Assembly: GCF_014200015.1 (NCBI RefSeq)
Contig: NZ_JACHOT010000004.1
Span: forward strand, 186,001-250,000
DNA length: 64,000 bases
Source of the DNA: Aminobacter niigataensis
Lineage (GTDB): Bacteria; Pseudomonadota; Alphaproteobacteria; Rhizobiales; Rhizobiaceae
Direction: 5' to 3'
Shown piece after piece: positions 1 through 64,000 of this stretch (the stretch's first letter is position 1; each line of letters opens with the position of its first letter). The notes under the pieces were generated by a model. That model was given only the letters and a program-made list of their open reading frames with translations. It was not told the DNA's origin and ran no database searches. The position numbers were made by a program, and so were the translations under genes.

Positions 1-102
1 CGAGGCGCCGACAAACCAGGCGATCGGCATCATGAACAGCGCGATCACCAGGACAAGGGCTGGCGCGATGAGCGCCCATTGGCTGATGCGGTAAAGGGGC
101 AT
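1..102 (-). CDS. ABC transporter permease, N-terminal fragment
   Basis: Only the first 34 codons are in the window; the gene runs off the left edge. The start ATG is at 102 and the peptide begins MPLYRISQWALIAPALVLV, a short cytoplasmic lead followed by a long hydrophobic segment, as in PotB/PotC-type permeases. It begins 4 bases after the stop of the ATPase gene and in the same direction, so it is almost certainly the next gene of one transporter operon. The permease call rests mainly on this context and on the membrane segment, because no diagnostic EAA loop is visible in the part present. Confidence 0.75.
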   Translation of the reverse strand, partial: MPLYRISQWALIAPALVLVIALFMMPIAWFVGAS

Positions 103-106
103 CTAA

Positions 107-1177
107 TTACTTTCCCAGGAAACGTGCATCAGCCGACTGCCAGGAAAGGAGCACTTTGTCCCCCGGGCTAAAAGTCGAGCTGCTTGAGCCATTTGCCGCG
201 TCGCACAGGACGGTCTGATCGTTCACGACGGAGACTTCGTAGCGAATGATGTTTCCGAGGAAGGAAACGCGCCTGACCTCACCGGGCAGCTGATTTACGT
301 TTGGCGGTGCGTCCGACGGCAAGAGGGTCACTTTTTCAGGTCGAACGAACAGTTTCCCATCGTTCAGGTCGCCGATGTCTTCAGCGGTCTGGAATTGCGA
401 TCCAGTGGCGCTTTGCAGAACACCGTTGACACGTCTCGCCTCGATCAGGTTTGCCTCACCCAGAAATTTGGCGACGAAGGAGCTTTCGGGACGCTCATAG
501 ATCGCACGCGGTGAGCCCATTTGTGCAATCACGCCCCGGTCCATGATCGCGATGCGATCCGACATGGTGAGGGCTTCTTCCTGATCGTGCGTCACGTAGA
601 CGACCGTCATACCCAACCGCCGGGAGATCTCCTTGATCTCGACCTGCATGTGGTAGCGCAAGTTCTTGTCGAGAGCTCCCAGAGGCTCATCCATAAGGAC
701 GACCGAAGGATGCCCGACGATAGCACGCGCCAATGCCACGCGCTGTTGCTGGCCGCCGGAAAGCTGCCGCGCGAAGCGGCTCTCAAACCCTGTAAGCTTG
801 ACCATCTCCAGTGCTTTTTTTACCCGTTCCGCAATCTCTGCCTTCGGCAGTTTTCGGATGGTCAATGGAAAGGCCACATTCCCGAAGACATCGAGGTGCG
901 GAAAGATCGCATAGTTCTGGAAAACCATGCCGAGCCCCCGCTCTCGCGGGGGCGCAAAGGTGGCATCGGTGCCATTGATGTGGATGCGGCCCTGGTCGGG
1001 TCGGATGAACCCCGCGAGCAGGGACAAAGTCGTTGTCTTGCCGCTGCCTGAAGGACCCAAAAGACTGAAAAACTCACCTTGCGGGATGGTCAAGGATATA
1101 TCCTTGACCACGGTTTCCCGACCGTAGCTCTTTCTGAGGGCGCTAAGTTCGACGCTTGGAGGAGTGCTCGGTTTCAT
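107..1177 (-). CDS. ABC transporter ATP-binding protein, PotA-like
   Basis: ATPase of a polyamine/iron-type import system; it powers uptake of the substrate delivered by the neighbouring binding protein. The 356-residue protein has Walker A GPSGSGKT at about 41-48, the Q-loop, signature LSGGQQQ at about 139-145, Walker B VVLMDEP at about 159-165 and a C-terminal TOBE-like regulatory region, the length and layout of PotA/FbpC proteins. I chose the ATG at 1177 because it overlaps the stop of the binding-protein gene as ATGA; upstream in-frame ATGs at 1198 and 1234 lie inside that gene. The substrate cannot be read from this subunit. Confidence 0.9.
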
Positions 1178-2250
1178 TGGAGAATCCAGTTCGACCATTC
1201 GCGATTGACCAGTTCCCGATTGTCCTCCCACCAATCAATGTTCGGCAAGAACCCGACCGCCCTCGATGCGGGGCTGCCTGGCAGCTGGGCGGCCTGTTCA
1301 GCGGTCAGGATGCCGAAGGCTTTCTGATTGGTAGGTCCGTATTGGAGGTCGGCCGAATACCTCGCCTGAACCTCAGGCTGCAACATGAAGTCGATCAGCA
1401 TCTGGGCGTTCTTGGCGTTCGGCGCGCCCTCGAATACGCCGAGCGACTGGAGTTGCTGCATGTGCTGGTTCCAGACGAAGCCGAGCGGGACACCCTGATC
1501 GATCAGCGGCTGGACGCGACCATTCCAGATCGAGCCAAGCAACACTTCCTGGTCAAGCATCATCTGGCTGGATAGTGCCCCGGTGTCCCAGAACTTGCGG
1601 ATATGAGGGCGCAGCCTGCTCATCGCTTCGAACGCTCTCTTGATGTCCAGCGGATAAAGCTGATCCATCGGCACTCCATCCGCGAGCAGAGCGAATTCCA
1701 GGTTCGGATGGCCCGTGGCCATGTCGGCGAGCATTCTCGGACCCGCGAATTTCTCGGAGTTCCAGAAGTCGGACCAGTTCTGCGGATGCTGTCCATCCGG
1801 GAAGCTGTTCGTATTGTAGGCGAGCACGCTCGCATAGACGTAGTGCCCGACATGCTTGTCCTGGCGATAATCGACCATGACGTCATCGGGCTTGGACCAT
1901 TTCCAACTTCCATAGTCGATCGGAGCCAGGACGCCTTCGCGCTGCAATGTCACGAGCGGACCGATGGCCGCGTCGATAAGGTCCAGCTCGACATTCCGAG
2001 CCCTCGCCATGGTCAGCATTTTCGCGATTGTCGCGGCGACCGGAATAACCGTGATACCGGTTAGTTCCGTGAACGGATCGTAGACTTGGCGCCGCATGAC
2101 ATCGTCATAGCGGCCGCCTGTTGTCCGGACGATCACCTGTTCCGACGACTGCGCCGTGCCGCGCAGCACGAACGGCGCAGTGAGCATCACGCCACCGCCT
2201 AAAAGAACTTTCCGACGCGACGGCAAGAAATTCGTCGTTGTGTCTGCCAT
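1174..2250 (-). CDS. ABC transporter substrate-binding protein (PotD-like, Tat signal)
   Basis: Periplasmic solute-binding protein, about 358 residues, of the family that includes spermidine/putrescine and iron-binding proteins. The N-terminus MADTTTNFLPSRRKVLLGGG carries a twin-arginine (SRRKVL) export motif followed by a hydrophobic stretch, so it is probably exported folded. The start at 2250 has a strong ribosome site (GGGAGAGG) directly upstream; an in-frame ATG at 2340 is less likely. It is the first of the transporter genes and is coupled to the ATPase by an ATGA overlap. The M24 gene lies 143 bases upstream on the same strand and may share its transcript. Confidence 0.88.
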   Translation of the reverse strand: MADTTTNFLPSRRKVLLGGGVMLTAPFVLRGTAQSSEQVIVRTTGGRYDDVMRRQVYDPFTELTGITVIPVAATIAKMLTMARARNVELDLIDAAIGPLVTLQREGVLAPIDYGSWKWSKPDDVMVDYRQDKHVGHYVYASVLAYNTNSFPDGQHPQNWSDFWNSEKFAGPRMLADMATGHPNLEFALLADGVPMDQLYPLDIKRAFEAMSRLRPHIRKFWDTGALSSQMMLDQEVLLGSIWNGRVQPLIDQGVPLGFVWNQHMQQLQSLGVFEGAPNAKNAQMLIDFMLQPEVQARYSADLQYGPTNQKAFGILTAEQAAQLPGSPASRAVGFLPNIDWWEDNRELVNREWSNWILQ

Positions 2251-2393
2251 AAACCTCTCCCATTTCCGATATTTCAGGCTGCGTGCGCTGCTTTCAAAAC
2301 CCGGCACCTCGGAAACCTCGGCCGCGCAATGCACATTCATCGATTTGGTTGGCTGGCCGCGCTATGCGGCGAGACATCAGAGTCTTCGGGCGC

Positions 2394-3533
2394 TCAGGCC
2401 TCGTTGACGATCAGCCGGCGCGGAAACTGAGTAAGCAACTCCGGTCCGTTTGAGCCGACGGCTACGGTTTCACTCATCGAAACCTGGTCGGCCGAGGCGT
2501 AGATGTGAAAGACCATGCCCTCCTCGACCACCCAGTCGGCGCCAGGGTGAAACGTTCTGGTGAAGTCGCTGGATCGGGGCGTCTGCGTCAAATAGTGCCC
2601 GAGCGTGTAACCGGTGATGTTGTCGTAGCTGTCCCTCAATCCAGATCGCACGACGCCCTCGCGGAGAATACCATCGACCTTCGATGCGAGAGCGCCCGGC
2701 CTCAAGGCGGCGATCTGCTCATCCTGAATGGCGATCAGTTTTTCTGCCGTCGCTGCGAGCTTCGCTGACGGCTCACCGACGCTAACGCAGCGCATGAGGC
2801 GCGCGCTGTACCCTGACACCCGCGGCATCAGCTCAAGGTGAATCACATCGCCGCGGGAAAGCGGTCCGTCGGTGAAGTGTCCATGGATGAAGTCTGCGCC
2901 TATTGCAGGGCAGATCAGCGTGTGCGTGGCAAGGTCGCTCCCGAGCTCGACATAGGCAGCCGTTGCGACACGCGCCGCATCCCGCTGCGAACCGCCGACA
3001 ACGCAGGCGGCGGCTGCGCGGCGCATGGCCTCGTCGGCGATCGACGAAGCACGGCGGAGCAGTTCGATCTCGGCAGGCAGTTTGATAAGACGCAGATCGT
3101 TGGCCAACTGCCCAAGATCCACGGTCCGGAGCCCGGGCAAAACGCTCTTCAATCGCTCCAGCCTATAGTAGGACATGCCATAGGAGTTGTAGTCTAGACC
3201 CATGGCGGCGCTGGAAAGTCCCCGCTCTGCCAGCAGCGACGCGAGGACCGGCATCGGGTCTTCCCAATCGCGGTAAGGGTAAACGTCGCGGATCCAAGTG
3301 CCCTGGCGGCATGGCTCGGCATCCAACGCCCGGATGAGAATAAACGGGTCGCTTTCGATCGGGACAATGACGCAACGCCACCGGTTCATCGAGTTGGCGT
3401 AGCCGCAGATCCAGGTCATGGCTTCAATTTCGTCAAACAAAGCCACATCCACCTTGGACGCCCTCATGTGCCGGCGTATTTCGGCGAGCCGTCCAGCAAA
3501 TTCTTCTGTCGAGATCTGAACAGTCTTGGTCAT
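2394..3533 (-). CDS. M24-family hydrolase, creatinase/ectoine-hydrolase-like
   Basis: About 379 residues with the creatinase N-terminal domain and the pita-bread C-terminal fold of M24 proteins. The segment GDVIHLELMPRVSGYSARL aligns with the usual metal-binding VDxGxxxxGYxxDxTR motif, but the second Asp is Arg; further on, the metal His and one Glu positions read Tyr (GYTLGHYL and MVFHIYAS), while the last Glu (SETVAV) is kept. This pattern fits the metal-free creatinase and DoeA branch better than aminopeptidase P. The start at 3533 has GGAA nine bases upstream; 3542 is an alternative. The protein probably cleaves a C-N bond in a small guanidino, cyclic amidine or amide compound (inference). 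Confidence 0.8.
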   Translation of the reverse strand: MTKTVQISTEEFAGRLAEIRRHMRASKVDVALFDEIEAMTWICGYANSMNRWRCVIVPIESDPFILIRALDAEPCRQGTWIRDVYPYRDWEDPMPVLASLLAERGLSSAAMGLDYNSYGMSYYRLERLKSVLPGLRTVDLGQLANDLRLIKLPAEIELLRRASSIADEAMRRAAAACVVGGSQRDAARVATAAYVELGSDLATHTLICPAIGADFIHGHFTDGPLSRGDVIHLELMPRVSGYSARLMRCVSVGEPSAKLAATAEKLIAIQDEQIAALRPGALASKVDGILREGVVRSGLRDSYDNITGYTLGHYLTQTPRSSDFTRTFHPGADWVVEEGMVFHIYASADQVSMSETVAVGSNGPELLTQFPRRLIVNEA

Positions 3534-3933
3534 CGAAGTCATTTCCGTTGATTCTAGTACCGGCATCGGCCCGGCGGACCGCGAACAATCAGATTGGGAG
3601 GCGCGAACGGCGCGGCACGTCTGGCGCGGACATCAGAAATCGTCCCGTAGACGGCAGAGTGCGAATAGCCTGCAACGAGGACCGCATTCAGCCTGCAGGC
3701 ACCGCAGCCCCATCCTCAAGGACAGTAGCTCCTGATCGCCAAGTAATTGCTGGGACATCGACACGGACACCTCCCCCATATCCACGTTTTGTCCAGCATG
3801 GCGCCGCCTATCATATCTGTCAAGTGACTTGATCAATGATCATGCGGTCCGATAAATAGTAATCAGCATTTCTTCTTTTGCAAACGCTCTCGCCGGCAAT
3901 TATGGTGACAACGGCGACCCCTAAGGAGCAAGC
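3534..3933. promoter_or_regulatory. Divergent control region between the M24 gene and the XRE-cupin gene
   Basis: This 400-base gap holds no convincing gene: the short ORFs across it overlap one another and have no recognisable product. It must contain the promoters of two divergent units. The part nearest the regulator gene is AT-richer (about 3810-3905) and carries the palindrome described at 3812-3832. A good ribosome site, AAGGAG, precedes the regulator start at 3934. Confidence 0.6.
3812..3832. promoter_or_regulatory. Candidate operator 1 of the catabolic locus
   Basis: The core TCAAG-TGA-CTTGA (3820-3832) is a palindrome with 5-base arms, preceded by CATATCTG. The same arrangement, CATATTTA then TCAAG-CTA-CTTGA, occurs at 5228-5248 in the other divergent gap of this locus; 17 of 21 positions agree. 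Repetition of the same dyad in both control regions of one locus that encodes an XRE-cupin regulator suggests that this regulator binds here. The binding is inference. Confidence 0.6.
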
Positions 3934-4566
3934 ATGGCAAAGCGAGTGAGCGCGCAGTTGAACGTAGGCGATCACCAAGACGTCGATCAGCGCGACCAGC
4001 CTCCGGCCATCGGCATCCGTCTCAAGCATGCCCGACTCACCAAAGGGTTGAGCTTGCGGCAGATCGCGGACATCGCCGGCTGCTCGGAGAGCTTCGTCTC
4101 GAAGGTGGAGCACGACCGGGTCCGTCCCTCTCTGGCGACCTTGCATCGCTTGGTCAAAGCGCTCGAAATCAATATCGCAGCACTGTTCTCGGACGCGGAC
4201 CTCGATGAGAGCGGTCCGGTTTTCGTCTATCGCGCAGGACAGCGTCCTCTCATCCACATGGACCCTCTTCGAAAGGGAGAAGGGATCACGCTTGAACGCC
4301 TCATTCCCCATGCGCGCGGCATCCTGCTCCAGGCTAACGTGCATATTGTGGCGCCGAACGGGGCGAGCGCTGGCCTGATCGAGCACGAAGGGGAAGAGAT
4401 TGGCTATGTGCTAGAGGGCGAGCTGGAGTTGCAGGTGGAAGATAAATTCTATCATCTCGTCATCGGTGACAGCTTCTTTTTCAACTCCAAACTGCCGCAC
4501 GGCTATCGAAATCCGGGCAGCGTCCAAGCCTCGATCCTGTGGGTGAATACACCACCAAGCTTCTGA
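3934..4566 (+). CDS. XRE-family transcriptional regulator with C-terminal cupin domain
   Basis: A 210-residue DNA-binding protein. Residues about 28-85 form a lambda-repressor-like helix-turn-helix (RLKHARLTKGLSLRQIADIA, then GCSESFVSKVEHDRVRPS), and about 130-205 form a small cupin barrel (HEGEEIGYVLEGELELQV, then GDSFFFNSKLPHGYRNPG), the usual ligand-sensing half of such regulators. AAGGAG sits seven bases before the ATG. It is divergent from the M24/transporter genes and convergent with the HutD gene, from which it is separated by 27 bases. It is the only regulator in the locus and most likely controls it, probably through the dyads at 3812 and 5228. Confidence 0.88.
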   Translation: MAKRVSAQLNVGDHQDVDQRDQPPAIGIRLKHARLTKGLSLRQIADIAGCSESFVSKVEHDRVRPSLATLHRLVKALEINIAALFSDADLDESGPVFVYRAGQRPLIHMDPLRKGEGITLERLIPHARGILLQANVHIVAPNGASAGLIEHEGEEIGYVLEGELELQVEDKFYHLVIGDSFFFNSKLPHGYRNPGSVQASILWVNTPPSF

Positions 4567-4593
4567 AAGAATTGTATATTCTGCAACTCGGCA

Positions 4594-5163
4594 CTACAGG
4601 ACACTCTGATCTACCCCTTGAGTCGTTTGCACGAAAACCAGCCCCGCTGCCTCCCCGGCCCTGGCTTCAAGAATGCCGGGATCCACAAGCGTGTCCCCCT
4701 GACCAAGCACGTGGTCGCCGGCGATTAGCTTCCCGAAAGCGCAATAGACGGCGACGAGGTTGTGGGCCAATCGAATGCGATGACCGCCGGCGACGATGCG
4801 TGCCGACACCTCGATACGTCCGTAGTCCCGCGCCACATAAACATTGAAGGCGCGCGCGGGAGTCCGCACGCGACAACGGGTAGGCACGTCGCCGGCAAAA
4901 AAGAATGGCACAAGCGGGGTGCACCGCACAGGCACACCCGCGCCGACTGCCAGTTCAACCCCTTCGCCATCCACCAGAGTGAAGTATCGGTCACAATCGG
5001 CAAAATACGAAAAATCAGCATCCCTCGTCAGGTCCGCGATGCTGATAAGCCAGTCGATTCGTCTGTCCAGCGATTGCTTTCCCGCAACGTCCCGGGTGAT
5101 GCCATGCCCGTTGGGCCAGGGCTTGGCGACCAGATCTGCACCCCGCACCATTGTCTGAACCAT
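4594..5163 (-). CDS. HutD/Ves-family cupin protein
   Basis: A 189-residue protein resembling HutD, a cupin-fold protein found in histidine-utilisation loci and thought to limit or sense urocanate-related metabolites. Visible family features are the N-terminal WPNGHGITRDVA stretch and the RIDWLISIADLTRDADFS stretch. The start at 5163 has AGGA about eight bases upstream. No other hut gene is present here, so this copy serves a different pathway, most likely that of the adjacent hydrolases. It is divergent from the carbamoylase-like gene, with the candidate operator between them. Confidence 0.82.
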   Translation of the reverse strand: MVQTMVRGADLVAKPWPNGHGITRDVAGKQSLDRRIDWLISIADLTRDADFSYFADCDRYFTLVDGEGVELAVGAGVPVRCTPLVPFFFAGDVPTRCRVRTPARAFNVYVARDYGRIEVSARIVAGGHRIRLAHNLVAVYCAFGKLIAGDHVLGQGDTLVDPGILEARAGEAAGLVFVQTTQGVDQSVL

Positions 5164-5227
5164 TGTTCGATCCTTTCCGCAGGCCGGGTCTCTTCGATGG
5201 TATCCGGCACTCCAGTCATTCTTATGG

Positions 5228-5248
5228 CATATTTATCAAGCTACTTGA
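5228..5248. promoter_or_regulatory. Candidate operator 2 of the catabolic locus
   Basis: TCAAG-CTA-CTTGA at 5236-5248, preceded by CATATTTA, in the 142-base gap between the divergent HutD-like and hydrolase genes. It matches the site at 3812-3832 at 17 of 21 positions. A further half site TCAAG follows at 5267-5271 inside an AT-rich run (5249-5270) that could contain the promoter of the hydrolase gene. Confidence 0.6.
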
Positions 5249-5305
5249 CTCAAGAGAAATATATATTCAAGTAGCGCATTCGAAAATTGCCGAAGTGAGC
5301 CCCCT

Positions 5306-6565
5306 ATGGATCGCAGCCCCCTATCGAGCCTCCCGCTTACGATCGATGGCGAAGCATTGTGGCGGCGCCTGCAGGAGCTCGCCACATTCGGCGCCCGTTC
5401 AGATGGGGGGGTCGATCGCCCAGCCCTAAGTGCGACCGAAAGAGCCGCGCGCCGCCGGCTGATCGAATGGGCGGATGCACTGGGCGCGACCAGCCATATC
5501 GACCCTGCAGGAAACATGTTCTTTCGTCGGGCTGGTATCGACGACCTCGATCCGGTTCTTTTCGGGAGCCACATCGACAGCCAGCCCAATGGTGGCCGCT
5601 ACGACGGCGCGTATGGCGTGGTGGCCGGCTTTGCCTTGCTGGAAGCGGCGGCGCGAGCACAATTGGTCCATGCGCGCCCAATTGAAGTCGTCGTCTGGAA
5701 CAACGAGGAAGGCTCCCGCTACTCGCCGGGCGCCATGGGATCGGCACTTTTCGCGGGCCAGATCGGACTGGACGCTCTCCGCGACGTGCAAGACGCTGAC
5801 GGGCTGCGTTTTGCCGACGAACTTGAAGCGACCATTGCCGATGCAAAGGCCGCCGGTGCACGTGAACGAAAGCTGGGGTTTCCGGTTCACGCATTCATCG
5901 AGCCTCATATCGAGCAAGGGCCCATTTTGGAAAGAGAAGGCCTGCCCGTCGGTATCGTCGACGGAATACAAGGGCTGCGATGGTATCGCGTCACGGTGCA
6001 CGGCTCATCGGCCCACGCAGGCACCACCCCGCGGGCCGCGCGACGAGATGCCTTCGTTGGAGCCGCGGAACTGGCAGCGGCGTTGCGGGCGCCCACCATC
6101 GATTCCGAAGATGCCGTTCGTTTCACAATCGGCCGCTTCCGAGTCTTCCCGGGCAGCCCGAATACAATCGCCGAACGGGCGGAATTCAGCGTTGACCTGC
6201 GTCACAACGACGACGCGCTGCTCACCTCCCTCGATGAGGTTTTCACGGAACTGGCGCAAAGGAGCTGGTCCGGCTGTTCCGTCGAAATGGAAAGGGTGAT
6301 GACACTGAGCCCGGTCTCCTTCGACGAGCGGGTGATCGGCCTTCTCGAGCAAGGCGCAAGAACCAGCGGACGTTCCTATCGCCGCATGACTTCGGGTGCC
6401 TTCCACGACGCCACGCACATGGCATCACTTTGCCCGACTGCAATGGTATTTATTCCCTGTGCCGCCGGAATTAGCCACAATCCCCTCGAACGGATCGAAC
6501 CTCATGATGCGCTGGCCGGCGCCGAGGTGGCGATTGCCGCTATTGTGGCTCTGGCACAAAGCTGA
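5306..6565 (+). CDS. Zn-dependent amidohydrolase, hydantoinase/carbamoylase family (M20)
   Basis: A 419-residue member of the allantoate amidohydrolase / N-carbamoyl-L-amino acid hydrolase family. The two-metal site is complete: GSHIDSQPNGGRYDG, WNNEEGSRY, FIEPHIEQGP and the late SGAFHDATHMA and AGISHNPLE motifs are all present, with the dimerisation domain between. The enzyme probably hydrolyses an N-carbamoyl or ureido group, releasing ammonia and CO2 and an amino acid; the exact substrate is unknown. Its ribosome site is weak. It is transcribed away from the HutD gene and ends the accessory locus. Confidence 0.88.
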   Translation: MDRSPLSSLPLTIDGEALWRRLQELATFGARSDGGVDRPALSATERAARRRLIEWADALGATSHIDPAGNMFFRRAGIDDLDPVLFGSHIDSQPNGGRYDGAYGVVAGFALLEAAARAQLVHARPIEVVVWNNEEGSRYSPGAMGSALFAGQIGLDALRDVQDADGLRFADELEATIADAKAAGARERKLGFPVHAFIEPHIEQGPILEREGLPVGIVDGIQGLRWYRVTVHGSSAHAGTTPRAARRDAFVGAAELAAALRAPTIDSEDAVRFTIGRFRVFPGSPNTIAERAEFSVDLRHNDDALLTSLDEVFTELAQRSWSGCSVEMERVMTLSPVSFDERVIGLLEQGARTSGRSYRRMTSGAFHDATHMASLCPTAMVFIPCAAGISHNPLERIEPHDALAGAEVAIAAIVALAQS

Positions 6566-7006
6566 TCCAGGCAACTTGCTGCCACGACGCAGATAGATGG
6601 GTGGCATCATTGCTTAGAGCTGCTGCTCGCGAAGCAAACTTCGCCACTTCCGCATCATCTCGATCTCGGTGCTGCACATGCGCATCGTGCGGCATGAGAT
6701 CCTCGACATACACCAGTCGCCAGTTGAGCCACAGCGCCGAAGCCGCATCGGCAAAATGGCTGCGCTCGACAAAACCTCGGCCACCAAGATCGCTCCCGCA
6801 ACAAAACCACAACCTGCCTGCCTACCCGGCAAGGTGGGACTAATCCCCGTCATTTAAACGATTTAGATAAATTCTAAAATATTTAAATCGATTAATGATT
6901 TGAAATCGCTTGGCTTTTCTGTTTCTGGCTGCCTCGGTCCCTCGGGGACAGCGGCGTCCGGCCCGAAGACCGGACATTGGCGTCAAATCGAACGAGGGTT
7001 CACCGA
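6566..7006. promoter_or_regulatory. Gene-poor gap with the pckA promoter region
   Basis: The 441 bases hold only short overlapping ORFs on both strands with no family I recognise. From 6851 to 6908 the base composition changes to very AT-rich, with repeated ATTTAAA and GATTT elements and a dyad CGATTTA (6859-6865) / TAAATCG (6884-6890). This is the likely promoter and control region of pckA, whose expression in rhizobia depends on growth on gluconeogenic substrates. The leader from there to the pckA start is about 100 bases. Confidence 0.5.
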
Positions 7007-8617
7007 ATGTCGGAAGTCGGTAAGCGTAATCCCGCCAACGGGATCGAAACGGCAGGGCTCAAAACGTCGGGCACCGTGCATTACAACCTTGGCGCTGCCC
7101 TGCTGGTCGAAGAGGCGGTCCGTCGCGGCGAGGCCCGGCTGACTGCCCATGGCGCGCTCGTTGCCGACACGGGGCAGTACACCGGCCGCTCGCCCAAGGA
7201 CAAGTTCGTCGTGCGCGACGAAAACACCGAGTCCCAGGTCTGGTGGGACAACAACAATGCGATGATGCGAGCGCAGTTCGACGCGCTGCATGCAGATTTC
7301 CTGGCCCATGCGGCCGACAAGGACCTGTTCGTCCAGGACCTGATCGGCGGCGCCGACCGCTCGCTCAGCCTGCCGACGCGCGTCATCACCGAATACGCCT
7401 GGCACTCGATGTTCATCCGCAACCTGCTGATCCGCCCGGAAACGGCTGAACTGGCCGGCTTCGCGCCGAAGATGACGATCATCGACCTGCCGTCGTTCCG
7501 GGCCGACACGGCGCGCCATGGCGGCCGCAGCGAGACGCTGATCGCGGTCGATCTGACGCGCATGATCGTGCTCATCGGCGGCACCAAATATGCCGGCGAG
7601 ATGAAGAAGTCGGTCTTCACCGCGCTCAACTACATCCTGCCGGCGGGCGGCGTGATGCCCATGCACTGCTCGGCCAATGAAGGGCCCGATGGCGACGCCG
7701 CCGTGTTCTTCGGCCTGTCGGGAACCGGCAAGACGACGCTGTCGGCCGATCCCAAGCGCACGCTGATCGGCGACGACGAGCATGGCTGGGGCCCGGACGG
7801 CATCTTCAACTTCGAAGGCGGCTGCTACGCCAAGACCATTCGCCTGTCGGCCGAAGCCGAGCCGGAAATCTTTGCGACGACCCAGCGTTTCGGCACGGTG
7901 CTCGAGAACGTCGTGCTCGACGAGAACCGCGTGCCTGACTTCAACGACGGCTCGCGTACCGAAAACACCCGTTGCGCCTATCCGCTCGACTTCATCCCGA
8001 ATGCCAGCGCCACCGGGCGCGCCAGCCACCCGAAGAACATCATCATGCTGACGGCCGACGCCTTCGGCGTGATGCCGCCCATCGCAAAGCTGACGCCGGC
8101 GCAGGCGATGTACCACTTCCTGTCCGGCTATACCGCCAAGGTCGCCGGCACCGAGCGCGGCGTGACCGAGCCGGAAGCGACGTTCTCGACCTGCTTCGGC
8201 GCACCGTTCATGCCCAGGCACCCCAGCGAATACGGCAACCTGCTGCGCCAGCTGATCTCCGACCACGGCGTCAATTGCTGGCTGGTCAACACCGGCTGGA
8301 CCGGCGGCGCCTATGGCACGGGTTCGCGCATGCCGATCAAGGCGACGCGCGCGCTGCTCACTGCCGCCCTCGACGGCTCGCTCAATGGGGTCGAATTCCG
8401 CACCGATGCCCATTTCGGCTTCGCCGTGCCGGTTTCGGTTCCCGGCGTCGACGGCAAGATACTCGACCCGCGTTCAACCTGGGCCGACGGCGCTGCCTAT
8501 GACCGCCAGGCCAAGAAGCTGGTGCAGATGTTCATCGACAACTTCGGCAAGTTCGAAAGCCATGTCGACGCCTCGGTGCGCGGCGCGGCACCGCGCACGC
8601 AGGAAGCCGCCGAATAA
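7007..8617 (+). CDS. pckA: Phosphoenolpyruvate carboxykinase (ATP)
   Basis: Converts oxaloacetate and ATP to phosphoenolpyruvate, the first step of gluconeogenesis from C4 dicarboxylates. From the ATG at 7007 the protein is 536 residues, the usual rhizobial length. It shows RSPKDKF at about 61, the phosphate loop GLSGTGKT at about 236-243, the metal/PEP segments [19 protein letters not shown] and a full C-terminal lid region. An in-frame ATG 30 bases upstream would add ten residues, but GAGGG lies correctly for the 7007 start. It stands alone, closed by a terminator at 8645. Confidence 0.96.
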
Positions 8618-8644
8618 CCACGGCACCTGGCGTAACGATCTCGA

Positions 8645-8678
8645 AAAAGGCCCGGCCAAGTGCTGGGCCTTTTCTTTT
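8645..8678 (+). terminator. Intrinsic terminator after pckA
   Basis: GGCCCGGC and GCTGGGCC pair across a 5-base loop, flanked by AAAA and a T-rich tail TTTTCTTTT. It lies 27 bases after the pckA stop and before arfB. Confidence 0.8.
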
Positions 8679-8705
8679 CGGCCGCACCACGGCATGACTT
8701 GGCGC

Positions 8706-9143
8706 ATGAGTGCCGACGACAAGATCATCATCGCAAGTGACGTGGTCATCCATCCCGACGACCTCGAGGAGAACTTCATCCGCTCGTCGGGGCCGGGCGG
8801 CCAGAACGTCAACAAGGTCGCCACAGCCGTGCAGCTGCGCTTCGATGCGGCCAATGCGCCGGGCCTGCCCGAGCGGGTGCGTGAGCGCACCATAAAGTTC
8901 GCGGGCCAGAAGGCGACCAAGGAGGGCGTGATCGTCATCGAGGCGGGGCGCTACCGCACCCAGGAGCAGAACCGGGCCGACGCCAGGGCGCGGCTGGTGG
9001 CACTTGTCGCCAAGGCTGCCGAGCCGCCACCGCCGCCGCGCAAGAAGACCAGGCCGACAAAGGGCTCGGTCGAGCGAAGGCTGAAAAGCAAGGCCGGCCG
9101 CTCGACGGTCAAGAAGCTGCGCGGGCGCGTCGACGGCGATTAA
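8706..9143 (+). CDS. arfB: Alternative ribosome-rescue factor ArfB (peptidyl-tRNA hydrolase)
   Basis: A 145-residue release-factor-like protein that frees stalled ribosomes lacking a stop codon. The catalytic GGQ is in SSGPGGQNVNKVATAVQLRF near residue 28, and the C-terminal tail is rich in Lys and Arg (KKTRPTKGSVERRLKSKAGR), as needed for entry into the empty mRNA channel. I took the ATG at 8706 (MSADDKII); another in-frame ATG at 8694 would add four residues. It is monocistronic, between the pckA terminator and the LysM gene. Confidence 0.93.
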   Translation: MSADDKIIIASDVVIHPDDLEENFIRSSGPGGQNVNKVATAVQLRFDAANAPGLPERVRERTIKFAGQKATKEGVIVIEAGRYRTQEQNRADARARLVALVAKAAEPPPPPRKKTRPTKGSVERRLKSKAGRSTVKKLRGRVDGD

Positions 9144-9223
9144 GCCTTGGGAATCAATCCCGCTTCCATTTTGGCAAGGCAGGTGCCAAGCTCCGGCGAA
9201 TGCCACAGCAAGGGAGACTACGA

Positions 9224-9739
9224 ATGGGCATGTTCGATTTCGTCAAGAATGTCGGCAAGAAGCTTGGCTTCGGCGACGACGAGGCACCGAGCGCCGACAC
9301 GCTGAAGAAGGAGCTCGATTCGCACAAGCTCGGCACCGACAACGTTCAGGTGGTGGTCAAGGGCGACACTGCCGTGCTGACGGGCGTGGTCAAGGACCAG
9401 TCGATCTTCGAAAAGGCGGTGATCGCCGTCGGCAACACGCTCGGCGTCTCCAAGGTGCAAGCCGACGAGTTGAAGGTGGTGGCGCCCGATTCCGGTCTCA
9501 AGCTCGACAGCAAGGTCGACATGACCGAACTGGTCAAGGCGGCGACGCCGGCCAAGGCGCCGGTGTTCTACACGGTCAAGAAGGGCGACAATCTGTCGAA
9601 GATCGCCGAAGCCCAGTATGGCAAAGGCAAGGCATCGAAATACACCGTTATCTTCGAAGCCAACAAGCCGATGCTGACGCACCCCGACAAGATCTATCCG
9701 GGCCAGGTGCTGCGCATCCCCGATATCGCGACGGCGTAA
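9224..9739 (+). CDS. BON and LysM domain protein (Kbp/YgaU-like)
   Basis: A 171-residue protein with a BON domain at about 25-85 (HKLGTDNVQVVVKGDTAVLT...) and a C-terminal LysM domain at about 118-168 (VFYTVKKGDNLSKIAEAQYG, ending YPGQVLRIP). This is the layout of E. coli Kbp (YgaU), a potassium-binding protein of the cytoplasm; many Rhizobiales carry a similar protein of unproven role. There is no signal peptide. AGGGAG precedes the ATG at 9224 at good spacing; an in-frame ATG at 9200 is unlikely. A hairpin at 9767-9788 ends the unit. Confidence 0.88.
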   Translation: MGMFDFVKNVGKKLGFGDDEAPSADTLKKELDSHKLGTDNVQVVVKGDTAVLTGVVKDQSIFEKAVIAVGNTLGVSKVQADELKVVAPDSGLKLDSKVDMTELVKAATPAKAPVFYTVKKGDNLSKIAEAQYGKGKASKYTVIFEANKPMLTHPDKIYPGQVLRIPDIATA

Positions 9740-9766
9740 CCTCGCCTCGCACAAATCATTTCGCGG

Positions 9767-9792
9767 ACGGCGGCTTTCGGGTCGCCGTTTTG
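9767..9792 (+). terminator. Intrinsic terminator after the BON-LysM gene
   Basis: ACGGCG (9767-9772) pairs with CGCCGT (9783-9788) over a 10-base loop and is followed by TTT. Confidence 0.6.
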
Positions 9793-9806
9793 CATTTCGG
9801 CTGACA

Positions 9807-9822
9807 TTGTCGCCTGCGACAA
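9807..9822. promoter_or_regulatory. Perfect dyad upstream of alkB
   Basis: TTGTCGC-CT-GCGACAA is a perfect 7-base inverted repeat centred about 26 bases before the alkB start. It has no T-tail, so it may be an operator or a leader hairpin rather than a terminator. No binding factor can be named. Confidence 0.35.
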
Positions 9823-9840
9823 CCCAACTGGACCTGAACC

Positions 9841-10458
9841 GTGCTCGTATTGCCCAAAGGCGTCCGCCACATGCCCGGCTTTCTCTCGCGCGACGTGCAG
9901 GAGAGCCTGGTCGAGAGCATCCGCGAGGTGGTGAAGGCTGCACCGCTCTACACGCCGGCCATGCCGAAGACCGGCAAGGAAATGAGCGTCAGGATGACCA
10001 ATTGCGGCTCGCTGGGCTGGGTCACCGACAAGGAGGGCGGCTACCGCTACCAGCCGACCCATCCCGTCACAGGCGAACCGTGGCCGCCGATCCCCGAGGC
10101 GCTACTTGCGCTTTGGCGCGAGGTTTCGGGCTATCCGCATCCTCCGGAAGCCTGCCTCGTCAATTTCTACACGGACACTGCGAAGATGGGCCTGCACCAG
10201 GATCGCGACGAGCGGGAGTTCGCCGCACCCGTGGTGTCGGTGTCGCTGGGCGACGCCTGCCTGTTCCGCGTCGGCGGCACAAGGCGCGACGATCGCACCG
10301 TGTCGTTCAGGCTGGAAAGCGGAGACGTCGTCGTGCTCGGCGGGGAGGGGCGGCTGGCGTTCCATGGCGTCGACCGCATCTACCCGATGACATCGGCGCT
10401 GCTGAAGCAGGGCGGGCGGATCAATCTCACGCTAAGACGCGTGACGCGGCCGGCCTAG
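9841..10458 (+). CDS. alkB: AlkB, DNA/RNA alkylation-damage dioxygenase
   Basis: A 205-residue 2-oxoglutarate/Fe(II) dioxygenase that oxidatively demethylates 1-methyladenine and 3-methylcytosine. The iron ligands are seen in HQDRDE and the later FHGVDRI His; the 2OG-binding arginines are in the C-terminal GGRINLTLRRV. NFYTDTAKMGLHQDRDE is the family signature. The start is GTG at 9841: an in-frame TGA lies at 9835, and starting at the ATG at 9871 would remove the conserved LPKGVRHMPGF segment. The stop codon overlaps a palindromic repeat shared with coaA. Confidence 0.93.
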   Translation: MLVLPKGVRHMPGFLSRDVQESLVESIREVVKAAPLYTPAMPKTGKEMSVRMTNCGSLGWVTDKEGGYRYQPTHPVTGEPWPPIPEALLALWREVSGYPHPPEACLVNFYTDTAKMGLHQDRDEREFAAPVVSVSLGDACLFRVGGTRRDDRTVSFRLESGDVVVLGGEGRLAFHGVDRIYPMTSALLKQGGRINLTLRRVTRPA

Positions 10459-10503
10459 AGCATCCCCGAAAAGTGGCCCCGGTTTTCGGACAAGACCATG
10501 CTC
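10458..10503. repeat. Rhizobiales-type intergenic palindromic repeat
   Basis: GAGCAT at the left end pairs with ATGCTC at the right end, and CCGAAAA pairs with TTTTCGG inside. I recognise this as a degenerate copy of the palindromic element found in many intergenic regions of Mesorhizobium, Brucella and relatives. It lies between the convergent alkB and coaA genes, starts on the last base of the alkB stop codon, and probably acts as a two-way terminator. Confidence 0.7.
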
Positions 10504-10517
10504 CAACAAAAAGACCT

Positions 10518-11480
10518 TCAGAGCTTGCGGATCGCCACTTCCTCGACGAGATGGCCGGCACCCTTCTTGAGGATGAGGTCGGCGCGCGGCCGCGTGGGCA
10601 GGATGTTCTCGCGCAGGTTCTTCAGGTTGATGTTGGCCCACAGCCCCTCGGCAATGGCGCGGGCCGCATCCTCCGACAGCTGCGAGTAGCGATGGAAGAA
10701 AGACTGCGGATTGCGGAAAGCGGTCTCGCGCAGCCGCATGAAGCGGTCGATGTACCACTCGTGGATGATGCTCTCATCGGCGTCGATGTAGATCGAGAAG
10801 TCGAAGAAATCGGAGACGAAAGGCACGAAGTTGCCGTCCTTGGGCAGTTCGCGCGGCTGCAGCACGTTGATGCCCTCGAAGATCAGGATGTCGGGCCGGT
10901 CGACGGTGACGAACTCGCCCGGCATCACGTCGTAGGTCAGGTGCGAGTAGACGGGCGCGCGCACATTGGGCTGGCCCGACTTGATCGCCGAGAGGAAGCG
11001 CAGCAGCGCACCGACATCGTAGCTGTCGGGGAAACCCTTGCGCTCCATCAGGCTGTCGCGGCGCAGCACGTCGTTGGGGTAGAGGAAGCCGTCGGTGGTG
11101 ACGAGATCGACCTTCGGGCTCGACGGCCAGCGGGTGAGCAGTTCCTTGAGGATACGCGCGGTGGTCGACTTGCCGACGGCGACCGACCCCGCCATGCCGA
11201 TGATGAAGGGCGTCTTGGTGCCCTTCTTGTCCGAGTTGAAGAAGCGCTGGCGCTGGCGAAACAGCTGCTGGCTGGTCTCGACATGGGCGGAGAGCAGACG
11301 CGACAGCGACAGGTAGATGCGCCGGACCTCGACGAGATCGATGGGCTCGTACATCGAGCTCAGCCGCGCCACCTCGTCCTGGGTCAGGGTCATCGACATG
11401 TCGGCGCCGAAACCGGCCCAATGCTCGGCCGAGAAGAACCAATAGGGTGAGTATTTGTCCGTCGGCGCGAGTTGATCCAT
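10518..11480 (-). CDS. coaA: Pantothenate kinase, type I
   Basis: Phosphorylates pantothenate with ATP, the first and controlling step of coenzyme A synthesis. The 320-residue protein has the prokaryotic type I P-loop GSVAVGKST at about 98-106 and the family segments [13 protein letters not shown] and [18 protein letters not shown] lies seven bases before the ATG at 11480. It is the last gene of the histidine operon here, 30 bases after hisE, a gene order common in Rhizobiales. Confidence 0.95.
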
Positions 11481-11510
11481 CGAACCTCCCCTGCGGGACC
11501 TGACCAGTGG

Positions 11511-11837
11511 TCAGCCCTCGTTCTTCCGCGCTGCCTTCTCGGCGACACCCGACTGCGAGGTGCGGCGCTCGAGCTCGGTCATCACCTCGGCCATCGGGAC
11601 GCCGGCGACAGCCAGCACGACGAGCCAATGATAAAGGAGATCGGCGCTTTCCGAAACGAGGGCACGATCGTCACCCTTGACCGCGGCGATGACGGTCTCG
11701 ACCGCCTCTTCGCCAAGCTTCTTGGCCGCCCGCTCCATGCCGCCCTGGTAAAGCTTGGCGGTCCATGAATTGGCATCGCCCGAACGTGCCCGCTCGGTGA
11801 CGATCTTTTCCAGGTCGGCAAGGGAAAATCCGCTCAT
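11511..11837 (-). CDS. hisE: Phosphoribosyl-ATP pyrophosphatase
   Basis: Removes pyrophosphate from phosphoribosyl-ATP, the second step of histidine synthesis. The 108-residue protein has the all-alpha MazG-like core with [12 protein letters not shown] and [13 protein letters not shown], the metal-binding acidic helices. The ATG at 11837 ([13 protein letters not shown]) fits the family N-terminus; the longer frame upstream is the C-terminal part of hisF in another frame. It follows hisF by 19 bases. It is a separate protein, not fused to hisI as in enterobacteria. Confidence 0.94.
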
Positions 11838-11856
11838 CTTGGCCTCGGCAACAAAG

Positions 11857-12642
11857 TCAGCCAATCGGGTCGAGCCGCATCGGCAAACCCGCTTTTGCCA
11901 TGTGCGCCTTGGCCTCGGCAATGGTGTAGGTGCCGAAATGGAAGATCGAAGCGGCAAGAACCGCCGTCGCATGACCCTCGCGGATGCCTGCTACCATGTG
12001 GTCGAGGTTGCCGACGCCACCCGAAGCGATGACCGGCGCTCGCACGGCGTCCGCCACCGCACGGGTGAGGGCGATGTCGTAGCCGATCTTGGTGCCGTCG
12101 CGGTCCATCGACGTGAGCAGGATTTCACCGGCGCCGAGATCGACGACCTTGCGGGCGAACTCGACCGCATCGATGCCGGTGCGCTCGCGGCCGCCATGGG
12201 TGAAGATCTCCCAGCGATCGGCTTCATTCGCCACCGAAACCTTCTTGGCGTCGATGGCAACGACGATGCACTGGTTGCCGAACTTGTCGGCGGCTTCGGC
12301 GACAAAGTCGGGGTTCTTCACGGCAGCCGTGTTGATAGACACCTTGTCGGCGCCGGCGAGCAGCAGCTTGCGGATGTCGGCAACCTGGCGCACGCCGCCG
12401 CCGACGGTCAGCGGCATGAAGCACTGCTCGGCGGTACGGGCGATGACGTCGAAGATGGTTTCGCGGTTGTCGGAGGACGCTGTGATGTCGAGGAAGCAGA
12501 GTTCGTCGGCACCGGCGGCATCATAGGCCTTGGCGGCCTCGACCGGATCGCCGGCGTCGATTAGATCGACGAACTGCACGCCCTTGACGACGCGGCCGTC
12601 CTTGACGTCGAGGCAGGGGATGACACGGGCCTTGAGGGTCAT
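11857..12642 (-). CDS. hisF: Imidazole glycerol phosphate synthase, cyclase subunit
   Basis: The 261-residue (beta/alpha)8 barrel takes ammonia from HisH and cyclises PRFAR to imidazole glycerol phosphate and AICAR. The two catalytic aspartates are seen in [14 protein letters not shown] near residue 11 and in [10 protein letters not shown] near residue 130; the phosphate sites GGGVR and ASGGVGN are intact. Its ATG overlaps the hisA stop as ATGA, which suggests coupled translation. Confidence 0.97.
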
Positions 12643-13403
12643 TTCCGTTCCTCGAACAGTCCGGGTTCAGGCTTCAGAGTGCCGCGCAGGATGGCCAGCG
12701 CCTCAGCCGGGTCGATGCGACCGTCATAAAGCGCGCGGCCGGAAATCGCACCTTCGAGCTTTTTCGCATCCGGCATGGTCATGCGGACGATGTCGGCGAG
12801 CGATGCGAGACCGCCAGAGGCAATGACCGGGATCGACACGGCCTCGGCGAGGTCGATGGTCGAATCCCAATTGATGCCGGCAAGCACCCCGTCGCGGTCG
12901 ATGTCGGTGTAGATGATGGCGGCGACGCCGACACCCTCGAACTTCTTCGCCAACTCGACGACGCCGAGGCTCGACGCTTCGGCCCAGCCTTCGACGGCGA
13001 CCTTGCCGCCCTTGGCATCGATGCCGACGGCGACCTTGCCGGGGAATTTCCTGCAAGCTTCCTTGACCAGTTCGGGGTCGCGCACGGCGACCGTGCCGAG
13101 GATGACGCGGGCGAGGCCCTTTTCCAGCCAGCTCTCGATATGGGCAAGCGTACGGATGCCGCCGCCGAGCTGGACCGGGTTCTTCGTCGCCTTGAGGATT
13201 GCCTCGACGGCCGCACCGTTGACGCTCTCGCCGGCAAAGGCGCCGTTGAGGTCGACGACATGGAGCCATTCGAAGCCCTGGTCCTCAAAGGCTTTCGCCT
13301 GGGCAGCGGGGTCGTTGTTGTAGACGGTCGCCTGGTCCATGTCGCCAAGCTTGAGGCGTACGCACTGGCCGTCCTTGAGGTCGATGGCCGGAAAGAGGAT
13401 CAT
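12639..13403 (-). CDS. hisA: ProFAR isomerase
   Basis: Isomerises ProFAR to PRFAR in histidine synthesis. The half-barrel repeats are visible: [10 protein letters not shown] with the first catalytic Asp near residue 8, and [17 protein letters not shown] with the second near 127-130, plus GGGIRT and ASGGLAS phosphate loops. The ATG at 13403 overlaps the hisH stop (ATGA) and gives the usual N-terminus [12 protein letters not shown]; an upstream ATG at 13412 would only add three residues. Length is 254 residues. Confidence 0.96.
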
Positions 13404-14050
13404 GGCTTCCACCTCAGGAAATTGGCGATGAGGGCAAGGCCAAGCGCCTGGCTCTTTTCAGGATGAAACTGCGTGCCGACCAGGTTGTCGCGCGCCACCG
13501 CGGCAGTGACCCGGCCGCCATAGTCGGCGCTGGCCAGCACCTGTCTCTCGTCGGTTGCGTCGAGATGGTATGAGTGCACGAAATAGGCGTGCAGGCCGCC
13601 TGGTCCCGTCGGAATGCCGTCGAAGACGGGGTGGCCATGTTTCACGTGAATCGTGTTCCAGCCAATCTGCGGAATCTTCAGCGACGGGTCGGACGGAGTG
13701 ATCTCCTTGACGTCGCCCGATATCCAGCCGAAGCCATTGGTGACGGTCTTTTCCAGCCCGCGTTCGGACATCAGCTGCATGCCGACGCAGATACCGAGGA
13801 AGGGATGCGCCTTGCGGATGGCCACCTCCTCGACTGCGTCCCACATGCCGTCGACGGCGCGCAGGCCACGGGCACAATCGGCATAAGCGCCGACGCCGGG
13901 CAGCACGACGCGGTCGGCGGAAAGCACGCGCTCGGCATCGGCGGTCAGCTCGATCTTGGCCGCTATGCCGGCCTCGCGGGCGGCACGTTCGAAGGCCTTG
14001 GTCGCCGAGCGCAGATTGCCCGAGCCGTAGTCGATGATGGCAACGCGCAT
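13400..14050 (-). CDS. hisH: Imidazole glycerol phosphate synthase, glutaminase subunit
   Basis: Class I glutamine amidotransferase that supplies ammonia to HisF. The 216-residue protein shows the nucleophile Cys in GICVGMQLM and the His-Glu pair in [10 protein letters not shown], so the triad is complete. It starts one base after the DUF2628 gene. A parS-like sequence lies inside it at 13638-13653, in the codons for the stretch NTIHVKHG. Confidence 0.97.
13638..13653. promoter_or_regulatory. parS-like site inside hisH
   Basis: TGTTTCACGTGAATCG matches the conserved parS sequence TGTTTCACGTGAAACA at 14 of 16 positions, including the whole TTTCACGTGAA core. It lies about 15 kb from the predicted origin on the side opposite parAB. 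Confidence 0.55.
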
Positions 14051-14051
14051 G

Positions 14052-14528
14052 TCAGTTTCTTCCGGGATAGTGCAGGAGGCCGAGCGCTCCGCCAGCAGGT
14101 TGAGGCCGGGGCGTGGCAGGGGAGATGGCGACGGCAGCCGATGTCGGCTCTTCGTCGGCTTCAGCGGCGAAGAGGTAGCGCATTTCGGCGTCTTCGACCG
14201 AATCCGCCTCGATCACGCCCCATTGGCGCCAGCCGGCACGGCGAAGGGCTGCGATGCGCAGCGCACCGCCTTCGAGCCCGACATAGAGCGAGATGAGCAG
14301 CGGCAGCAGCGGTGCGGCAAAGGTCAGCCCCGCCCATTCGCTGGCCGCGGCAAGCGCCAGGGTGGCGGCAAAGGTCATCGCCGCCTCGAGCCAGAGCCGG
14401 TGCCACAGCAACCACAGCAGCGGCGCAATGAAGCCGAAGAAATGGAAGCCGTCGCGAATGAAGACGGCGCTTTCCGAAGCGCTGGTTCCCGCCTTGGCGG
14501 GCGGCTCCATGACGACATGGATGGCCAT
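14052..14528 (-). CDS. DUF2628 membrane protein of the his operon
   Basis: A 158-residue protein with a short cytoplasmic lead, two to three hydrophobic segments (about 28-50, 55-75 and 75-90) and a hydrophilic, Pro- and Ala-rich C-terminus. It belongs to the DUF2628 family, whose function is unknown. It sits two bases after hisB and one base before hisH, so it must be translated from the histidine operon mRNA. This placement is common in Rhizobiales, but no role in histidine synthesis is shown by the sequence. Confidence 0.8.
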
Positions 14529-14530
14529 GG

Positions 14531-15130
14531 CTATCCCTTCAGGCTGCCCTTGGTCGAGGGTACTGCGTCAGGCTGGCGCGGGTCGCTTTCAAGTGCCATG
14601 CGCAGCGCGCGCGCCACAGCCTTGAAGCAGGTTTCGGCGATATGGTGGTTGTTGGCGCCATAATGGTTGGTGACATGCAGGGTGATGCCAGCGTTCTGGG
14701 CCAGCGCCTGGAAGAACTCGCGCACCAGCTCGGTATCGAAGGTGCCGATCTTGGGCGCCGAGAAAGCGACGTTCCAGACCAGGAACGGGCGGCCCGACAC
14801 GTCGATGGCGGCGCGCGTCAGCGTCTCGTCCATGGCGAGGTCGATCGAGGCATAGCGCATGATGCCGCGGCGGTCGCCCAGCGCCTTGGACAAGGCCTGG
14901 CCGAGCGCGATGCCGCAATCCTCGACGGTGTGGTGGTCGTCGATGTGCAGGTCGCCCTTGGCGGAGACCTTCATGTCGATCAGCGAATGCCGCGACAGCT
15001 GGTCGAGCATGTGGTCGAAGAAGCCGACGCCGGTCGCCATCTCCGAACGGCCGGTGCCGTCGACATGGACCGAGACGGAAATCTCGGTTTCCTTGGTCTT
15101 GCGGCTGACTTCGGCGGAACGGGGGGCCAT
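14531..15130 (-). CDS. hisB: Imidazoleglycerol-phosphate dehydratase
   Basis: Dehydrates imidazole glycerol phosphate to imidazole acetol phosphate. The 199-residue single-domain protein has both metal-binding His clusters, [20 protein letters not shown] and [15 protein letters not shown], and [16 protein letters not shown] near the N-terminus. It is the stand-alone dehydratase, without the phosphatase domain found in E. coli. AAGGA precedes the start. It is the first gene of the leftward operon hisB-DUF2628-hisH-hisA-hisF-hisE-coaA and is divergent from hslV. Confidence 0.97.
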
Positions 15131-15320
15131 GGCGGATCCTTGTCCTCAAAAACGAGTGCCTAATAGCAGCATGAGCGACCGCTTGCCAATCGCCGCGAAA
15201 GGGCATTTCGTGATGCGGCATGCGGATTTGCATTCCTTGCGCCGCGTCATACATAAGATCGAACTTCCACTCGTAACGCCCGAGCCGCCTCGAAGGGGCC
15301 GTGCGCCATCGGAGCAACAT
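15131..15320. promoter_or_regulatory. Divergent promoter region of hisB and hslV
   Basis: This 190-base gap must hold the promoters of the histidine operon and of the hslV cluster. A CTTG followed by CATAAG lies at about 15237-15256, but the spacing is too short for a clear heat-shock promoter, so I do not assign one. Confidence 0.5.
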
Positions 15321-15869
15321 ATGTCCAACGAACAGAGCATGCACGCCACGACCATCGTGACGGTGCGCAAGGGCAACAAGGTAGTGATCGCCGGCGACGG
15401 CCAGGTCAGCCTCGGCCAGACCATCATGAAGGGTAATGCCCGCAAGGTTCGCCGCCTCGGCAAGGGCAATGTGATCGCCGGGTTTGCCGGCGCCACGGCC
15501 GACGCCTTCACCCTGCTCGAAAGGCTCGAGGCGAAGCTCGAGCAATATCCCGACCAGCTGACGCGCGCCTGCGTCGAACTCGCCAAGGATTGGCGCACAG
15601 ACCGCTACCTGCGCCGCCTCGAAGCGATGATGCTGGTGGCCGACAAGAACGTGTCGCTGGCGCTGACCGGCACCGGCGACGTGCTGGAGCCCGAATTCGG
15701 CGTGATGGCCATCGGCTCGGGCGGCAATTATGCGCTGGCCGCGGCCCGTGCGCTGATGGACACCGACAAGGACGCCGAGGAGATCGCCCGCAAGGCGATG
15801 CAGATCGCCGCCGACATCTGCGTCTACACCAACCACAGCTTCGTCATCGAAACGCTCGATGCCGGCTGA
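15321..15869 (+). CDS. hslV: ATP-dependent protease subunit HslV
   Basis: Proteasome-like peptidase of the HslVU (ClpQY) complex, 182 residues. After processing of the short leader MSNEQSMHA, the active-site threonine begins [20 protein letters not shown], the family hallmark. The [14 protein letters not shown] segment is also conserved. It works as a dodecamer capped by HslU, encoded 2.2 kb downstream. Its last 11 bases overlap the following GNAT gene. Confidence 0.96.
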
Positions 15870-16380
15870 GCCAGCCTTGCGCTACGACTTCCGGCCCGTC
15901 GAAAAGAAGGACCTGCCGCTGCTGGCCAGATGGCTGGCAGCGCCGCATGTCGCAGAATGGTGGGGCGATGCAGCCGAAGAACTGGCCTCGATCGAAGAAC
16001 ATATCGACAGCATCTCGGTCGAGCCGCTGATCGTCGAGCTCGACGGCAAGCCGATCGGCTATCTCCAGAGCTACGACCCACATCTGGAGGACGACCATCC
16101 CTACCAGGACCAGCCTTTCGGCACGCTCGGCGTCGATCTGACCATCGGCGTGCCTGAGCTGGTCGGAAAAGGCCACGGCTCGGCGATCCTACGACAGTTC
16201 GTCGAGGAATTGTTCGAGGAAGGCGTTCCACGCGTGATCATCGATCCGGATCCGTCCAACAAGCGGGCCATCCGAGCCTACGAAAAGGCAGGGTTCGTGG
16301 CTTTCGACACACGCACGTCGATTTACGGTCCCGCGCAAATGATGGCGCGCGACGCGGAGGAGGGGGATTTCGACGCATGA
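15859..16380 (+). CDS. GNAT acetyltransferase, AAC(6')-like family
   Basis: A 173-residue GNAT protein of the Acetyltransf_8 group that also contains AAC(6')-Ib. It has the acetyl-CoA loop GKGHGSAIL near residue 110 and the late [18 protein letters not shown] motif. WWG near residue 34 and the YLQSYDPH strand are typical. The membership does not mean drug resistance: chromosomal homologues beside hslV are widespread in Rhizobiales and their substrate is unknown. It starts inside the end of hslV and overlaps the next gene, so it is translated within the same operon. Confidence 0.85.
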
Positions 16381-16976
16381 GCATATCGCAGGACCGTGAA
16401 GCCGCCGCGCAACGCGAAAAACTCGGCTGGTGGCTGCTGGTCGCAGCGCTGATGATCGCCGGGCAGGCGGTCGCGCTCTATTGGATGGGCCATCCGGCGA
16501 TCTGCAAGTGCGGATACGTCAAGCTGTGGCACGGGGTGGTGCAGAGCTCGGAGAATTCCCAGCACATTTCCGACTGGTACACCTTCTCGCACATCATCCA
16601 CGGTTTCCTTTTCTATGCGCTGCTGAGCTGGCTCGCGCCCAAGAGTTCGCTCGGTTTCCGGCTGGCGGTCGCCATCGGTATCGAGGTGGCGTGGGAGCTG
16701 GTCGAAAACAGCGACTTCATCATCAACCGCTACCGCGAGGGGACCATTTCCCTCGACTACTACGGCGACAGTGTCCTGAACTCGGTGTTCGACACCCTGG
16801 CCATGGTGCTCGGCTTCGTGATGGCCGCGCGGCTTCCTGTATGGAGCATCGTAGCCCTCGCCCTCATCTTTGAGATCGGCGTCGGCTACGTCATTCGGGA
16901 CAATCTGACGCTCAACGTCATCATGCTGGTCTATCCGCTCGATGCGATCAAGCAGTGGCAGGCGGGGGTCATGTGA
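16377..16976 (+). CDS. DUF2585 (UPF0314) membrane protein
   Basis: A 199-residue integral membrane protein with about five hydrophobic segments (about 18-38, 72-90, 98-112, 136-152, 160-180). Recognisable family stretches are [33 protein letters not shown] and [16 protein letters not shown], rich in conserved Cys, His and Glu that suggest a catalytic or ligand-binding membrane site. The function is unknown. It overlaps the preceding GNAT gene as ATGA and the next gene as TGATG. Confidence 0.82.
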
Positions 16977-18046
16977 TGACCAATCTTGCAATGCCGTCAG
17001 AAGCGCCAGGCATATCGCCCGATACCCTGCTCGCCGCAGTCGCAAACGGCCTGCTGACGGCAGAGCAGGCACAAGGGCTGCGGGACCTGGAGAGTGCGAG
17101 TGCGAGCACCCTCGACAGGGAGCCGCATGACGACGAAAAATTTCGGTTCATCAGCGGTTTCAGCGATATCTTCGTCACCATCGGCCTTGGGCTGTTTCTG
17201 GGCGCCCTGGGCTATTTCTCCGGCGACATGATCGGCAACACCGGCATGTTCGCCGCCATCGCCGTGGCGAGCTGGCTTCTGGCCGAGTATTTCACCCGCC
17301 GGCAGCGCATGGCGCTGCCCAGCATCGTGCTGCTTCTGGTCTATGCCGGAGCGGTCTTTTCGACGGTTGCGGAAGCCTTCAACCCCAACCTCAGTTTCGG
17401 CATGGGTCTCGGCAACCACGGCGGCTTGCCGATCGTTGTCGCCGGTCTTGCAACCGCCGCGGCAACCGCATTGCACTACCAGCGCTTCCGCGTGCCGGTG
17501 ACGATCGCAGCCGGCGTAGCCGCCCTTGTCGCCTCGGCCATCGGGATTCTTTTCATGGTCTTGCCGGATTTCGCCATCCAGACGGCCAAGCCCCTGCTGC
17601 TCGCCTGCGGCGTTGCAGTGTTCGCGCTGGCCATGCGGTTCGACCTCAGCGACCCGCAACGCCAGACCCGACGCACCGACATCGCGTTCTGGCTGCACAT
17701 GCTGGCAGCACCGCTGATCGTCCATCCGCTGATCAGCGGGCTCGTCGGCGAAGGCGGTTCCGACGCGATCTCCGCCTGGAGCATCCTGGCGATCTTCATT
17801 GGACTGGCGCTGGTCGCCCTCGTCGTCGACAGGCGCGCGATCCTTGTTTCCGGCCTGTCCTACGCCGGTTTTGCCTTCGGCTCGCTGGTCGTCAAGGCGG
17901 GGCTGGCGGACAGCGTCGTGCCGCTGACCATGCTGGTGCTCGGCGCCCTGGTGCTGCTGCTCAGCGCCGGCTGGCATGCGCTGCGGCGGACCCTTGTGCC
18001 ACTGCTGCCCGGCGCCCTTGCGGTCCGGCTTCCAGCCCATACATAA
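16976..18046 (+). CDS. Polytopic membrane protein of unknown function
   Basis: A 356-residue protein: an N-terminal hydrophilic part of about 55 residues (with SPDTLLAAVANGLLTAEQAQ, which resembles a small helical domain), then about ten transmembrane segments. I do not recognise a transporter signature. The general layout, a short soluble domain followed by many paired helices, resembles DUF2157-like proteins, but that is a guess. The ATG at 16976 overlaps the stop of the DUF2585 gene (TGATG), so the two are translationally coupled. It ends 29 bases before hslU. Confidence 0.75.
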   Translation: MTNLAMPSEAPGISPDTLLAAVANGLLTAEQAQGLRDLESASASTLDREPHDDEKFRFISGFSDIFVTIGLGLFLGALGYFSGDMIGNTGMFAAIAVASWLLAEYFTRRQRMALPSIVLLLVYAGAVFSTVAEAFNPNLSFGMGLGNHGGLPIVVAGLATAAATALHYQRFRVPVTIAAGVAALVASAIGILFMVLPDFAIQTAKPLLLACGVAVFALAMRFDLSDPQRQTRRTDIAFWLHMLAAPLIVHPLISGLVGEGGSDAISAWSILAIFIGLALVALVVDRRAILVSGLSYAGFAFGSLVVKAGLADSVVPLTMLVLGALVLLLSAGWHALRRTLVPLLPGALAVRLPAHT

Positions 18047-18075
18047 GCCCCAACTGAGTATTCGAGAGTAACGCC

Positions 18076-19386
18076 ATGTCCACATTCTCTCCCCGTGAGA
18101 TCGTTTCCGAACTCGACCGCTTCATCATCGGCCAGAAGGACGCCAAGCGCGCCGTGGCGATCGCGCTACGCAACCGCTGGCGCCGGCAGCAGCTGGAAGG
18201 CCAGATGCGCGAAGAGGTCATGCCCAAGAATATCCTGATGATCGGACCTACCGGCGTCGGCAAGACCGAAATTTCGCGCCGCCTCGCCAAGCTCGCAGGT
18301 GCGCCCTTCGTCAAAGTCGAGGCGACCAAGTTCACCGAGGTCGGCTATGTCGGTCGAGACGTCGAGCAGATCATCCGCGATCTCGTCGAGGTCGCCATCG
18401 GCCTGGTGCGCGAGAAGATGCGCGAGGACGTCGAGGCCCGCGCCCATGTCAACGCAGAGGAGCGCGTGCTCGAGGCGCTGGTCGGCAAGACCGCCAGCCC
18501 GGCGACCCGCGACTCGTTCCGGAAAAAGCTCCGCGACGGCGAACTCGACGACAAGGAAATCGAGATCCAGGTCGCCGACACCGGCACCGGCGGCATGCCG
18601 AGCTTCGACATCCCCGGCATGCCCGGCGGCAATGTCGGCGTGCTCAACATCAACGACATGCTGTCGAAGGCGATGGGCGGCCAGCGCACCAAAGCGCGCA
18701 AGACCACCGTCAAGGAATCCTACGGGCTTCTGATCAGCGACGAGTCCGACAAGCTGCTCGACCAGGACGAGGTCGTCCGCCGGGCGCTCGAGGTCACCGA
18801 GAACGAAGGCATCGTCTTCCTCGACGAGATCGACAAGATCGCCCGGGGGGGCGACGTCCATGGCGGGCCGTCGCGCGAAGGCGTGCAGCGGGATCTGTTG
18901 CCGCTGGTCGAAGGCACGACGGTTGCGACCAAGTACGGGCAGGTTAAGACCGACCACATCCTGTTCATCGCCTCGGGTGCGTTCCACGTGGCCAAGCCGT
19001 CGGACCTGTTGCCGGAGTTGCAGGGCCGCCTGCCGATCCGCGTCGAGCTGCGCGCGCTGGAGAAGGACGACTTCCGTCGAATCCTGACGGAGACGGAGGC
19101 CAGCCTGATCAAGCAGTACATCGCCCTGATGAACACCGAAGGCGTCAACCTCGAATTCACCGACGACGCCATCGATGCGCTCGCCGGCATCGCGGTCGAC
19201 CTCAATGCCTCGGTCGAGAACATCGGCGCGCGGCGCCTGCAGACGGTGATGGAACGCGTGCTCGACGAGATCTCCTACGACGCACCCGATCGCAACGGCA
19301 CCTCGGTCAAGATCGACGCTGCCTATGTCGAAAAGCATGTCGGCGATCTCTCGAGGAACACCGACCTGTCGCGGTTCATCCTCTAA
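18076..19386 (+). CDS. hslU: ATP-dependent protease ATPase subunit HslU
   Basis: The AAA+ unfoldase that feeds substrates to HslV. The 436-residue protein has the Walker [10 protein letters not shown] at about 57-65, the pore motif in [11 protein letters not shown], an intermediate domain at about 110-230, Walker B in [11 protein letters not shown], sensor regions and the conserved C-terminal tail [12 protein letters not shown] that docks into HslV. It closes a cluster that starts with hslV; three genes lie between the two subunits. A strong hairpin follows at 19395. Confidence 0.97.
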
Positions 19387-19394
19387 AAGCTCCA

Positions 19395-19418
19395 ACGGCG
19401 GCCCGGCAGGGCCGCCGT
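19395..19418 (+). terminator. Strong hairpin after hslU
   Basis: ACGGCGGCCC and GGGCCGCCGT form a perfect 10-base stem with a GGCA loop eight bases after the hslU stop. No T-run follows, so it may act as an mRNA 3' end stabiliser or with other factors. Confidence 0.6.
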
Positions 19419-19543
19419 GCATCCCGACCTGTGGCCGAATGGAACCATTCGGCCAGGTTTCGCAGCTTCGGGCGACAACGCCCTCGACTAAGCGTGGGGC
19501 ATTTTCTAGTTTGCCCGGACAAAGCTTGGGCATACAGCAGCAT

Positions 19544-20506
19544 ATGAAAAGCGCATTTCTCACGGCATTTCTTCTGGCGGCAGCCTTCGGCCCGCCGCAG
19601 GCATCGGCTGCCACGACGGTGGTCGCCGCCGGCAACGTCAATGTCGAACAGCCCGAAGTGCCCGGCGCCTCGTCCAAACGTACGAGGGCAGGCAAGACCA
19701 CGTTCGACGCCAAATACCGCAAGGTCTATGCGCTGTTGCAGAACGATGGCGAGCTGCGCGGCAAGATCAAGTCGGTGGCACGCGACTACGGCATCGACCC
19801 GATGCATATCGTCGGTGCCATCGTCGGCGAGCACACCTACAATGTCGACGCCTACGACCGGCTGCAGACCTACTACGTCAAGGCAGTGTCCTACCTCTCC
19901 AGCAAGCTGCGTTTCGCCTATGAGGGCGAAGACATCTCCGATTTCATCAAGCGGCCGGAATTCGCCGAGTGTAGCGGCAAATCGGGCAGCTACGACCTTT
20001 GGGAATGCCGCGAGCGGGTTTGGAACCAGGATTTCCGCGGGAAGACCGTGGGCGGCACCAGTTATCCCAACGACCGCTTCAGCGCGACCTTCTTCCAGCC
20101 GTTCTACGCCGGCCAGACATTCGGCATCGGCCAGCTCAATCCGCTGACGGCGCTGCAGATGAGCGACGTCGTGCACAAGGTGTCGCGCCTGCCCAAGCTC
20201 GATGAGAGCGACCCCAATGCCGTCTACAAGACGATCATGGACCCGGACCTGACGCTGCCTTACGTCGCAGCGACGCTGAAGACCTCGATCGACGCCTACA
20301 AGAGCATCGCCGGCTTCGATATTTCCGGCAATCCGGGGATTACCGCCACGCTGTACAATGTCGGCAACCCCGAAGCGCGCGCCTATGCGCTCAAGGCCGA
20401 GAACGACCGGCGCGAGGCGGCTGGCGAAGCGCCCAAGGTGCCGGAGGAAAATTACTACGGTTGGCTGGTCAACGACCGCCTCAGCGAACTCAAGGCGCTG
20501 TTCTAG
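19544..20506 (+). CDS. DUF1402 secreted protein
   Basis: A 320-residue protein with an N-terminal signal peptide (MKSAFLTAFLLAAAFGPPQA, cleavage near ASA). The mature part belongs to DUF1402, a family seen mainly in Rhizobiales. It has a lytic-transglycosylase-like look: DPMHIVGAIVGEHTYN around residue 85, with a Glu in a position that recalls a catalytic acid, GQTFGIGQLNPLTAL, and a late NPGITATLYNVGNPEAR. I infer a muramidase-like fold but the enzyme activity is unproven. The ATG at 19544 follows an AT-rich promoter-like region; the gene is convergent with and overlaps the XRE gene by four bases. Confidence 0.8.
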   Translation: MKSAFLTAFLLAAAFGPPQASAATTVVAAGNVNVEQPEVPGASSKRTRAGKTTFDAKYRKVYALLQNDGELRGKIKSVARDYGIDPMHIVGAIVGEHTYNVDAYDRLQTYYVKAVSYLSSKLRFAYEGEDISDFIKRPEFAECSGKSGSYDLWECRERVWNQDFRGKTVGGTSYPNDRFSATFFQPFYAGQTFGIGQLNPLTALQMSDVVHKVSRLPKLDESDPNAVYKTIMDPDLTLPYVAATLKTSIDAYKSIAGFDISGNPGITATLYNVGNPEARAYALKAENDRREAAGEAPKVPEENYYGWLVNDRLSELKALF

Positions 20507-20877
20507 CCGCGTTTCTTCCGCGCGATCGCCAGGCGGACGTGAACGTTGAGGGCGGCAAGTTCGGTCTCGTTCAACTCGCCTATGGCCTGGGCCAGGAGAT
20601 TGGCGAGTTCGGTGGCGGCAGGCGAAAGCCCCGCCGTGTCGACCACGACGCGCGGGTGCGAACCCTCGGCCAGCTTCTGCAATTCCTCGGCATCATCCCA
20701 GATGACATTGAAGTAGCCGATGATCTTCTGGATCATCGCCCAGGTCGGCACGCCGCGATGGCCATGCTCCAGCGCCGAGAGATAGGCGGCGCTGACGCCG
20801 ATGGAGGCAGCCATGTCCTTCTGGCTGACGCCGCGTTCGCGCCGGAGTTCGCGGATGCGTTCGCCCAGCGGTGTCAA
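20503..20877 (-). CDS. Small XRE-family regulator
   Basis: A 124-residue protein with an N-terminal helix-turn-helix (TPLGERIRELRRERGVSQKD then GVSAAYLSALEHGHRGVP) and a helical C-terminus. The start is TTG at 20877: GGAGG lies nine bases upstream, and the TTG overlaps the stop of the Smr gene as TTGA. No in-frame ATG gives a sensible N-terminus. It is the last gene of a leftward coupled set with the Tim44-like, MltA and Smr genes. The regulated genes are unknown. Confidence 0.85.
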   Translation of the reverse strand: MTPLGERIRELRRERGVSQKDMAASIGVSAAYLSALEHGHRGVPTWAMIQKIIGYFNVIWDDAEELQKLAEGSHPRVVVDTAGLSPAATELANLLAQAIGELNETELAALNVHVRLAIARKKRG

Positions 20878-21419
20878 TGGCCGGTCCTCCGCCGCAGCCG
20901 GATGTAGATCGCACCCGAGCCGCCATGGTGGCGTGCGGCATGATCGTGGCTGGAGACCAGCATGCGGAATGGCGCCGTGTTCAACCAAGCCGGAACCATG
21001 CGCTTCAGCACGCCGTCGCCGCCCTTGGAGTTGCCCTTGCCGGTGATGACGAGGACATAGCGAACCCCACCGGCATGGGCCCGCGCCAAAAAGGTAAGCA
21101 GCAGGGAATAGGCCTCGTCCTGGGTCAGGCCGTGCAGGTCGACGCGGCCTTCGATCGGCAGGCGGCCCTTGGACAGCTTGTCGCGCGTCGGCTCGTCGAG
21201 CGAGTGGGCGACATACTGGCGTTTCGGCGGCGTCGGTGCCGAGGGTGCCGGCACTTGCGCTGCCTGGACCGGTGCTGCCACCGGCTTTTCAGCTAAGGGC
21301 ACAGGCAGTTCGGGAACCTCAACCGCCCGCTTGCCCTTCAGCGGCGAGGTCGTCCGGGCAATGACGTTCCACAGCACGCGTTCTTCGTCGCTCAGCTTGC
21401 GTTCGCGACGCGTGCTCAT
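20874..21419 (-). CDS. Smr domain protein
   Basis: A 181-residue protein with an N-terminal charged helix, a Pro/Ala-rich linker at about 35-65 and a C-terminal Smr domain (VDLHGLTQDEAYSLLLTFL, then VLVITGKGNSKGGDGVLKRM). Smr domains, as in MutS2 and E. coli SmrA, are nucleic-acid endonucleases or RNA-binding modules. The DLHG and TGKG motifs thought to be active are intact. The start overlaps the mltA stop as ATGA and the stop overlaps the TTG of the XRE gene. Confidence 0.88.
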   Translation of the reverse strand: MSTRRERKLSDEERVLWNVIARTTSPLKGKRAVEVPELPVPLAEKPVAAPVQAAQVPAPSAPTPPKRQYVAHSLDEPTRDKLSKGRLPIEGRVDLHGLTQDEAYSLLLTFLARAHAGGVRYVLVITGKGNSKGGDGVLKRMVPAWLNTAPFRMLVSSHDHAARHHGGSGAIYIRLRRRTGH

Positions 21420-22522
21420 GAACTGGCCCCGGCGAACAAGGACTTCGGCAGAAGCGCGAAGAAATCGGCATCGTTGCGGACGACGCCGGCGATCTCCCCG
21501 GCATCGAAGCCCGATCCGGCGAACAGGTCGCCGCGCGCCTGGCCGGTGATAGCCGATCCGGTATCCTGGGCGATCATGAGCCGGGCGAACGGTCCGCCGC
21601 CGAATGCGGTCAGCGACGGCGCCGCGATGAAAAACGGCGTTCCGAAAGTGTGCAGCAGGCGATCGACGGCGACCGAGCGGCCCGGCGTGAGCGGCACCTT
21701 TGCCGCGGCGATCGGCCCGAGAGCGGGATCATCGACCTCTGCATGCCTGAAGAAGATGTAGGACCGGTTCTGCCACAGGATCTCGTCGATCCTCTGCGGG
21801 TTGGCTTTGAACCAGGCCCGGATCGACTGCATCGTCACCTTCTCGAGCGGAATCTCGCCGATCCCGGCCAAAATCCGGCCGGGACCGGTAAAGCGCTGGC
21901 CGGATTTCGCGGCGTAGGTGACGCGCCGCAGCGAACCGTCGGTCATATGCAGGCGCGCGGCACCCTGGACATGGATGAAGAACGCGTCGACAGGATCGGC
22001 GACCCAGGCGATCTCGAGGCCCTTGCCCGCCAAGGCGCTCTGTTCGATCGCCGCCCGGTCGAAATATTCGACGAGGCCGTTCGGCGTCTGGCGGGCGAAG
22101 GCGAGATAGGGGTCCATGCCGGCTGGACGGTTCTGGTCGTCAATGTCGACGAGGTCGGCCGGGCGCGACAGCAGCGGTATCCGGAAAACCTCTGTCCTGA
22201 CGGGAGATGCCTCGACTTCGGGCTCGTAGAAACCAGTGACCAGACCACGGTCGCGGCCATCCGGCGCGACAAAGGCTGGCTGGAAATGACGTTCGAAGAA
22301 TTCGCGGGCCTTGGCGCCGGTGGTTGCCGGTTGTTCGCGGGCGTCGGCATAGGAGGGGCCGAAAGCATCGAAAGCGACGCCAAGGGCGCCGCTGCGATAG
22401 GGTTTGGTCAGGACATGAAAGGCAGAGCGCCGGAAGGCTTCGAAGGCCGCCAACTGGTCATCTTCCAGCCAGCCGGGCAGGTCGGCGAAAGTGACCTGGC
22501 AGAACGCGGGCGAGAGCGGCAC
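21416..22522 (-). CDS. mltA: Membrane-bound lytic murein transglycosylase A
   Basis: Cleaves the glycan strands of peptidoglycan to 1,6-anhydro products. The MltA core is clear: TGFYEPEVEAS, WVADPVDAFFIHVQGAARL and the 3D-domain end LMIAQDTGSAITGQARGDLF with the catalytic Asp. I placed the start at a GTG at 22522, giving 368 residues and an N-terminus close to the conserved FADLPGW; the next upstream ATG (22621) would overlap the preceding gene by 77 bases. No signal peptide or lipobox is visible with either start, which is odd for an outer-membrane enzyme; export may use another route or the start may be mis-set. Confidence 0.8.
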   Translation of the reverse strand: MPLSPAFCQVTFADLPGWLEDDQLAAFEAFRRSAFHVLTKPYRSGALGVAFDAFGPSYADAREQPATTGAKAREFFERHFQPAFVAPDGRDRGLVTGFYEPEVEASPVRTEVFRIPLLSRPADLVDIDDQNRPAGMDPYLAFARQTPNGLVEYFDRAAIEQSALAGKGLEIAWVADPVDAFFIHVQGAARLHMTDGSLRRVTYAAKSGQRFTGPGRILAGIGEIPLEKVTMQSIRAWFKANPQRIDEILWQNRSYIFFRHAEVDDPALGPIAAAKVPLTPGRSVAVDRLLHTFGTPFFIAAPSLTAFGGGPFARLMIAQDTGSAITGQARGDLFAGSGFDAGEIAGVVRNDADFFALLPKSLFAGASS

Positions 22523-22544
22523 GGGCTTCGCCCGCCAGTCGCGA

Positions 22545-23252
22545 TCAGTCTTCTTCCTCGGTGGCGACGAGCTTCCAGTTCGGGTCGCGCGAGCGGGTGT
22601 CGCGGGCGAAGGTCCAGACATCCTTGACCTCGGCCACGGTCTCCGGATCGCCGTCGATGACGTCGCCGGCCTTGTCGCGGGTCGCCGAGATCAGCTCCGA
22701 GACGATACGAAGCGTGACATGGGCCTCGCCGCCCTTCATCTCGGCCGAAACGATATCGGCCTTGTCGATACCGACGAAGGAAGACTGGATCTTTTCCGAA
22801 CGGCCCTCGCGCTCGGTGATCGCCGCGACGAAGCCGTCGAAGACCTCGCGCGACAGCAGGTTCTTGAGAGTTTTGCGGTCGCCGTCGGCATAGGCCATGA
22901 CGATCATCTCGTAGGCCATCTTGGCGCCTTCGACAAAACCCTTGGGCTCGAAGGAAGCATCCGCATCCTTGATGGCGCGCAGGCCCTTGTTGAGCTCGGT
23001 GCCGGGCTTGGCAAAGGCGTCGATGGCGACATAGGCGTCTTCAGCGGGCTCGCCGGCTGCGCGCTTGCGCGGCAGCGAGACGACGTTCTCGGACTTGCCA
23101 TTGGCGTCCTGCGGCTTGTTACGCGCTGCGGTGTAGGGATCGAAAGGCGGGCGTTCGTTGCCGGTGCGGCGGCCGAGCACGTTGCGCAGCTGGAAGAAGA
23201 TCACCACCGCTGCGATCAGAAAGAAAATCGTGCCGAAATCGAAGAATTCCAT
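22545..23252 (-). CDS. Tim44-like (TimA) inner-membrane protein
   Basis: A 235-residue protein with one N-terminal transmembrane helix (FGTIFFLIAAVVIFFQLRNV), a low-complexity linker and a C-terminal Tim44-like domain (about 90-230; FVEGAKMAYEMIVMAYADGD). Alphaproteobacterial homologues such as TimA are relatives of the mitochondrial import-motor subunit and bind periplasmic or membrane proteins; the bacterial role is not settled. It is the first gene of the leftward set with mltA, smr and xre and is divergent from fxsA/secB, so its control region lies at 23253-23466. Confidence 0.87.
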   Translation of the reverse strand: MEFFDFGTIFFLIAAVVIFFQLRNVLGRRTGNERPPFDPYTAARNKPQDANGKSENVVSLPRKRAAGEPAEDAYVAIDAFAKPGTELNKGLRAIKDADASFEPKGFVEGAKMAYEMIVMAYADGDRKTLKNLLSREVFDGFVAAITEREGRSEKIQSSFVGIDKADIVSAEMKGGEAHVTLRIVSELISATRDKAGDVIDGDPETVAEVKDVWTFARDTRSRDPNWKLVATEEED

Positions 23253-23466
23253 ATCTTCCCGCCGATCCGTCCCTTGTTCACGGCCAAAGCCAGACTATCT
23301 GCCAATTGCCGGCGCTTTTGGGGCGCCCCTGAGCCTTTGCATATAGAACGCATGCGCCGATCATTCAAATTAAAGGCGCAGCGCCCTATCTAAAGATGTA
23401 TGCGGTATGCCTGTGACCGCATATCGTTGTCACGTCAACACAAACCGGACCGGATCGACGCCCTTC

Positions 23467-23940
23467 ATGCTGCCACTCCTGATCCTTGCCTTGCCCTTGC
23501 TCGAAATAGCCGGCTTCGTGGTGGTCGGCAGCGAAATCGGCGTGCTGGCAACCATCGGCCTGATCCTTCTCAGCGGCATCGTCGGCTCGATCCTGCTGCG
23601 GGTGCAGGGTTTTGGCGTCATGACCCGGATTCGCACCGAGATGGACGCCGGCCGCGACCCTTCGAAGGAGCTGGCCAACGGTGCGATGATCGTGCTGGCC
23701 GGTATCCTGCTGCTGATCCCCGGCTTCATCACCGACATTCTGGGCATACTCCTGTTCCTGCCGCCGGTCCGCGCCCTGGCCTGGCGCTTCCTCGGCAAGC
23801 GGGTTCGCTTCTCTACCGATTTCGGCGGCTTTGCCCGACGCGGCGGTCCGGCCGGCGGCAAGACCATCGATCTCGACGAAGACGATTTTTCGCGCCAGCC
23901 CAACCCCAATTCGCCCTGGCGTTCGATCCGCGACGAGTAG
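23467..23940 (+). CDS. fxsA: FxsA family membrane protein
   Basis: A 157-residue inner-membrane protein with hydrophobic segments at about 2-22, 26-46 and 70-92 and a hydrophilic C-terminus. The family segments LPLLEIAGFVVVGSEIG and LLIPGFITDILGILLF are clear. In E. coli, FxsA overproduction relieves phage T7 exclusion by F; its cellular role is otherwise unknown. I used the ATG at 23467 because the family begins with MLPLL; an in-frame ATG at 23407 adds a hydrophilic lead not seen in the family. It precedes secB by 111 bases. Confidence 0.85.
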   Translation: MLPLLILALPLLEIAGFVVVGSEIGVLATIGLILLSGIVGSILLRVQGFGVMTRIRTEMDAGRDPSKELANGAMIVLAGILLLIPGFITDILGILLFLPPVRALAWRFLGKRVRFSTDFGGFARRGGPAGGKTIDLDEDDFSRQPNPNSPWRSIRDE

Positions 23941-24051
23941 GGCCGAAGCTTGCGACGCCGGCAAAACCTTGTCTTGGCATGCCGAGCGTGGTAGCCAACG
24001 CGCGATTTCAATACGGGCCGCGCCGCGGCCGAGCCAAGAGGACATGGGCTT

Positions 24052-24546
24052 ATGGCCACTAATGAAGCGCCGGAAGGCGCCAACGGCAACGGTAACGCAC
24101 AGCAGCCCACGCTCAACGTGCTGGCGCAGTATGTAAAGGACCTGTCCTTCGAAAGCCCCGGCGCGCCGAACTCGCTGCGCGGCCGCGACAAGGCTCCCGG
24201 CATCAACATCAACGTCAACGTCAACGCCAACCCGATGACGGACAAGCAGTTCGACGTCAACCTGACGCTGAGCGCCAAGGCTGCCTTCGACAAGGACGTG
24301 CTGTTCAACGTCGAGCTGGTCTATGGCGGCGTCTTCCGCATCGACGGTTTCCCGCAGGAACACATGCTGCCGCTGCTCTTCATCGAGTGCCCGCGCCTGC
24401 TGTTCCCCTTCGCTCGCCAGATCATCGCCGAAGCGACCCGCAACGGCGGCTTCCCGCCGCTGATGCTTGATCCGATCGACTTCGCGCAAATGTTCCAGCA
24501 GAAGATCGCCGAGGAAAAGGCCGCTTCGCAGGTCAAGGTCAGCTAA
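24052..24546 (+). CDS. secB: Protein-export chaperone SecB
   Basis: Tetrameric chaperone that keeps preproteins unfolded and hands them to SecA. The 164-residue protein shows the SecB core [16 protein letters not shown], the acidic SecA-binding patch region and the C-terminal helix [19 protein letters not shown] good ribosome site (AAGAGGA) lies upstream. A two-way terminator separates it from the convergent dnaQ. Confidence 0.96.
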
Positions 24547-24572
24547 GACCTCGCCCAAGAGCGCAGATATCT

Positions 24573-24601
24573 AAAGCCCGGCCTCAGCGCCGGGCTTTTT
24601 C
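24573..24601. terminator. Two-way intrinsic terminator between secB and dnaQ
   Basis: AAAGCCCGGC and GCCGGGCTTT form a perfect 10-base stem around a 6-base loop, followed by TT; the A-run on the left makes it work for the opposite strand as well. Confidence 0.85.
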
Positions 24602-24612
24602 GTATCCGCCGG

Positions 24613-25329
24613 TCAGTTGGGTTCGGCAGGAGAGAGCAGCTTCGCCCAGATCGCCTTTTCGCCAAGGGTGCCTACCAGCTTCTCGTGCGCGGCAAGCTCG
24701 GCCTCGCTCAGCCGGGTCGGCAGCGGCTCGGCCCGGGCGGCGATGACGATCTCGATCTGCCGCGTCGACCCGCCATTGCCGCCGGATGACGAAAAGCTGT
24801 CCAGCACCAGCGCCGACTGCTTGCCACCAATCAGCTCGATATAAACTTCGGCCAGAAGCTCGGAGTCGAGCAGGGCCCCGTGCTTGGTACGGCGGCTGTT
24901 GTCGATGCCGTAGCGCCGGCACAGCGCATCGAGCGAATTCGGGCCCATCGGGTGCTTGCGGCGGGCAAGCGCCAGCGTATCGATCAGGCGCTCGGCCTCG
25001 ATCGCCGCCTGGTCGAGCCTGGCAAACTCGGCATTGATGAAACCCAGATCGAAAGTGCCGTTGTGCGCGACAAGCTTGGCGCCGTCGATGAAGTCGATGA
25101 AGTCGTCGATGATCTCAGCGAAGGTCGGCTTGCCCTCGAGATCGGCGTTGGAGATGCCGTGCACCGCCTGGGCTTCCGGATGGACCTGCCGCCCCTGCGG
25201 GTTGATGTATTTGTGGAACGTGCGGCCGGTCGGAAAGCGGTTGACCATCTCGATGCCGCCGATCTCGATCACGCGGTCCTCGCGGTTGTCGAGGCCGGTC
25301 GTTTCCGTATCGAAAATGATCTCGCGCAA
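24613..25329 (-). CDS. dnaQ: DNA polymerase III epsilon subunit (proofreading exonuclease)
   Basis: The 3'-5' exonuclease of the replicase core. The 238-residue protein has the ExoI motif FDTETTG near residue 6, ExoII in VAHNGTFDLGF near 90 and ExoIII HGALLDSELLAEV near 150, the full DEDDh set. The C-terminal part would bind the alpha subunit. It is transcribed away from the predicted origin, together with coaE, aroE and maf. Confidence 0.96.
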   Translation of the reverse strand: MREIIFDTETTGLDNREDRVIEIGGIEMVNRFPTGRTFHKYINPQGRQVHPEAQAVHGISNADLEGKPTFAEIIDDFIDFIDGAKLVAHNGTFDLGFINAEFARLDQAAIEAERLIDTLALARRKHPMGPNSLDALCRRYGIDNSRRTKHGALLDSELLAEVYIELIGGKQSALVLDSFSSSGGNGGSTRQIEIVIAARAEPLPTRLSEAELAAHEKLVGTLGEKAIWAKLLSPAEPN

Positions 25330-25398
25330 GTGATGATTCTCCTTGCCGCGAGCATGCCCTCATGGGCAGCCGGCGGACAAGTGCGGCGATTCGCCGGC

Positions 25399-25989
25399 CT
25401 AGGGCTTTCCCACCGTCAAATCGGCAATGATGGCCTGAACGGCAGCGCGGGCCGGCTCAAGGCCCTGGCCCGTATCGACGATGTAGTCGGCGCGCGCGCG
25501 CTTTTCAGCGTCGGGTACCTGCTTGGCCAGGATCGCCTCGAATTTTTGCTCGGTCATGCCTGGGCGAGCCAGAACGCGCTCGCGCTGGATTTCCGGCGAT
25601 GCGGTGACCACCACCACCTTATCGACCCGGCCGCGGCCATTGGTTTCAAACAGCAGCGGGATGTCGAGCACGGCCATCGGCGCACCCGCGGCGCGGCTGC
25701 GCTCGAGGAACGCATTTGCATCGGCCCGGACAAGCGGATGGATGATGCCTTCGAGCTTCTTCAGGGCCGCTGCATCGCCCAGGACATGACGGGCGAGTTC
25801 GGTGCGGTCGACGGTCCCGTCCTTGACCGTTCCGGGGAAGGCCGCCTCGATCAGGGGGGCTGCGTCGCCGGCATAGAGCCGATGCACCGCCTCGTCGGAA
25901 TCATGGACCGGGACGCCGGCTTCCGCGAACATCCTGGCTGTCGTCGACTTGCCCATGCCGATCGACCCTGTCAGCCCCAGGACGATCAT
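25399..25989 (-). CDS. coaE: Dephospho-CoA kinase
   Basis: Phosphorylates dephospho-CoA in the last step of coenzyme A synthesis. The 196-residue P-loop kinase has [12 protein letters not shown] at the N-terminus, the [10 protein letters not shown] substrate segment and the lid [10 protein letters not shown]. Its start overlaps the aroE stop by four bases (ATGA), so the two are translated as a pair. The window also carries coaA, the first enzyme of the pathway, in the his operon. Confidence 0.95.
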
Positions 25990-26822
25990 TTCTTGCGGTC
26001 CATGTCGGCAACGATCAGGTTTCGCAACTCGGCCGTGACTTCAGGCCTCTTGCCGAACCAGCGTTCGAAGCCCGGTACTGCCTGGTGCAACAGCATTCCG
26101 AGGCCATCGACCGTCTTGAGGCCTCGCGCCTTTGCCGCTGTGAGCAGCGGTGTCTCGAGCGGCACATAGACGATATCGGTGACAATGGCGTGGCCGGGCA
26201 GGTTTGCGGGATCGGCAGGCAGGCCCTCATTGCCATGCATGCCGAGCGCCGTCGTGTTGACCAGCAAGGATGCATCTCCAAGCAGTTCGGGCGTCGCCGC
26301 CTGCGGATGCGCTGTGATACCGGCGCCGAACTGGTTGGCAAGCTGCTCGGCGCGCGCAACCGTACGGTTGACGATGCGGATATCCTTGAAGCCGCGCTGC
26401 TTGAGCGCATGGATGATCGCCCGCGACGCACCGCCGGCGCCCAGCACCACGGCCACATCGCCCTTGGCCCAGCCCGGCGCAAAGTGATCGAGATTGGCGG
26501 CAAAACCATAGGCGTCGGTGTTACCACCCCACAAAACGCCATCCTCGAACCACAGCGTGTTGACGGCGCCGATCTGCTCGGCGGCCTCGTCGCGGCGCTG
26601 GACAGCGGCGAAGGCTGCCTCCTTGTGCGGGATGGTGACATTGCCGCCGCGGAGGCCAGCCGCAGCAAGACCGCTGAGAAACACGGCAAAATCAGTTGGA
26701 GCGACGTCGATTGCCGTGTAGCTGCCGTCAATGCCGTAGCTCTTCAGCCAATGGCTATGGATCAGCGGCGAGCGCGAATGCGCGATGGGGTGGCCGCAGA
26801 CGAATGCCTTCAACTCAGCCAT
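25986..26822 (-). CDS. aroE: Shikimate dehydrogenase
   Basis: NADP-dependent reduction of 3-dehydroshikimate in the aromatic amino acid pathway. From the ATG at 26822 the protein has 278 residues: substrate-binding [10 protein letters not shown] near residue 15, the catalytic Lys in NVTIPHKE near 65, the Asp in NTDAYGF near 105, the NADP loop GAGGASRA near 130 and the closing [16 protein letters not shown]. The start overlaps the maf stop by eight bases. The longer upstream frame is maf sequence in another phase. Confidence 0.95.
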
Positions 26823-27414
26823 CGATGGCCCCGAGCTCGCGCAGTTCCTTGAGAACCGGCAAAAGCGGCAGGCCGACGATGGTGAAGTGGTCACCTTCGA
26901 CCTTTTCGAACAGCTGGATGCCTTCGCCCTCGATCTGGTAGGCGCCGACGCTCGACAGGGCTTTCCTGCCGACACGGGCAAGGTGGCGGCCAATGAAAGC
27001 CGGGTCGAGCTGGCGCATGGTCAGCGACGCGACCGCGACATGGCGCCAGATCGTTTCGCCATCGCGCACCAAAACCACGGCGCTGTTGAGCTGATGCGTC
27101 TGGCCGGAAAGCTTGAGCAGGTGGCGACGGGCCCCTTCCATGTCGGCCGGCTTGTGGAACACCTCGTCGCCGAGCGACAGCGTCTGGTCGCAGCCGAGCA
27201 CCAGCCGGCCAGGGTGTGCTTCGCTGACTGCCACCGCCTTTGCCTCGGCGAGCACCAAGGCCACTTCCTCGGGCGTCGCACCGCTTTCGGCCAGCGGTGC
27301 CTCGAGAGCACGCTCGTCGAGATCGGCGGGGATGGCATCGACGGCCACGCCGGCATGTTCGAGCATGGCTTTGCGAAACGGGCTGCCGGAAGCAAGGATG
27401 AGTTTTTCGGTCAC
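26815..27414 (-). CDS. maf: Maf family nucleotide pyrophosphatase
   Basis: A 199-residue house-cleaning nucleotide pyrophosphatase. Family features are [14 protein letters not shown] at the N-terminus, [11 protein letters not shown], the catalytic-Asp stretch [16 protein letters not shown] near residue 75 and [12 protein letters not shown]. The CDQ (rather than ADT) around the catalytic Asp points to the YceF-like group that acts on 7-methyl-GTP rather than the dTTP/UTP group, though this is inference. The start is GTG at 27414; no in-frame ATG is nearby and the family N-terminus begins right there. Confidence 0.9.
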
Positions 27415-27467
27415 TGGCTTTGCCTGAAAACGAACCGCGCAGGCGGCGTTGCTGGGTGTATCGGGTC

Positions 27468-28289
27468 CTAGCGGCTCTTGTTGCGCAGGGCAACGATCGC
27501 GGCGGCCGTTTCCTCGATCGAGCGGCGGCTGACGTCGATCATCGGCCAATTGTGCTTGGTGCAGATCTTACGGGCATAGGCCAGTTCCTCGGTGATCGAG
27601 GCGCGGTCGATGTATTCCTGGGCGTCGAAGGCCATGGTCGTGCCGAGAATACGGTTCTGGCGCACATGCGAGATGCGCTCGGCGGTGGCGATCAGCCCGA
27701 CGACCAGTGGCTTTTCCGCCTTGACCAGGCTGTCGGGCACGGGGACGCCAAGCACGATGGGGATGTTTGCGGTCTTGATGCCGCGGTTGGCGAGATAGAT
27801 GCTGGTCGGTGTCTTCGACGTTCTCGAAATGCCGATCAGCACCACGTCGGCCTGCTCCATGTCGGTCGGCAACTGGCCGTCGTCATGTTCCATGGTGAAG
27901 TTGAGCGCGTCGATGCGGCGGAAATATTCGGCATCGAGCACGTGCTGGGCGCCGACACGGCGGCCGGCCGGCGCGCCGAGATAGGACTGGAACACCGACA
28001 GCACCGGCTCGAGCACCGACACGCAGGGCAGCCCCATCGCCGCGCAGCGGCTGTCGATGATGCCGGCGAGGTGCTGATCGACAACGGTGTAGAGCACGAT
28101 GCCCGGCTCTTCCTCGATGTCGTCGAACACCTTCATCAGCTGCTTTTCGGTGCGGATCAGCGGGTAGATGTGCTCGATCGCGCGCGCGTCCTTGTATTGC
28201 GCGGAGGCCGCGCGCCCGGCCGCCAGAAGCGTCTCGCCGGTGGCGTCGGAGATCAGGTGCAGATGGAAGAAGCTTTGCGGTTTGTTCAC
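27468..28289 (-). CDS. ppsR: Bifunctional kinase/pyrophosphorylase (DUF299, PpsR/RP1 type)
   Basis: A 273-residue regulatory protein. In bacteria this family reversibly phosphorylates PEP synthase or pyruvate phosphate dikinase with ADP, using one P-loop-like site [18 protein letters not shown] near residue 153. The N-terminal [14 protein letters not shown] is the second conserved block. In alphaproteobacteria the gene commonly flanks the chromosomal origin opposite hemE, as here. It may link pyruvate/PEP flux to PEPCK, but the target in this organism is unknown. Confidence 0.92.
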
Positions 28290-28689
28290 AGCGGGCGCCT
28301 GGGTCTGTGGTCAAATGTGGATAAACGGGCGGTTTGGCTCAAAGCGGCCGGCGCGACTGTATCAGATGCCGACTTGTCCACAATTCGCTCTGCTGTCTGT
28401 TTCGATTCAGTGGCGGGGAGTATTGTGGGGATAGTTTTTTAGTCCCCGGCTGTCCACAGAATCAGCATCTGGCATGCGCTCAGCTACATTCCTGATTCAA
28501 ATCGACGAATCCGCTTCTTGCTCGAAGTTTTCCACGCTGGCGAAAACGGCCGCGCGTCACTATGACAGGTGGATATCTTGGGCTGCCTATGGACAGGTCG
28601 TAATTCTCGATTCCAACAGACTCTAAGAATTAGAAGAATCCTTCGATATAAATTTTTGTTTATAGAAGGCACAAGGAAAGGCAGACCTG
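28290..28689. other. Predicted chromosomal replication origin (oriC)
   Basis: No gene is supported in these 400 bases between the divergent ppsR and hemE genes, the position of the Caulobacter origin and of those proposed in rhizobia. It has one perfect DnaA box (28316-28324, minus strand TTATCCACA) and near matches at 28374-28382 (TTGTCCACA), 28450-28458 (CTGTCCACA), 28528-28536 (TTTTCCACG), 28568-28576 and 28588-28596. Six GANTC sites (28404, 28459, 28494, 28507, 28609, 28636) lie within 237 bases. From 28600 to 28672 the DNA is AT-rich and could be the unwinding element. Flanking genes all run away from it. I found no TTAA-N7-TTAA CtrA box. Confidence 0.8.
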
Positions 28690-29724
28690 ATGCCCGTAAA
28701 ACGCGCTCTGCTCCAAGTCCTGAAAGGCGAAAGCCTGGAGGTTCCTCCGCTCTGGATGATGCGCCAGGCAGGCCGCTATCTCCCGGAGTATCGCGAAGCA
28801 CGTAAGAAGGCCGGGAGCTTCCTCGATCTCTGCTATAACCCCGACTTTGCCGTCGAAGTGACGCTGCAGCCGATCAGGCGCTTCGACTTCGATGCTTCGA
28901 TCCTGTTCTCCGACATCCTTGTGGTTCCGCATGCGCTCGGTCGCGATCTCCGCTTCGAGGAAGGCCGTGGGCCCTTGATGACGCCGATCACCGCGGCCGG
29001 CGTCGCAGCGCTGGACGGCGAAAAGTTTCACGTGAATCTCGAACCGGTCTACGAAACCGTGCGCCGGCTGCGCCGCGAATTGCCGGAGAAGACGACCCTG
29101 ATCGGCTTCTGCGGCGCGCCCTGGACGGTTGCCACCTACATGATCGCCGGACACGGCACGCCAGACCAGGCACCAGCAAGACTGTTCGCCTATCGCGAGC
29201 CGGAAGCCATGGCGCGGTTGCTGTCGATCCTTGCCGATCATTCGGCAGCCTATCTCATCCGCCAGATCGAAGCGGGCGCCGACGTGGTGCAGATCTTCGA
29301 TTCCTGGTCGGGCGTGCTCGACGAAGCGACTTTCGAGGCCTGCTGCATCAAGCCGGTTGCCGAGATCGTGCGCAAGGTGCGCGCGGTCTATCCGGACGTT
29401 CCGATCATCGGCTTCCCCAAGGGGGCTGGAGCCCAGCTCGACAGCTACAGGCAGCGCACAGGCGTCACCGGCCTCGGCCTAGATTGGACGGTGCCTCTGT
29501 CGCAGGCGCAGCGTCTGCAGGGCGCAGGAGCCGTGCAGGGCAACCTCGACCCGCTCAGGCTCGTTGTCGGTGGCAAGGCGCTGGAAGAGGGCGTGGACGC
29601 CATCCTGAAGGCGTTGGGAAACGGTCCGCTGATCTTCAATCTCGGCCACGGCATTACGCCCGAAACGCCGGTGGCGCATGTCGAGGCGATGGTCCGCCAG
29701 GTGCGAAAGGCAACCCAGCAATGA
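28690..29724 (+). CDS. hemE: Uroporphyrinogen decarboxylase
   Basis: Decarboxylates uroporphyrinogen III to coproporphyrinogen III in haem synthesis. The 344-residue (beta/alpha)8 protein has [17 protein letters not shown] near residue 18, the substrate-binding Asp region [12 protein letters not shown] and [22 protein letters not shown] precedes the ATG. It is the first gene right of the origin and overlaps hemJ as ATGA, putting two haem steps on one transcript. A degenerate parS-like sequence is at 29024. Confidence 0.96.
29024..29039. promoter_or_regulatory. Weak parS-like site inside hemE
   Basis: AGTTTCACGTGAATCT keeps the core GTTTCACGTGAA but matches parS at only 13 of 16 positions. 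It lies 335 bases into hemE, close to the predicted origin. It may be a low-affinity ParB site or chance. Confidence 0.35.
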
Positions 29725-30260
29725 GCAGCAATGCGCAAGGGACATCAAGCGGTGCGACGGCTGCCAAGCGCGCCGTGATCTCGATCGTCGTTCTGGTCGC
29801 GCTGACGGCGCTGCTTTTCCTGGCCGCGCCAGACGGGTTCTACCCCTGGGCAAAGGCCATTCACATCATCGCCGTGATCTCATGGATGGCCGGCATGCTC
29901 TATCTGCCGCGGCTGTTGGTTTATCACGCAGAGGCGGAGAAGGGCTCCGTGCAATCGGAGACCTTCAAGGTGATGGAGCGTCGCCTGCTGCGGGCCATCA
30001 TCAACCCGGCGATGATCGTCACCTGGGTGTTCGGCCTGTGGCTGGCTTGGAAGGGATTTGATTTCAGCGGCGGCTGGCTGCACGCCAAGCTTACCGCAGT
30101 ACTGCTGCTTTCGGGCGTTCACGGCTATCTGTCAGCGTCCGTCCGCCGCTTTGCCGAGGACCGCAACGAGAAACCGTCGCGGCACTGGCGCATCGTCAAC
30201 GAGATCCCGACGGTCCTGATGGTCGTCATCGTCATCCTGGTGGTTGTAAAGCCCTTCTGA
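29721..30260 (+). CDS. hemJ: Protoporphyrinogen IX oxidase HemJ
   Basis: A 179-residue inner-membrane protein of the HemJ (UPF0093) family that oxidises protoporphyrinogen IX. It has about four transmembrane helices; the conserved His and Arg lie in [20 protein letters not shown] (near residue 45) and the following RLLVYH, with a Lys in the [18 protein letters not shown] segment. The start at 29721 overlaps the hemE stop as ATGA. The N-terminus is longer by about 30 residues than in some relatives. A weak hairpin with a T-rich tail lies at 30305-30321. Confidence 0.88.
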
Positions 30261-30424
30261 CGACCTTAAATTTGCTGGACTGCGCCTTGCTCTTTCGTTT
30301 CGGGAGAGCTAAAAGGCTCTTCTTCCTTCCCGCCATGCGCCGCCCCATTCTCATTCCCTGGCCGCGCCCGGCGCTTATCGCAAAATGCCGATAGCCAATC
30401 CTTCCCCACGCTCAGAGTCCGTCT
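30261..30424. promoter_or_regulatory. hemJ-rho intergenic region and rho leader
   Basis: AGAGC (30305-30309) and GCTCT (30316-30320) form a small hairpin followed by TCTTCCTTCC, perhaps a weak terminator of hemEJ. The rest, Pro- and C-rich on the transcribed side, should contain the rho promoter and leader. In other bacteria the rho leader is a Rho-dependent attenuator; the C-rich stretch 30320-30370 is consistent with that, but this is inference. Confidence 0.45.
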
Positions 30425-31690
<1,266 letters not shown>

Positions 31691-31695
31691 CCTAT

Positions 31696-33714
31696 TCAGC
31701 GACGGCGAAGGGCTTCTTCCAGCTTTTCGGGAACGCAAATGACAGGCAGACAGATGAGGCCGGTGCAGAGATATGCACCGGCCTTTTTCGTATCCGGCAG
31801 GATGTCGCCGGGCAGTTTGGCACGGGTCACGTCGTCGCCAACATTGACGAAGATGTCGACGCGGCGCGGGTCGGGGTTCCGATTCGCTACCGAAACAAGG
31901 CTTGGGCTCGTGGGATCCTCGACGATTATCAGCTTTGACGGCTCGAGCGCCAATACGCTGGCATTGACGATGCCGGCCTGCCCGTATTGCTGGTTCTGGA
32001 TGCGGCCCGCGGCGTGCTCGGCGATCGTCCAGGCGCGTTGCTGCAGGTCGATGTCGCCGGTGACATTGGCGAGCCGCACCACCGCTTCCATGATCTGGCT
32101 GGTTGCTGACGGGATCGCCTCATCGATGTCGCCGCGGATACGCATTGGCACGTCGGTGCTGTCCGAAGCGGTGAGATAGTGCCCCGTCTTGTCGGCATCG
32201 GCATGCCAGGTCTCGAGTATGTCGAGAAAACGCGCGCCGTGCTCCAGGTATCGCGCGTCCCTGGTGGCTTCGAACAGCGAAACGGCAGCGTTGATCATCG
32301 CGGCGTAATCACTCGACAGTGCCGGATAGAGCCGCTTTTCGCCCAAGCTGGAATGGGGAAGCCGGTCGTCTGGATTGGCCGAAGCCAGAATCGCGTCGAA
32401 TGCTGCCCTCGCAGCCGCTATCCAATCGCTGCGTTCGAGGCTTCGTCCTGCTTCCGCGAGGGCAACGATGGCCAGGCCGTTCCAATCCGTCAGGGCCTTG
32501 TCGTCGCGGCCGGGCCGAACGCGCTTCTCGCGCGCCTCGAGCAGCCGGGCCAGGAGCCCGGAGACTAGGCGGCGCGCATCGGCCGACTGAACGGTCTGCG
32601 CCTCTGTCTGGTGGATAATGGGATCCCCTTCCCAAGAATCCGGCTTGCTGAGTGTGAAGTGGTTGAAAAACAACGACGAATCGTCACCGAGAATGGCTTC
32701 TATGTCGTGTCTCGTCCAGGTGTAGAACAGGCCTTCTTCACCTTCACTGTCGGCGTCAAGGCTGGAGGCGAATGTTCCGTCAGGCAGCTTCATTTCCCGC
32801 ATCAACCAGGCGACGGTATCTTCGATTCGTATCCGAAACAGTTCGTTTCCGGTGGCTGCATAGGCCCAGTTGGCCTGGCGGATCATCTGGGCATTGTCGT
32901 ACAGCATCTTCTCGAAATGCGGCACCAGCCATTTTGCGTCGGTGGAATAGCGCGCCAAACCACCGCCGACATGATCATAGATGCCGCCGGCAAGCATATG
33001 TTGCATGCTTTCCGTGACTGCATCGCGATGCTCCTGGTTGTCCGAGCGGAGCCAGGAAAGCCAAAGGGCCTGCATGAAGGGCGCGTTCGGGAATTTTGGC
33101 GCCCCGCGGAGCCCGCCCAGTTTGCGGTCGATCATGTCGTAGATGCCAGATGCAAGTGTCCGGGCAGTGTCGGTCGACAATTGGCCGGGAGCACTGCTGC
33201 CGCCGAGGCGCTTGCTGACATGCTGGGCAAGGTCGGATGCGCTTTGCAGGATGCTGGCGCGTTTGCCGCGCCATGCTGCATCGACGGCGTTGAGTACCTG
33301 GATGACGCCCGGACGCCCGTAGCGCGCCTCACGCGGAAAATAGGTCCCGCCCCAGAACGGCTTGGCGTCCGGCGTGAGAAACATCGTCAGCGGCCAGCCT
33401 CCTTGCTCGCCCATGCTGGCGAGCGCTGCCATGTATATCTGGTCGATGTCGGGCCGCTCCTCGCGGTCGACCTTGATGTTAACGAAGAGCCGGTTCATGA
33501 CCTCAGCAACTTCGGCATTCTCGAAGCTTTCGTGCGCCATGACATGGCACCAATGGCAGGCGGCATAACCGACGGAGAGCAAGATGGGCCTGTCCAGCTC
33601 CACGGCTTCCGCCAGAGCCGCAGGTGACCACGGGCGCCAGTGCACCGGATTGTCGCCATGCTGGCGCAGGTAAGGGCTGCCTTCGTCACGAAGCAAATTG
33701 TCTTGCGGAAGCAT
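31696..33714 (-). CDS. Thioredoxin-domain protein, YyaL/SSP411 (DUF255) family
   Basis: A 672-residue protein: an N-terminal thioredoxin-like domain (residues about 10-170, with the redox-type CHWCHVMAHESFE near 52 and FVNIKVDREERPDID), then an (alpha/alpha)6-type region to the C-terminus resembling glycosidase toroids, with the family ending AGAYLCTGLICLPVICVPEK. The biological role of the family is not established; the human homologue is SPATA20. The gene is convergent with rho; only five bases separate the two, and the terminator of rho lies within its last 35 codons. Confidence 0.88.
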   Translation of the reverse strand: MLPQDNLLRDEGSPYLRQHGDNPVHWRPWSPAALAEAVELDRPILLSVGYAACHWCHVMAHESFENAEVAEVMNRLFVNIKVDREERPDIDQIYMAALASMGEQGGWPLTMFLTPDAKPFWGGTYFPREARYGRPGVIQVLNAVDAAWRGKRASILQSASDLAQHVSKRLGGSSAPGQLSTDTARTLASGIYDMIDRKLGGLRGAPKFPNAPFMQALWLSWLRSDNQEHRDAVTESMQHMLAGGIYDHVGGGLARYSTDAKWLVPHFEKMLYDNAQMIRQANWAYAATGNELFRIRIEDTVAWLMREMKLPDGTFASSLDADSEGEEGLFYTWTRHDIEAILGDDSSLFFNHFTLSKPDSWEGDPIIHQTEAQTVQSADARRLVSGLLARLLEAREKRVRPGRDDKALTDWNGLAIVALAEAGRSLERSDWIAAARAAFDAILASANPDDRLPHSSLGEKRLYPALSSDYAAMINAAVSLFEATRDARYLEHGARFLDILETWHADADKTGHYLTASDSTDVPMRIRGDIDEAIPSATSQIMEAVVRLANVTGDIDLQQRAWTIAEHAAGRIQNQQYGQAGIVNASVLALEPSKLIIVEDPTSPSLVSVANRNPDPRRVDIFVNVGDDVTRAKLPGDILPDTKKAGAYLCTGLICLPVICVPEKLEEALRRR
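31757..31788 (+). terminator. rho terminator embedded in the convergent DUF255 gene
   Basis: AGGCCGGTGC (31757-31766) pairs perfectly with GCACCGGCCT (31775-31784) around an 8-base loop, followed by TTTTT to 31788. It reads as an intrinsic terminator of the rho transcript. On the other strand the same bases code for KKAGAYLCTGL in the conserved C-terminus of the DUF255 protein. Confidence 0.85.
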
Positions 33715-33777
33715 GCGCGATCAGTCCGAAACAGTGGTAATACCGCCCAACCTAGGGCGCTTCCGTGAGACCGGCAA

Positions 33778-35097
33778 ATGCTATTCACCGATTCCATCGC
33801 CGCACTTTCCAGCGGCCACTTACCATCCGGGGTGGCGATCATACGCATTTCGGGGCCGAATGTTCGATTCGCCATCGAAACAATTAGCGGTTCTCTCCCG
33901 AAACCGCGCTTGGCTCACTACGGCCCATTGCATGCGTCCGACGGCAGGCGGATAGATCAGGCGCTGACGCTGTTTTTCCCCGGTCCGAACAGCTTTACCG
34001 GCGAAGACTGCGGCGAGTTCCAGGTGCATGGTGGCCGGGCGGTCGTGGCGACGTTGCTTACCGAAATTTCCGGGTTGCCGGGCTTTCGCCAGGCCGAGGC
34101 AGGCGAATTCACGCGACGCGCTTTTCTTAACGGCAAGATCGACCTCCTGGAGGCGGAGGCGCTCGCCGACCTCGTTAACGCGGAGACAGAAGCGCAGCGC
34201 CAGTTCGCCGTGTTGAACTCCGGCGGAGTGCAGAGCGAACTCTATCTCGGATGGCGCAAGCGCCTGATCCACGCGCGGGCAATGATTGAAGCGGAGATGG
34301 ACTTTGCCGACGAGGCCGATGTGCCGGGATCGGTGTCGTCCCAGGTCTGGCGCGACGTCGGATTGCTGATCGAAGAGATCCAACGCCACATCGACAGCTA
34401 CGGTAAGGCCGAGATGATCCGTGACGGCTTTGACGTTGTCATCCTGGGTGCGCCGAATGCCGGGAAGTCGAGTCTGCTCAATTCATTGTTGCGCCGGGAG
34501 GCGGCAATCGTGACTGACGAGGCGGGCACGACGCGCGACCTCGTCGAAGCAGTTCTGGATCTCGATGGCCTGAAGGTTCGGATCACCGATACGGCGGGTT
34601 TGCGTGAGCCGGCCGGTAAGGTCGAGGCCATTGGCATCGAACGCGCCAGGGAGCGGGCAAAAGGCGCAGATTTGGTGGTCTTGTTGGAGGACATGTCTTC
34701 GCCGGGCGAGGAGCTCGACGTGCCCTCGGGAATTCGCACCGTCAGAGTTGGCAACAAACTGGACCTGGCCACCGGGCCGGCAGCCGATCGGTACGCTGCG
34801 ACGATCTCCACCAAGTCCGGCGAAGGTATCGATAGTCTTCTCAAAATGATCAGCGAAATGGCTGGCGAAGCCGTTGGACAACGCGGCGACGTCCTTCCCT
34901 CGCGTTTGAGGCATGTCGAATTGCTGCAGGAAGCGTCCGGATACCTGGGGTCCGCACTGACGACCCAGAATTCGCTTCTGGAGTTGAAGGCCGAGAATCT
35001 GCGGCTGGCGAGCGACAGGATAGGCAAGCTGTCCGGCGCAGTCGACGTTGAAGACCTGTTGGACGTGATTTTCTCCCAGTTTTGCATCGGCAAGTGA
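33778..35097 (+). CDS. mnmE: tRNA modification GTPase MnmE
   Basis: With MnmG it adds the carboxymethylaminomethyl group to U34 of certain tRNAs. The 439-residue protein has the N-terminal folate-binding domain, helical domain, and a G domain at about 215-360: G1 GAPNAGKSS at 224-232, the DTAGLREPAGKVEAIGIERA switch region and NKLD as G4. The C-terminus is the diagnostic FCIGK. The stop TGA is the first three bases of a parS-like sequence. Confidence 0.97.
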   Translation: MLFTDSIAALSSGHLPSGVAIIRISGPNVRFAIETISGSLPKPRLAHYGPLHASDGRRIDQALTLFFPGPNSFTGEDCGEFQVHGGRAVVATLLTEISGLPGFRQAEAGEFTRRAFLNGKIDLLEAEALADLVNAETEAQRQFAVLNSGGVQSELYLGWRKRLIHARAMIEAEMDFADEADVPGSVSSQVWRDVGLLIEEIQRHIDSYGKAEMIRDGFDVVILGAPNAGKSSLLNSLLRREAAIVTDEAGTTRDLVEAVLDLDGLKVRITDTAGLREPAGKVEAIGIERARERAKGADLVVLLEDMSSPGEELDVPSGIRTVRVGNKLDLATGPAADRYAATISTKSGEGIDSLLKMISEMAGEAVGQRGDVLPSRLRHVELLQEASGYLGSALTTQNSLLELKAENLRLASDRIGKLSGAVDVEDLLDVIFSQFCIGK

Positions 35098-35110
35098 TTC
35101 TCGTGAAACA
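35095..35110. promoter_or_regulatory. parS-like site at the mnmE stop codon
   Basis: TGATTCTCGTGAAACA agrees with TGTTTCACGTGAAACA at 14 of 16 positions. Its first three bases are the mnmE stop codon. Confidence 0.55.
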
Positions 35111-35129
35111 TTTTGGCGGGGGATTGTGC

Positions 35130-35145
35130 TGATTCACGTGAAACA
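35130..35145. promoter_or_regulatory. parS site between mnmE and mnmG, first
   Basis: TGATTCACGTGAAACA agrees with the parS consensus at 15 of 16 positions and lies in the non-coding gap. Confidence 0.8.
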
Positions 35146-35176
35146 TCGGCGTTGACTCCCGCTCGCGCGGCCAGGT

Positions 35177-35192
35177 TGTTTCACGTGAAACC
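35177..35192. promoter_or_regulatory. parS site between mnmE and mnmG, second
   Basis: TGTTTCACGTGAAACC agrees with the parS consensus at 15 of 16 positions. The three sites of this gap are spaced 35 and 47 bases apart. Confidence 0.85.
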
Positions 35193-35267
35193 ACCACTCC
35201 AGCGATTCTCTTGACATGAGGCGGAGATGGGGACATCTGTCACGGCAAATGTTTCCTGGAGACTCTG

Positions 35268-37142
35268 ATGCGTGAAAGCTACGACGTCGTCGTGGTGGGC
35301 GGAGGCCATGCCGGTTGCGAAGCGGCGTCTGCAGCCGCACGTGCCGGTGCCAAGACCGCGCTCGTGACCCTTCGCCACGATACGATCGGCACCATGTCGT
35401 GCAATCCGGCGATCGGCGGATTGGGCAAGGGCCATCTTGTCCGCGAGATCGACGCCATGGACGGGCTGATGGGCCGTGTTGCCGATGCCGCGGGCATCCA
35501 GTTTCGTCTGCTCAACCGGCGCAAGGGCCCGGCCGTGCGCGGTCCGCGCACCCAGGCCGACCGCAAGCTCTACCGGCTGGCGATGCAGGATGCCATCGCA
35601 GCGCAGCCGAACCTCGCCGTTGTCGAGGCGGAAGTCTCTGATTTCATTATAGATAATGACCGAGTCACAGCTGTCGTTCTCGGTGACGGGCGTGAGTTGG
35701 CCTGCGCGGCCGTCGTCCTGACGACCGGCACTTTCTTGCGCGGGCTTATCCATATCGGCGAACGCAAGTTCCCCGCCGGGCGCATGAATGAGCAGGCCTC
35801 GATGGGCCTGTCGGAAACGTTGAAGCGGGCCGGATTGCGGCTTGGTCGCTTGAAGACTGGTACGCCGCCGCGTCTCGATGGCCGGACGATCGACTGGGCG
35901 GCGCTGGAGACGCAGGCGGCAGACTCAGATCCGGTGCCGTTCTCGTTGCTCACCGACAGCATCACCAACCCGCAGATCGAATGCGGCATCACACGCACGA
36001 CTGAGGCGACACACCAGATCATCCGGGAGAATCTCGGTCGCTCGGCGATGTATTCCGGTTCGATCGAGGGCATCGGGCCACGTTACTGCCCGTCGATCGA
36101 AGACAAGATCGTCAAGTTCGGCGACCGCGAGGGTCACCAGATCTTCCTCGAGCCGGAAGGTCTCGACGACGACACCGTCTATCCCAACGGCATCTCGACC
36201 TCGCTGCCCGAAGATGTTCAGCTCGATATCCTGAAATCGATACCGGGGCTGGAGCGTGCGGTCATGCTGCAACCCGGCTATGCGATCGAATACGACCATA
36301 TCGACCCGCGCGAACTGGAAGCGACGCTTGAAGCCAGGCGCATTCGCGGGCTTTTCCTGGCCGGCCAGATCAACGGGACGACCGGTTACGAAGAAGCGGG
36401 TGCGCAGGGCTTGCTGGCGGGCATCAATGCGGCCCGTCTCGCTGGCAATAGCTCGCAGATGATTCTGAGCCGTAGCCAGGCCTACATCGGTGTGATGGTC
36501 GATGATCTGATCAGCCGCGGTATCAGTGAGCCCTATCGCATGTTCACCTCGCGGGCCGAGTTCCGGCTTTCGTTGCGTGCCGACAATGCCGACGAGCGAC
36601 TGACGCCTCTGGCAATCGAGCTCGGCATTGCATCCGAAGAGCGTGAAGCGCGTTTTGGCGAAATGACTGCGCGTGTCGATGCTGCCCGTGCGCTGATCAA
36701 GTCGCATATCCTGTCGCCCAACGAAGCGCGGCGCCATGGCATCGAAGTGAATCTCGACGGCGTCAAGCGCTCGCTTTATGAGCTTCTGGCTTACCCCAAT
36801 ATTGACCTCAACCAACTTGTTAAGATCTTGCCAGAACTGGCGTCGATTGACGCCAAGACCGCCGAAGCCATTGAAACTGAAGCGAAATACGCCGTCTATC
36901 TTGACCGACAGAAGGCCGATGCGGCACTGATGTTGAAGGAAGAGGAGAGGGTCATCCCCGAAACGCTTGATTTTGAGTCGGTTCCCGGGCTTTCGAATGA
37001 ATTGCGCCAGAAGATGCGGACGCGTCGCCCGCGCTCTCTGGCTGAAGCACAACGAATCGACGGCATGACGCCGGCGGCGCTTGCAATTATTCTTTCCCAC
37101 GTCCGAAATGCCGAAGCGCTGGCGCGCAGGGGTGCCGCTTGA
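35268..37142 (+). CDS. mnmG: tRNA uridine-5-carboxymethylaminomethyl modification enzyme MnmG
   Basis: FAD-dependent partner of MnmE (GidA). The 624-residue protein has the dinucleotide loop [13 protein letters not shown] at the N-terminus, [20 protein letters not shown] near residue 45, [11 protein letters not shown] and [20 protein letters not shown], and the helical tRNA-binding C-terminus [27 protein letters not shown] stretch gives a ribosome site. Its stop overlaps the TTG start of rsmG (TTGA). Confidence 0.97.
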
Positions 37143-37771
37143 AACAGCACGCTTATGACAGGTTGCAAGACGTCGCAGGTCCCGTTTCACGTGAAACATT
37201 CGACAAGCTGATTGCCTTCGAGACCGTGTTCCGCAAATGGGCGCAGCGCATCAATCTCGTGGCGCCGTCTACGCTCCCGGATGCGTGGGAGCGGCATATT
37301 CTCGACAGCGCCCAGGTCGTACGGCTCGGCGGCGAAGCCAGCCAATGGCTCGACATCGGCTCCGGCGGCGGCTTTCCCGGTTTGATCATAGCTACTATGA
37401 TTGCGGGGCGGGCGGAGGCATCCATCGATCTGGTTGAGAGCAACCGCAAGAAAGCCGGCTTCCTGCAGGCGGTGACCGGAGAACTCAGCCTGCCGGCGCG
37501 GGTTCATGCCAAGCGTATCGAGGACGTGCACGGCGTGATTCGCACTCCTGAAGTGCTGAGTGCCCGGGCACTGGCGCCGCTGCCATTGCTGCTCGAACTG
37601 TCGTCGCCCTGGCTCGAGGCCGGCACCACGGCACTTTTCCATAAAGGCCGGGATTACCGCCAGGAGATCGAAGATAGCGCTCTCCAGTGGGGATTCGATC
37701 TGGTAGAACACCCAAGCCTGACCGACACGCAGGGGGTCATCCTCGAGATTCGGAACCTGCGTCGCATCTGA
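37139..37771 (+). CDS. rsmG: 16S rRNA (guanine527-N7)-methyltransferase
   Basis: GidB; methylates G527 of 16S rRNA with S-adenosylmethionine. The 210-residue protein shows [21 protein letters not shown], the SAM loop [13 protein letters not shown] near residue 72 and [13 protein letters not shown]. The start is TTG at 37139, overlapping the mnmG stop; this is the only start that leaves the conserved N-terminal part. A parS sequence at 37183-37198 lies in the codons for PVSRETF. The gene precedes parA, and the reading of both from one transcript is likely. Confidence 0.93.
37183..37198. promoter_or_regulatory. parS site inside rsmG
   Basis: CGTTTCACGTGAAACA agrees with parS at 15 of 16 positions and is read in frame as PVSRET of RsmG. 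Confidence 0.85.
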
Positions 37772-37812
37772 TCGCGACGCCATGTGACGAGACGGAAAAC
37801 AGCAGTCGAGCC

Positions 37813-38610
<798 letters not shown>

Positions 38611-38643
38611 ATCGATTCGGACTCGAAACAAGCTGGGTTAGAC

Positions 38644-39525
38644 ATGAACGAAGACCTTTCCAGAAAGCGCCTTGGGCGAGGACTTGCCGCACTGATCGGT
38701 GAAATGGACAAGCCGGTTGTTCCCGAAAAGCCCGCAGCGCGCGCCGATGGACGGGTACCGATCGAATTCGTCAGTCCGAACCCGCGCAATCCGCGGCGCC
38801 ATTTCGGCGAGGCCGAATTGGCCGACCTGGCGCAGTCGATCCGCGAGCATGGCCTGGTGCAGCCGGTCGTCGTGCGGCCCGCCGCCCAGTCCGGACGCTA
38901 TGAAATCATCGCCGGCGAGCGCCGCTGGCGCGCCGCCCAGCGCGCAGGGGTCAACGAGATTCCGGTCATTGTCCGTGACGTCAATGACCGGACGGCGCTT
39001 GAACTCGCCATCATCGAAAACGTGCAGCGCTCCGATCTCAACGCCATCGAAGAGGCGATGGGCTACCAGCAGCTGATCGACGACCACAGCTACACCCAGG
39101 CCGATCTCGGCCAGGTCATCGGCAAGAGCCGCAGCCATGTCGCCAATACGCTGCGGCTGCTGAAGCTGCCGGATGTGGTGCGCGACATGCTGATCAATGG
39201 CGAATTGTCCGCCGGCCACGCGCGCGCCCTGATCACGGCCCAGGACCCGGCCGGTCTGGCCAAGCGGATCGTTGAAGAAGGCCTGTCGGTGCGCCAGGCG
39301 GAGGCTCTTGCCCAGCTTCCGGCGGACGCCGTTATGGAAAAGCAGCCAGCACGCCCGGTCGAGAAGGATCCGGACACGATCGCACTGGAAAAGCTGCTCA
39401 CCGACGTCGTCGGCATGAAGATTTCGATCGCCCACAAGGAAAAGGGCGGCGAGCTGCGCATCAGCTACCGCTCGCTCGAACAGCTGGACGATCTATGCCG
39501 CCGCCTGAAGAGCGAACGTATCTAA
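38644..39525 (+). CDS. parB: Chromosome-partitioning protein ParB
   Basis: CTP-dependent DNA clamp that loads at parS. The 293-residue protein starts with KRLGRGLAALIGE, has the CTP-binding boxes including GERRWRAAQRAG near residue 98 and ENVQRSDLNAIEEA, the helix-turn-helix TQADLGQVIGKSRSHVANTL near 155-175 and a C-terminal dimer domain. Four of the parS candidates lie within 3.6 kb of its start. A hairpin (39553-39574) follows. Confidence 0.96.
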   Translation: MNEDLSRKRLGRGLAALIGEMDKPVVPEKPAARADGRVPIEFVSPNPRNPRRHFGEAELADLAQSIREHGLVQPVVVRPAAQSGRYEIIAGERRWRAAQRAGVNEIPVIVRDVNDRTALELAIIENVQRSDLNAIEEAMGYQQLIDDHSYTQADLGQVIGKSRSHVANTLRLLKLPDVVRDMLINGELSAGHARALITAQDPAGLAKRIVEEGLSVRQAEALAQLPADAVMEKQPARPVEKDPDTIALEKLLTDVVGMKISIAHKEKGGELRISYRSLEQLDDLCRRLKSERI

Positions 39526-39552
39526 TTGATTCCATTTATTCTTATTCTGCGG

Positions 39553-39574
39553 ACGCCGGCTTCTTAGCCGGCGT
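39553..39574. terminator. Hairpin between convergent parB and holA
   Basis: ACGCCGGC (39553-39560) pairs with GCCGGCGT (39567-39574) with a six-base loop; the tail is only partly T-rich. Probably ends the par transcript. Confidence 0.6.
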
Positions 39575-39581
39575 TCTGCTT

Positions 39582-40631
39582 TCAACGCCGGCCACCGGCC
39601 AAGCGTGCACCTTCGACGGCGATGCCCAGCATCGCTTGCCTGGCCAGGGCAACGGCGAGGTCCGGCCGACGTCGCGTCTGCAAGGTTGTTGACTGCAGCC
39701 GCATAAGCGCGCGGGTCAGCGCCGCCGCAGTCCAGCCTGCCAGCGCGCGCTCGACTGCGCGGCGACGTGCGAAGAACACCGGCGGCCGCGTGGCTGCGAT
39801 CACGGCTGCGGCGTTGCGGCTGCCCGATTCCATCTCGCCGCGCATCAAATGGATGTTTTGCAGGTGGCGGGTCGCAGTTGCCAGCAACTGGGCCGCCTGG
39901 CTGCCGGTCTGGCACTGCTTGGTGAAGGCCGCGTCGAACTCGGCGATGTTGCCGCCGAGGGCTGCGTCGATGGCATCGTCGAGAGAAAGCGCGGAGACAT
40001 CGCCGGTCATCGCCTTGACGTCGTCGAGGCTGATTTCGCCGCGTCCCATGGCGTAGAGCGTGAGCTTCTGAACTTCGCCGCGCGTCGCCAGGCGGTCGCC
40101 GCCGAGGCTGCGGCGCAGCGCATTGCGGGCATCGATCGCCATCGACAGGCCTGCGGCACGCAACTCTTCGTCGATAAGGGTCTCGATGTCGCGCGCTTCG
40201 TCGCCGTAGCAGGGCAGGGCCATGCCGGCGAAGGCGCCCTCGACCACGGTGCGCAGCGGTGCGCCTTTCTTGAGGTCCTGGGCCTCGATCAATACGATCG
40301 CATCGCGCGGCGGATCGGCGACGAGGGCCTTGACGTCGTCGGCCAGGCTCTTCTGGGCGGCTGCGTTGCGCACCCAGATCAGGCGGCGCGGTGCAAACAT
40401 CGGAACGGTCCGCGCCTCGTCGACGAGGCGCCCGCTGTCGCGTTCGACATCGGCGGCGTCGAGCTTCACCACCGAGAACGGATCGTCGAGAGGAAGGCCG
40501 GTCTTGGCGGCAAAGGCTGCCGCACGTTCGGACACGAGACCGCGATCAGGACCGTAGATCAGCACGATCACCGCTTCGGCTGCGGGGCGTGCGAGCCAGG
40601 AATCGACCTCGTGAGCTTTCTTCTGCGCCAT
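39582..40631 (-). CDS. holA: DNA polymerase III delta subunit
   Basis: Clamp-loader subunit that opens the beta ring. The 349-residue protein has the three-domain AAA+-like layout, without a functional P-loop, as expected for delta: LIYGPDRGLVSERA near residue 25, a central lid, and the C-terminal collar domain FARRRAVERALAGWTAAALT. In many Rhizobiales holA is near parB, as here. It runs toward the par genes, against the flow from the origin. Confidence 0.93.
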   Translation of the reverse strand: MAQKKAHEVDSWLARPAAEAVIVLIYGPDRGLVSERAAAFAAKTGLPLDDPFSVVKLDAADVERDSGRLVDEARTVPMFAPRRLIWVRNAAAQKSLADDVKALVADPPRDAIVLIEAQDLKKGAPLRTVVEGAFAGMALPCYGDEARDIETLIDEELRAAGLSMAIDARNALRRSLGGDRLATRGEVQKLTLYAMGRGEISLDDVKAMTGDVSALSLDDAIDAALGGNIAEFDAAFTKQCQTGSQAAQLLATATRHLQNIHLMRGEMESGSRNAAAVIAATRPPVFFARRRAVERALAGWTAAALTRALMRLQSTTLQTRRRPDLAVALARQAMLGIAVEGARLAGGRR

Positions 40632-40683
40632 GCCGCCCTGTTAGCACAGGCCTTCGGGCTGCCGCAGCATTTTTGTCCGCGCT

Positions 40684-40824
40684 CTAGTCGTCGTCGACCA
40701 GGATGCGTTCGGCTGCGCCATCCATGTCGTCGTATTGGCCGCTGTGCAACGACCAGAGAAAGGCCGCAAGCCCGAGTCCGCCGAGGAGAAGTGCGACAGG
40801 GAGCAGGAACAACAGACCGGTCAT
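40684..40824 (-). CDS. ccoS: cbb3 oxidase maturation protein CcoS (FixS)
   Basis: A 46-residue protein: MTGLLFLLPVALLLGGLGLA forms the start of a single membrane helix, followed by FLWSLHSGQYDDMDGAAERI and a short acidic tail ending in three Asp. This is the CcoS family, needed for haem and copper insertion in cbb3 oxidase, where the segment LWSLxxGQYDDxDxAAxRIL is typical. The ATG at 40824 overlaps the ccoI stop as ATGA; GGAGG lies upstream. It is the last gene of ccoGHIS and too short for many gene callers. Confidence 0.93.
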   Translation of the reverse strand: MTGLLFLLPVALLLGGLGLAAFLWSLHSGQYDDMDGAAERILVDDD

Positions 40825-43094
40825 GATGCCATTGCCTCCTTGGTCGAAAAGGGTTGCCCCTGGCCGGCAGCAGGCCTTGGTGACCTGGTCTTGCCGGTAC
40901 CGAGCCGCAATCCATTGGCGATGACAATAACCGAAGACCCCGACATTGCCAGAGCCGCAACCAGCGGGGTGACGTAGCCGAGCAGGGCAATCGGCACGGC
41001 GACGGCATTGTAGACGATCGCCAGGATGAGATTCTGCCGGATCAGGCGGCTTGCTTCGCTGGATGTCGCAAGCGCCAGCGGGATTGCCGAAAGGCTTTCG
41101 CGCAGGAAGACGAAATCGGCGGCACTGCGGCCGATATCGGCAGCACTGGCCGGAGCCATGGAGACATGCGCCGCAGCCAGCGCCGGGGCGTCGTTGAGCC
41201 CGTCACCAACCATCATCACCTTGCGGCGCTCGGCCTTGAGCGCTTCAAGCCGGGCGACCTTGCCATTGGGCAGCACGCCCGAAGAGAACTGGTCGATGCC
41301 CAAGGCTGCGGCGACTGATGCCACCGCATCCGGCCGGTCGCCGGAAACGATCTCGATCGCCAGGCCCTTGTCGCGCAGCGCGGAAACGGCGGCCATGGCG
41401 CCGGCGCGCAGCCGGTCCTCGAAGATGAATTCGGCGAGGCGGGTACCATTCTTCGAAAGCACCGTGCCGGTTGCGCCATTCGCCACTGGCAACGCCCAGG
41501 CGGCACGGCCCAGACGGTAGGTGTCGGTGCCGCTCCTGGCTTCGAGCCCGAAGCCGGGAATTTCTTCAACCGCGTCGAATGCCCATTCCTTTGCCGGCTT
41601 TTCGCCCGGGATTTCGGCCAGGGCGCGCGAGATCGGGTGACGCGAATGCAGGCCGATCGCTGCTGCCAGCGCCAGCGCTTCAGGCGACACCTCGCCGGCA
41701 TTGACCAGCCGTGGCATGCCGAGCGTCAGCGTGCCGGTCTTGTCGAAGACGACGGTGTCGACTTCGGCCAGCCGCTCCATGGCCGAGCCGTCCTTGACCA
41801 TGATGCCGTTCTCGAAAAGGCGCCGCGCGGCGGCCACCTGCACGATCGGCACCGCAAGGCCCAGGGCGCAGGGGCAGGTGATGATCAGCACGGCAATGGC
41901 GATGGTGATGGCTTGGTGCCAGTTGCCTGCTGCGACCATCCAGCCGATGAAGGTCAGGAACGCGGTCAAATGCAGGATAGGGGCGTACAGGGCCGCCGCC
42001 CGGTCGGCGATGCGGCGATAGCCGCCGCGGCCGCTCTCGGCCGCTTCCATCAGCCGCATCATTTCGGCGAGGAACGAATCCTGTGCCGCCGCGGTTGCTT
42101 CGATGGTCAGCGGGCCGGTGAGATTGAGCGTGCCGGCGCGCAGCGCGGCACCGGTCTCGACGGCGACGGGATCGCTTTCGCCCGAGACGATGGCGCAGTC
42201 CAGCTCGGAGCGGCCCTTGAGCACCCTGGCATCGACAGGCACGCGTTCGCCCGCTGACAGCAGGATGTGCGTGCCCGGCTTGATGTCACTGACCGGCAGA
42301 TAGGCGCTGCTGCCGTCGGGGTTGAGCACGGTCGCGCCGCGGGCGGCGAGCCGGGCTAGGCCCTTGACGGCGACGCGGGCACGCTCGCGCATGACGTGGT
42401 CCAGCGTGCGGCCGATCAGCAGGAAGAACAGCAGCGAGGCCGAGGCGTCGAAATAGGCGTGCGGGCCGCTGTTGGCGGTATCATACAGGCTCATGCTGTA
42501 GGCGAGCAGGATGCCGATGGAGATCGGCACGTCCATGTTGGTGCGGCCGTTGCGCAGTGCGCCCCAGGCCGAGCGGAAGAAGATGCGGCCGGCATAGGCG
42601 AGTGCCGGCAGGGCGATCAGTGCCGAGATCCAATGGAACAGGTCACGCGTGGCATCGGTTGCACCCGACCATACCGAGACCGACAGCAGCATGATGTTGC
42701 CGGCGGCGAAACCGGCAATGCCCAAGCCGCGGATGAGTTCGGCAAGCGTCTCGTCCTTGTCGTCGGCGCCTTGCTCGAAGAGATGGCTTTCATAGCCCAG
42801 CCGCCCAAGCGCCTCGGCGATGTCGGGGGCGCCGGCATTCTCGCGCCAGCGCACCGAGACACGCTTGGTTGACAGGTTGACGCGCGCATGGTCGACGCCG
42901 TCGAGGCGGCCGAGGGCGGCTTCGATATTGGTCATGCAGGCGCCGCAATGCACGCCGGGAACGGAGAGGTCGGTCTGACGCATGCCGCCGGGCAGGGTGC
43001 GGCTGGACAGCGCCAGTTCTTCGCGCGACGGCCCCCTGGCGGCAGCCGAGGGCAGGCTGAGGGCGGCATCGGCGTTAGGACCACAGCAGTTCAT
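40821..43094 (-). CDS. ccoI: Copper-translocating P-type ATPase CcoI (FixI)
   Basis: P1B-type ATPase that moves copper for assembly of the CuB centre of cbb3 oxidase. The 757-residue protein has an N-terminal heavy-metal domain with GVHCGACM near residue 50, a Cys-rich start (MNCCGPN), eight predicted membrane helices, the TCPCALGLAVP ion site, the phosphorylation motif DKTGTLTLG and the GDGLNDAPAL hinge. It is translated between ccoH and ccoS with ATGA overlaps on both sides. Confidence 0.95.
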   Translation of the reverse strand: MNCCGPNADAALSLPSAAARGPSREELALSSRTLPGGMRQTDLSVPGVHCGACMTNIEAALGRLDGVDHARVNLSTKRVSVRWRENAGAPDIAEALGRLGYESHLFEQGADDKDETLAELIRGLGIAGFAAGNIMLLSVSVWSGATDATRDLFHWISALIALPALAYAGRIFFRSAWGALRNGRTNMDVPISIGILLAYSMSLYDTANSGPHAYFDASASLLFFLLIGRTLDHVMRERARVAVKGLARLAARGATVLNPDGSSAYLPVSDIKPGTHILLSAGERVPVDARVLKGRSELDCAIVSGESDPVAVETGAALRAGTLNLTGPLTIEATAAAQDSFLAEMMRLMEAAESGRGGYRRIADRAAALYAPILHLTAFLTFIGWMVAAGNWHQAITIAIAVLIITCPCALGLAVPIVQVAAARRLFENGIMVKDGSAMERLAEVDTVVFDKTGTLTLGMPRLVNAGEVSPEALALAAAIGLHSRHPISRALAEIPGEKPAKEWAFDAVEEIPGFGLEARSGTDTYRLGRAAWALPVANGATGTVLSKNGTRLAEFIFEDRLRAGAMAAVSALRDKGLAIEIVSGDRPDAVASVAAALGIDQFSSGVLPNGKVARLEALKAERRKVMMVGDGLNDAPALAAAHVSMAPASAADIGRSAADFVFLRESLSAIPLALATSSEASRLIRQNLILAIVYNAVAVPIALLGYVTPLVAALAMSGSSVIVIANGLRLGTGKTRSPRPAAGQGQPFSTKEAMAS

Positions 43095-43588
43095 TTCACC
43101 GCTCCATCGGCCACGACGATCCGGCGTGCCTCCTGGTAGGGCGCCCCGTCCGTCATTCTAGCTTCGGTATTGACGATCCAGATGCCGTCGCGGACGGCAG
43201 CCGTCGCCGAGAAGGTTCCGTCGGCCTTGCGAGCGAGCGTTACCTGCCAGTCCTCGGCCTCGTAGGCCGGGCGGCGGAAGGAGGTGGTGACGCTCTCGGC
43301 TCGAACGGGCGCGCCGGAGGCATCGTTCAGGCTGTAGCGGATCTCGCCGCCGGCGATCGTCAGCGTGCCCTTCCAGCCGAGGGCAGCCTGGGCGCGGGAT
43401 TCGGCGACGCGCTCATTGAACTGCTGGCTGGCGACATAGGTGTTCTGGACGACAAGGCCAGTCCAGCTGGTGTTGGCGAAGGTCGCCATCAGCAGGTTGA
43501 CCGCGATGATGACGCCGAAGAAGGCGACCATGATCGCCAGCATGTGCCAGCCGGTGAACTGCCTGGGCTGGCCGGCGCGAGAGTTCAT
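43091..43588 (-). CDS. ccoH: cbb3 oxidase assembly protein CcoH (FixH)
   Basis: A 165-residue membrane protein with a hydrophilic N-terminus, one helix (HMLAIMVAFFGVIIAVNLLM) and a periplasmic beta-rich domain. TFANTSWTGLVVQNTYVASQ is the typical family stretch. FixH acts in assembly of the oxidase, probably with the CcoI pump. The start and stop overlap those of ccoG and ccoI (ATGA at both ends). Confidence 0.92.
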   Translation of the reverse strand: MNSRAGQPRQFTGWHMLAIMVAFFGVIIAVNLLMATFANTSWTGLVVQNTYVASQQFNERVAESRAQAALGWKGTLTIAGGEIRYSLNDASGAPVRAESVTTSFRRPAYEAEDWQVTLARKADGTFSATAAVRDGIWIVNTEARMTDGAPYQEARRIVVADGAVK

Positions 43589-45141
43589 TTGCCTGCCTCC
43601 GGGACGTTGAAGTTTGCAACATAGGAGTCGGCTTCGGAACTTGCCTTGTCCTCGACGATGAACTTGAAGCTCTGGCCCTCGGCCAGGCTTTCGCGCGGCA
43701 AGCGGACATAGACCCTGATCGTCTTGAGCCTGTCCGGCTCGGCCTCGACCGTGACCGAACGGCCCTCCGGCAGGTCCATGCCGACCACGGTCATCATCGC
43801 TTCCGGCAGGCCCTCCATGCGGAGCACGATGGTGCGCGGCTCAGGCACCATGTTGAGCAGCTTGACGGTGTAGCCGTTGCGGATCGAGCCGTCGGCCAGG
43901 CGCACGAATTGCGGATTGCGGTCCTGCAGCACATTGACCTCCAGCCGGTCGCGGCTGAGCAGGGCAATGAGCAAGGCAACACCGATCAAGCTCCAGGCGC
44001 CGGCATAGATCAGGGTGCGCAGCCGGAAGATGCGGCCCAGGCGGAAATGGGCGATTGCCGCATTGAGCCTGCCCTCGGAATTGCGCACCCGCTTGGGGTC
44101 GATCGTGGCCGTGACCGGGTCGGTGGCGATCGCCATGTTCGACTGGTAGTCGGCAAGCGTGGCATACGAAATCAGGCCGCGTTCCTTGCCGATCTTGTCC
44201 ATGACGCTATCGCAGGCATCGATGCAGAGCGCACAGGTGATGCATTCGAGCTGCTGGCCGTCGCGGATGTCGATGCCCATCGGGCAGACCGCCACGCAGG
44301 CGTTGCAGTCGACGCAGTCGCCGACGGAAAGGCCCTCGGCGGCGGCCTTCTTGGCATGGCGCGAGCGCGGTTCGCCGCGCCAGTCGTTATAGGTGACGGT
44401 CAGCGAGTTTTCGTCGAGCATCGCCGCCTGGATGCGCGGCCAAGGGCACATGTAGGTGCAGACCTGTTCGCGCATCAGGCCGCCGAAGACATAGGTGGTG
44501 GCGGTGAGAATGGCGACGGTCATATAGGCGACGGGCGCTGCCTGGCCGGTCACGAAGTCGCCCAGCAATCTGGGCGCGTCGGCGAAGTAGAAGATCCAGG
44601 CGCCGCCGGTGGCCACCGCGATAACGAGCCAGATGGCGTGCTTGAGCGTGCGCTTCGCCAATTTTGCCGCCGACATGGGCGCCGCGTCGAGCTTGATGCG
44701 GGCGTTGCGGTCACCCTCGATGCCACGCTCGACTACCAGGAACAGATCGACCCAGACGGTCTGCGGGCAGGTGTAGCCGCACCAGGCGCGGCCGACGGTG
44801 GAGGTGACGAGGAACAGGCCGATGCCGGCCATCACCAGCAGTCCGGCGACGTAGAAGAATTCCTGCGGCCAGATCTCGATGGCGAAGAAGTAGAAGCGGC
44901 GGTTGGCGATGTCGAGCAGCACTGCCTGGTCGGGCGCATAGGGACCGCGGTCCCAGCGGATCCATGGCGTCAGGTAGTAGATGCCGAGCGTGATCAGCAT
45001 GATCAGCCATTTGAACTGGCGGAATCGACCGGAAGCGCGCTTGGGAAAGACCTTCTTGCGCGCGCTGTACAGAGGTTGGCGGGTCTTGGCGGAGTTGACC
45101 GCCTCTACCTCGAGCCTCTCGACTTCGGTCTCGTCAAGCAT
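43585..45141 (-). CDS. ccoG: cbb3 oxidase accessory protein CcoG (FixG), ferredoxin-like
   Basis: A 518-residue membrane protein with about five helices and a two-cluster ferredoxin core: GDCVDCNACVAVCPMGIDIR and then ECITCALCIDACDSVMDKIG. It is thought to reduce Cu(II) for assembly of the oxidase. The C-terminal periplasmic part is Ig-like. It is the first gene of the leftward ccoG-ccoH-ccoI-ccoS unit, whose control region carries an FNR/FixK box at 45205. Confidence 0.94.
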   Translation of the reverse strand: MLDETEVERLEVEAVNSAKTRQPLYSARKKVFPKRASGRFRQFKWLIMLITLGIYYLTPWIRWDRGPYAPDQAVLLDIANRRFYFFAIEIWPQEFFYVAGLLVMAGIGLFLVTSTVGRAWCGYTCPQTVWVDLFLVVERGIEGDRNARIKLDAAPMSAAKLAKRTLKHAIWLVIAVATGGAWIFYFADAPRLLGDFVTGQAAPVAYMTVAILTATTYVFGGLMREQVCTYMCPWPRIQAAMLDENSLTVTYNDWRGEPRSRHAKKAAAEGLSVGDCVDCNACVAVCPMGIDIRDGQQLECITCALCIDACDSVMDKIGKERGLISYATLADYQSNMAIATDPVTATIDPKRVRNSEGRLNAAIAHFRLGRIFRLRTLIYAGAWSLIGVALLIALLSRDRLEVNVLQDRNPQFVRLADGSIRNGYTVKLLNMVPEPRTIVLRMEGLPEAMMTVVGMDLPEGRSVTVEAEPDRLKTIRVYVRLPRESLAEGQSFKFIVEDKASSEADSYVANFNVPEAGK

Positions 45142-45204
45142 CTAAGTCTCCTGCAACCCATCACCCGGGTTGGCCTGTTATGCCCGGCCGGCTGAAGTCC
45201 GGCC

Positions 45205-45218
45205 TTGACCCAGGTCAA
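45205..45218. promoter_or_regulatory. FNR/FixK box upstream of ccoG
   Basis: TTGAC-CCAG-GTCAA is a perfect 5-base dyad with the spacing of the anaerobox. Its centre is about 70 bases before the ccoG ATG. A class II promoter would then start transcription about 29 bases before the gene. Confidence 0.8.
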
Positions 45219-45302
45219 TCCCTGGGTTCTTGCGCGTCGAGGCCCGGCATTGCTGCCGAGCCTCTCCCCCGCCTTCGTCCATCACCACACGGCGATGGAG
45301 GG

Positions 45303-46166
45303 TTATTCGCCGCCGCCGAGCGAATGGACGAAGATGGCAAGCTCCTTGACCTTCACGTCGCCCAGTCGCTCGCCCCAGGCGGGCATGGCGCCGTGCTTGG
45401 GGTGACGTACCTGCTGGGCGATGGCGGCCTGCCCCGAGGCATAGAGCGCGATGGCGTCGGTCAGGTCGGGCGCGCCCATTTCCTTGTTGCCCTTGGCGTC
45501 CTCGCCATGGCAGGCGGCACAATTGTCGGCGAATACCTGCGCACCGGCGGGCACCAGGTCGGGCGTGTCGGCCTGACCCTCGAGGCTGGCGACATAGGCG
45601 GCGACCTCGTTGATCTGCTGCGGTTCGAGAACCTCGGCGAAAGCCGGCATCTCCGAGACATGGGTTTCCTCGTCGCCGGCAAAGCGGACGCCGTGCGCGA
45701 TGGTCTGGTAGATTTGGTCGATGTTGCCGCCCCACAGCCATTCGTCGTCGTTCAGGTTGGGAAAGCCTGGCGAGCCCTGCGCACCAGAGCCGTGGCACTG
45801 GATGCAGTTGACCTTGAAAGCTGCCGAACCGGCGGCGGTGGCGAACTGCCTGAGCTCCGGGTCGGCCAGGATATCGCCGACGCTCTTCGCGCTGACTGCC
45901 TCGACATAGGCGCTCTTGGCCTCTTCGGCGGCGGCGAGCTCGTTCTTGACGTCGACGCGGCTTGAATAGCCCAGCAGGCCGGTCGTCGCGGTGCTGATCA
46001 TCGGCCAGGCCGGATAGGCGATGCTGTAGGCAACCGCCCAAACGATGGTGGCGTAGAAGGTCCACAGCCACCAGCGCGGCATCGGATTGTTGAGTTCCTG
46101 GATGCCGTCCCATTCATGTCCGGTGGTCTCGACGCCGGACAGTTCGTCGATTTGCTTTTCGCTCAC
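45303..46166 (-). CDS. ccoP: cbb3 oxidase dihaem cytochrome c subunit CcoP (FixP)
   Basis: Passes electrons to CcoO. The 287-residue protein has one N-terminal helix (MPRWWLWTFYATIVWAVAYS), then two c-type haem sites, CIQCH and CAACH, each followed by a Met-containing distal loop. NNPMPRWW is the usual family N-terminal segment. It is the last gene of ccoNOQP, three bases after ccoQ. Confidence 0.96.
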   Translation of the reverse strand: MSEKQIDELSGVETTGHEWDGIQELNNPMPRWWLWTFYATIVWAVAYSIAYPAWPMISTATTGLLGYSSRVDVKNELAAAEEAKSAYVEAVSAKSVGDILADPELRQFATAAGSAAFKVNCIQCHGSGAQGSPGFPNLNDDEWLWGGNIDQIYQTIAHGVRFAGDEETHVSEMPAFAEVLEPQQINEVAAYVASLEGQADTPDLVPAGAQVFADNCAACHGEDAKGNKEMGAPDLTDAIALYASGQAAIAQQVRHPKHGAMPAWGERLGDVKVKELAIFVHSLGGGE

Positions 46167-46169
46167 AGA

Positions 46170-46319
46170 TCAGTCCTCCTTGAGCGGAATTTGTGCGGCC
46201 CGTTCGGCCGCTTCGCGGCTGCCCGGGCGAAGCGCGAAGATCACGGCGCCGATGAAGAAGACGGTCATCGCCAGCAGCCCCCAGCTGTCGGCGAATTGTC
46301 TCAACGTGGTGTAGTCCAT
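46170..46319 (-). CDS. ccoQ: cbb3 oxidase small subunit CcoQ (FixQ)
   Basis: A 49-residue protein with a single helix (SWGLLAMTVFFIGAVIFALR) preceded by MDYTTLRQFAD and followed by a charged tail. It stabilises the oxidase. The ATG at 46319 is preceded by GGAG; the in-frame upstream codons belong to ccoO in another phase. Confidence 0.93.
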   Translation of the reverse strand: MDYTTLRQFADSWGLLAMTVFFIGAVIFALRPGSREAAERAAQIPLKED

Positions 46320-46329
46320 GACAGATCTC

Positions 46330-47061
46330 CTAGCGGTAGCCGGCGGCCGCGTCGTAGGTCGAGAAGTCGACCAGCGTGCCAAGCATCTGCAGATAGGCGA
46401 CCAGCGCATCCATTTCGGTCAGTGCCGCCGGGTTGCCGTCGAAGTCGCCGAGCTTGGCCTTGGGGTAGCGGGCCAGGACGCCCGAGGTGTCGGCGTTCGG
46501 GTCGGCCTGCGCCTTGATGTCGGCCTCGGCGCTGGCGATCATCTCGTCGCTGTAGGGCACGCCGACCCGGCGGTTGGCCGTCAGGTCGTAGCTGATCGTG
46601 TTGACCGCAAGCGGCGTCTCCTTGAGGAAGGCGTAGCTCGGCATCACCGATTCCGGCACCACCGAACGCGGTTCGATCAGGTGCTGGACGTGCCATTCGT
46701 TGGAATAGCGGTCGCCGACGCGGGCAAGGTCGGGGCCGGTGCGCTTCGATCCCCACTGGAAGGGATGGTCGTACATCGACTCGGCCGCCAGGCTGTAGTG
46801 GCCGTAGCGCTCCACCTCGTCGCGGAACGGCCGGATCATCTGGCTGTGGCAGGTGTAGCAGCCCTCGCGGATGTAGATGTTGCGGCCGGCCAGCTCCAGC
46901 GGCGAGTAGGGACGCATGCCCTCGACCTTCTCTATGGTGTTCTCGAGGTAGAAGAGAGGCGTGATCTGGACCAAGCCGCCGATGCTGACGACCAGCAGCG
47001 TGCCGACCAGCAGGAGCGTCGCGTTCTTCTCGATGGTCTTGTGTTTGTCGAGCAGTGCCAT
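46330..47061 (-). CDS. ccoO: cbb3 oxidase monohaem cytochrome c subunit CcoO (FixO)
   Basis: The 243-residue membrane-anchored cytochrome has an N-terminal helix ([20 protein letters not shown]) and the haem site CYTCHSQM near residue 73. [20 protein letters not shown]-type family segments follow. It links CcoP to CcoN. It lies ten bases from both ccoN and ccoQ. Confidence 0.96.
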
Positions 47062-47071
47062 GTCGGGCTCC

Positions 47072-48688
47072 TTACTGGGCAGGCTGGAGTGCAGGGGCCG
47101 CGCCGGGCAGCGGCTCTTCCTGGCGCACGTGGCCGCGGATGGTCATGTAGACGTTCCAGGCCATGACCAGCGCACCGGCGAGGAACATCAGGCCGCCGAT
47201 GGTGCGGACGATGTAGTAGGGGACCATGGCCGCGACGCTTTCGGCGAAGGAATAGACCAGGAAGCCCTGCTCGTCGTATTCGCGCCACATCAGGCCCTGG
47301 CTGATGCCGGCAACCCACATGACGGCGGCATAGACGACGATGCCGAGGGTGGCGAGCCAGAAGTGCCAGGTGACCAGCCGCATCGAGTAGAGCCGCTCGC
47401 GGCCCCACAGGCGCGGCACCAGGAAGTAGATGGCGCCGAAGGTGATCATGCCGTTCCAGCCGAGCGCGCCGGAGTGCACGTGGCCGATGGTCCACTCGGT
47501 GTAGTGGCTGAGCGAGTTGACCGCCTTGATCGACATCATCGGGCCTTCGAAGGTCGACATGCCGTAGAAGGCGATGGCCACCACCATCATGCGGATGATC
47601 GGATCGGTGCGGATCTTGTCCCAGGCGCCGGACAGCGTCATCAGGCCGTTGATCATGCCGCCCCAGGAGGGCATCCACAGCATGATCGAGAACACCATGC
47701 CGAGCGTCTGCGCCCAGTCGGGCAGGGCGGTGTAGTGCAGGTGGTGCGGGCCGGCCCAGATGTAGAGGAAGATCAGCGACCAGAAGTGGATGATCGACAG
47801 CCGGTAGGAATAGACCGGGCGCTCGGCCTGCTTGGGCACGAAATAGTACATCATGCCGAGGAAGCCGGCGGTCAGGAAGAAGCCGACGGCGTTGTGGCCG
47901 TACCACCATTGCGTCAGCGCATCCTGCACGCCCGAGAACAGCGAGTAGCTCTTCGAACCGAGGAAGGACGCCGGCACCGCCAGGTTGTTGACGATGTGTA
48001 GCATGGCAATGGTGACGATGAAGGCGAGATAGAACCAGTTGGCCACATAGATATGCGGCTCCTTGCGGTTCAGGATCGTGCCGAGGAAGACGATGAGGTA
48101 GGCGACCCAGACGACGGTCAGGAAGATGTCGACATACCATTCGGGCTCGGCATATTCGCGGCTCTGGGTAATGCCCAGGAGATAGCCGGTGGCTGCCATG
48201 ACGATGAACAGCTGGTAGCCCCAGAACACGTACCAGGCGAGATTGCCCCCGAAGAGGCGCGCGCGCGACGTGCGCTGGACCACGTAGAACGAGGTGGCGA
48301 TCAGCGCGTTGCCGCCGAAGGCGAAGATCACGGCCGAGGTGTGCAGCGGACGCAGGCGACCGAAATTCAGCCACGGCTCGATGTTGAGGTCGGGGAAGGC
48401 AAGCTGTGCCGCAACGATGACGCCAACGAGAAAGCCGGTCACGCCCCAGAAGACGGTGGCGATGACGCCGTAGCGGATCGGCCCGTCCATGTAGGCCGAC
48501 TTGTCCTCGGCCAAAATGTCGACCGGCGCATAGCTGCTGGTGCGCATCAGGACGATGACGCTCGCGGTCAGCACGAAGAACAGCACCCACATATGGGCGC
48601 CGAACTGGCTGTCCTTGGCGAAGGCGGCGCCGAGCAAGGCGGCAAAGGCCGCCAATGCCAGCAGGATTGTTTCCATTGCGTATTTCAT
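47072..48688 (-). CDS. ccoN: cbb3 oxidase catalytic subunit CcoN (FixN)
   Basis: Subunit I of the high-affinity terminal oxidase; holds haem b, haem b3 and CuB. The 538-residue protein has about 12 to 14 membrane helices, with ligand His in [46 protein letters not shown] and [15 protein letters not shown] chose the ATG at 48688 with GGGGA upstream; the frame extends to 48757 but the extra part has no family match and crosses the promoter side. First gene of ccoNOQP. Confidence 0.96.
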
Positions 48689-48771
48689 GAGCGATCCCCG
48701 ACGGTAGCTGGGCGCCGAAAGCTCGCGTCGGCACCAGACGGCACACATCCATGACAATTGCCCACCCTGCC

Positions 48772-48785
48772 TTGATCTGGATCAA
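48772..48785. promoter_or_regulatory. FNR/FixK box between ccoN and the hemerythrin-like gene
   Basis: TTGAT-CTGG-ATCAA is a perfect anaerobox. It lies about 90 bases before ccoN on one strand and 63 bases before the hemerythrin gene on the other, at distances that suit activation of both divergent promoters. Confidence 0.88.
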
Positions 48786-48840
48786 GGTCAAGCGCCGCCG
48801 GGCAGACCAGCCTTGGGCCAATGAGGAACTTTCAAACAAG

Positions 48841-49320
48841 ATGAATGCGCGCTCGGAAATGAAGGCCGGATCGGAGGACGCCGCTCTACTTGACGCGATC
48901 GCGGCCATACAGCGCGCGCATGTGGAAATGCTTGCGCTGTGCGACAGGCTGGAGGAAATCGCCGACTCCCTGCCCAACGAGATCGACCGCCGCAGCTGCG
49001 TGCTCGCGGCAAGAGCGCTCGGGCCCGCGATGGTCAAGGTCCATCGCTTCGAGGAGCAGCGGCTCCATTCGCAGTTCGCCGCGCGCCTGTTGCATAGTGG
49101 CGAGGCACGCGAGACGGTCGAGCGGCTCAAGAACGAGCATTTCGAGGATGAAGGCTATGCCGCCGAGCTGCGCGATGCCCTGCGTGCGACGGCACGCGGC
49201 GGCCGGGCGGAAAACCCGGAGACGCTGGGCTTCATGCTGCGCGGGTTCTTCGGGGCATTGCGAAGGCACATCGCCTTCGAGCGTGACCATGTGCTCCCGG
49301 TGCTGTCGTCCGGCGACTGA
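48841..49320 (+). CDS. Hemerythrin-like (HHE) domain protein
   Basis: A 159-residue four-helix protein. Conserved His and Glu expected to bind a di-iron centre are in RAHVEML, KVHRFEEQRL, KNEHFEDEG and RRHIAFERDHVLPVL. Such proteins sense or carry oxygen or nitric oxide, or repair iron-sulfur centres; the exact role cannot be read here. The ATG at 48841 has GAGGAA upstream; an in-frame ATG at 48751 lies upstream of the FNR box and is not likely. Location beside ccoN and fnrN with a shared box suggests microaerobic induction. Confidence 0.82.
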   Translation: MNARSEMKAGSEDAALLDAIAAIQRAHVEMLALCDRLEEIADSLPNEIDRRSCVLAARALGPAMVKVHRFEEQRLHSQFAARLLHSGEARETVERLKNEHFEDEGYAAELRDALRATARGGRAENPETLGFMLRGFFGALRRHIAFERDHVLPVLSSGD

Positions 49321-49329
49321 GCCGAGCGA

Positions 49330-50055
49330 TCAGACGTTGGCGCGACGTTCCAGCCTGGCGACGTCGAAGACGGTGATGTGGCGGTTGTTCTCGACGGCGA
49401 TCAGGCCGTCCTTGCGCAGCTTGGTCAGCTGCCGGCTGACGGTCTCGATGGTCAGGCCCAGGAAGTCGGCGATGTCGGCACGGGTTAGCGGCAGGTCGAA
49501 GCTGATCTCTCCGCTGATTTCTGCTTCGGGATCGCTGTGGCGGGCGATGAGATGCAGGAAGGATGCGACCCGCTCGGAAGCGGTTTTGCGCCCAAGCATC
49601 AGCATCCAGTCCCGGGCTTCGTCGAGTTCGTTGAGGGCCTGAAGGTGCAGCCGGTGACTGAGTTCAGGCGCCTGTTCGATCATTCGGTCGAGTGACTTCT
49701 TGGGGAAGGCGCAGACGCGTACCGGGGTCGCCGCCTCGGCGGTGATCGAGCTCTCGTGCTTGAACGGACGGCCAAGGAAATCGGGTGCGAATTGCAGGCC
49801 GACGATCTGCTGGCGGCCGTCGGGCAGGGTCTTGGTCAGCTTGACCACGCCGGCGAGCACATTGGCATAGCTGTCGATGGTGTCGGCGTCCGACACCAGC
49901 ACCGTGCCCGGATCGACCTTGCGCTTGGTCGTGTGGCGGCTGAGCTCGACCAGCTGATCGGTAGTCAGCGCTCCGCAGACGCCGCGATGCCGTGCCTCAC
50001 AGGAGCGGCACAGCGCGGGTATCTCAGAATTGTGAATGTCCTGGCGGATGGTCAT
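49330..50055 (-). CDS. fnrN: Crp/Fnr-family oxygen regulator FnrN
   Basis: A 241-residue regulator with an N-terminal Cys cluster CRSCEARHRGVC and a central Cys in VRVCAFPK, the ligands of an oxygen-sensitive [4Fe-4S] cluster; so it is FnrN-type, not a cluster-free FixK. The cNMP-like sensor occupies about 40-150 and the DNA-reading helix is GLTIETVSRQLTKLRKDG near the C-terminus. It should activate ccoNOQP, ccoGHIS and hemN through the boxes in this window, and probably itself through the box at 50141. Confidence 0.93.
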   Translation of the reverse strand: MTIRQDIHNSEIPALCRSCEARHRGVCGALTTDQLVELSRHTTKRKVDPGTVLVSDADTIDSYANVLAGVVKLTKTLPDGRQQIVGLQFAPDFLGRPFKHESSITAEAATPVRVCAFPKKSLDRMIEQAPELSHRLHLQALNELDEARDWMLMLGRKTASERVASFLHLIARHSDPEAEISGEISFDLPLTRADIADFLGLTIETVSRQLTKLRKDGLIAVENNRHITVFDVARLERRANV

Positions 50056-50140
50056 CGCATCGTCCGGCGTCTGATTTGCTCAATCTAGGGATCGCGGGGG
50101 GTAAAAGGAACCGTGTCATTGTGTCCCCGCCCCGGCGTTT

Positions 50141-50154
50141 TTGATCCAGGTCAA
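50141..50154. promoter_or_regulatory. FNR/FixK box between fnrN and hemN
   Basis: TTGAT-CCAG-GTCAA differs from a perfect anaerobox at one base. It is centred 56 bases before hemN and 92 bases before fnrN, which fits control of both and autoregulation of fnrN. Confidence 0.82.
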
Positions 50155-50203
50155 GGTGTTGCCGCTGCGTCCGTCCGATGCTGGGCCATTGACGGAGATG
50201 ACC

Positions 50204-51553
50204 ATGGACAGAAGCCTCGTCGAAAAATACGCAAGCCCGGTGCCGCGGTATACGAGTTATCCCACCGCCCCGCATTTCAGCGCCGACGTGTCGACCTCGA
50301 CCTATTCCGACTGGCTGCGGGCGCTGCCGAAGGGCGCGTCGGCGTCGCTCTACGTCCACATCCCCTATTGCGACCGGCTGTGCTGGTTCTGCGCCTGCCA
50401 TACCAAGCAGACGCGACAATATGATCCGGTGGCGCGTTACCTCAAGGCGCTCGACGCCGAAATCGCCAGCATCTCCGCACTCGCCGGCAACCGGCTGCGC
50501 GTCACGGCGCTGCATTTCGGCGGCGGCTCGCCGACCTTGCTCCAGGCCGACGACATCCTGGCGCTAGGCGGCAGGCTGCGCGACAGCTTCGCCTTTGCGC
50601 CCGACGCCGAGATCAGCGTCGAGATGGACCCCAACGACATGGACGAGGCGCGGTTCGACGCGCTGGCCGCCATCGGCATGACGCGCGCCAGCCTCGGCGT
50701 CCAGGATTTCAACGAGCGCGTGCAGCAGGCGATCAACCGCGAGCAGACCTTCGAACAGACAAAATGGGTCGTCGATGCCGTCAGGGCCCGCGGCGTACAT
50801 TCGGTCAATCTCGACATGCTCTACGGGCTGCCGCACCAGACGCTGGCTTCGATCGAAGCGACCACCGAAAAGGTGCTGTCGCTCAGGCCGGACCGCATCG
50901 CCCTGTTCGGCTATGCCCATGTGCCTTGGATGAAGAAACACCAGACCATGATCGACGAGGCGCTGCTGCCCGACGCGGCCGCACGGCTGGAGCAGGCCGA
51001 GGCGGCGAGCCGCCTGATCCTCGCGGCCGGCTATGAGCCCGTCGGCATGGACCATTTCGCCCTGCTCGAAGACAGCCTTGCGGTTGCCACGCGCTCGGGC
51101 ACGCTGCGGCGGAACTTCCAGGGCTACACCACCGACCAGGCCGACGCGCTTCTCGGGCTCGGTGCCTCGTCCATCGGGCTGTTGCCGCAGGGCTATGTCC
51201 AGAACATGCCGGCGACCGGCGAATACGAGCGCCGCGTTCTGGCCGGCGGATTGGCCACCGTGCGCGGGGTGGCGCTGTCCGATGCCGACCACATGCGCGC
51301 CTGGGTCATCGAGCGGCTGATGTGCGACTTTTCCGTCTCCCGCTGCGAACTGCTTTCCCGCTTCGGCGAGCCGGCCCGTGCGGTGATCGCCGAGGCCGAA
51401 TTGCTCGCCGCCAACGACCGCGACGGCATCTTTGCCCGTGCCGGCAACCGCTTTGTCGTCACCGATCGCGGCAAGCCCTTCGTCCGCTCGATCGCCGCGC
51501 ATTTCGACGCCTATCTCGGCCAGGGAACGGCGCGCCATTCCGTCGCCGTCTGA
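50204..51553 (+). CDS. hemN: Oxygen-independent coproporphyrinogen III oxidase
   Basis: Radical-SAM enzyme that converts coproporphyrinogen III to protoporphyrinogen IX when oxygen is low. The 449-residue protein has the cluster motif [14 protein letters not shown] (C-x3-C-x2-C) near residue 52, followed by [11 protein letters not shown] and ASLGVQDFN. The ATG at 50204 has GGAG at good spacing; starts further upstream would lie in the FNR box. Together with hemE and hemJ it gives a haem supply for the cbb3 oxidase. Confidence 0.95.
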
Positions 51554-51633
51554 TCGCAAAGTGGTATTGGTGCGCCACGCCGAATTCCTGTATCTACGCC
51601 GTTCAAAGCGGGCGGCGAACAGGAACGGACCGT

Positions 51634-52965
51634 ATGAAGCTCACGGTATTTGGAATCGGCTATGTCGGTCTTGTGCAGGCGGCGGTGCTGGCCGAGGTCG
51701 GGCATGACGTCGTCTGCGTCGATGTCGATGCGGCCAAGGTCGAGCGGCTGAACCAGGGGTTCGTGCCGATCTTCGAGCCGGGGCTGGAGGCCCTGGTGCG
51801 CGACAACCATGCGGCGGGCCGCATCGTCTTCACCGCGGATGCGGTGCTGGCCGTGCGCCATGGCGAGATCCAGATGATCGCGGTCGGCACGCCGCCGGGC
51901 GAGGACGGCTCGGCCGATCTCAAATATGTCCTGGCCGTGGCCGAGACGATCGGCCGCGAGATGGTCGAACCCAAGATCGTCGTCGGCAAGTCGACCGTGC
52001 CGGTCGGCACCGCCGACAAGGTACGAGCGGCGATCGCTTCGGCGCTGAAGACGCGCGGCCGCGAGGAGCTTGCCTTCGATGTGGTCTCCAATCCGGAGTT
52101 CCTCAAGGAGGGTTCGGCGGTCGCCGACTGCATGAAGCCCGACCGCATCATCGTCGGCACCGAAAGCGAGGCCGCCGAGGCGGTGATGCGCGAGCTCTAT
52201 GCGCCGTTCAACCGCAACCACGAGAAGATGATCGTGATGGACGTGCGCTCGGCCGAGTTCACCAAATACGCCGCCAACTGCATGCTGGCGACCAAGATCA
52301 GCTTCATGAACGAGATGGCGAACCTGGCCGAACTGCTCGGCGCCGACATCGAGGAGGTGCGCAAGGGCATCGGCTCGGACCCGCGCATCGGCTATCACTT
52401 CATCTATCCCGGCCTGGGTTATGGCGGCTCGTGTTTTCCCAAGGACGTGCGTGCGCTGATCCGCACCGCCGACGATGTCGGCTTCGAGCCGGTGCTGCTG
52501 AAGTCGGTCGAGGAGCGCAACAACGCCCAGAAGGCGGTGCTGTTCGACAAGCTCAAGGGTCACTTCAACGGCGATCTCGCGGGCAAGACGTTTGCGCTGT
52601 GGGGGCTGGCGTTCAAGCCCAACACCGACGACATGCGCGAGGCGCCGGCCCGCGTCCTGATGGAGGCGCTGTGGGCCGCGGGCGCCAAGGTCCAGGCCTA
52701 CGATCCCGAGGCGATGAACGAGGCGCAGCAGATCTATGGCCAGCGCGACGACCTGCTGCTCTGCGGCACCAAGGAGGCGGCCTTGCGCGGCGCCGATGCA
52801 CTGCTGATCGCCACCGAGTGGAAGAACTTCCGGGCACCGTCCTTCGAGACGATCAGACAGGCGCTGTCGACACCCGTCATCTTCGACGGCCGCAACCTCT
52901 ACGACCCCGCGGTCGTCGCCCGCCATGGCCTCCAGTACATCTCCATCGGCCGGAAGGCCGCTTAA
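51634..52965 (+). CDS. ugd: UDP-glucose 6-dehydrogenase
   Basis: Oxidises UDP-glucose to UDP-glucuronate for capsule, exopolysaccharide or lipopolysaccharide. The 443-residue protein has the NAD loop FGIGYVGLV at the N-terminus, [21 protein letters not shown] and the catalytic Cys in GGSCFPKD at about residue 267. It is called rkpK in some rhizobia. It stands alone between hemN and a two-way terminator at 52976. Confidence 0.93.
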
Positions 52966-52975
52966 CACCGCCAAC

Positions 52976-53006
52976 AAAAAGACCCGCTCGCCCGAGCCTT
53001 TTTTCG
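52976..53006. terminator. Two-way terminator between ugd and the mutase gene
   Basis: AAAAAG on the left and CTTTTTT on the right flank an inner GCTC-GCCC-GAGC hairpin. It can end both convergent genes. Confidence 0.65.
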
Positions 53007-53019
53007 TCCGGAGTGGCGG

Positions 53020-55161
53020 CTACTGGTTGCGGCGCTTGCCTTCCATCAGGTCGAGCACGGCGCGCGCGGCATCGAGCACATTGGTGCCGGGGCCGAAGAC
53101 GGCTGATACACCGTGATCGAGCAGGTACTGGTAGTCCTGGCGCGGGATGACACCGCCGACCACCACAATGATGTTGTCAGCGCCCTTGGCCTTGAGCGCG
53201 TCGACCAACTGCGGCGCGAGTGTCTTGTGGCCGGCGGCCAGCGACGACATGCCGACGACGTGGACCCTGGACGCAATCGCCGTATCGGCAGCCTCGCCAG
53301 GGGTCTGGAACAGCGGCCCGGCAATGACCTCGAAGCCGATGTCGCCAAAAGCGGACGCGATCACCTTGGCGCCGCGGTCGTGGCCGTCCTGGCCGAGCTT
53401 TGCTACCATGATGCGCGGTTTCTCACCTAGTGAGCCGGCAAACTGTTCGAGGCGCGACAGCAGGGTCTGGAATTCCGGCTCATCGTCATAGGCCTTGCCG
53501 TAGACGTTCTCGACCACTTCCGGGACGGCCGCATGATCGCCGAAGGCGCGGCGCATGGCGTCCGAGATTTCGCCCACCGTAGCGCGCGCCCGCGACGCCT
53601 CGACGGCGGCGGCGAGGATGTTGCCTTCGCCTGACCGGGCGACCTTCTCAAGCGCGGCAAGCGCTTCCTCGACACGCTTGGGGTCGCGCTGGCGCCGTGT
53701 CTGCTCGATGCGAGCGATCTGCGACACGCGGACTGCGGAGTTGTCGATCTCGAGAATGTCGAGATGGTCTTCCTCCTCGAGGCGGTATTTGTTGACGCCG
53801 ACGATGACCTCGTCGCCGCGGTCGATGGCCGCCTGCTTGCGGGTCGCGGCCTCCTCGATCAGGCGCTTGGGCAGGCCTGTGGCGACCGCCTTGGTCATGC
53901 CGCCCATCGCCTCGACCTCCTCGATCAGCGCCCAGGCCTTTTCCGCGAGGTCGTTGGTCAGGGCCTCGACATAATAGGAGCCGGCGAGCGGGTCGACGAC
54001 CTTGGTGACGCCGGTCTCGTGCTGGAGGATGAGCTGGGTGTTGCGGGCGATGCGGGCGGAAAACTCAGTCGGCAGGGCGATCGCCTCGTCGAAGGAGTTG
54101 GTGTGCAGCGACTGCGTCCCGCCCAATGCCGCCGACATCGCCTCGAAAGCGGTGCGGACGACGTTGTTGTAGGGGTCCTGCTCCTGCAACGACACGCCGG
54201 AGGTCTGGCAGTGGGTGCGCAGCATCAGCGACGAGGTCTTTTTCGGCTCGAACTCGGTCATGATGCGCGACCAGAGCAGGCGCGCGGCGCGCAGCTTGGC
54301 CGCCTCCATGAAGAAGTTCATGCCGATGGCGAAGAAGAACGACAGCCGGCCGGCGAAGTCGTCGACATTCAGGCCCTTGTTCAGCGCTGCGCGGACATAT
54401 TCACGTCCGTCGGCCAGCGTGAAGGCGAGTTCCTGCACCAGCGTCGAGCCGGCCTCCTGCATGTGGTAGCCGGAGATCGAGATAGAGTTGAACTTCGGCA
54501 TCTCCTTCGCCGTATACTCGATGATGTCGGCAACGATGCGCATCGAGGGCTCGGGCGGGTAGATGTAGGTGTTGCGGACCATGAACTCCTTGAGGATGTC
54601 GTTCTGGATGGTCCCCGACAGCTTGTCGCGCGACACGCCCTGTTCCTCGCCGGCAACGATGAAGTTGGCGAGGATCGGGATCACCGCGCCATTCATCGTC
54701 ATCGACACCGAGGCCTTTTCGAGCGGGATGCCGTCGAACAGGATCTTCATGTCCTCGACAGAGTCGATCGCCACGCCGGCCTTGCCGACATCGCCCTCGA
54801 CGCGCGGATGGTCCGAGTCATAGCCGCGATGGGTGGCGAGATCGAAGGCGACCGACACGCCCTGCTGGCCGGCGGCGAGCGCCTTGCGGTAGAAGTTGTT
54901 GGACGCCTCCGCCGTCGAAAAGCCGGCATATTGCCGGATGGTCCAGGGGCGGCCGGCATACATGCTGGCGCGCGGGCCGCGCAGGAACGGCTCGAAGCCC
55001 GGCAGCGTTCCGAGATGGCCGATGCCTTCGAGATCGTCGGCCGTGTAGAGCGGCTTCACGTCGATGCCCTCGGGCGTGTTCCAGGTCAGCGTGTCAGGCG
55101 AAGCCTTGATCTCGCGTTCTGCGAGCTTCTTCCAGGAGTCGATGGATGGTTTGTCGGTCAT
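53020..55161 (-). CDS. scpA: Methylmalonyl-CoA mutase
   Basis: Cobalamin-dependent conversion of methylmalonyl-CoA to succinyl-CoA, the last step of propionyl-CoA assimilation (bhbA in Sinorhizobium). The 713-residue protein has the N-terminal TIM barrel with [20 protein letters not shown] and [17 protein letters not shown], and a C-terminal B12 domain with [11 protein letters not shown] near residue 605 and [10 protein letters not shown]. It is the single-chain type without a small subunit. Two inverted repeats separate it from pccA. Confidence 0.96.
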
Positions 55162-55185
55162 TTGGGCCTCCTCAGGCGCGGGCGC

Positions 55186-55235
55186 TCACCCTCCCCCTTG
55201 TGGGGAGGATCGGACCGCAGGTCCGGGGTGGGGGT
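55186..55235. repeat. Short intergenic repeat, copy A
   Basis: Begins with CCTCCCCCTTGTGGGGAGG and ends with a G-rich GGGGTGGGGGT. An inverted copy follows at 55281-55334, and another at 63925. All share the CCTCCCC-TTGTGGGGAGG end. Confidence 0.8.
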
Positions 55236-55280
55236 AAGAGGGCTAAATCGAGTCCCTGGGGCGATGGATTCGATCGTCAG

Positions 55281-55334
55281 ACCCCCACCCCGCTCCGCTT
55301 CGCGGATCGACCCTCCCCACAAGGGGGAGGGTGA
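55281..55334. repeat. Short intergenic repeat, copy B (inverted)
   Basis: Inverted relative to copy A: starts ACCCCCACCCC and ends CCCTCCCCACAAGGGGGAGG. Together A and B could fold the 149-base pccA-scpA gap into a long hairpin. Confidence 0.8.
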
Positions 55335-55351
55335 AAGGGAGCCATTCGCCA

Positions 55352-57355
55352 TCACTCGAACTCCATGATCAGCTCGTCGACGGCGAGGCTTTCGCCCGCC
55401 GTTGCAGCCACGCGCTTGACCGTGCTCTTGCGCTCGGCGCGCAGCACGTTCTCCATCTTCATCGCTTCGACGGTCGCCAGCGACTGGCCGGCTTCGACTT
55501 CGTCGCCCGCCTTGACCAGGATCGATGTCACCACGCCCGGCATCGGGCAGAGCAGCATCTTCGAGGTGTCGGGCGGCAGCTTGACCGGCATCAGCCTGGC
55601 CAGTTCGGCGACGCGCGGGCTGCGCACATGGGTCACCACGTCCATGCCGCGCCAGCGCAGGCGCCAGCCGGTGCCCGAGCGCGAAACCTTGACGCCGATG
55701 GACATTCCGCCGACCGCGAAATTGGCGTGCAGGTGCCCAGGCATCCAGTCGCTCGACACCGCAAGGGCCGTGCCGTCATCGAACGCGACCACCGTGCCGT
55801 CGGCGCCGTCCTTGACCTGCAGCGGCAGCGTGAAGCCGCCGAGCGTCACCACCCAGTCGATGCCGACCGGGCGCTGGTGGTTGGCGAGCGAGCCCGAAAT
55901 CTGGGCGCCGCGGCGCTGGGTGAACTGGTTGATCAGCGCTGCGACCGCGGCGAGCTTGTGGGCGTCCGCCTCGGTCGGGGCCACGCCGGTAAAGCCGTCG
56001 GGAAATTCCTCGGCAATGTAGGCGGTGGTCAGGCGTCCGTCGCGGAAGCGCTGATGGTCCATGACCGCCGACAGGAACGGCAGATTGTGGCCGATGCCCT
56101 CGACCTCGAAGTCGTCGAGCGCGCGGCCCATCGCCTCGACAGCCGTCAGGCGGTCGGGCGCCCAGGTGCAGAGCTTGGCGATCATCGGGTCGTAATACAT
56201 CGAGATCTCGCCGCCCTCGAAGACGCCGGTGTCGTTGCGGACGACCGTACCGTCGTCGCGTTTGCCCTCGACAGGCGGGCGGTAGCGAGTCAGGCGGCCG
56301 ATCGACGGCAGGAAGTTGCGGTAGGGATCTTCGGCATAAAGCCGGCTCTCGATGGCCCAGCCGTTGAGCTTCACCTCATCCTGGGCGAAGCGCAGCTTTT
56401 CGCCCGCGGCGACGCGGATCATCTCCTCGACGAGGTCGATGCCGGTGATCAGCTCGGTCACCGGATGCTCGACCTGCAGGCGGGTGTTCATCTCGAGGAA
56501 ATAGAAGTTCCTGTTACCATCGACGATGAACTCGACCGTGCCGGCCGAGAAGTAGCCGACGGCCTTGCCCAGCGCCACGGCCTGCTCGCCCATCGCCTTG
56601 CGGGTCTCGGCGTCGAGGAAGGGCGACGGTGCCTCCTCGATGACCTTCTGGTTGCGGCGCTGGATCGAGCATTCGCGCTCGCCGAGATAGAGCAGGTTGC
56701 CGTGCTGGTCGCCCAGTACCTGGATCTCGATGTGGCGCGGCTGGGTGACGAACTTCTCGATGAAGATGCGGTCGTCGCCGAAGGAGGATTTGGCCTCGTT
56801 CTTCGACGACTGGAAGCCCTCGCGTGCCTCGGCGTCGTTCCAGGCAATGCGCATGCCCTTGCCGCCGCCGCCGGCGGAGGCCTTGATCATCACGGGATAG
56901 CCGATCTGGTTGGCGATCTTCACCGCCTCGCTGGCGTCCTCGATCAGGCCCATATGGCCCGGCACGGTCGAAACGCCGGCGGAGGCGGCGATCTTCTTCG
57001 AGGTGATCTTGTCGCCCATCGCCTCGATGGCCACTGGCGGCGGCCCTATGAAAGCAACGCCTTCGGCCTTCAGCGCCTCGGCGAAGTTCGAGTTCTCCGA
57101 CAGGAAGCCGTAGCCCGGATGCACGGCATCGGCGCCGGTCTGGCGCACGGCGTCGATGATCTTTTGAATGACGATGTAGGACTGGTTCGACGGCGCTGGC
57201 CCGATATGGACGGCCTCGTCGGCCATCTTCACGTGCAATGCTTCGCGGTCGGCGTCGGAATGGACGGCGACCGTTGCGATACCGAGTTTCTGGGCCGTCT
57301 TGATGACCCGGCAGGCGATCTCGCCACGATTGGCGATGAGGATTTTCTTGAACAT
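55352..57355 (-). CDS. pccA: Propionyl-CoA carboxylase, biotin-carrying alpha subunit
   Basis: The 667-residue protein joins a biotin carboxylase domain (residues 1 to about 445; KILIANRGEIACRV, the ATP loop KASAGGGGKGMRI, EMNTRLQVEHPVTE) to a linker and a C-terminal biotinyl domain with EAMKMEN near residue 635. With PccB it carboxylates propionyl-CoA to methylmalonyl-CoA. The ATG at 57355 gives the usual MFKKILIANRGE start and lies 11 bases after pccB. Confidence 0.96.
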   Translation of the reverse strand: MFKKILIANRGEIACRVIKTAQKLGIATVAVHSDADREALHVKMADEAVHIGPAPSNQSYIVIQKIIDAVRQTGADAVHPGYGFLSENSNFAEALKAEGVAFIGPPPVAIEAMGDKITSKKIAASAGVSTVPGHMGLIEDASEAVKIANQIGYPVMIKASAGGGGKGMRIAWNDAEAREGFQSSKNEAKSSFGDDRIFIEKFVTQPRHIEIQVLGDQHGNLLYLGERECSIQRRNQKVIEEAPSPFLDAETRKAMGEQAVALGKAVGYFSAGTVEFIVDGNRNFYFLEMNTRLQVEHPVTELITGIDLVEEMIRVAAGEKLRFAQDEVKLNGWAIESRLYAEDPYRNFLPSIGRLTRYRPPVEGKRDDGTVVRNDTGVFEGGEISMYYDPMIAKLCTWAPDRLTAVEAMGRALDDFEVEGIGHNLPFLSAVMDHQRFRDGRLTTAYIAEEFPDGFTGVAPTEADAHKLAAVAALINQFTQRRGAQISGSLANHQRPVGIDWVVTLGGFTLPLQVKDGADGTVVAFDDGTALAVSSDWMPGHLHANFAVGGMSIGVKVSRSGTGWRLRWRGMDVVTHVRSPRVAELARLMPVKLPPDTSKMLLCPMPGVVTSILVKAGDEVEAGQSLATVEAMKMENVLRAERKSTVKRVAATAGESLAVDELIMEFE

Positions 57356-57366
57356 TCTTGTCCTGC

Positions 57367-58899
57367 TCACAGCGGTATCGTGTCGTGCTTCTTCCACGGC
57401 GCCTCGGCCTTCTTGCCGCGCAGGGCGGCGAAGGCGCGGGCGATGCGGCGGCGCGACGAATGCGGCATGATCACTTCGTCGATGAAGCCGCGCTCGGCGG
57501 CGACGAAGGGATTGGCGAAGCGTTCTTCATATTCCCTGGTGCGGGCGGCAATCTTCTCCGCGTCGCCGAGTTCCGAGCGGTAAAGGATCTCGGTCGCGCC
57601 CTTGGCACCCATCACCGCGATCTCGGCGGTCGGCCAGGCATAGTTGATGTCGGCGCCGATATGCTTGGACGCCATGACGTCATAAGCGCCGCCATAGGCC
57701 TTGCGCGTGATCAGCGTCACCATCGGAACGGTCGCCTGCGAATAGGCGAACAACAGCTTGGCGCCGTGCTTGATGACGCCGCCATATTCCTGGGCCGTGC
57801 CCGGCAGGAAGCCCGGCACGTCGACCAAAGTCAGGATCGGGATCGAGAACGCGTCGCAGAAGCGCACGAAGCGTGCTGCCTTGCGCGACGAGTCGATGTC
57901 GAGGCAGCCGGCCAGCACCATCGGCTGGTTGGCGACGACGCCGACAGACTGGCCCTCGATGCGCATGAAGCCGGTGATGATGTTCCTGGCGAAGGCTTCC
58001 TGGATCTCGAAGAAATCGCTCTCGTCGGCGATGGCGAGGATCAGCTCCTTCATGTCGTAGGGCTTGGCCGCGCTGTCGGGGATCAGCGTGTCGAGACGCT
58101 TCTCCAGTCGCGCCGGGTCGTCGTGGAACGGCCGGACCGGGGGCTTCTCGCGATTGTTGAGCGGCAGGAAGTCGAACAGCAGGCGAACCTGCTCGAGCGC
58201 CTCGATGTCGTTTTCATAGGCACCGTCGGCGACCGAAGACTTCGACGTGTGGGTGCGGGCGCCGCCGAGTTCTTCGGCGGTGACGATCTCGTTGGTGACG
58301 GTCTTCACCACGTCGGGACCGGTTACGAACATGTAGGATGAGTCGCGCACCATGAAGATGAAGTCGGTCATGGCAGGCGAATAGACAGCACCACCGGCGC
58401 ATGGGCCCATGATCACCGAGATCTGCGGCACCACGCCCGAGGCGTCGACATTGCGCTTGAAGACGTCGGCATAGCCGGCGAGCGAGGCAACGCCTTCCTG
58501 AATGCGGGCGCCGCCCGAGTCGTTCAAGCCAATGACAGGCGCGCCGTTGCGCATCGCCATGTCCATGATCTTGCAGATCTTCTGGGCGTGCGTCTCCGAC
58601 AGCGAGCCGCCGAGCACGGTGAAGTCCTGCGAAAAGACATAGACTAGGCGGCCGTTGATGGTGCCCCAGCCGGTGACGACGCCGTCGCCCGCCACCTTCT
58701 GCTCGGCCATGCCGAACTCGGTGGTGCGGTGGGTGACATACATGTCGAACTCTTCGAAGGAGCCTTCGTCAAGCAGGACGTCGATGCGCTCGCGCGCCGT
58801 CAGCTTGCCCTTGCCATGCTGGGCGTCGATGCGCTTCTGGCCACCGCCGAGGCGGGCTTCGGCGCGGCGGGCTTCCAGTTGTTCGAGTACGGCGCGCAT
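57367..58899 (-). CDS. pccB: Propionyl-CoA carboxylase beta subunit
   Basis: Carboxyltransferase that moves CO2 from biotin to propionyl-CoA; works with PccA as an alpha6beta6 enzyme. The 510-residue protein has [33 protein letters not shown] and [15 protein letters not shown]. The ATG at 58899 overlaps the bioY stop (ATGA); the upstream ATG at 58926 is inside bioY and less likely. Confidence 0.96.
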
Positions 58900-59480
58900 C
58901 AGTTCATGCCCTTTGCGGAAAGCCATTTCCAGGCGGCGGGGAAAGCGATGGCCGCAAGCACGGCCTTGGCGATGTCGCCCGGGATGAAGGGATAGAGACC
59001 GAAAGCCAGAACCGGCTTGTCCCAGCCGATGACGCCGCCGAGCCAGAGCAGGCCCGGCACGTAGATGATGGCTCCGGCGAGCAGTGCCGCAAGCATGGCG
59101 GTAAAGACGTTACGGTCCCAGCCGCGCTCGGCCAGCCAGCCGGCGAGCAAGGCGGCAGGCAGGTAGCCAAGGAGATAGCCGCCGGTCGGGCCCATCATGT
59201 AGGCGAGGCCGATGCCCTTTTCCGGCGTGCCGGCGAAGACCGGCAGGCCAAGCGCGCCTTGCGCGAGATAAAGCGCCACGGCCGCGGCGCCACGCACCGG
59301 GCCGAGGGCCAGGCCCAGGCCGATGACGACCAGCGTCTGCATGGTCATTGGCACGGGATAGAACGGCACCTGCACCTTTGCGGACAACGTCAAGAGCAGC
59401 GAACCCGCGACGACGGCAACGACGTCCATTGTGGTGAGCCGGCTGGTCTGCCTGTCGGCGACGGCTTGGTAGAGCGTCAT
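58899..59480 (-). CDS. bioY: Biotin transporter BioY
   Basis: S-component of the biotin uptake system, 193 residues with about six membrane helices. Family stretches are [36 protein letters not shown] and [15 protein letters not shown]. No BioMN ATPase module is near; some BioY proteins work alone or with a shared ECF module. It heads the bioY-pccB-pccA unit and overlaps pccB by one base set (ATGA), so uptake of the cofactor is tied to synthesis of the enzyme that carries it. Confidence 0.93.
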
Positions 59481-59645
59481 GAGCTTTCTCCCGCGCTACG
59501 AGTTTGAAAACAATGGCCTCTCGCCGCGTCAGCGGCAAGCAGCGAAGTTGGCGCAATAGCCCTGTGGCGCGCGCAGGAAAACAGTTGAAAGTGTGCGAAA
59601 GCGTAATATACAAATATGAGAACTGTAAATTGCGAAATTGCAAAC
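59481..59645. promoter_or_regulatory. Divergent control region of bioY-pcc and the PccR-like regulator
   Basis: The AT-richer part (59585-59645) ends with TTGCGAA-A-TTGCAAA directly before the regulator ATG. PccR of Rhodobacter is reported to bind TTTGCAAA-X4-TTTGCAA; the match here has the same half-site but a shorter spacing. GTGCGAAAGC at 59594-59603 may be another half site. A role in autoregulation and control of the pcc operon is inference. Confidence 0.45.
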
Positions 59646-61058
59646 ATGGCGTCACGCAAACTCTACATCGGCCGCAAGGTGCGCGAGCTGCGCGACGCCA
59701 ACAAGGCGACGCAGGCGAGCTTCGCCGAGCGCATCGGCATCTCGACCAGCTATCTCAACCAGATCGAGAACAACCAGCGCCCGGTTTCGGCCTCGGTGCT
59801 GCTGGCGCTCGCCGAAAAGTTCCAGATCGACATCACCGAGATTTCGCAAGGCGACAGCGACCGGCTGTTGTCGGCGCTGACCGAGGCGCTGAGCGATCCG
59901 CTGTTCGAGAACTATGCGCCGAACCTGCAGGAACTGAAGCTGGTGACGCAGAACGCGCCGGGTTTTGCCCGTGCGCTGATCTCGGCGCACCAGGCCTATC
60001 GCCGCACTTCGGAGCAGCTGGCGAGCCTCGACGACACGCTGGGCAAGAGCGTCGGCCTGACCGAACCGACGCCTTACGAGGAAGTGCGCGACTTCTTCCA
60101 CTTCGTCGACAACTACATCCATAGCCTCGACGTGGCGGCTGAGCGGCTAGCCGGCGAGCTCGGCATCGGCGAGCGCGACAGCTATGCGGCGCTCGCAGCA
60201 CATCTGGACAGCCGGCACGGCGTGCGGATTGCCCGTGCCGAGGCCAATGACGATGCGCTGCGGCGCTTCGATGCCAAGTCGGGCGTGTTGTTCCTCAACC
60301 CATACTCGCCGCTCGCCACCCGTAGTTTCCAGATCGCCTTCCAGATCGCCGAGATGGAGATGGAGGCCGAGGTGGCGCAGATCGCCCGCACCGCCGATTT
60401 CCGCACCGCCGAGGCGCTGGAAATCTGCAAGATGGGGCTGCGCAACTATTTCGCCGGCGCGCTGACCCTCCCCTACCAGGCCTTCATGCGCGCGGCCGGA
60501 GAATTGCGCCACGATCTCGAACTGATGGCGGCGCATTTCGGTGCCTCGATCGAGCAGGTGGCGCATCGGCTCAGCACGCTGCAGCGGCCGGGCCACAAGG
60601 GCGTACCGATCTTCTTTGCCCGCATCGACCGCGCCGGCAACATCACCAAGCGCCACAGCGCCGCCAAGCTGCAGTTCGCCCGCTTCGGCGCGGCGTGTCC
60701 GCTGTGGAATGTTCACCAGGCCTTCGAGACTCCGGGCCGGATCATCCGCCAGCTGGCCGAGACGCCAGACGGCGCGCGCTATCTCTGCATCGCCACGGAG
60801 ATCTCCAAGGGCGGCGGCGGCTTCAACGCGCCGCACCGGCGCTATGCCATCGCGCTCGGCTGCGAGGTCACCTATGCCCAGGATTTCGTCTATGCCGACG
60901 GGCTGGAGTTGGGCAGCAAGACGGCCTTCGATCCGATCGGCATCTCATGCCGCATCTGCGAGCGCACCAACTGCCAGCAGCGCGCTGTGCCGCCGCTCAA
61001 GCGCAAGCTGGTGATCGACCGGGATGTCAGGCATCCCCTTCCCTACAGGATCGGCTAG
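59646..61058 (+). CDS. Short-chain fatty acyl-CoA regulator, PccR/RamB family
   Basis: A 470-residue XRE-type regulator: helix-turn-helix at about 5-60 (RELRDANKATQASFAERIGI, then STSYLNQIENNQRPVS), a long central region with an IrrE-like (DUF955) fold that has lost the HExxH motif (QIAFQIAEMEMEAE), and a C-terminal DUF2083-type domain with ISCRICERTNCQQRA, four Cys-His-like ligands. This is the ScfR group (PccR, RamB, IclR-unrelated) that senses acyl-CoA and controls propionyl-CoA, glyoxylate or ethylmalonyl-CoA genes. The ATG at 59646 lies over the candidate operator; 59616 is a second possible start. It is divergent from bioY-pccBA. Confidence 0.85.
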   Translation: MASRKLYIGRKVRELRDANKATQASFAERIGISTSYLNQIENNQRPVSASVLLALAEKFQIDITEISQGDSDRLLSALTEALSDPLFENYAPNLQELKLVTQNAPGFARALISAHQAYRRTSEQLASLDDTLGKSVGLTEPTPYEEVRDFFHFVDNYIHSLDVAAERLAGELGIGERDSYAALAAHLDSRHGVRIARAEANDDALRRFDAKSGVLFLNPYSPLATRSFQIAFQIAEMEMEAEVAQIARTADFRTAEALEICKMGLRNYFAGALTLPYQAFMRAAGELRHDLELMAAHFGASIEQVAHRLSTLQRPGHKGVPIFFARIDRAGNITKRHSAAKLQFARFGAACPLWNVHQAFETPGRIIRQLAETPDGARYLCIATEISKGGGGFNAPHRRYAIALGCEVTYAQDFVYADGLELGSKTAFDPIGISCRICERTNCQQRAVPPLKRKLVIDRDVRHPLPYRIG

Positions 61059-61062
61059 ACTT

Positions 61063-61419
61063 CTAGTTGTTCCTTGGGGCGAACAGAGCACCAGCGGCGA
61101 GCGTCAGCCAACCCAACATCATGCCGGTTCCGCCCATGGGGGCGGCGAAGGGAAACAGCCGCTGGCCGAGATAATCGCGCGCCAGCAGATCGCCTGAGAA
61201 CACCAGCACGGCCAGCAGCAGGATGGCCGCGCCGATGTGCAGGATCCTGCTGCCGGCAGCCACCAACGACAACGCGATCAGCGCCGGCGCATGAAAAAGC
61301 AGGAAGTTGGCTGCTGTCGCGACGTTGGTGCTGCCGCCATGGCTCGCCGCTGCCGAAAGTGCCACGCCCGCCGCGCCGAAAACAGCGCCGGCAGCAAACA
61401 GAACCCGGTCGAATTTCAT
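61063..61419 (-). CDS. DUF423 membrane protein
   Basis: A 118-residue protein with four membrane helices, of the DUF423 (YgdD/YwdK) family. Typical stretches are LFAAGAVFGAAGVALSAAASHG and GGTGMMLGWLTLAAGALF. The function is unknown. GGAGCGGAAAGC before the ATG at 61419 is a good ribosome site; the upstream ATG at 61440 is less good. The gene is divergent from tex and its 3' end is 4 bases from that of the PccR-like gene. Confidence 0.86.
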   Translation of the reverse strand: MKFDRVLFAAGAVFGAAGVALSAAASHGGSTNVATAANFLLFHAPALIALSLVAAGSRILHIGAAILLLAVLVFSGDLLARDYLGQRLFPFAAPMGGTGMMLGWLTLAAGALFAPRNN

Positions 61420-61611
61420 GCTTTCCGCTCCTCGATTCACGGAGGGCGATCATACAGATGCCCGGCATGAAATGTTCCGCCGACTTTGCGCCGATTGCCG
61501 CAGGATGGCCGCTTTCCTGTGGACCTTGAACAGGCGGGCATGAATGGCCGTTTGGCGATCCGGCCGGCAGTCACTATGTTCGCGCACCCGTTCAACAGGC
61601 ACCAGGAATCC

Positions 61612-63915
61612 ATGGCTGGCGACATCAGGAAAATCGCTGCGATCATCGCAGCCGAGATCAATGCGAAGGCCGAGCAGGTCATAGCGGCAGTCGGACTGCT
61701 GGATGAGGGTGCGACCGTGCCTTTCGTCGCCCGCTACCGCAAGGAAGTCACTGGCGGCCTGGACGACACCCAGCTGCGCGATCTCTCCGAGCGCCTTGTC
61801 TATCTGCGCGAACTCGAAGCGCGGCGCGCGGCGATCGTCGAATCCATCACAAGCCAGGGCAAGCTGACCGACGATCTGGCGATCCGCATCGCCACTGTTA
61901 CCACCAAGGCCGAGCTTGAGGACATCTATCTGCCCTACAAGCCCAAGCGCCGGACCAAGGCGGAAATCGCCAGGGAGCGCGGCCTCGGGCCGCTCGCCGA
62001 AGCCATCCTCGCCGACCGCAGCCTCGTACCGGTTGAGCTTGCCGTTGCCTATGTCGCTGGCGAGGTTGCCGATGTGAAGGCAGCGCTCGAAGGCGCGCGC
62101 GACATCGTCGCCGAAGGCATCTCGGAAAACGCCGAGCTTCTCGGTCGCCTGCGCACCCACATGAAGGAGCGCGCGGTGATGCGTGCCCGCGTCGTCGATG
62201 GCAAGCAAGAGGCCGGGGCCAAGTTCTCCGACTACTTCGACCATTCCGAGCGCTGGGCCGGCGTGCCCAGCCACCGCGCGCTCGCCATGCTTCGCGGCCG
62301 CAACGAGGATGTGCTGTCGCTTGACCTCGAGATCGACGCCGACGACACCTCGCCGGTCAAGCCGGTCGAGCGGATGATTGCCGCTGCCTATGCGATTGGC
62401 GCGACGCTGCCCGGCGACCAGTGGCTGATGACCGTCGCCGGCTGGACCTGGCGCGTGAAGCTGTCTCTGTCGCTGTCGCTCGACCTGATGCGCGATCTGC
62501 GCGAGGCGGCCGAGGAAGAGGCGATCCGCGTCTTCTCGCGCAACCTCAAGGACCTGCTGCTTGCCGCTCCCGCCGGCTCGCGCGCCACGATGGGTCTCGA
62601 TCCGGGCATCCGTACCGGCGTCAAGGTGGCGGTCATCGATGCCACCGGCAAGGTGCTCGACACCACCACCGTCTACCCCTTCCCGCCCAGGAACGACGTG
62701 CGCGGCACCCAGGCCGAGCTTGCCCGGCTGATCATCCGCCACAAGGTCGAACTGATCGCCATCGGCAACGGTACCGGCAGCCGGGAAACCGAGCGCCTCG
62801 TCGCCGACATGCTGGCTGAGCTGCCGGCGCCCAAGCCGACCAAGGTCATCGTCAGCGAGGCCGGCGCGTCGGTCTATTCGGCATCCGCCACGGCTGCCGC
62901 CGAATTCCCCAATCTCGACGTGTCGCTGCGCGGCGCGGTGTCCATCGCACGCCGCCTGCAGGACCCGCTCGCCGAGCTGGTCAAGATCGAACCCAAGTCG
63001 ATCGGCGTCGGCCAGTACCAGCACGACGTCGACCAGTACCGGCTCGGCCGTTCGCTCGAAGCGGTGGTCGAGGACGCGGTGAACGCCGTCGGCGTCGACC
63101 TCAACACGGCCTCCGCCCCCCTTCTCGCCCGCGTCTCCGGTCTCGGGCCGTCGCTCGCCGAGTCGATCGTGGCGCATCGCGACGCCTCGGGCGCCTTTGC
63201 CACGCGCCGCGACCTGCTCGCCGTGCCACGGCTCGGCCAGCGTGCCTTCGAGCAATGCGCCGGCTTCCTGCGTATCCGCGACGGCAAGGAACCGCTCGAC
63301 TCATCGTCGGTCCACCCCGAAGCCTATGGCGTGGCCAAGAAGATCGTGGCGTCCTGCGGCCGTGACCTGCGCCAGTTGATGGGCGACAGCGCCGCGCTGA
63401 AGGCAATAGATCCGCGCGCGTTCGTCGATGAGCGTTTCGGCCTGCCGACGGTGCGCGACATCATCGCCGAGCTGGAAAAGCCAGGCCGCGATCCGCGTCC
63501 GGGCTTCAAGACCGCGACCTTCGCCGACGGTGTCGACGACATCAAGGACCTGAAGCCGGGCATGTTGCTCGAGGGAACCGTCACCAACGTCGCCGCCTTC
63601 GGCGCCTTCGTCGACATCGGCGTGCACCAGGACGGGCTTGTCCATGTGTCGCAGCTCGCCGACAAGTTCGTGAAGGACCCACACGAGGTGGTGAAGGCGG
63701 GCGACGTGGTGAAGGTCCGCGTCGTCGAGGTCGACATCCCGCGCAAGCGCATCGGGCTGACCATGCGCAAGGACGGCGGCGAGGCAGCCCCGCGCACGGC
63801 AGCGCCGGCCAAGGGCCGCGACATGAAGTTCGCCTCGTCCAAGCCACAGCAGGGCAAGCAGGACCAGCAAGGCGCGTTCGGCGCGGCGCTGCTCGAGGCG
63901 ATGAAGCGTAAGTAA
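61612..63915 (+). CDS. tex: Transcription accessory protein Tex
   Basis: A 767-residue RNA-binding protein conserved across bacteria: an N-terminal HTH-rich part ([20 protein letters not shown] near residue 33), a YqgF/RuvC-like domain ([16 protein letters not shown] near residue 327), helix-hairpin-helix repeats ([17 protein letters not shown]), and a C-terminal S1 domain ([20 protein letters not shown]). The tail is basic and Gln-rich. I used the ATG at 61612, with AGGA upstream and the family N-terminus; the frame is open to 61486. It ends before repeat copy C. Confidence 0.92.
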
Positions 63916-63924
63916 GGCGGCTTC

Positions 63925-63978
63925 ATACCCTCCCCTTGTGGGGAGGGTCGATCCACGCAGCGGATCGGGGTGGAGGTA
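63925..63978. repeat. Short intergenic repeat, copy C
   Basis: Starts CCTCCCCTTGTGGGGAGG 10 bases after the tex stop and ends GGATCGGGGTGGAGGT. It resembles copies A and B at 55186-55334. The window ends 22 bases later. Confidence 0.75.
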
Positions 63979-64000
63979 GAGAGAGGCTGTCGCAGCGGCA

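Follow-up and report, generated by a model that had tools for sequence, protein, structure and literature searches.

We propose that a PuuR-like XRE-cupin transcription regulator (3934-4566, + strand), acting as a dimer and likely as a repressor, binds two matching palindromes in the window (the whole 64-kb stretch of DNA that was analysed) and controls the surrounding genes for an ABC importer, an M24 hydrolase, a HutD-family cupin and an M20 hydrolase, which would deal with an imported compound. Considering the sequence comparisons given below, we regard this reading as likely. In the proposed mechanism, the regulator would act locally, most likely by repression, on TCAAG-N3-CTTGA in the gap that holds its own promoter and that is common to the M24/ABC-importer unit, and on a second operator in the gap between the HutD and M20 genes. 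The imported compound or one of its breakdown products would bind the cupin domain and release the regulator, upon which importer, M24, HutD and M20 would be made and the compound degraded, with the M20 step removing a carbamoyl (ureido) group. The preliminary description of this DNA had named the same components (ABC importer, M24, HutD, carbamoylase-type M20 and XRE-cupin), and at the family level all of these names were confirmed.

Two palindromes and their recurrence beside the regulator

The core TCAAG-N3-CTTGA is present in the window in two exact copies, at 3820-3832 and 5236-5248, and there is no third. Dyad 1 (3812-3832) lies between the M24 gene (ORF start at 3566, - strand) and the regulator gene (3934, +), and dyad 2 (5228-5248) between the HutD gene (5163, -) and the M20 gene (5306, +). 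Both gaps thus separate divergent genes, the dyads themselves are assigned to no strand, and the two 21-mers are identical at 17 of 21 positions. In all of this the preliminary description was right. The half site that it added at 5267 carries no weight, as the window contains 161 copies of TCAAG and CTTGA taken together, and it is also off the 20-bp tandem spacing of the relatives discussed below. We predict that dyad 1 is an XRE-cupin operator that serves autoregulation and possibly also the M24/importer unit, and that dyad 2 is an XRE-cupin operator for the M20 gene, the HutD gene or both.

On a scoring matrix made from 125 sites of regulator relatives, with the window sites left out, dyad 1 scored 25.2 and dyad 2 20.2, and nothing else in the window scored more than 6.1. 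Cores with at most one mismatch number five in the window against 1.22 expected, a count that was reached by 2 of 100 shuffles. The motif could have been frequent genome-wide, a check that the preliminary description had proposed itself, but the full form is rare: the exact core is listed at 11 places in the whole 5.28-Mb genome, and the nine listed outside the window score 16.8 or less. A reading of the dyads as terminators was rejected, as two terminator-like sites occur in 3540-5320 and neither is at a dyad. Elsewhere in the genome (L008 1501-1550; G000 C5:346437-346486), two dyads with the same core lie 37 bp apart at the start of an ORF that, judged by eye, looks MarR-like; there is no XRE match near this pair, which is possibly an operator of the MarR-like protein itself.

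Relatives of the regulator were collected by searching an alignment of six regulator proteins against a collection in which each of 84,980 bacterial and archaeal species is represented by a single genome. The search gave 279 confirmed stretches, of which the best 80 were analysed, so that the counts speak for close relatives only; the dyad was already known in four of the six aligned sequences before the search, and the query itself was protein only. Within -300 to +350 of the regulator ORF, the exact dyad was recovered in 76 of these best 80 loci, whereas none of 15 control patterns with other spacings or other half sites was present in more than 2 of the 80. In the 1,434,283 bases covered, 125 of the 131 exact dyads fall within this range of a regulator gene. 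The dyad is located upstream of the regulator in 22 loci, downstream in 71 and on both sides in 17, and none of the 125 is found inside the regulator ORF (60-bp margins). Pairs of sites with an exact separation of 20 bp occur 32 times in the 80 loci. When the regulators were collapsed at 70% identity, 15 clusters remained, 11 of which include the dyad. Plasmid loci show the same association, with the exact dyad in four of the five that were examined (L070, L071, L072, L074 and L075; the regulator was matched in 122 plasmid records in total). For distant XRE proteins encoded in the same genome (25-32% identity), the exact dyad was found within 1.5 kb of none of the 11, two of which matched over the HTH part only. 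Given that the same palindrome adjoins most close relatives of the regulator, the two dyads are very probably its sites, and the XRE-cupin protein is very probably the binder of both.

The regulator's own branch gives a more mixed picture. The exact dyad is absent from four of the 80 loci (L076, which is the closest relative, L119, L126 and L142), and all four belong to the nine-row group of the window regulator in the regulator tree (98/96 support; midpoint root, several long branches), in which four of the other eight rows have the exact dyad. The earlier claim that the regulator binds both dyads is strongly supported by the comparison as a whole and less clearly by this group. A degenerate dyad goes beyond shuffles in three of the four loci (0, 2 and 0 of 300), and that of L119 is no better than shuffles (34 of 300). 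Two further relatives were without the site as well: L201 (52% identity) lacks the dyad, whether exact or with one mismatch, throughout 3,564 bases, and L072, from a Klebsiella plasmid (49%), lacks the exact dyad over 20.6 kb, the nearest one-mismatch site lying 359 bases past the end of the regulator gene. Because the dyad is missing from loci of the own group, from L201 and from L072, we conclude from the loci compared that the operator is a trait of a subset of the regulator family and is drifting near the branch of the window, which keeps two clean copies. The neighbours of the L072 regulator are an M20 gene and a urea-carboxylase-associated gene, and the regulator of L201 adjoins, as judged by eye, a likely TRAP-type binding protein.

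The M24/importer unit and the extent of control

The M24 hydrolase (2394-3566, - strand) was assigned on basis of its family profile, a solved-structure match and an alignment of metal ligands. It has a creatinase N-terminal domain, and its best solved-structure match is DoeA (88 bits), followed by prolidase (78) and creatinase (53). Residues D209, D220 and H280 of 1pv9 align to E245, R256 and N316, which means that three of what we take to be the five prolidase metal ligands are replaced; the protein thus appears to be of the metal-free type, as had been proposed. The loss of metal ligands is DoeA-like, but unlike DoeA/EutD the protein falls well short of the two ectoine-hydrolase cutoffs (125.8 of 575 and 110.7 of 613). 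On the same strand follow the genes for a PotD-like solute-binding protein (1174-2340, -; this is the longest ORF and the true start may be an ATG near 2250) and a PotA-like ABC ATPase (107-1234, -; TIGR01187, 367.3 against a cutoff of 355.6), and the two permease genes that come after the ATPase lie outside the window (L002 8457-10102). In a phylum sample of 398 genomes, the HutD/Ves-family cupin (4594-5163, -; PF05962, 93.3 against a cutoff of 25) was matched at 1e-22 in no genome other than this one. At 1e-15 it was matched in 8 of 297 genomes of a family sample, this one included, the matches in the others being only 31-40% identical, and nowhere on plasmids.

Homologues of the M24 protein turned up in 17 of the 297 genomes searched for the order (1e-40) and in 5 of 385 for the class (1e-80), with this genome included in both counts, in none of the nine other genomes of the genus, and in 69 plasmid records, all with less than 60% identity (four of the 25 listed were examined). 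The closest relative found (59%; L195 9394-11527 for this gene and the next) is directly followed by an agmatinase-family gene (above cutoff, 194.7 of 174.3), and its genome has no regulator match at 1e-30.

It is possible, though in our opinion doubtful, that the regulator controls only itself and the HutD and M20 genes, and that the M24/importer unit is separately controlled and merely adjoins dyad 1. This would fit the location of dyad 1, around 100 bases from the XRE start and around 250 from the M24 ORF start, as well as the M24-importer units of two genomes (G097 and G138) that stand without a regulator nearby and the lack of a regulator match at 1e-30 in 11 of the 12 M24-bearing genomes searched (12 of 20 found). 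The motif, which the preliminary description expected near orthologous loci, is indeed present at relatives of the regulator, but it is missing near M24 homologues without the regulator (exact dyad in 0 of 18 regions; 0 of 4). On the other hand, the divergent gap with dyad 1 is where the M24 promoter is to be expected, and in many relatives the dyad is found in the promoter gap of importer genes that adjoin the regulator, which argues for an operator that would serve the M24/importer unit together with the regulator gene.

Promoter geometry and the identity of the binding protein

The regulator combines an N-terminal XRE HTH with a C-terminal cupin (Pfam HTH_31/HTH_3 and Cupin_2), and its nearest NCBIfam model is PuuR (NF007408), for which it is far under the curated cutoff (97 of 211 bits). 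The combination of HTH and cupin is shared with PuuR and with the XRE-cupin repressors PsdR, PauR, ErfA and DbuR of Pseudomonas, and so is the predicted local control of adjacent metabolic genes from a palindrome near the promoter (PMC7901475, PMC12724383). The palindrome reported for DbuR is another sequence than TCAAG-N3-CTTGA (PMC12724383).

At 42 of the 103 downstream sites of the relatives, the dyad continues with its right arm into TTGACA. When all 125 sites are taken together, -10 boxes that match at five or six of the six positions peak at a spacer of 17 bp (10 sites), and every other spacer of 8-30 is represented by 0-2 sites. The dyad of the relatives would then often form part of a -35 box, which is the geometry expected of a local repressor. 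Since no sigma-70-like promoter pair was found in window 3540-5320, occlusion of the -35 box at the window's own sites is something that we infer. It seems improbable that the XRE-cupin protein is an activator, and not a repressor, at some of these promoters. The search of 3540-5320 that located no promoter leaves room for it, but the dyad of the relatives overlaps a -35-like box and the characterised XRE-cupin proteins are local repressors with palindromic sites (PMC7901475; PMC12724383).

It is very unlikely that the dyads are bound by some other factor, either a LysR-type protein of the island described below or a host regulator. Two LysR genes in the island and the dyad pair at the MarR-like gene may be read in that direction, but the dyad tracks the XRE-cupin gene in 76 of 80 loci of differing gene contents. 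That the two palindromes are mere chance matches is scarcely credible: cores with at most one mismatch are common in the genome (317 places per strand against 224 for the pattern read backwards), but in 1000 dinucleotide shuffles of each gap the matrix score of that gap's site was never reached, and the same dyad is kept beside relatives of the regulator.

The inserted island and its possible substrate

The genes discussed here belong to an inserted island, of which the window contains positions 1-6810 (no strand). The gap between a chvI-like and a pckA-like gene, names that represent a reading of the sequences, measures 16,181 bases in this genome against 339-343 in all nine other genomes of the genus (one of them only 81% complete), and comparison with the nearest genome revealed an insertion of 15,837 bases at a single point (L002 974-16810), which ends at window position 6810. 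The island furthermore encodes a RidA-like protein (62.5 of 106.25), two LysR-type regulators, an agmatinase-like protein (L002 2866-3879) that stays just below the TIGR01230 cutoff (167.9 of 174.3), and a second importer, of the amino-acid type. For the ATPase and one permease of the latter, the highest scores come from ectoine-importer models and stay below cutoff (308.3 of 345.4; 165.3 of 196.95); for the other permease and the binding protein they come from cystine models. After the two operators, the next-best matrix score in L002 is 5.7. Considering that the operators are the only strong matrix sites in L002, we predict this control for the M24-XRE-HutD-M20 half of the island only. The HutD-family cupin and an arginase-fold protein of the superfamily that contains HutG are reminiscent of hut loci, but a scan of 16 island proteins found no hutH, hutU or hutI product, and the best model for the arginase-fold protein is agmatinase.

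The M20 hydrolase (5306-6565, + strand) belongs to the hydantoinase/carbamoylase family (TIGR01879, 370.9 against a cutoff of 204). The ligand residues of the N-carbamoyl-beta-alanine amidohydrolase of Rhizobium radiobacter, reported as Glu131, Gln196, Arg291 and His385 (PMC10952681), align to E134, Q204, R299 and H391, so that all four are kept, which supports the earlier assignment of the protein as a probable carbamoyl-acid hydrolase. In family score and in these four residues it is like the N-carbamoyl-beta-alanine/amino acid amidohydrolases (PDB 8c46, 3n5f), from which it differs in being under the cutoff of every model listed other than TIGR01879. These include the allantoate amidohydrolase models (PRK09290 series; 416.4 of 452 and 396.8 of 399, the latter for NF006771, the nearest miss) and AllC (243.5 of 597.75).

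A carbamoylase-type M20 gene is also present in 68 of the 80 regulator loci, and some of the 12 loci without such a match end at a contig edge. The commonest neighbourhood comprises a ribose-type importer, a phosphotriesterase-like protein, an amidotransferase-like protein and M20 (together in 59 of 80 loci), extended with PfkB and BtpA/SgcQ in 48 of the 80. The same operon type was also seen under the same predicted operator in the plasmid loci L070, L074 and L075. The partners in the window's group are different ones. According to Pfam, L142 contains domains of hydantoinase A and B (in NCBIfam, acetophenone carboxylase/caprolactamase subunits, below cutoff). In L076, a deacetylase with weak similarity to PuuE (80.7 of 424.6) is accompanied by a protein of the cytosine deaminase family (586.7 against a cutoff of 403). 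NCS1-type permeases that stay under the NCBIfam cutoff are encoded in L125 and L126, and L077 combines an amino-acid importer with an arginase-fold protein. On basis of the partners in the window's group, we lean towards ureido and cyclic ureide chemistry. None of the 80 loci contains a HutD match, and a complete copy of the gene set, sought in the genome, plasmid and regulator-locus searches, was not found.

M24 matches were obtained in three of the 80 regulator loci (L110, L113 and L114; 87-99 bits), in each upstream of the regulator, and these are of a type different from the window protein, that of the ectoine hydrolases. Those of L113 and L114 are true ectoine hydrolases (813 and 815 against 613) that occur with an amino-acid-type importer around 2 kb before the regulator (L113 93-6886, L114 91-6885), in L113 preceded by a true EutC; L110 contains two M24 relatives below the ectoine-hydrolase cutoff. 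L113 and L114 are neighbouring tips of the regulator tree. Their ectoine neighbourhood may be functional or may be chance.

With respect to the substrate, a ureido or guanidino compound is plausible, although we would stop short of calling it probable. Some weight is given to an ectoine-like cyclic amidine, a rather unlikely candidate, because of the M24 genes of L110, L113 and L114 and the scores of the second importer. Ectoine itself was set aside, considering that the M24 protein is far below the DoeA cutoffs; the second-importer scores keep it a candidate. Among the 16 island proteins scanned, no ectoine-catabolic enzyme was present at cutoff. Creatine was also considered, as creatinase is an M24 protein, but it gives the weaker match mentioned above (53 bits).

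In the open-licence literature, the dyad sequence was met in no bacterial paper as judged by title and start of abstract, and the gene combination had no match, with none of the papers listed including HutD, although a subscription paper could exist. The statement in the preliminary description that no described pathway has exactly this gene set agrees with this. The regulator is of a known kind, the XRE-cupin local regulators, and comes with a well-defined predicted operator and an unusual gene set. Tentatively, the clade could represent an undescribed and horizontally spread regulon family, found in the Hyphomicrobiales and in part of the other Pseudomonadota, whose operator hardly varies and marks catabolic operons for ureido acids, cyclic ureides and related amidines. 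In this genome the regulon would have been connected to a new pathway that lies on a mobile island, with a metal-free M24 enzyme taking the place of the usual hydantoinase, to open the ring or cleave an amide, before the M20 step. If so, the 13-base dyad would mark uncharacterised catabolic operons of plant- and soil-associated bacteria, the ligand of the regulator would reveal the substrates of those operons, and a DoeA-like metal-free M24 enzyme would be linked to carbamoyl-acid chemistry. The island, of which the predicted operators would control a part, may degrade a nitrogen-rich compound.

The ends of the insertion deserve separate mention. They consist of an 11-bp inverted repeat (L002 974-984 and 16798-16808, the right end being window 6798-6808), which resembles the ends of IS6-family elements. 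By eye, no transposase was recognised in translations of the insertion ends, and the left 14-mer of the insertion has a single occurrence in the genome with at most one mismatch.
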